Below are positions 1 through 20,665 of a stretch of 20,665 nucleotides of DNA, in pieces. The DNA is taken from IMG/VR virus record IMGVR_UViG_3300013117_000124, positions 1-20,665 of that record. One strand, 5' to 3'. The translations under genes and the position numbers were made by a program. Origin of the DNA: a virus. The notes beneath the pieces are model-generated. The model was not told the DNA's origin. It was given only the letters and a program-made list of their open reading frames with translations, and ran no database searches. Numbering within the stretch: the first letter of the stretch is position 1; each line of letters begins with the position of its first letter.

Positions 1-38
1 CTAGCGACTCCCTCGGCTACGCGGGCTCGGACGCGTAG
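1..38 (+). CDS. C-terminal end of an upstream gene (partial)
   Basis: The third frame reads SDSLGYAGSDA and then a TAG stop at 36-38. Its codons (AGC, GAC, TCC, CTC, GGC, TAC, GCG) match the usage of the real genes in this window. The gene begins outside the window. Only 11 residues are visible, so no function can be given. It would be the preceding member of the rightward operon. Confidence 0.4.
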   Translation, partial: SDSLGYAGSDA

Positions 39-43
39 CTCGG

Positions 44-61
44 GAGCCGGTTAGACGGCTC
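44..61 (+). repeat. Intergenic hairpin, copy 1 (GAGCCG stem)
   Basis: GAGCCG at 44-49 pairs with CGGCTC at 56-61 around a six-base loop. It lies just before the ribosome-binding leader of the gene at 96. A second copy with the same stem lies at 843-859, also just before a leader. No U-tract follows, so it is not a standard intrinsic terminator. It may act on mRNA stability, processing or translation. Confidence 0.5.
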
Positions 62-79
62 GGAGCGAGAACCCGAACG

Positions 80-95
80 AAGGAGCGAAACGAAG
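80..95 (+). promoter_or_regulatory. Extended ribosome-binding leader
   Basis: The sequence AAGGAGCGAAACGAA followed by G lies directly before the ATG at 96. The same 15 bases lie directly before the ATG at 363. GGAG is a strong Shine-Dalgarno core; the conserved A-rich tail CGAAACGAA is unusual. Confidence 0.6.
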
Positions 96-347
96 ATGGC
101 GATACAGTTCGAGACGGACGAGTACAAGAGGGCGCACGGCGAGCGACCGAGCGGCTCGGGTACCTGGGGCTTCCTCTTCAAGAGAGCCGACGGTACCGCG
201 ATCGAAGTCGCGCCCGAGAAGAGGAGCGAGCGCTTCGGGAACCCGTGGGTGTGGTTCGCGAACGCGAGCGCGTTCGGTAACGCGAAGTACGAGGCGAAGG
301 AGCACGGGCGGAAGCTCGGCGCCTCCGTCGCCGTCGTACAGAGCTAG
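96..347 (+). CDS. Small phage protein of unknown function
   Basis: An 83-residue soluble protein that I do not recognise. It is rich in charged and aromatic residues (GTWGFLFKR near the start, WVWFANASAF in the middle) and ends in a small, hydrophobic strand-like stretch. There is no signal peptide and no membrane segment. The ATG at 96 is chosen because a strong AAGGAGCGAAACGAA leader stands directly in front of it. The stop is TAG at 345-347, and the next gene's leader begins one base later, so the two are co-transcribed. Codon use matches the rest of the window. It is probably an early accessory protein. Confidence 0.7.
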   Translation: MAIQFETDEYKRAHGERPSGSGTWGFLFKRADGTAIEVAPEKRSERFGNPWVWFANASAFGNAKYEAKEHGRKLGASVAVVQS

Positions 348-362
348 AAGGAGCGAAACGAA
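348..362 (+). promoter_or_regulatory. Extended ribosome-binding leader (identical copy)
   Basis: AAGGAGCGAAACGAA runs straight into the ATG at 363 and is identical to 80-94. It starts immediately after the TAG of the previous gene. Confidence 0.6.
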
Positions 363-776
363 ATGGCGAGAGCGAGTATCGTTACGAAGCTCGTCGGCTA
401 TAAGGCGATCCTACCGAAGCCGGCGAAGCTCTTCGAGGACGAGAACGTACCGAAGCACGAGGGCGAAGTCGGGGAGATCGTCTCGGTCTACCTTCGCGAG
501 GGCTATATGGTCGCGGACGTACGCTACGACGACGGGCAGGTCGAGAGCTACAATATGACGACCGCCGTCTTCGCGCGGCTACTCGTCGCGGAGACCGACG
601 ACGAGGTTCGCGAGGCGTACCGGAAGTACCGGATCGAGGCGCTCGAAACCGTCCGCGCCTTCTGGTCGACCGCGACGAAGAGGGGCGAGAGCGAGGAGCA
701 CTCGAAGCACGCGAGCGAGAAGCTCGTCGAGATCGACGCCGAGCTTCGCGAGCTTCGGAAGGGGCTCCCCTTCTAG
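363..776 (+). CDS. Small phage protein, beta-barrel-like N half and helical C half
   Basis: A 137-residue protein without a family I can name. Residues about 30-65 (EGEVGEIVSVYLREGYMVAD and the following DVRYDDGQVESY) alternate like a small SH3-type beta barrel. Residues about 75-137 are strongly helical, charged and heptad-like. There is no signal peptide, membrane segment or Cys cluster. The start at 363 is fixed by the leader at 348-362. The stop is TAG. A structured gap of 120 bases follows before the next gene. Its position next to the helicase gene suggests an early role, but nothing in the sequence shows one. Confidence 0.7.
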   Translation: MARASIVTKLVGYKAILPKPAKLFEDENVPKHEGEVGEIVSVYLREGYMVADVRYDDGQVESYNMTTAVFARLLVAETDDEVREAYRKYRIEALETVRAFWSTATKRGESEEHSKHASEKLVEIDAELRELRKGLPF

Positions 777-786
777 TCGACCCCCC

Positions 787-859
787 TCGACGGCGGGGCT
801 CGCTCTCCCCCGGGCGCCTCGGGGCGAGTCCCGTCGATCGGGGAGCCGGCTAGCGGCTC
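787..859 (+). other. Structured intergenic region with two stem-loops
   Basis: The 120-base gap at 777-896 holds two inverted repeats. The first pairs TCGACGG at 787-793 with CCGTCGA at 831-837; an inner alternative pairs GGGGCTCG at 795-802 with CGAGTCCC at 825-832, with one G-T wobble. The second is the GAGCCG/CGGCTC hairpin (843-848 with 854-859, loop GCTAG), a copy of the one at 44-61. Neither is followed by a run of T, so an intrinsic terminator is not supported. Confidence 0.45.
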
Positions 860-860
860 G

Positions 861-896
861 AAGGAGCAAAACGAAACCGAACTAAGGAGCGAACCG
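861..896 (+). repeat. Duplicated ribosome-binding leader
   Basis: AAGGAGCAAAACGAAACC is followed by a second AAGGAGCGAACCG that ends at the ATG at 897. The same tandem arrangement recurs at 3526-3559 before the gene at 3560, and both genes begin ATGAAACG. Only the downstream GGAG is at usual spacing from the start. Confidence 0.5.
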
Positions 897-1250
897 ATGA
901 AACGCGTAACCGATTGCGCTAACTGCCCCGCGCCTCTCGAAGAGGACGCGCCGGTATTTCTAAACGAGCTTCTCCCGCATCTCTGGTTCTGCTCTCGCTC
1001 GTGCCGCGATACCTACCTTCGCGACTCGAACGCCGAGAGTACGGTCGAGGCGATCGAGATCTGGTTCTCGAATCGCGAGAAGATCGAGACGCGCCCGCCG
1101 CTCGTAACGATCCCGGTCTGCGGTAGCGCGAGCCTCCCCGAAGCCGTCGATCTCGCGACCGAGATCCTCCGCGTTACCTCGTCGATCGATAGCGTCGAGA
1201 TCCGGTCCGAGCTGATCCTTCTCGCGACCGTCGACCGGAGCACGAGCTAG
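897..1250 (+). CDS. Small zinc-binding protein of unknown function
   Basis: A 117-residue protein. The N-terminus carries CANC (residues 7-10) and, about 22 residues later, CSRSC, a treble-clef or zinc-ribbon arrangement (C-x2-C then C-x3-C) that would hold one zinc ion. The remainder (about 45-117) is a mixed alpha/beta stretch with no motif I recognise. The start follows the second copy of a duplicated leader. The stop TAG at 1248-1250 shares its G with the GTG start of the SNF2 helicase, so the two are probably translationally coupled. It may work with the helicase or bind nucleic acid, but that is inferred from neighbourhood only. Confidence 0.75.
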   Translation: MKRVTDCANCPAPLEEDAPVFLNELLPHLWFCSRSCRDTYLRDSNAESTVEAIEIWFSNREKIETRPPLVTIPVCGSASLPEAVDLATEILRVTSSIDSVEIRSELILLATVDRSTS

Positions 1251-3292
1251 TGGCCGTCCGACTCGTACGAGCCGCTCCGCTCTGGATCGCGGAGACCGAC
1301 GGTCCCGACGACCGCTACGGTCCGAAGAAGGCGGGCTTTCGCTGGGACGGAGAGATAAAGCGCTGGTGGACCGATCGCGACGACGCCGCTCTCGCGCTTC
1401 GCGAGTACGCCGACCCCGAGGCGAAGGAGATCCTCGACGAGATCGCGGCGAAGCGCGAGAAGGCGCTCGAAGCGAGTCGCGCGACCGACGCGGCGATCGA
1501 GATCCCGACGCCGGAGGGGTTAGAGCCGTACCCGTTCCAGCGCGCCGGGATCGCGTACGCGCTCGACCGTCCGAACGTCCTCTTCGGCGACGAGATGGGG
1601 CTCGGGAAGACGATACAGGCGATCGGGCTCGTTAACGCCGATCCCTCGATAGAGCGCGTTCTCGTCGTCTGCCCCGCGTCTCTCCGCCTTAACTGGAAGC
1701 GCGAATTCGAGAAGTGGACGACTCGCGGCTTCCGCGCTCGTATCCTTACCTCGAAGGATACGGAGCTACCCGACGAGCCCGTAGCGATCGTTAACTACGA
1801 TATCCTAAAGAAGCTACGAGGAGTCCTCCGCTCCGTCGAGTGGGATCTTCTCGTAGCGGACGAGGCGCACTACCTAAAGTCGGGTACTCGCGCTCTCCGC
1901 GGGCGAGAGGTACTCGGGAAGAAGACGCGCAAGACGGGGAAGTGGGTCGACGACCCCGATCCGATCCCGGCGAAGCGAAAAGCCTTCCTCTCGGGTACGC
2001 CGATTACGAACCGTCCGATCGAGGGCTGGCCGCTACTCCACGCGCTCGCGCCGGAGACCTTTAGGAGCTGGCGCCACTACGTTACGCGCTACTGCGCCGG
2101 CTACCAGGACGGCTACGGGTGGCAGGTCTCGGGCGCCTCGAACCTCGAAGAGCTACAGGAGAAGGCGCGCTCGACCGTTATGATCCGCCGCCTAAAGCGC
2201 GACGTTCTCCCCGAGCTACCGCCGAAACAGAGGCAGGTTATCGAGGTACCGGCGAACGGAGTCGCTCGCGTCGTACGCGCCGAGCGCGAGGCGTGGGAGC
2301 TACACGAGACCGCGCTCCGCGAGCTTCGCGTACGGGTCGAGCTAGCGAAGGCTAGCGACGATCCCGAGGATTACGCGACGGCAGTCTCCGAGCTTACCGA
2401 GGCGTCGAAGGTCGCCTTTACCGAGATGGCGCGCTTACGGCACGATACGGCGGTCGCGAAGGTACCGTTCGTAGTAGAGCACGTTCGCGACGCGCTCGAA
2501 GGCGGAGAGAAGCTAATCGTATTCGCGCACCACCACGACGTAGTCGACGCGCTCGTCGAGGGGCTCTCCGAATTCGGGCCGGTCGTCGTAACGGGCAAGA
2601 CTTCGATGAAGGTCGATAAGGAGACCGGCGTTAGCCCTCGGCAGGCGGCGGTCGACCGGTTCCAGAGCGATCCCGAGACGAGGGTCTTCGTCGGGAACAT
2701 CCAGGCGGCGGGCGTCGGGCTAACCCTAACGGCGTCGAGCCACGTCGTCTTCGCCGAACTAGACTGGGTACCGGGTAACGTCTCGCAGGCGGAGGACCGG
2801 GCGCACCGGATCGGGCAGACCGATAGCGTCCTCGTACAGCACCTCGTCCTCGAAGGCTCGCTCGACGCGCGTATCGCGGAGGTACTCGTCGAGAAGCAGG
2901 AGGTTCTCGACCGAGTCCTCGACCGCGAGACGGACGGGACCGCGATCGTCCCCGAGGCGATCGAGGCGGAAGCGCCCGCGATACCGAGCGCGGATAAGCC
3001 GGCGACCTATACGGCGAAGGCGGAGAAGCTCGCGAAGGAGGCGAGCGAGATGACGACCGACGAGATCGCGGCGGTACGAGACGCGCTACGGATCGTCGGC
3101 GGTCTCTGCGACGGAGCGATCGAGCTAGACGGACAGGGGTTCTCGAAGATCGATACCGCTATCGGGACCGATCTCGCGAGCCTCGATCGGCTAACGCCGA
3201 AACAGGCGGCTCTCGGGCGAAAGATCGTACGGAAGTACCGGCGGCAATTCCCCGAGGCGCTACTCGAAGCGATGGGAGCGAAGACGAAATGA
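1250..3292 (+). CDS. SNF2-family DNA-dependent ATPase/helicase
   Basis: A 680-residue ATP-driven DNA translocase or remodeller of the SNF2 superfamily 2 group, closest in feel to the SMARCAL1-like phage forms. Motifs in order: a short N-terminal region with AGFRWDGEIKRWWT (residues 28-41), Walker A DEMGLGKT (114-121), DEAH (204-207), SGTP (248-251), RRLKRDVLPELP of the inter-lobe region (313-324), motif IV around KLIVFAHHHD (421-430), motif V GVGLTLT (489-495) and motif VI QAEDRAHRIGQ (513-523). The C-terminal tail (about 600-680) contains GFSKIDTAIG and LTPKQAALGRKIVRKYRRQ, a module also seen on other phage helicases and probably DNA- or partner-binding. All catalytic motifs are intact. The GTG start is chosen because it overlaps the preceding TAG. 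It likely acts in replication, fork restart or annealing with ERF. Confidence 0.95.
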   Translation: MAVRLVRAAPLWIAETDGPDDRYGPKKAGFRWDGEIKRWWTDRDDAALALREYADPEAKEILDEIAAKREKALEASRATDAAIEIPTPEGLEPYPFQRAGIAYALDRPNVLFGDEMGLGKTIQAIGLVNADPSIERVLVVCPASLRLNWKREFEKWTTRGFRARILTSKDTELPDEPVAIVNYDILKKLRGVLRSVEWDLLVADEAHYLKSGTRALRGREVLGKKTRKTGKWVDDPDPIPAKRKAFLSGTPITNRPIEGWPLLHALAPETFRSWRHYVTRYCAGYQDGYGWQVSGASNLEELQEKARSTVMIRRLKRDVLPELPPKQRQVIEVPANGVARVVRAEREAWELHETALRELRVRVELAKASDDPEDYATAVSELTEASKVAFTEMARLRHDTAVAKVPFVVEHVRDALEGGEKLIVFAHHHDVVDALVEGLSEFGPVVVTGKTSMKVDKETGVSPRQAAVDRFQSDPETRVFVGNIQAAGVGLTLTASSHVVFAELDWVPGNVSQAEDRAHRIGQTDSVLVQHLVLEGSLDARIAEVLVEKQEVLDRVLDRETDGTAIVPEAIEAEAPAIPSADKPATYTAKAEKLAKEASEMTTDEIAAVRDALRIVGGLCDGAIELDGQGFSKIDTAIGTDLASLDRLTPKQAALGRKIVRKYRRQFPEALLEAMGAKTK

Positions 3293-3546
3293 CGACTACG
3301 AAGCGAGACCTAGCAACGATCTGTAGGAGCTACGCCGTGCTACACGGGCTCGAATTCCCGGCGGAGTTACCGCCGAACCCGAGCCCGAGATGCACAACTC
3401 GGCGTCGCTCGCGCAGATGGTACTTAACGCCGAGCGCGCCGCGGTCGAGAACGAGGGGTAGGGGCGACCCCGTATCCGGCGGGCGAGGATCGCCTCTCCC
3501 GTCGGATCAGGGGTCGAGTCGACCCGAGGAGCGAACCGAAACCTAA
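3289..3546 (+). CDS. Small protein, probably frame-disrupted
   Basis: The start ATG overlaps the TGA of the helicase (ATGA). The first 29 residues (MTTTKRDLATICRSYAVLHG and onward) look like a real protein. After about 3375 this frame turns into Arg/Ser/Pro-rich sequence running through the intergenic hairpins up to the next leader, which looks non-coding. The -1 frame, open from 3327, instead gives EPEPEMHNSASLAQMVLNAE and ends at TAG 3459-3461 with normal codon use. The intended product is therefore probably about 57 residues, joined across a frame change near 3372-3390. Candidate causes are a one-base indel in this genome or assembly, or a programmed -1 shift. The function is unknown. Confidence 0.5.
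   Translation: MTTTKRDLATICRSYAVLHGLEFPAELPPNPSPRCTTRRRSRRWYLTPSAPRSRTRGRGDPVSGGRGSPLPSDQGSSRPEERTET
3482..3525 (+). other. Intergenic hairpins before a leader
   Basis: Two tight inverted repeats lie between the small gene after the helicase and the gene at 3560. GGCGA (3482-3486) pairs with TCGCC (3490-3494), and GGGTCG (3511-3516) pairs with CGACCC (3520-3525), each with a three-base loop. The second abuts the duplicated ribosome-binding leader. There is no T-tract. Confidence 0.4.
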
Positions 3547-3559
3547 AGGAGCGACTACG
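3526..3559 (+). repeat. Duplicated ribosome-binding leader (second copy)
   Basis: GAGGAGCGAACCGAAACC is followed by TAAAGGAGCGACTACG, which ends at the ATG at 3560. It is an imperfect repeat of 861-896. Confidence 0.5.
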
Positions 3560-3724
3560 ATGAAACGACGAACCGTACAGCCGAGAAGCCGGAGAGCCCG
3601 GAAGGGGCGAACCCGATCGCCGTGGGCGAAGCGCGATAAACGCCCCTACTCCTATCCTTTCCCGACCGGTCCCGGAGCGTGGGTATTCCGAGCCTCGGCG
3701 GCGGCGGCGCGAGGAGAGAGCTAG
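3560..3724 (+). CDS. Small, strongly basic protein
   Basis: An ORF of 54 codons beginning MKRRTVQPRSRRARKGRTRS and ending ASAAAARGES before TAG at 3722-3724. About a third of its residues are Arg or Lys, concentrated in the first 30; the middle has aromatic and proline residues (PYSYPFPTGPGAW). It could bind nucleic acid, but no family is recognised. Support comes from the strong leader directly upstream and from its stop sharing a G with the GTG start of the next gene, the same TAGTG junction as at 1248-1252. It is short and of biased composition, so certainty is moderate. Confidence 0.55.
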   Translation: MKRRTVQPRSRRARKGRTRSPWAKRDKRPYSYPFPTGPGAWVFRASAAAARGES

Positions 3725-4026
3725 TGCCCGAGAAGTGGACGAAGGATCAACTCCGCGCGAAGAAGCTCGCGGATAGAGCGCTAAAGAAGCGCGTCGAGCT
3801 ATGCGACGTACTTAACCTACCGGCGACGAAGGCGTGGACGCGGCGCGAGCTACACGACGGGCTCGACTCTACCCTCGATAGTATCGAGAAGAAGGAGCGC
3901 CGAGCGCGGGAGCTATTCCCGAAGGTCGCCGAGTCTTTCGGGGTAACGGTCGGACGGATACCGGCGACCGATCTCGTCGGTATGGTCGAGTCGATCCTTA
4001 CCCCGCGCCGCTCGACGGACGAGTAG
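3724..4026 (+). CDS. Small helical protein of unknown function
   Basis: A 100-residue, charged, mostly helical protein with heptad-like stretches (about residues 5-25 and 45-75), and no membrane segment or Cys motif. I prefer the GTG at 3724 because it overlaps the TAG of the basic protein just upstream (TAGTG), which indicates translational coupling. The in-frame ATG at 3679 would need extensive overlap with that gene and has no ribosome-binding site. Stop TAG at 4024-4026. Residues such as WTKDQLRAKKLADRALKKRV hint at a nucleic-acid-binding or coiled-coil adaptor, without a family match. Confidence 0.65.
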   Translation: MPEKWTKDQLRAKKLADRALKKRVELCDVLNLPATKAWTRRELHDGLDSTLDSIEKKERRARELFPKVAESFGVTVGRIPATDLVGMVESILTPRRSTDE

Positions 4027-4032
4027 AAATAG

Positions 4033-4101
4033 CCGAGGGGCTAGAGAGGGAATGATCACCCGCCTCGAAAAGCGCGATTCGCTCCCGCGCCTGCCCCTCG
4101 G
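4033..4101 (+). other. Long-range inverted repeat in intergenic gap
   Basis: CCGAGGGGC (4033-4041) is perfectly complementary to GCCCCTCGG (4093-4101), closing a 51-base loop in the 104-base gap before the gene at 4131. A short T-run (CTTTTC, 4107-4112) follows eight to ten bases later, too far and too short for a convincing terminator. The Shine-Dalgarno AAGGAG (4119-4124) lies downstream. Confidence 0.4.
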
Positions 4102-4130
4102 TCCCACTTTTCGGAGCGAAGGAGAAGTAC

Positions 4131-4793
4131 ATGCAAGGCGTACCCGTACTCCGCGAGGGGAAGCGCGGATGTGGCTACCGGAAATCCGGCGGTCTCTATC
4201 TAATCGGCGGCGTTCTCGCCGCGCCCTGCGCGAAGCTACCGATCGAGCTTACCGTCTGCCCGGTCTGCCGCGCGGGCGTAAAGCAGACCCGAGGCTTTAC
4301 GTGGATCCGCCCCCGCGAGCTATTCGCCGATATCGACGGGACGCTTCCGCCCTGCCGCCTAGGCGACTGCGTCTCCTGCGCCGTCGGACCGAACGCTCCC
4401 GAGCGCGGCGGTCTACTCTGGATCGGGAAGGGCTTCTATAAGACGCCCGCCGACTTCGCCGCCGAAGCCGGTCGCGTCGGGATCTCGCGTCGCCTCTCGG
4501 GGCTACCGCGAGATCTCGTACTCGGCGAGACGTGGGTCTATCTCGCCCATCCCGAGGCGATCGTCGAGACGTGCCATTGTAGGCTCGTCGAGACGCTCGG
4601 CCAGCGAGAGTGCGCCGTATGCCGCGGTCGGGGGGCGGTCTATAAGAAGGGAGTCTTCGGAGCCTTTCGCCCGACGCGCGTCGAGAAGGTCGTCGACGAG
4701 ACGATATCCGACGAGGAGATCGAGGCGCTCTACAAGCGCGGGATCGACCCGGTAATCGTCGAGCCGATCGAGGACGCCGACGATGGCGAGTAG
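4131..4793 (+). CDS. Cys-rich phage protein of unknown function
   Basis: A 220-residue protein with several paired cysteines: CPVC (43-46), CRLGDCVSC (75-83), CHC (about 148-150) and CAVC (about 161-164), enough for two zinc sites. The middle stretch GLLWIGKGFYKTPADFAAEA followed by GISRRLSGLPRDLVLGETWV resembles a conserved motif of uncharacterised phage proteins; this is recall of a pattern, not a database match. The C-terminus is acidic. AAGGAG seven bases before the ATG fixes the start. Its end overlaps the start of the next Cys-rich gene by 11 bases. The substrate is unknown; zinc binding is inferred from the Cys pairs. Confidence 0.8.
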   Translation: MQGVPVLREGKRGCGYRKSGGLYLIGGVLAAPCAKLPIELTVCPVCRAGVKQTRGFTWIRPRELFADIDGTLPPCRLGDCVSCAVGPNAPERGGLLWIGKGFYKTPADFAAEAGRVGISRRLSGLPRDLVLGETWVYLAHPEAIVETCHCRLVETLGQRECAVCRGRGAVYKKGVFGAFRPTRVEKVVDETISDEEIEALYKRGIDPVIVEPIEDADDGE

Positions 4794-4995
4794 CGAAGGT
4801 CGGATACAGACGCGCCGGCTAGCCGCGGACGGAGGGGGGACGTTCGTCGAGCACCAGTGCTGGAGCTGCTACCGCTGGTTCTTCCCGAGCCGGAGAGACC
4901 AGCGGTACTGTACGCCGCGGTGCCGTCTCCGAGCGTGGCGCGCCCGCCGCCGCGTCGTCGAAGGGGAGCGAGAGACGAGATGCGCGACGCTCTAA
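4783..4995 (+). CDS. Small zinc-finger protein
   Basis: A 70-residue basic protein. CWSC (residues 26-29) and YCTPRCRLRAWRARRR (about 42-57) form the common C-x2-C ... YC-x3-C-R zinc finger that precedes an Arg-rich helix, as in many small phage and bacterial zinc-ribbon proteins likely to bind DNA or RNA. It begins inside the end of the 220-residue gene, and its own end overlaps the start of the next ORF by 16 bases, so it is part of a tight coupled run. A transcriptional or host-takeover role is possible but not shown. Confidence 0.75.
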   Translation: MASSEGRIQTRRLAADGGGTFVEHQCWSCYRWFFPSRRDQRYCTPRCRLRAWRARRRVVEGERETRCATL

Positions 4996-5159
4996 ACCTA
5001 CTCCCGCTACGCGCGTCGAAGCGCCGGATCGATCTACCGCGATGGCGGTACTTCGCCGGCCAAGCGCTACTCGCCGGAGCGATCGTACTCGTCGGCGGGA
5101 CGCTCGCGGGAGTCTTCGGCGCCGAGCTAATCCTCTTCGTCTGGGCGGTCTTTTTCTAA
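4980..5159 (+). CDS. Small membrane protein
   Basis: An ORF of 59 codons from the ATG at 4980 to TAA at 5157-5159. After a basic N-terminus (MRDALNLLPLRASKRRIDLP) come two hydrophobic stretches: residues about 25-42 (FAGQALLAGAIVLVGG) and about 44-59 (GVFGAELILFVWAVFF), which could form a membrane hairpin. It overlaps the end of the zinc-finger gene by 16 bases and shares TAATG with the next small membrane gene. An upstream ATG at 4857 is in frame but lies inside the zinc-finger gene without a ribosome-binding site. Possible roles such as superinfection exclusion or membrane recruitment are speculation. Confidence 0.6.
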   Translation: MRDALNLLPLRASKRRIDLPRWRYFAGQALLAGAIVLVGGTLAGVFGAELILFVWAVFF

Positions 5160-5293
5160 TGCGTCGCCGATTCGGAGAGCGTCGCCGCGGGCTAGACTCT
5201 ATCGATCGCGCGGGGTGGGGGGCGATCCTACTACTCGCTCTACTCCCCGCCGCGATCCTTATCTGCTCGCGACCGGAGCTACTAGTACCATGA
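5159..5293 (+). CDS. Very small membrane protein
   Basis: A 44-codon ORF starting at the ATG that overlaps the preceding TAA (TAATG). It has an Arg-rich N-terminus (MRRRFGERRRGLDS) followed by one hydrophobic segment (WGAILLLALLPAAILIC, residues about 20-36), consistent with a single-pass protein with the N-terminus inside by the positive-inside rule. It pairs with the two-segment protein just upstream. Codon use (CTA, CTC, GTA; no CTG) matches real genes. The function is unknown. Confidence 0.5.
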   Translation: MRRRFGERRRGLDSIDRAGWGAILLLALLPAAILICSRPELLVP

Positions 5294-5448
5294 ATGCCCG
5301 GACCGCAAGTCGCGGACGGGGCTCGTCGCGCTTTCGACGGAACGTCGGATTGAAAAGGGTGAAGCAAACGCGGCGAGCGCTCCCGGTAGCCACTGCACGT
5401 GGTAGATCGATAGGGGTGGCGGCTACCGGGAGCCTTTCTCCCGAACTA
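5294..5448 (+). ncRNA. Structured non-coding stretch before ERF (candidate RNA element)
   Basis: Three hairpins occur in a row. The first is nested: CCCG 5297-5300 with CGGG 5317-5320, enclosing CCGC 5303-5306 with GCGG 5312-5315. The second pairs CGACG 5335-5339 with CGTCG 5343-5347 (loop GAA). The third is a perfect 13-base stem, GCTCCCGGTAGCC 5379-5391 with GGCTACCGGGAGC 5421-5433. Words containing TG and CA, rare in neighbouring genes, are common here, which argues for a non-coding role. It could be a regulatory RNA, an mRNA leader or part of an origin. An ORF (5290-5469) also spans it, so coding is not excluded. Confidence 0.45.
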
Positions 5449-5449
5449 G

Positions 5450-5465
5450 AAAGGAGCGATACGAG
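5450..5465 (+). promoter_or_regulatory. Extended ribosome-binding leader of ERF
   Basis: AAAGGAGCGATACGAG directly precedes the ATG at 5466. It is a third variant of the AAGGAGCGAAACGA leader seen at 80 and 348. Confidence 0.55.
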
Positions 5466-6230
5466 ATGAGCCAATCCGAAAAGGTAGACCTACTCTCGAA
5501 GGCGCTAGTCGCTTTCCAGAGCGCGTGCTCGAACGTCGAGCCGAAGCAGACGGGGCAGCAGGGGAATCGGAAATTCAAGTACGCGGATCTCGCCGCGGTA
5601 CTCGACGAGATCAAGCCGAAGCTCGCCGACGCGAAGCTCGCGATCCTACAGATGCCGGTCTCCGACGATAGCGGGATCGGCGTCGTAACGAGGATCGTTC
5701 ACGAGTCGGGGCAGTATATCGAGCTACCGCCCCTACTACTCCCGGGAGGGCAGAGTACGCAGGACGGGGGGAAGGCGATTACGTACGCGCAGCGCTACGT
5801 GGTTCGCGCCGTCGCGCTTATCGCGACCGACGAGGATACGGAGGGACCGCAGGGCGGTAACGGCGGAAGCCGCGGGCGAGGACGTAGTCGAGCTCAGGGC
5901 CCCAGTAGCGGAGACGCTCCGTCGCCCTCCGGCGACCCGCCGCCCGCCGATCCTCCGCCGAGCGACCCGCCGGCTTCGACGGGGAGCGCGGAAGTCGGAG
6001 CCTTCGATAAGAAGCTCGGCTTCGGAAGGCACGCCGACCTTACGTGGCGCCAGCTCTGCGAGGGCTCGATCGGAGGCGAGCGACATACGTACGTCGGACA
6101 CATGGTCGGGTACCTGAACCCCGAGGAGAGCGAGGAGACGAAGCTAATGCACGAGCGCTTTATGAAGTGCCTCCGAATCTACGGGGGGAAGCAGCGCGAG
6201 AAGGAAGACGCGGACGGGGAGGGGTTCTAA
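5466..6230 (+). CDS. erf: ERF-family single-strand annealing protein with extra C-terminal domain
   Basis: A 254-residue recombination protein. Residues 1-125 match the ERF core of P22-type annealing proteins: KFKYADLAAVLDEIKPKL (36-53), GVVTRIVHESGQYIE (72-86) and AITYAQRYVVRA (104-115). ERF proteins form rings on single-stranded DNA and drive strand annealing, useful for circularisation and repair of phage DNA. Residues 126-175 are a disordered Gly/Arg then Pro/Asp/Ser linker. Residues about 180-245 (LGFGRHADLTWRQLCE onward) look like a small DUF3820-like domain, an assignment I hold less firmly. A strong leader precedes the ATG. Its TAA shares bases with the ATG of the Gp157-like gene, a pairing common in phages. 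Confidence 0.9.
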   Translation: MSQSEKVDLLSKALVAFQSACSNVEPKQTGQQGNRKFKYADLAAVLDEIKPKLADAKLAILQMPVSDDSGIGVVTRIVHESGQYIELPPLLLPGGQSTQDGGKAITYAQRYVVRAVALIATDEDTEGPQGGNGGSRGRGRSRAQGPSSGDAPSPSGDPPPADPPPSDPPASTGSAEVGAFDKKLGFGRHADLTWRQLCEGSIGGERHTYVGHMVGYLNPEESEETKLMHERFMKCLRIYGGKQREKEDADGEGF

Positions 6231-6775
6231 TGGGACGGGGACCGACGCTCTACGAACTAGACGAGGCGCTAAAGGAAGCGATCGAGAACCACGTCGATAA
6301 GGAGACGGGCGAGATATCCGAAGACGGTCTCCGGGCGCTCGACGCCGTCGAGATGGCGCTCGACGAGAAGGCGCTACGCGTCGCTCGCTATATCCTCGGT
6401 CTCGGGATCGAGGCGGAGGGGCTAAAGGCGCAGGCGCAGGCGATCGAGAAGCACGCTACCGGGATACGGCGGAGGATGCAGGCGAAGACGAACGAAGCCG
6501 ACCGTATGAAGGAGTACCTCTCCGATCACCTCGAAGACGGGAAGACGCTCTCCGACGACTTCGTCCGAATCTCCTGGGGTACCGCGTCGGGGCTTAACGT
6601 CCTAACGAAGCCCGAGAATCTCCCCGAGTGGGCCCAGACCGTCGCGCTCCCGTCGGCGAATAAGAAGGCACTCGGCGACGCGCTCCGAGACGAGAGCGAC
6701 GAGGGGAAGGAGAAGAAGGCGGAGGCGAAGAAGCACGCCGAGCTTACGAAGAGGCGATACGTAAAGGTCTCGTAG
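6230..6775 (+). CDS. Siphovirus Gp157-like protein
   Basis: A 181-residue protein matching the Siphovirus Gp157 pattern. It has an N-terminal LYELDEALKEAIENHVDKET, then DGLRALDAVEMALDEKA, then a long coiled coil (about 60-105, with the typical region of IEKHATGIRRRMQAKTNEAD before YLSDHL), then a beta-rich part with FVRISWGTASGLNVL and a Lys-rich end. Some members of the family are linked to phage resistance in streptococci, and it usually sits next to annealing or SSB genes, as here. The ATG at 6230 overlaps the TAA of ERF (TAATG), so longer upstream readings are rejected. Stop TAG. Confidence 0.9.
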   Translation: MGRGPTLYELDEALKEAIENHVDKETGEISEDGLRALDAVEMALDEKALRVARYILGLGIEAEGLKAQAQAIEKHATGIRRRMQAKTNEADRMKEYLSDHLEDGKTLSDDFVRISWGTASGLNVLTKPENLPEWAQTVALPSANKKALGDALRDESDEGKEKKAEAKKHAELTKRRYVKVS

Positions 6776-6827
6776 CGAGGGGCTCTCGATCTAGGAATTC
6801 CCCCCAAATAGGTAGGGGTTCACGACG

Positions 6828-7022
6828 ATGTTTACGATTCGAGGATGGCTATGGGCGCTTCTCCTACTCGCGGTGATGGTCGCCGCGAGTCTGGAGCCGC
6901 TCCCGAACGACGAACGAAGGAGTACGAGAAATGCCGGAGACGCGAGTACGAGTCGAGTCGAGGGAAGAGGCGAAGCTACTTCAGGCGGGGTTAGCGCATC
7001 CCGCCGTACGGGCGATGGTTAA
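6828..7022 (+). CDS. Possible small secreted or membrane protein
   Basis: A 64-codon ORF with a hydrophobic N-terminus (WLWALLLLAVMVAASLEPLP, residues 7-26) that could be a signal or membrane anchor. From about residue 27 it is Arg/Ser/Gly-rich, and its last 92 bases overlap the better-supported gene at 6931, so the C-terminal part may not be under selection. The Shine-Dalgarno is weak (GGTAGGGG about 12 bases upstream). It uses CTG and GTG codons, unlike its neighbours. It may be a short anchor peptide or spurious. Confidence 0.35.
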   Translation: MFTIRGWLWALLLLAVMVAASLEPLPNDERRSTRNAGDASTSRVEGRGEATSGGVSASRRTGDG

Positions 7023-7122
7023 GCTCGCGGGAGCGCTCCTCGGGCTACAGGGCGAGGAGATTAGCGCCCGGGACGCGCGGCGCGTTCTTCGCGCGTCGGC
7101 GGACGGGGAGGCGCCGAGATGA
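6931..7122 (+). CDS. Small helical protein of unknown function
   Basis: A 63-residue protein, mostly helical and Ala/Arg/Leu-rich, with no motif I recognise. GAAGGAGTACGAGAA directly before the ATG is a good ribosome-binding site of the same style as the other early leaders. Its TGA overlaps the ATG of the next gene (ATGA at 7119-7122). Residues 1-30 (VRVESREEAKLLQAGLAHPA) and the region around EEISARDARRVLRASA look like two helices joined by a hydrophobic turn. Confidence 0.6.
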   Translation: MPETRVRVESREEAKLLQAGLAHPAVRAMVKLAGALLGLQGEEISARDARRVLRASADGEAPR

Positions 7123-7475
7123 TCGAGACGAAGAAGACGACCGAACTATACGAGGACGAGATAGCGGCGCTTCGTACGCGGCTCCGTACGATCTCGGAAG
7201 TCGTCGCCGATACGGAGTGGGAAGAGAACCCTCTCCCGAAGGTACTCGCGAACGCCTTCGGAGCCGACCTAATGGGCGGTCTCGAACGCGAGCTAACCCG
7301 TCTCGAACGGCTCCTTCGGCTACCGAGTCTCTTCTATCGACCCGGTCCGGTTACGGACGCGATGCGCCGAGAGTGGGAATCCGCGACGGGCTCGACCGAG
7401 ATGACGACGAAGGTCATGTGCGACGCGATCCGGCGCGTACTCGGGGAGAGGGAGGGCGAAGGCGATGCCGACTGA
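7119..7475 (+). CDS. Small helical phage protein
   Basis: A 118-residue, mainly helical and charged protein. The first 75 residues have leucine heptads (DEIAALRTRLRTISEVVA, then LERELTRLERLLRLPSLF), suggesting a coiled coil or helical bundle. There is no family match, membrane segment or Cys pair. It starts in ATGA overlap with the 63-residue gene, and its end overlaps the start of the next small reading frame at 7465, so the run is translationally coupled. Confidence 0.65.
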   Translation: MIETKKTTELYEDEIAALRTRLRTISEVVADTEWEENPLPKVLANAFGADLMGGLERELTRLERLLRLPSLFYRPGPVTDAMRREWESATGSTEMTTKVMCDAIRRVLGEREGEGDAD

Positions 7476-7656
7476 TACCGAGCTTCTTAACTACCTAATC
7501 GATTCGGCGGTCGAGGTTAACGTCTCGATTAAGCTCCCGGGGCGGGCGTCCGAGCACGGCGGTTAGGTACGAAGCGAATTCTGGCGAACGCCTCCCGGTC
7601 CCGAACGGCGTCGTATCGTTCGCGCGGCGCTCGCCGCTCAGTTAGAGAAGGAGTAA
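7465..7656 (+). pseudogene. Small gene interrupted by an in-frame TAG
   Basis: From the ATG at 7465 the frame reads MPTDTELLNYLIDSAVEVNV and onward to residue 33, then TAG at 7564-7566. The same frame continues with SEFWRTPPGPERRRIVRAAL through LAAQLEKE to TAA at 7654-7656. Codon use is equally gene-like on both sides of the TAG, and the second half has no start of its own with a convincing ribosome-binding site. The most direct reading is one 63-codon gene with a nonsense codon at position 34, or a gene using amber readthrough. TAG is the usual stop in this phage, so general recoding is unlikely. The function is unknown. Confidence 0.5.
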
Positions 7657-7661
7657 GCGCT

Positions 7662-8228
7662 ATGCAGATCGAGACTAAATACTCCGTCGGCGATCTCGTC
7701 TACTACCCGAGGGTTAGCCCGCCGTCCGCCGATAAGCGCGACCCCTGCCCCGATTGCCGAGGGGGAAAGACGTGGCTAACGCTTACTCCGGCGGGCGAAT
7801 TTCTTTATATCGCCTGCCCTACCTGTACCTTCGGCTACGAGACGATGGGGACCGTTCCGCGTAGCGGGTGCTCCGGTCGCGTCGAGGTTCTAACGATCGG
7901 CTCGGTACGAGTCGATACGAACGAGCGAGAGGACCGCGGTTCCGTCGAGTACATATGCGATACCCCGAGCGTAGGCGGAGGGAGCGTCTATCGCGAAGCG
8001 GATATCTGCGATACGTACGCCGAAGCCGAGGCGAAGCTCCCGGAGCTAATCGAGGAGATAGAACGAGCGATAGCCGAACGGAACGCTCGCTCTCTCGCTC
8101 ATAACCGGAAGGCGCGCGCCGGTAGTATGGTAGCGCACTACCGACGGTCGATCCGCGACGCGAAGAAGCAGATCGCCGCCGCCGAACGAGGGCTAGCCCG
8201 GGAAGCCCAGGAGGGAAGAGATGGCTAG
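7662..8228 (+). CDS. Zinc-ribbon protein with C-terminal coiled coil
   Basis: A 188-residue protein. CPDC (residues 29-32) and CPTC (52-55) form a four-Cys zinc ribbon of the DnaJ-like spacing. The N-terminal SVGDLVYYPR and the later VEVLTIGSVRVD suggest small beta-barrel parts flanking it. From about residue 120 it is a long charged helix (LPELIEEIERAIAERNARSL and onward), likely a coiled coil. The Shine-Dalgarno GAAGGAG lies nine bases before the ATG, inside the end of the preceding frame. It overlaps the next gene by eight bases and begins the coupled cluster that includes the DUF5131 gene. It may bind nucleic acid or serve as a scaffold; no family is assigned. Confidence 0.8.
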   Translation: MQIETKYSVGDLVYYPRVSPPSADKRDPCPDCRGGKTWLTLTPAGEFLYIACPTCTFGYETMGTVPRSGCSGRVEVLTIGSVRVDTNEREDRGSVEYICDTPSVGGGSVYREADICDTYAEAEAKLPELIEEIERAIAERNARSLAHNRKARAGSMVAHYRRSIRDAKKQIAAAERGLAREAQEGRDG

Positions 8229-8688
8229 AGAACGACGACCGCTCGAAGAGATTCGGGCGGAGAACCCCGAGAAGGCGACCGTCGCCGATCTCCCTTTCGA
8301 CTTCGAGGTATACGACTGCGATAACGAGACCTACCTCGAAGTCGAGCGGATAGGCGATGAGCTCAACGCCTATCTCGCCGGCTTCGCGCGCTCGGAGAAG
8401 TGCCTCGGATGCGGCGCGAACCTCTGCGGGAAAGGACTCGCCGCCGCTCTCCTAAGTACCTTTACCTGGGGGATCGCGAATGGCGAGGGTTACTGCGCTA
8501 CGTGCGGCTATCCGGCTCGCGCGTACCATCGGAACGTTGGACCGATAGAATTCTTCGACGCGATCTTCCAGTACCACCCCGACGTACTAATCGAGAGAGC
8601 GCGAGAAGAGGACGCTCGGAACGAGCGCGCGGCGCAAGAGCTAGACGACGCCGATCGTCTAGAACGGGAGCTACGCGATGGGAAGTAG
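8221..8688 (+). CDS. Phage zinc-binding protein of unknown function
   Basis: A 155-residue protein. CLGCG (about 61-65) and CATCG (about 92-96) are separated by an aromatic and glycine-rich stretch (STFTWGIANGEGYCATCGYP), probably holding one zinc ion. The motif is reminiscent of uncharacterised phage proteins with a GEGYC..CGYPAR signature. The C-terminal 40 residues are a charged helix. The ATG lies inside the end of the previous gene, and its own end overlaps the start of the DUF5131 gene by 11 bases. It may be a partner of that enzyme, judging by coupling alone. Confidence 0.8.
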   Translation: MARERRPLEEIRAENPEKATVADLPFDFEVYDCDNETYLEVERIGDELNAYLAGFARSEKCLGCGANLCGKGLAAALLSTFTWGIANGEGYCATCGYPARAYHRNVGPIEFFDAIFQYHPDVLIERAREEDARNERAAQELDDADRLERELRDGK

Positions 8689-9592
8689 CTCGAAGATCGA
8701 ATGGACCGATACGACCTGGAACCCTCTCGCCGGCTGTACGAGAGTCTCGCGCGGATGCTCGAACTGCTACGCCGAGAAGATGACGCGGCGGCTCCTCGCT
8801 ATGTCGCGCCAGTGGAAAGATCGCGGCGCCTACGACCGATATCGCCGAACGATTAGCGATAGCGGTCGGTGGAGTAACTCGATCGCGCTCTTCCCGGAGA
8901 GGCTCGAAGCGCCGCTACGTTGGAGGAAGCCGCGCCGCGTCTTCGTCGGGAGTATGTCGGATCTCTTCCACCACGACGTACCGACGGAGTATATCGTCCA
9001 GGTCTTCGTCGTCGCGAAGAAGGCGGAGAGGCATCACTTCCAATTCCTAACGAAGCGAGCGGAGCGGCTACGGGAATTCGGCGAGCGCTTCTCGTGCCTA
9101 ACGACGCTCCCGAACGTCTCGCTCGGGGTATCGGTCGAGAAGCAGGACGTACTAGAGAAGCGCTGGCGCCAACTCGCAATAACGCCGGCTAGCCTTCGCT
9201 TCCTCTCGATCGAGCCGCTACTCGCGCATCTCGACTTCTTCCGGGCGGGTAGCCTCGGCGCGGAGATGGGCGACCCGATCTATTTCTCCGCGCTCGCCGG
9301 TACCGACGCGACCGATCCCTCGATACCGGGCGTCGACCAGGTAATCGTCGGGGGAGAGAGCGGCGGAGGGGCGCGAACCTGCGAGCTATCGTGGATCGTT
9401 AACGTCCGTAACGCCTGTAGCGACGCCCGCGTACCGTGCTTCGTAAAGCAACTCGGGTCGCTCTCGGGGGGATGGGGACCGCCGAACTACTACCGCCGGC
9501 TCCGCGACCCGAAGGGAGGCGATCCCGACGAATGGCCGAAGTACCTCCGCGTACGCGAGCTAACCGAGAAATGGAGACCGAAAGATGCCTAG
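8678..9592 (+). CDS. DUF5131 (phage Gp37/Gp68) radical-SAM-like enzyme
   Basis: A 304-residue protein matching the phage Gp37/Gp68 family (DUF5131). The opening IEWTDTTWNPLAGC runs into CTRVSRGCSNCYAEK, giving Cys 20, 27 and 30, the likely ligands of a [4Fe-4S] cluster in the modified radical-SAM arrangement of this family. Further family motifs are VFVGSMSDLFH (about 88-98), FQFLTKRAERL (122-132), SLGVSVEK (148-155), LSIEPLL (176-182) and VIVGGESGGGARTC (222-235). Members are thought to be radical-SAM enzymes related to spore photoproduct lyase in fold; their substrates are generally unproven, and DNA or nucleotide modification is a common guess. The gene is full length and coupled to Cys-rich genes on both sides. 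Confidence 0.92.
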   Translation: MGSSSKIEWTDTTWNPLAGCTRVSRGCSNCYAEKMTRRLLAMSRQWKDRGAYDRYRRTISDSGRWSNSIALFPERLEAPLRWRKPRRVFVGSMSDLFHHDVPTEYIVQVFVVAKKAERHHFQFLTKRAERLREFGERFSCLTTLPNVSLGVSVEKQDVLEKRWRQLAITPASLRFLSIEPLLAHLDFFRAGSLGAEMGDPIYFSALAGTDATDPSIPGVDQVIVGGESGGGARTCELSWIVNVRNACSDARVPCFVKQLGSLSGGWGPPNYYRRLRDPKGGDPDEWPKYLRVRELTEKWRPKDA

Positions 9593-9935
9593 AACGCCTC
9601 CGCCTCCGACCTCCGACTCGATCTTCTTCCAGCTCCAGGAGTGCTCGTGCGTCGACGGACCGCATAGCTCTCGGGGTACGACGGTTAAGCAGAAAGACTG
9701 TATCGAGTGCTTCCGCCGCGCGACCGCCGCGCTACGCCTAATCGTCGAGCTATCGGTTCGGTATAACGACGCCGCGCTCCAGTGTACGCGCTGCCAGCTA
9801 TACGGGGATCCGAGTCTCTTCGCTACCGAGGGCGGCGTACAGTACTGGGCCCACGGTACGGAATTCTGCCAAGCGCAGCGGATTCGGTTCGCTATCGCCG
9901 ATCTCGAACCGAAGGTAGCCCTCGCGATCGGCTAG
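9585..9935 (+). CDS. Cys-rich protein of unknown function, last gene of the rightward block
   Basis: A 116-residue protein with Cys at CSC (about 20-22), CIEC (39-42) and CTRC (67-70), plus one near position 94 (FCQAQR), suggesting zinc binding. Its start overlaps the end of the DUF5131 gene by eight bases. The stop TAG at 9933-9935 sits inside a CTAG palindrome that also provides the stop of the opposing DUF1353 gene. There is no signal peptide or membrane segment. Coupling suggests it works with the DUF5131 enzyme, perhaps as a substrate or electron-transfer partner; this is speculative. Confidence 0.7.
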   Translation: MPRTPPPPTSDSIFFQLQECSCVDGPHSSRGTTVKQKDCIECFRRATAALRLIVELSVRYNDAALQCTRCQLYGDPSLFATEGGVQYWAHGTEFCQAQRIRFAIADLEPKVALAIG

Positions 9936-10444
9936 GGACCGAGATCGGAGAGGCGGTAGCGGAGCCAGACGGGCCAGCTACCGAGGAAGAGCCCGATACG
10001 ACCGGCCCACGCCCAGAAGAAGCCGGCGCTCGCTCCGTCCTGGCCCGCACGGGCGACGGCGTACCAGACGCGGTTCGCCTCGACGAATCCGACCTTTCGA
10101 CCGTCGTAGCCCCACTTCCCGAGCTGGAAGAGGAAGTCGTGGGCGACGCCCGCTACGTCCGTACGCGAGAAGCGCGGTCCGAGGCTAAGGAGAAGGATCG
10201 CGACGACGGCGACGATCGAGTACGTCGGCGCTCCGAATAGGGCTAGCCCGATCGCGACGAATCCGAGGACGAAGGAGAGGAAGCGCGGCCAGCTAGAGAA
10301 GTCGGTTACGAACCCGCTCGGAATACGGAGATCCTCGCCTCCGATCGAGAGTACGAGAGAGCGAACTAGATGGCGCCGACCGTCCGAGAGCCTCTCTACG
10401 CGTAGCGGTCCCGGAGCCTTTACGACGACGGATAGCTTCCGCAT
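9932..10444 (-). CDS. DUF1353-family protein with inserted membrane hairpin
   Basis: A 170-residue protein with the DUF1353 signature: an N-terminal beta part, then IPSGFVTDFSSWPRF (41-55), then DVAGVAHDFLFQ (96-107) and EANRVWYAVARAG (122-134). Most relatives have a short loop between the two motifs; here about 35 hydrophobic residues (56-90) form two probable membrane segments. A further hydrophobic stretch lies near the C-terminus. The family is a phage protein often found near lysis genes, with no settled function. The start shares TAATG with the lipoprotein gene upstream. It is the last gene of the late block, and its stop is inside CTAG shared with the opposing gene. Confidence 0.8.
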   Translation of the reverse strand: MRKLSVVVKAPGPLRVERLSDGRRHLVRSLVLSIGGEDLRIPSGFVTDFSSWPRFLSFVLGFVAIGLALFGAPTYSIVAVVAILLLSLGPRFSRTDVAGVAHDFLFQLGKWGYDGRKVGFVEANRVWYAVARAGQDGASAGFFWAWAGRIGLFLGSWPVWLRYRLSDLGP

Positions 10445-10719
10445 TACCCACCTCCGAGTAGGAAGCCGACGACCGCAGCGATAACGCCCTTTACGTTCTC
10501 GCTTAGCCCGTAGGCTTCGGCGGTTTCTTCGTGGACGCCTTCATCGACGACGACTCTTCCGTCGGGATACGTCGTAGTCCGGCGGTCGATATCGACGGTT
10601 ACGACCTTACTCCCGCCCCATTCTGAATCGAACCACGGATCTCCGCCTACCGTCGTTTGGCAGCCGAGGAGAAGCGCGAAGAGAGTCGCGACGATCGCGA
10701 CGCGGTAGCTAGGACTCAT
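10444..10719 (-). CDS. Small lipoprotein, possible outer-membrane spanin
   Basis: A 91-residue protein with a classical lipoprotein signal: a short basic N-terminus, a hydrophobic core and LLGC at 17-20, so Cys20 would be lipidated. The mature part is short and polar (about 21-70, with DRRTTTYPDGRVVVDEGVHE) and ends in a hydrophobic glycine-rich tail (GVIAAVVGFLLGGG). A small lipoprotein in the late arm beside an N-anchored coiled-coil protein (11157-11507) fits an outer-membrane spanin subunit, but the hydrophobic tail is not typical. It overlaps the DUF5675 gene by 11 bases. Confidence 0.75.
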   Translation of the reverse strand: MSPSYRVAIVATLFALLLGCQTTVGGDPWFDSEWGGSKVVTVDIDRRTTTYPDGRVVVDEGVHEETAEAYGLSENVKGVIAAVVGFLLGGG

Positions 10720-11152
10720 AGGCGTATCCCCCGAAGCGGTCCTCGATTAGAAGCTCGTTCTCGCGATCCCACGCGAGAAGCTCTAGGAGTTGGTCCCGAG
10801 CTACTCGGCTTCGAAGTACGGCTAGCTCGCGGCTCCCCTCTAAGAAGCCGTGGGCGGTACCGATCGCGAGACAACCCCGGAGCTGCCGCGCGAAATTCGC
10901 TACGTCGAATCGGCACGCCGAGCGCGCGACTCCGGGCTCGGGGTAGCGGGAGCAGGTCTCGCCGATTAGGTAGTAGGTCGGAAGCTCGGCGTCAAGCTCT
11001 AGCGCGTAGAGACCGGAGGGAAGGCGCGAGACGTTCCGGCGGTTATCGCGCCAGGGAAGCTCTAGGATCGCCGCCCGCCAGCCCTCGACTTCGAGATGCC
11101 CCGCTGTCCCTTCGTCCCCGAATTCGGCGAAGCGGTAGAGGAGAACGCGCAT
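10709..11152 (-). CDS. DUF5675-family protein
   Basis: A 147-residue protein resembling DUF5675. It has the N-terminal GTAGHLEVEGWRAAILELPW followed by RDNRRNVSRLPSGLYALELD, then the late FDVANFARQLRGCLAIG, the position where relatives have an H-x-GN ... GC-I-x-G pattern. The family is common in phage and prophage late regions and has no proven activity; a cell-wall-related role is sometimes suspected from context. No signal peptide is seen. Spacing to the upstream gene is four bases, with AAGG before the ATG. Identification is by motif pattern, so moderately firm. Confidence 0.75.
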   Translation of the reverse strand: MRVLLYRFAEFGDEGTAGHLEVEGWRAAILELPWRDNRRNVSRLPSGLYALELDAELPTYYLIGETCSRYPEPGVARSACRFDVANFARQLRGCLAIGTAHGFLEGSRELAVLRSRVARDQLLELLAWDRENELLIEDRFGGYAYES

Positions 11153-11156
11153 AGCC

Positions 11157-11507
11157 TTAGTCCCCCGAGAGGTCCCCGTTCGCGCGGCGAATCTCGTCGC
11201 GGATCTCGCGACGCATCTCCCGGATCTCGCTCGCGAGGAGATCGCGCGTACTCCGCGCCTCGCGCTTTAGCTCGGTATGGTCCTCGTCGTTCCGCTTCCG
11301 ACCTTCGTCCGAGATCTTTAGATGGCCGCGGAATTCACCGTTAAGCCCCGCGACCGTCGTCGGTAGATCCTTCTGGTTTTTCTGCTGCTGCTCTAGATTC
11401 TGGATCCGCGTCGTATTCGATCGCGTCGCGATAATTGTCCCGCCGACGACGGTAACGACAAGACCGAGCGTAGGGCCGATTAGCTGAACTAGGGACTCCG
11501 GGGTCAT
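11157..11507 (-). CDS. N-anchored coiled-coil protein (holin- or spanin-like)
   Basis: A 116-residue protein with one N-terminal membrane segment (LVQLIGPTLGLVVTVVGGTI, residues 6-25) followed by a long charged coiled coil (about 32-116). This architecture fits an inner-membrane spanin or an XhlA-like lysis accessory, and its place in the late arm supports a lysis-related role. No specific family motif is seen. AGAGGAAG lies directly before the ATG. The lipoprotein at 10444-10719 could be its outer-membrane partner, though the DUF5675 gene separates them. Confidence 0.65.
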   Translation of the reverse strand: MTPESLVQLIGPTLGLVVTVVGGTIIATRSNTTRIQNLEQQQKNQKDLPTTVAGLNGEFRGHLKISDEGRKRNDEDHTELKREARSTRDLLASEIREMRREIRDEIRRANGDLSGD

Positions 11508-11526
11508 CTTCCTCTTCTATAGCGGC

Positions 11527-11856
11527 TTAGGGCTCGTCGAAAGTCGACTCTCCTAGATCGATCTCACTCTTTTCGATCGGAGAGATTATTAGATTCCGCG
11601 CAGCCGCCTTTCGCTGCGCGAGCGCTATCTCTAGATCGTTCCGAAGAGCCGCACGCGCCGCGGGTTTCCGCGCAGCGGGGAGCTGGTTAACGAGTTGGCC
11701 GATCCGCTGAGCGATAATCTCCGGCGGCACGGTTCGCGCGTATAGTTCTAGAAGCTCGGCGCGCGTTAGCGGCTCGGAACTAGTCGGCGGCGGTACGAAG
11801 AGAATACCGAGAACGAGAAGGTAGGCGGCGAAGAGACTCGCTAGGGTAGCTCGCAT
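11527..11856 (-). CDS. Exported helical protein of unknown function
   Basis: A 109-residue protein with a signal peptide or N-terminal anchor (MRATLASLFAAYLLVLGILF, then VPPP). The rest is helical, Ala/Arg-rich (LPAARKPAARAALRNDLEIA, about 59-78), and ends acidic. No Cys, so not a lipoprotein. AAGGAG nine bases before the ATG supports the start; it begins just after the stop of the preceding gene. It could be periplasmic or inner-membrane anchored. The late position suggests lysis or exclusion, but no family is known. Confidence 0.65.
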   Translation of the reverse strand: MRATLASLFAAYLLVLGILFVPPPTSSEPLTRAELLELYARTVPPEIIAQRIGQLVNQLPAARKPAARAALRNDLEIALAQRKAAARNLIISPIEKSEIDLGESTFDEP

Positions 11857-11868
11857 AGTTTTAACTCC

Positions 11869-12849
11869 TTAGTTTGCGTCGGCCCAGGTACCGCTCTCGA
11901 TCGCGCCCCACTGTGTTTCAGTAAGCCCGAAGAGATGTACTATCGAACCGACGGTAGAGCTACTAATCCGATCGCCTCCCGTATCGGTGAGCCGAAGAAT
12001 CTGCTCGGTTCCGTTGGGATCGATTAGGACGGTCTGATTCGCGACGACCGCGAAAAAAATATGCATCCCCGTAATCACATCCGGGAGCGTAAACGTAACC
12101 GCGCCAGTCGCCCCCTCGTTAGTCATAACCGTACCTGCAGTCTCCATCCATCCGTAGCCGCTTCCGATTACGTCGTCGGCGGTTCTATCGAGGGTCTTGT
12201 GCATGAAAGTGTTCGGACGATTCGTCCACGTAGAGTTCCCGAAGATCGGCTCGAAGTAGCCGTCGGCAGCCAGTCCCCAGAGCCCATCATCGGAGAGATC
12301 GTGAAACCAGAAGTCTAGATCATCATGAAACATAAGCACCGAGTTTGGTTCTTCGGATAAACAGCTTAATGGTGTATCTGCGCAGTCCGCAATAGCTCCG
12401 AGCCGTACTAGATCACCAACGCCATATTTCCCATCCTCAGCTACGAACGTTACCGTACCCGCGAAGTTCTCCGAGGTATCGAAGATAAAGTTGGTCCCAG
12501 AGACGTACATACGCAATGGATAGGCGAAATCGTTGTCGTCGAAGCCGTGCGCGATAATTCCCCACGTACAGCCCTCCGCGGCACCGTCCGCATCGACGCC
12601 TCTCGCGTAGTAGTTCTCTGCGCAGTTCGCCGGATTGGTTTTCATGTCCGTCCAATCCTGGACGAGATCGCCGTCGTCGACCGCTCCCTGGAGCGTCTTT
12701 ACTCCGGTATCGACGGTAATCGCGATCTTCTCCGGCTGCGTACAGGCGGCGGGCGGCGGGAAGACCGTATCGTCTTCGCAGCCGCTTCCGAAGGAAGGCA
12801 ACGCGAGGAAGAATACGAAGAGAATCGGGAGGAAGAAGAGAAGGCGCAT
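11869..12849 (-). CDS. Exported or surface protein with tail-fibre-like C-terminus
   Basis: A 326-residue protein. MRLLFFLPILFVFFLALPSF is a strong signal sequence; GSGC follows, a weak lipobox. The mature part is acidic, beta-rich and Cys-containing. The C-terminal 60 residues (VLIDPNGTEQILRLTDTGGD, then SIVHLFGLTETQWGAIESGT) follow a beta-structured pattern common at the ends of phage fibre or surface proteins. The start at 12849 is chosen because it overlaps the stop of the tail-tip gene (TAATG); a longer reading from 12921 would run into that gene. Codon use differs from neighbours: GCA, ACA, CCA and GTG are frequent in the middle, a sign of recent transfer. A virion protein with a signal sequence would be odd. 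Confidence 0.7.
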   Translation of the reverse strand: MRLLFFLPILFVFFLALPSFGSGCEDDTVFPPPAACTQPEKIAITVDTGVKTLQGAVDDGDLVQDWTDMKTNPANCAENYYARGVDADGAAEGCTWGIIAHGFDDNDFAYPLRMYVSGTNFIFDTSENFAGTVTFVAEDGKYGVGDLVRLGAIADCADTPLSCLSEEPNSVLMFHDDLDFWFHDLSDDGLWGLAADGYFEPIFGNSTWTNRPNTFMHKTLDRTADDVIGSGYGWMETAGTVMTNEGATGAVTFTLPDVITGMHIFFAVVANQTVLIDPNGTEQILRLTDTGGDRISSSTVGSIVHLFGLTETQWGAIESGTWADAN

Positions 12850-15848
12850 TAGCTTACCTCCGTAACTTCGAGTCTCGCCGTCGGATCTCCCGGCGTTCGG
12901 AAGACGGCGAGGACAAGACACTTAATCTGCCACCCCGGACCGACCTGCTCCTCCCACTTCGGGAATACGTCGACGGTATCGCCGGGATCGAGATCGAAGC
13001 AGAAGTAGACGGGTACCTCTAGGACGAAGCTACTCTTTAGCCAGTAGTAACGGGCGAAGTGCCCGAGTACGCTCTCCGCCGTCGGCTCGTCGTTAATCGT
13101 TAGGAAGAAGAAGGGCGGATGGTCTATCCGACCGTAGCGATCCTCGCGAGTCGTAAACGTCGCGGTACCGATACCCGTATCGTCTACGTCGGGATCGCCG
13201 CGCGAGACTTCCGAGAAGGCGATCTCGGAGGTATCGAGGAACGGGTTCCAGTCCCAGAAGCTACGGAAGCGCGTCCCTAGCTTCTTTAGCTCGGGTAGGC
13301 TCTCCGAGATCGAGAAGAAGCGGTCGATCTCCCGTACGACCGCGGGGAAGACGCCAGAGCTATTCGGCGTACTAAGCTTTAGCTGCGTACTACTCGCCCC
13401 CTCGACGCGGACGATCCCGCAGCGCGCCTCGTAGGCTATCCGTCCGATAATCTCGTCGAAGCTCGCTCCGAGCCCGGTCGCGATAAGCGCGTGCTTATTC
13501 GTCCCGAGATTCGTTAGGGCTAGATCGAAGGTCGTATCGTCGATATAGCCGTAGCCGAGACCGCAGTAGTCCGCGGCGAAGTGGCGAATAATATCCGGCA
13601 TCTTCTCGATTAGGGAGAAGGGCGCTCCGTCGTAGTTCGCGTTCGTCGCGCTCGCGACGCGGAGATCGTCGATCGAGAGAGAAGCCGGTCCGGTAGAGCG
13701 AACGACTTCGAGCCCGATACAGTCGCAGTCGCTTACGTCGGGTGTACCGAACCGGACGCCTACCTGCTGGAAGTCGACCCACTCGTCTTCGATTAGTACG
13801 TCGGCGGGGATCTCTAGCTCGATTCGATTCGCGGGGACCGTCGTACCGGAGCCGCTATCGGCCATCCAGAGTCGAGCGGATACGATATTCGCGACGTTAT
13901 CCCCTCTTACTCGAAGGCGATAGACATCGTCCTGAGCTTGGAGATCAACTCCCGTACCGCCTCCGGGCGAGAGGTACTGCATAACGGCGGTCGCGCCGAT
14001 CGTACCGCACGTCTGGAAGTACGAGCCTTCCGGCGGATCGGTACCGTCGCGAATCTGGATACAGTTCGAGACGTTCCAGCTACCGCTACCGCCTTCCTCG
14101 AAGCCGTACGTCGTCGACGGGAAGAGGTATGGAACGAAGGCGCCCTCGATATCGGCAAAGAATTCGAGACCGTAGCCCGTCGCCGCGGCTTCGATCTCGG
14201 TATCGATCTCGCGGGTTACCGCTCCGCCGGGATTCGTCTCGGCTTCGACGCGCCAGGTATTAATCGTCCAGACTTCATCGACGGCGCCCGAGGGCTGTAG
14301 AATTACTTCCTCGTTAAGCGTATCGAGATCTTCGAGCGTCTTGTTAGTCGGGTGCATCCATCGCGTATAGCCCGAATACGTACCGTTCCCGTTCGCGGTA
14401 AGAAGGATCGGATCGCCGAAGCACCCGAGGAGAGTCATACCCTTAAAGCGAAGCTTCGCGGGACCGCCGGTCCACCCGCTAACCGTCGCCTGAAGGTAGA
14501 CTCGGAATCGGAGGATCGTATCCGTATTGTAGACTCCCTGGTTGAATTTCCCTCGGAGCTGGGTACAATCCGAGCCCGCCGTCGAAGTCCAGACGGGATT
14601 CGCGACGGTTCCCGTCCACTCTCCGTAGCCTACTCCGCTCGTGCCACCTTCCTCGGAAGTCGAGAACGGAGAAGCCGTCGGGGTTCCCGGCGTACCGGCG
14701 CCGGTATCGAATTCCGGCTGTACCGTTACGCGAGCGCTCGCCCGAGCTTCTAAGAGCCACTCCTTAAAGTCGTCGCCGTCGATCGTCGTCGTCGAGAATT
14801 CGCTACCCGCCGGGAAGCCGAAGAGCGGTCCGCGCTGGTCCCCTCGACGGTAAAGATACGAATTCGTAAAGCGGACTAGCTCTCCGTTAAACGGGTTACG
14901 GACGTAGAGAGCCTTAACGTCCTTAATCCAGTGCCCCGCGTTCCCGAGTACGATCTCGTCCGTGAGCTCAAGGATCTGGTCGCCAGCCGTATGAATAGCC
15001 GGCGCCGAATCGTCGTGGCCGCGAGCGTTAATCGTAACCGTATGAATATCGTAGTCGGAGCCGCTACACTCGATTATTTCGCTACCGACGATTAGGTCGA
15101 AGGTACTCCCGGTCGGGAATCCCGAGGCGTCCGTAACGAGAACCTGCCCGGTCTGGTCCGCCGTTATCGTCTCCGCGAGCGTCGTATTCCATCCGATCTT
15201 TAGGTTTCGGAGCGGTACCTTACTCATCGCTCCGTAGACGATCGGTAGCTCGGCGCCGAAGTCTCGCGGGTCGACGTTAGAAGAATCGAGGCACTCGATC
15301 TTCGGAACCCTCGGCTCCTCGGACGCGAACCGTAGACGAAACGAGGACTCGGTAGCGGCTTCGGCTTTCTCATACTTCCCTCGGAAGAGAACCGTATGCT
15401 CGGTTCCGGGGAGATCGCGCATATCCCACCAGCTCGAAGCCGCGTCGACTAGCTTCCGTCCCGGCGGAACGAGAAGCTCGGAGAGAACTAGCTCGGCGTT
15501 CGCTAGTCGACGCTGCCGTAGCTCGCGCCATCGCCACTTGTTCGTAACGATATCTAGCTCGTTCGTAAGAGTAAGGTCGACGATCGCGCGAGAAGAGAAG
15601 CCTTCGGGCTCGAAAGGGAAGGGCATCGTCGGACCGGGTACGCTAATCGCTTGGATACATCCAACGAATTGCTGGTCCCCTCCGCCGTCGAGATCGTAAA
15701 GGACGGAGTGCGGGTAGCTCCAGTAGTAGGTCTTGTTAACGGTACCGGCGACGGGGTCCGTATAGATCGTTAGCTTCGCGAGGATTACGGGAGCGATCGT
15801 ACCGTATTCCATTAGCGCTTGCTGCGACGCGGCGAGCGGCTTCGTCAT
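12849..15848 (-). CDS. Large tail-tip / baseplate-hub protein
   Basis: A 999-residue structural protein. Residues 1-200 (TIYTDPVAGTVNKTYYWSYP near the start) form the tail-proximal part. Residues about 222-295 are an inserted beta domain with the recurring pattern DASGFPTGSTFDLIVGSEII and a following RGHDDSAPAIHTAGD. Residues about 400-550 are another beta-rich insert. Residues about 582-735 resemble a carbohydrate-binding beta-sandwich (SGSWNVSNCIQIRDG; LSIDDLRVAS at the end). Residues about 745-999 look like a hub domain ending in a beta part (DLDPGDTVDVFPKWEE). It follows the 268-residue tail gene with TAATG overlap. Likely role: tail-tip assembly and host recognition. Confidence 0.8.
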   Translation of the reverse strand: MTKPLAASQQALMEYGTIAPVILAKLTIYTDPVAGTVNKTYYWSYPHSVLYDLDGGGDQQFVGCIQAISVPGPTMPFPFEPEGFSSRAIVDLTLTNELDIVTNKWRWRELRQRRLANAELVLSELLVPPGRKLVDAASSWWDMRDLPGTEHTVLFRGKYEKAEAATESSFRLRFASEEPRVPKIECLDSSNVDPRDFGAELPIVYGAMSKVPLRNLKIGWNTTLAETITADQTGQVLVTDASGFPTGSTFDLIVGSEIIECSGSDYDIHTVTINARGHDDSAPAIHTAGDQILELTDEIVLGNAGHWIKDVKALYVRNPFNGELVRFTNSYLYRRGDQRGPLFGFPAGSEFSTTTIDGDDFKEWLLEARASARVTVQPEFDTGAGTPGTPTASPFSTSEEGGTSGVGYGEWTGTVANPVWTSTAGSDCTQLRGKFNQGVYNTDTILRFRVYLQATVSGWTGGPAKLRFKGMTLLGCFGDPILLTANGNGTYSGYTRWMHPTNKTLEDLDTLNEEVILQPSGAVDEVWTINTWRVEAETNPGGAVTREIDTEIEAAATGYGLEFFADIEGAFVPYLFPSTTYGFEEGGSGSWNVSNCIQIRDGTDPPEGSYFQTCGTIGATAVMQYLSPGGGTGVDLQAQDDVYRLRVRGDNVANIVSARLWMADSGSGTTVPANRIELEIPADVLIEDEWVDFQQVGVRFGTPDVSDCDCIGLEVVRSTGPASLSIDDLRVASATNANYDGAPFSLIEKMPDIIRHFAADYCGLGYGYIDDTTFDLALTNLGTNKHALIATGLGASFDEIIGRIAYEARCGIVRVEGASSTQLKLSTPNSSGVFPAVVREIDRFFSISESLPELKKLGTRFRSFWDWNPFLDTSEIAFSEVSRGDPDVDDTGIGTATFTTREDRYGRIDHPPFFFLTINDEPTAESVLGHFARYYWLKSSFVLEVPVYFCFDLDPGDTVDVFPKWEEQVGPGWQIKCLVLAVFRTPGDPTARLEVTEVS

Positions 15849-16654
15849 TAGTCGATCTGCTCTAGCATATCGAAGCCGAACTGGTGCGCCTCGCCGTACG
15901 TCTTCGGAGCGACTCGCTGCTGTAGCGCTCGCGGCTCGTTCCCGACGATCATCATGTATCGGGGATCTTTCGTATCGTCCATCGGATCGTACCAGAACGG
16001 GAGTAGGTTAACGCCGACGCCTTCGAAGAGATCCTCGAAGAGCGTTAGCTCCGCTCCTTCGAGCTTGTTATGGGTTAGCGATACCGCGAGCCGGTTCGGC
16101 GAGAAGATACTCCCGACGCTCCGCGTAGGAAGCTGCCGACGGACTCCTACCGAGCGCGGGCGCTGCGACCATCCCGGATCGGGACCGCGTCCCGTCGAGC
16201 CCGTCGTACGCGTCCTCGTTAGGTAGAGCTGGGGAATCTCCCACGCTCCGCTCGTCGAGATAATGAGGCGCCAGTACCGATTCGTCGAGCCGCCCCCCGA
16301 GAACGTATCGAAGCTCTGTACTCCCGTTCCCGAGAAGCTCGTATCGAGCGCGTCGGTTTCCTCGCCTCCGTAGGCTCCCGTCGTCGAGTGCTGTAGCTTA
16401 AACGCCGCGCCGTCGAGGTTATGGCCGGCGGGGATAACCATCCGGTCGATAATCTCTAGGCCCGCGGCGGTACGGTCGAGCTTAATCCATCGATCGGTCG
16501 CGGCACTCGACCAGATAAAGAGGGAGGAGACGCGATAGTCGAATAGGTAATGCTCCTCGCTATTCGCCGCGAGCGAGCCGTTATAGCTAACGTTCGTATA
16601 GCCCGCGTCGGCGAGAGCGTGGAGCCAAGAGAATCTCGGGTTTCGGTATCCCAT
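15848..16654 (-). CDS. Distal-tail-like protein with carbohydrate-binding-like half
   Basis: A 268-residue tail protein. Residues about 20-145 look like a discoidin-type beta-sandwich (EEHYLFDYRVSSLFIWSSAA; RYWRLIISTSGAWEIPQLYL). Residues about 165-268 resemble the belt part of distal tail proteins, with NRLAVSLTHNKLEGAELTLF and LLPFWYDPMDD. It lies between tape measure and tail-tip genes, the usual position of a distal tail protein, and shares TAATG with both neighbours. Position and shape drive the assignment; no single family motif was decisive. Confidence 0.7.
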   Translation of the reverse strand: MGYRNPRFSWLHALADAGYTNVSYNGSLAANSEEHYLFDYRVSSLFIWSSAATDRWIKLDRTAAGLEIIDRMVIPAGHNLDGAAFKLQHSTTGAYGGEETDALDTSFSGTGVQSFDTFSGGGSTNRYWRLIISTSGAWEIPQLYLTRTRTTGSTGRGPDPGWSQRPRSVGVRRQLPTRSVGSIFSPNRLAVSLTHNKLEGAELTLFEDLFEGVGVNLLPFWYDPMDDTKDPRYMMIVGNEPRALQQRVAPKTYGEAHQFGFDMLEQID

Positions 16655-18315
16655 TAGAAGGTAACCCTCCGCCCTCCCGCGACTACGACGTACCGCCTAC
16701 CCTGCGCGTCCGTACCGCGATCGACGATCCGCTCGGTAAATTGAAAGGTACCGCCGCTTAGATTCGAGAAGCTAGATCCGCCGTCGTCTCTCGACGACTG
16801 CCGCTCTTGAGCCTGAGTATTCCGGTCTAGCTGCTCGGTTAGGTTCCCGACGCGATCGGCGTAGTTATCGGCGGCGTTTCCGGCTTCGTTGTACTTCTTC
16901 GCTGCCGTATCGACGGAGGTATTCGCGTCGTCGACTTCTCCGCGTAGCTCGGCCATCTTCTTAGCTAGCGCGTCCTCGGCTTCGGCGAGAGCCTTCGCGT
17001 CGACGAGTAGCTCGCCGTTAACCATTAGGCGCTGGTCGTAGGCCATCCGAATTTCTTCGAGCTTCTGGCGCTCGCGCTCTAGCGCCGCCGTAACCTGCGA
17101 GTCCGTCGTAATCCCTAGCGCTTCTAGGCTCGTCGTTACTCTAGTAATCCGCTCCGCCGCTTCGGATTCGACGCGCGCTACGGTTTCCATGAGCTGCTTA
17201 TACCGCTCGGTCTTATCGGCGGCGAATTCGTACGCCGCCCCCTCGTCTCGAAGTAGCGCGGTATGCGCTTCCATTACGACGTTAAGGATCTCCTCCGTCT
17301 CCTTAATCTGCTTCTTCGCCTGAGAGATCTCGCGTAGCTTTCCGACGAGACGACCGATAATCCCGGTCTGATCGTCCTGAATCCCCTTCTCTTTCTTTAG
17401 CTGTTCGAGTCGGGCTTCCGTAACCGCCTCTACGCCTTCGAGCGAAGCGAGATAATCGTTAAGCCCCTGCCGAACGATAGCGAGACCTTCGGAGGTTTCG
17501 TAGGCGGCGATCGTCCACTCGGCGGTCTTCGTCGTCGCTTCGGCGGTCTTCTCGGCGAGCGTGGCGACGGCGGTAGTAAAGCCTTCCGATGTTAGGATTT
17601 CCTTTAGACGAGCGAGTACGCCGAGCATCTCTTCGTTCTGCGTAACCGCGAAGCCAACCGTCTCCTTATGGTCGCCCCACGCGTTCGTAATCTGCTCGAC
17701 GATTCCCGAGAACGTCTTCGCCTGCGCCTGCGCCTGCCCTCCGAACTGTGCGTTAATCTTCTCGATCGCCGCCGCGAATTTCTCCGACTTCGGGATACCC
17801 TCGTCGAGCGCGATCCCGTAGCGCGAGAGCATCGAGGTTTCGCCCGCCGCCGCTCGACCGAGAAGTAGGAAGGCGCTATTTAGGTTCGTCCCCGTCGCGG
17901 AGGCTAGATCGAGCGCCGCCTTCGTCGCCTTCTTGATCTCTTCCTCGTTCTTCGTAAAGGAAGCGATAAGCGACTGGCCCCTAATGATCGTCTCGTCGCC
18001 GAATCGCGTAACCTGCTGGAGCCCAGACGCGTAATCCTGTAGCCGCTGCGATACTCCCGCCGCTTCGTCTCCGAGCGGAGCGAGCGCCGCGTTAAGGCGA
18101 ACGATCGCTTCCTCCTGTACGTTCGCGAAGCCGATCGCGTCCTTAAGCGCCTTCCCGAGAGCGACGATCCCCGCCGCGGCGGCGGCGGCGGCGGCGACGA
18201 GCCCGACCTTTAGCTTCGTACCGAGATCGTCGACGCTACCGCCTACGTCCTTAAGCTTATCGGACGCGTTATCCTCGGCATCGATTCGGGCTTTGATCCG
18301 ATAGTCTTTCGCCAT
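16654..18315 (-). CDS. Tail tape measure protein
   Basis: A 553-residue, largely helical protein with long coiled coils. It opens MAKDYRIKARIDAEDNASDK, typical of tape measure proteins, followed by a polyalanine hydrophobic stretch (residues about 37-54) and a lambda-like region with FSGIVEQITNAWGDHKETVG (about 205-224). A second coiled coil spans about 320-500, and the end is beta-rich with Gly/Ser. At roughly 0.15 nm per residue it would set a tail of about 80 nm. It lies 12 bases after the tail tube gene, with TAGGAG of that gene's stop serving as Shine-Dalgarno, and no tail-assembly-chaperone gene intervenes. Confidence 0.9.
   Translation of the reverse strand: MAKDYRIKARIDAEDNASDKLKDVGGSVDDLGTKLKVGLVAAAAAAAAGIVALGKALKDAIGFANVQEEAIVRLNAALAPLGDEAAGVSQRLQDYASGLQQVTRFGDETIIRGQSLIASFTKNEEEIKKATKAALDLASATGTNLNSAFLLLGRAAAGETSMLSRYGIALDEGIPKSEKFAAAIEKINAQFGGQAQAQAKTFSGIVEQITNAWGDHKETVGFAVTQNEEMLGVLARLKEILTSEGFTTAVATLAEKTAEATTKTAEWTIAAYETSEGLAIVRQGLNDYLASLEGVEAVTEARLEQLKKEKGIQDDQTGIIGRLVGKLREISQAKKQIKETEEILNVVMEAHTALLRDEGAAYEFAADKTERYKQLMETVARVESEAAERITRVTTSLEALGITTDSQVTAALERERQKLEEIRMAYDQRLMVNGELLVDAKALAEAEDALAKKMAELRGEVDDANTSVDTAAKKYNEAGNAADNYADRVGNLTEQLDRNTQAQERQSSRDDGGSSFSNLSGGTFQFTERIVDRGTDAQGRRYVVVAGGRRVTF
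18178..18195. repeat. GGC trinucleotide run inside tape measure gene
   Basis: Six GGC units in a row encode the polyalanine stretch near the N-terminus of the tape measure protein. Such a run could vary in length by slippage without changing the frame. Confidence 0.6.
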
Positions 18316-18327
18316 CGGGCGGCGCTC

Positions 18328-19374
18328 CTATCGGAATTCGATCTCTAGCTCGTCGTTCCCGGCTCCCGTCGAATCGCCTCGGGCGGTCGCGGTCGCGGAT
18401 CTTCCGGCTCGCGCTCCGAGCTTCGCCTGCTCGCTCTGCTGCATCTCGGGCTTCGGTAACGTAAGCGAGTGAGCCTGAGCCGGGTTAAGCGCCGTACCGT
18501 CGTCGCCGACCTGGAACGAGAGCTGATCGAGGTTCGCCTGATCCGTTTCCTGGAGCTGCGTCGAGTCGTACGCCTTCGCGGTACTATCGGTGAAGATCGC
18601 TCCCGCGACGGTAACGGCGCGGCTATCGATCTCGACTACGATCCCGTCCGTCTGGTTCGAATCTCCGGTCTCTACGATATTCGGGGTAATCGTAATCGTC
18701 ATCTCGTTAAAGCCGCGAGCGACGTTCCAGGTATGGGCAACCTCTTCGACCTTCGACTGCGAAACCGACGCCTGCTCGTTCCACGTAAGCGTCGTCGGGA
18801 GCGCCGCCGCGGTTACGTCCTTTACGTTCCGTACGACGATCGTCGCCGTCGCGATACCGAAACCTCCCGGCGGGTAGGAGAGGACGAGCGAGGAGCAGCG
18901 GCAGTCTTCCAGCTCCGCCCGTTCTCCGTTACAGTAGATTAGCGACGAGAACGGGTGCGGAGATCCGAAGACGTACTTATGCCCGGGCGTCCCCGACGCC
19001 GATCCGGTTAGCCCGACGCCGTTTAGGATCGCGTCGATCCCCGTTAACGGGACGAAGTCTCCGTCTACGGGCGGGTTCGAGCAGTCGGCGCGGTTCCCGC
19101 AGAACGGGAAGACGAAGGTAAAGGTCGGGACCGTTAGCTTGAGAAAGTCGGAGAGCGGTCGCGTTAGCGTCCCGGGGAGTACCGACTTCTCCTCGAACGC
19201 TCGACCGAGCCCGAAGGAGAGCCCGCTATCTCCGATCCCGGTACCCGACTTTCCGAGAAGGAGCCCGTTCGCCGACGTTAGGGCCGTCGTAATCGCGTCG
19301 AGCGTCGCGTTATACGTACCCTCCGCGACCTGGGGGGCGAAGGCGCACGCTACTTCGAAATCGAATTTGGCCAT
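18328..19374 (-). CDS. Major tail tube-like protein
   Basis: A 348-residue beta-rich protein lying directly upstream of the tape measure gene, the standard position of the tail tube. It has Cys-containing loops (FPFCGNRADCSNPP, about 90-103; YCNGERAELEDCRCSSLVLS, about 146-165) and a repeated alternation of strands. The segment NGERAELEDCRCSSLVL resembles the conserved turn of tube proteins in which a strand pair follows a short acidic loop. The C-terminus (about 315-348) is polar and flexible. GAGGAG precedes the ATG. Identification rests on context and fold pattern; a tube protein of this length may carry an extra decoration domain. Confidence 0.7.
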   Translation of the reverse strand: MAKFDFEVACAFAPQVAEGTYNATLDAITTALTSANGLLLGKSGTGIGDSGLSFGLGRAFEEKSVLPGTLTRPLSDFLKLTVPTFTFVFPFCGNRADCSNPPVDGDFVPLTGIDAILNGVGLTGSASGTPGHKYVFGSPHPFSSLIYCNGERAELEDCRCSSLVLSYPPGGFGIATATIVVRNVKDVTAAALPTTLTWNEQASVSQSKVEEVAHTWNVARGFNEMTITITPNIVETGDSNQTDGIVVEIDSRAVTVAGAIFTDSTAKAYDSTQLQETDQANLDQLSFQVGDDGTALNPAQAHSLTLPKPEMQQSEQAKLGARAGRSATATARGDSTGAGNDELEIEFR

Positions 19375-19389
19375 CTCTAGTTCTCCTCG

Positions 19390-20223
19390 CTACGCCGTCG
19401 GATCGGTCGGAGGGGCTAGCTCCGGTCTCTCGTCGGGCTTTACTTCGATATCGGTCGCGACCTGCCAGTACGAGGGGGCGAGCATCGCTAGCTGCTCGGT
19501 TAGCATATTGCCCTCCGTATAGTCGCGTTCCGCTTCCGCCGCGCCGAGATGGCGCGTAACGATTAGCTCGACCGCGAGCTTCTCGCCGGTCGTATTCGAG
19601 TCGATAATCCAGGGAGCTACGCCCGGGATTAGCCGGAAGACCGTCGATCCCTGGGCGATAGCCTCCCTCCCCGTCGCTACGTCCCTCGTTAGTCTCGTCC
19701 CCGAAAGGCTCGCGGCGATCTTCGTAGCGAGCGAGCCGAGCGCCGTAGCCGACGAAGTCGAGGCTAGGTAGAGAGTCGCGCGTACGGACCATTCGATTAG
19801 GGAGCCGCCGATCTTCTCGGAGACGAAGGTAAAGGAGTACCAGAGCGTCGAGCGCAGAATCCCGTCGAGATCTCCGCTCTCGTACTGCGTCGGGAGGTGG
19901 TCGCTATCGACCGCCCAGCCGATTAGACCGGCGCGTAGCTCGTCGCGGATCGCATCGACCGCGACCGACGCCGCCTGTCCTCGCGAGTCCCCCGTATTAT
20001 CGAAGGCGACGACGACCTTGAACGACTCGGTAATTCGATCGAAGAGGGCTAGCTCGACTAGGTTCCGCGAAGCGCGCTCGACGCCCGGGATAACCCACGC
20101 CGAGGGTTTCGCGATCGTACTCGTATCGAGCTGTGCGACTTCGAGCTCAGCGGAGCCGGCGACGCGGTTCGAGAACGAAGCGCACTGCCCGCGGATTCTC
20201 GTAATGACGGCGTTTAGGTCCAC
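19390..20223 (-). CDS. Tail-terminator-like protein, possibly two fused domains
   Basis: A 277-residue protein. The N-terminal 120 residues (FDRITESFKVVVAFDNTGDS; AVDAIRDELRAGLIGW) have the pattern of tail-terminator proteins that cap the tail tube. The C-terminal half (VFRLIPGVAPWIIDSNTTGE; LAVELIVTRHLGAAEAERDY) looks like a second, related alpha/beta unit, so the gene may be a fusion of two. It starts with GTG at 20221-20223. The ATG at 20229-20231, which overlaps the previous stop, is out of frame and ends after five codons. AGGAAGAGG supplies the Shine-Dalgarno. Position between gp10-like and tube genes fits a tail completion role. Confidence 0.65.
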   Translation of the reverse strand: MDLNAVITRIRGQCASFSNRVAGSAELEVAQLDTSTIAKPSAWVIPGVERASRNLVELALFDRITESFKVVVAFDNTGDSRGQAASVAVDAIRDELRAGLIGWAVDSDHLPTQYESGDLDGILRSTLWYSFTFVSEKIGGSLIEWSVRATLYLASTSSATALGSLATKIAASLSGTRLTRDVATGREAIAQGSTVFRLIPGVAPWIIDSNTTGEKLAVELIVTRHLGAAEAERDYTEGNMLTEQLAMLAPSYWQVATDIEVKPDERPELAPPTDPTA

Positions 20224-20230
20224 GTACCCA

Positions 20231-20647
20231 TTACCTCTTCCTCTCGATCTCGATTACGAAGCGCCCCTCGATATCCCCGAGATGCTTCTCGACGGCGGGT
20301 AGGAGCCAGGGACGGCGGACGTTAATCGGCGCCGTCTCCCAGTGCGAGCCGTGTAGCGTAGTCGTTCCGATATCGACGTAGCCTCTCCCTACGAAATACT
20401 CGATATCGCCGACTAGCTGGCCCTCGTCTACCGCGGGCGGCTCTCCCGGCGCCGACGCGACGTGCGCCTTCCCCCCTCGCGTATAGACTTGGCCCGAAGG
20501 CGTTCCGCGCCACATACTCTCGCGAGCGGAATTCTGGATCTGGAGCCCTAGCCAATCGAGCGCGTTACGCGAACCCGCCGGGATCGCCTTCCGCTCCTTT
20601 CGGAGTCCCGGCGTAACTTCGTCCGTTAGGATACGAAGGGAGATCAT
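20231..20647 (-). CDS. HK97 gp10-like head-tail/tail completion protein
   Basis: A 138-residue protein with the hallmark of HK97 gp10-type completion proteins: a helical N-terminal half (LRKERKAIPAGSRNALDWLG) followed by ASAPGEPPAVDEGQLVGDIE (about 64-83), then beta strands (GYVDIGTTTLHGSHWE), and RRPWLLPAVEKHLGDIEGRF near the end. These proteins join the tail to the connector. It begins in TAATG overlap with the partial gene at the window edge. Order of completion protein, terminator and tube agrees with siphovirus late operons. Confidence 0.8.
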   Translation of the reverse strand: MISLRILTDEVTPGLRKERKAIPAGSRNALDWLGLQIQNSARESMWRGTPSGQVYTRGGKAHVASAPGEPPAVDEGQLVGDIEYFVGRGYVDIGTTTLHGSHWETAPINVRRPWLLPAVEKHLGDIEGRFVIEIERKR

Positions 20648-20665
20648 TAGTCGTCGCCTTCTTCC
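20647..20665 (-). CDS. C-terminal end of an upstream late gene (partial)
   Basis: The - strand reads EEGDD and then TAA at 20649-20647, whose last base pairs with the ATG of the gp10-like gene. The rest lies beyond the window. By synteny it is probably another head-tail joining protein, but only five residues are visible. Confidence 0.5.

Follow-up and report, generated by a model that had tools for sequence, protein, structure and literature searches.

A predicted folded segment between the small membrane genes and the ERF gene of an unclassified virus, a candidate for punctuation of its early mRNA

The RNase III sites of phage T7 are intercistronic hairpins at which early phage mRNAs are processed. 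A segment of comparable placement lies at 5294-5465 in the window studied here, the complete 20,665-base stretch of an unclassified virus contig, and it resembles the T7-type hairpins in that its predicted stems are long and irregular and lie between genes that form a single early transcription unit. A second point of reference is the int-alpA RNA (RF02996), since the same virus carries a copy of it 1.2 kb upstream, at 4034-4114 (+) within the gap 4027-4130 (44.5 bits, cut-off 35.8); neither an integrase nor an alpA gene accompanies it among the genes scanned in the window. Only 4034-4114 matches this family, whereas 5294-5465 fails the curated cut-off, and scored against all Rfam families it gave nothing above a gathering cut-off. 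Intrinsic terminators and attenuators share with the segment a GC-rich stem followed directly by CTTTCT, but here the stem encloses a 29-nt loop spacer and the tail has only four T, and promoter and terminator scans called no site in 5294-5465. In kind, the structure is ordinary for phage operons.

The early genes, including those for an SNF2-type helicase, ERF, a Gp157/Gam-like protein and a DUF5131 protein, occupy the + strand in the left half of the window, and the tail genes the - strand in the right half. The spacer (5294-5465, 172 nt) separates small membrane genes from ERF. Its upstream neighbor is a 45-codon ORF with a hydrophobic core (5159-5293, +, TGA at 5291-5293), and downstream is the gene for an ERF-family single-strand annealing protein of 254 aa (5466-6230, +; PF04404, E 1.2e-13; phrog_2324, E 2.3e-26), followed by its Gp157/Gam-like partner (6230-6775, +; PF05565, E 5.8e-14; phrog_253). 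In other viruses the ERF gene mostly overlaps or nearly touches the gene before it, so that ERF genes do not as a rule come with a gap such as the 172 nt seen here. The ERF start codon and its ribosome site, AGAAAGGAG, lie at 5448-5469 (+), and the same GGAGCGA-type site is found again before other genes of the virus.

A first-pass annotation had described three consecutive hairpins in this region, and both the sequence and RNA folding place all three where it did (5297-5320, 5335-5347 and 5379-5391 with 5421-5433). All helices are given for the + strand. The first, P1, is a nested hairpin (5297-5320) in which CCCG (5297-5300) pairs with CGGG (5317-5320), and CCGC (5303-5306) with GCGG (5312-5315). 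The GAA-loop hairpin, P3, has the core CGACG (5335-5339) and CGTCG (5343-5347), extended to 5333-5339/5343-5349 with one G-U pair. P4 is a stem of 13 perfect pairs (5379-5391/5421-5433), extended inward by 4 bp within its 29-nt spacer. Folding added two helices that had been missed: P2 (5321-5330/5369-5378), of 10 bp with one U-G pair, which surrounds P3 and an unpaired, purine-rich stretch of 19 nt (5350-5368), and P5 (5434-5453), of 6 bp, formed by CUUUCU (5434-5439) and AGAAAG (5448-5453). In the predicted fold P1, P2, P4 and P5 abut, with no unpaired bases between them.

When folded against shuffled controls, a check the annotation had proposed, the region 5290-5469 reached -77.9 kcal/mol (z -3.0) and was better than all 200 shuffles. 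The opposite strand also folds well (z -3.8), so folding is uninformative about the strand; the direction of the neighboring genes suggests that the + strand is the folded one. When the whole window was scanned in 120-nt steps of sequence on both strands (1028 combinations of position and strand, with z averaging -0.09 and an sd of 1.15), the lowest value on each strand fell at 5321-5440, -4.98 on the - strand and -4.83 on the + strand, and the structure is a genuine fold outlier. For the entire gap, a z of -3.0 is not extreme, since among 101 coding windows matched to it in length 2% have values of -3 or below (the lowest at -5.1). The 13-bp stem taken alone is weak evidence, because perfect 13-bp inverted repeats with spacers of up to 60 occur at three places in the window (mean in shuffled windows 0.09), two of them inside genes. 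Of perfect stems of at least 10 bp with spacers up to 35, two of four are in non-coding DNA, which makes up 6% of the total. The stem by itself says little, and the argument depends on the complete fold being found in a gap with weak coding signal.

An open frame of 59 codons (5290-5469, +) does span the gap, with ATGA overlaps at both ends as had been annotated, and a GGAG at 5275-5278 stands 12-15 bases before its ATG. It is probably not a gene. Its codon score was -0.40 with one choice of genes and -0.32 in a leave-one-out calculation, clearly below the accepted genes read in frame, which score 0.02 to 0.30 by leave-one-out (the lowest, at 0.022, is the ORF at 5159-5293); in the first calculation the gene at 4980-5159 scores 0.264. 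Codons ending in TG or CA, which the virus hardly uses, make up 5 of 60 in this frame, and without them the leave-one-out score is still -0.23. With codon usage outside the range of the virus's own genes, the frame is probably non-coding. The alternative raised at the outset, that a short basic peptide is made from 5290-5469, coupled through ATGA to both neighbors, with the folding incidental or acting through the passage of ribosomes, is thus disfavored, and we consider it unlikely. A translated leader is conceivable, given the ATGA at either end and the fair ribosome site at GGAG 5275, but the codon score lies under that of every accepted in-frame gene, the frame has no Pfam match and no tblastn match in phages, and the predicted peptide is arginine-rich, resembling out-of-frame ORFs of a G+C-rich genome.

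What was computed for 5294-5465 is a gap that is predicted to fold strongly and in which coding signal is weak, and the earlier proposal of a regulatory RNA, processed leader or origin holds as far as a structured, probably non-coding RNA before ERF is concerned. We see about an even chance that the segment is a non-coding, folded intercistronic element that serves as cis-acting punctuation of an early polycistronic mRNA; that it works as a cis-acting RNA at all is probable. On the transcript its place would be between ERF-Gp157 and the small membrane genes that precede them, where a structure centered on P4 would most likely direct processing, affect stability or slow transcription, and the ERF ribosome site would follow immediately downstream. 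An origin is without support, as repeat searches found no iterons and the stretch is 63% G+C. More generally, a site acting as DNA, whether replication origin, recombination site or binding palindrome, would suit the perfect inverted repeat and the location before recombination genes, but is highly improbable given that iteron-type repeats and an A+T-rich stretch are missing there and that tyrosine recombinase sites have short spacers, unlike the 29 bp found here. The compact multi-helix fold, with its abutting helices and purine-rich unpaired stretch, would also suit a small RNA that stands alone, or a structured RNA class not yet described, either of them comparable to the int-alpA RNA, and a neighboring gap does hold a curated small RNA family. 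This reading is quite unlikely: the only Rfam match at a loose threshold, to a microRNA, fell outside the gap and is attributed to chance, and neither a second copy nor a relative was found. We see a slender chance that the segment is a compact structured RNA of a type not described before, with a regulatory or catalytic role, that belongs to an isolated phage lineage and controls expression of the recombinase.

A translational switch for ERF was also considered. P5 reaches into the ERF ribosome site (AAGGAG, 5451-5456) and covers its upstream half, so that P4, by keeping its 3' strand, would leave P5 to hide the site, while opening of P4 would allow an alternative hairpin, CGGGAG-CCUUU-CUCCCG (5427-5443), to form and release it. 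Single folds looked promising, in that forcing the 5' strand of P4 open did produce the alternative hairpin. The predicted accessibility of the site was 0.33, and 5% of shuffled leaders were at or below this value. Masking 5379-5391 did not raise the mean accessibility, however (0.335 versus 0.328), and the idea failed the shuffle test, since 23% of shuffled leaders gain as much from some mask; several other genes of the virus have ribosome sites hidden to the same degree. With hiding that is borderline and a gain from opening P4 that is nothing unusual, the switch is not claimed, and we regard it as doubtful.

Punctuation of the early mRNA, the preferred reading, can be set beside other gaps of the virus. 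One of these, 2885-2981, lies in a second record of the same virus, L033 (12,253 bases), of which 7,720 bases overlap with the window at 99.97% identity. Three of seven gaps reach z of -3 or below, compared with 2% of coding windows: 3293-3726 (-3.4), 5294-5465 (-3.0) and 2885-2981 of L033 (-4.1). The int-alpA gap 4027-4130 stands at -1.9 and three others are unremarkable. With several folded gaps in one virus, it is likelier that the spacer belongs to a set that punctuates operons than that it is a unique regulator, and we infer that the folded gaps may serve as such punctuation; two gaps show no excess folding, and the notion of a set draws on a small number of gaps. The 434-nt gap 3293-3726 (+) combines strong folding (z -3.4 to -4.9, depending on the stretch chosen) with weak coding signal. 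The intergenic hairpin at 2885-2981 of L033 is predicted to have a 16-bp stem and a UUCG loop (z -4.1 to -4.4), and sits after the gene that follows the capsid protein gene. If the structures are real, a phage with little space between its genes would be keeping what gaps it has for RNA structure, and the spacer would be a candidate control point for the ERF recombinase.

With protein, DNA, pattern and RNA-model queries, no relative of the spacer was found in 2.9 million viral contigs or 50,697 phage records, nor in 84,980 genomes searched through ERF only, where ERF had a single match (33%). ERF alone as a query returned no relatives, a degenerate ERF peptide search none, and an ERF alignment 80 distant matches. 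Searches with the helicase gave 31 distant matches, and those with the tail protein one fragment of the same virus; the gene at 4131 gave 16 distant matches, none with ERF or the spacer. The capsid protein of L033 is 100% identical in records L050 and L051 and 29-39% identical in the others. An RNA model of the spacer, R1, had no match in 79 viral loci from two protein searches and further loci, or in 30 whole viral records; as it consists of one sequence given twice, its sensitivity is low and it would miss remote relatives. A 16-base query from the unpaired part hit 66 loci, all judged by their flanking sequence to be chance. Absence from the searched collections is not proof of absence elsewhere, and the spacer will count as an orphan for as long as no relative has been sequenced.

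The composition of the spacer, described earlier as rich in TG and CA words relative to the coding DNA around it, does exceed coding DNA, with 6 TG and 4 CA in 172 bases; the difference is only modest when its ratios to expectation (0.64 and 0.40) are compared with those found outside the listed genes (0.34 and 0.36). Across the window, L033 and L051, TG/CA is depleted to 0.30 of expectation (other dinucleotide ratios are CG 1.59, TA 1.32 and GA 1.53), and in 207 comparison loci the TG/CA ratio averages 1.11 (sd 0.10, minimum 0.83). Where choice is free the avoidance is nearly complete, with ratios of 0.16 (TG) and 0.06 (CA) at codon positions 2-3, and 0.11 and 0.08 at codon boundaries; GTG is used 4 times against 102 for GTA, and CTG 4 times against 154 for CTA. 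The avoidance extends outside the listed genes, and looks like a mutational bias, modification or avoidance at the DNA level. A full-text literature search found no paper on a phage with such depletion, which is a more unusual property of the contig than the folded spacer. The gene at 11869-12921 (-) is nearer normal, with 15 of 351 codons ending in TG or CA and dinucleotide ratios of 0.53 and 0.70, and was possibly acquired recently.
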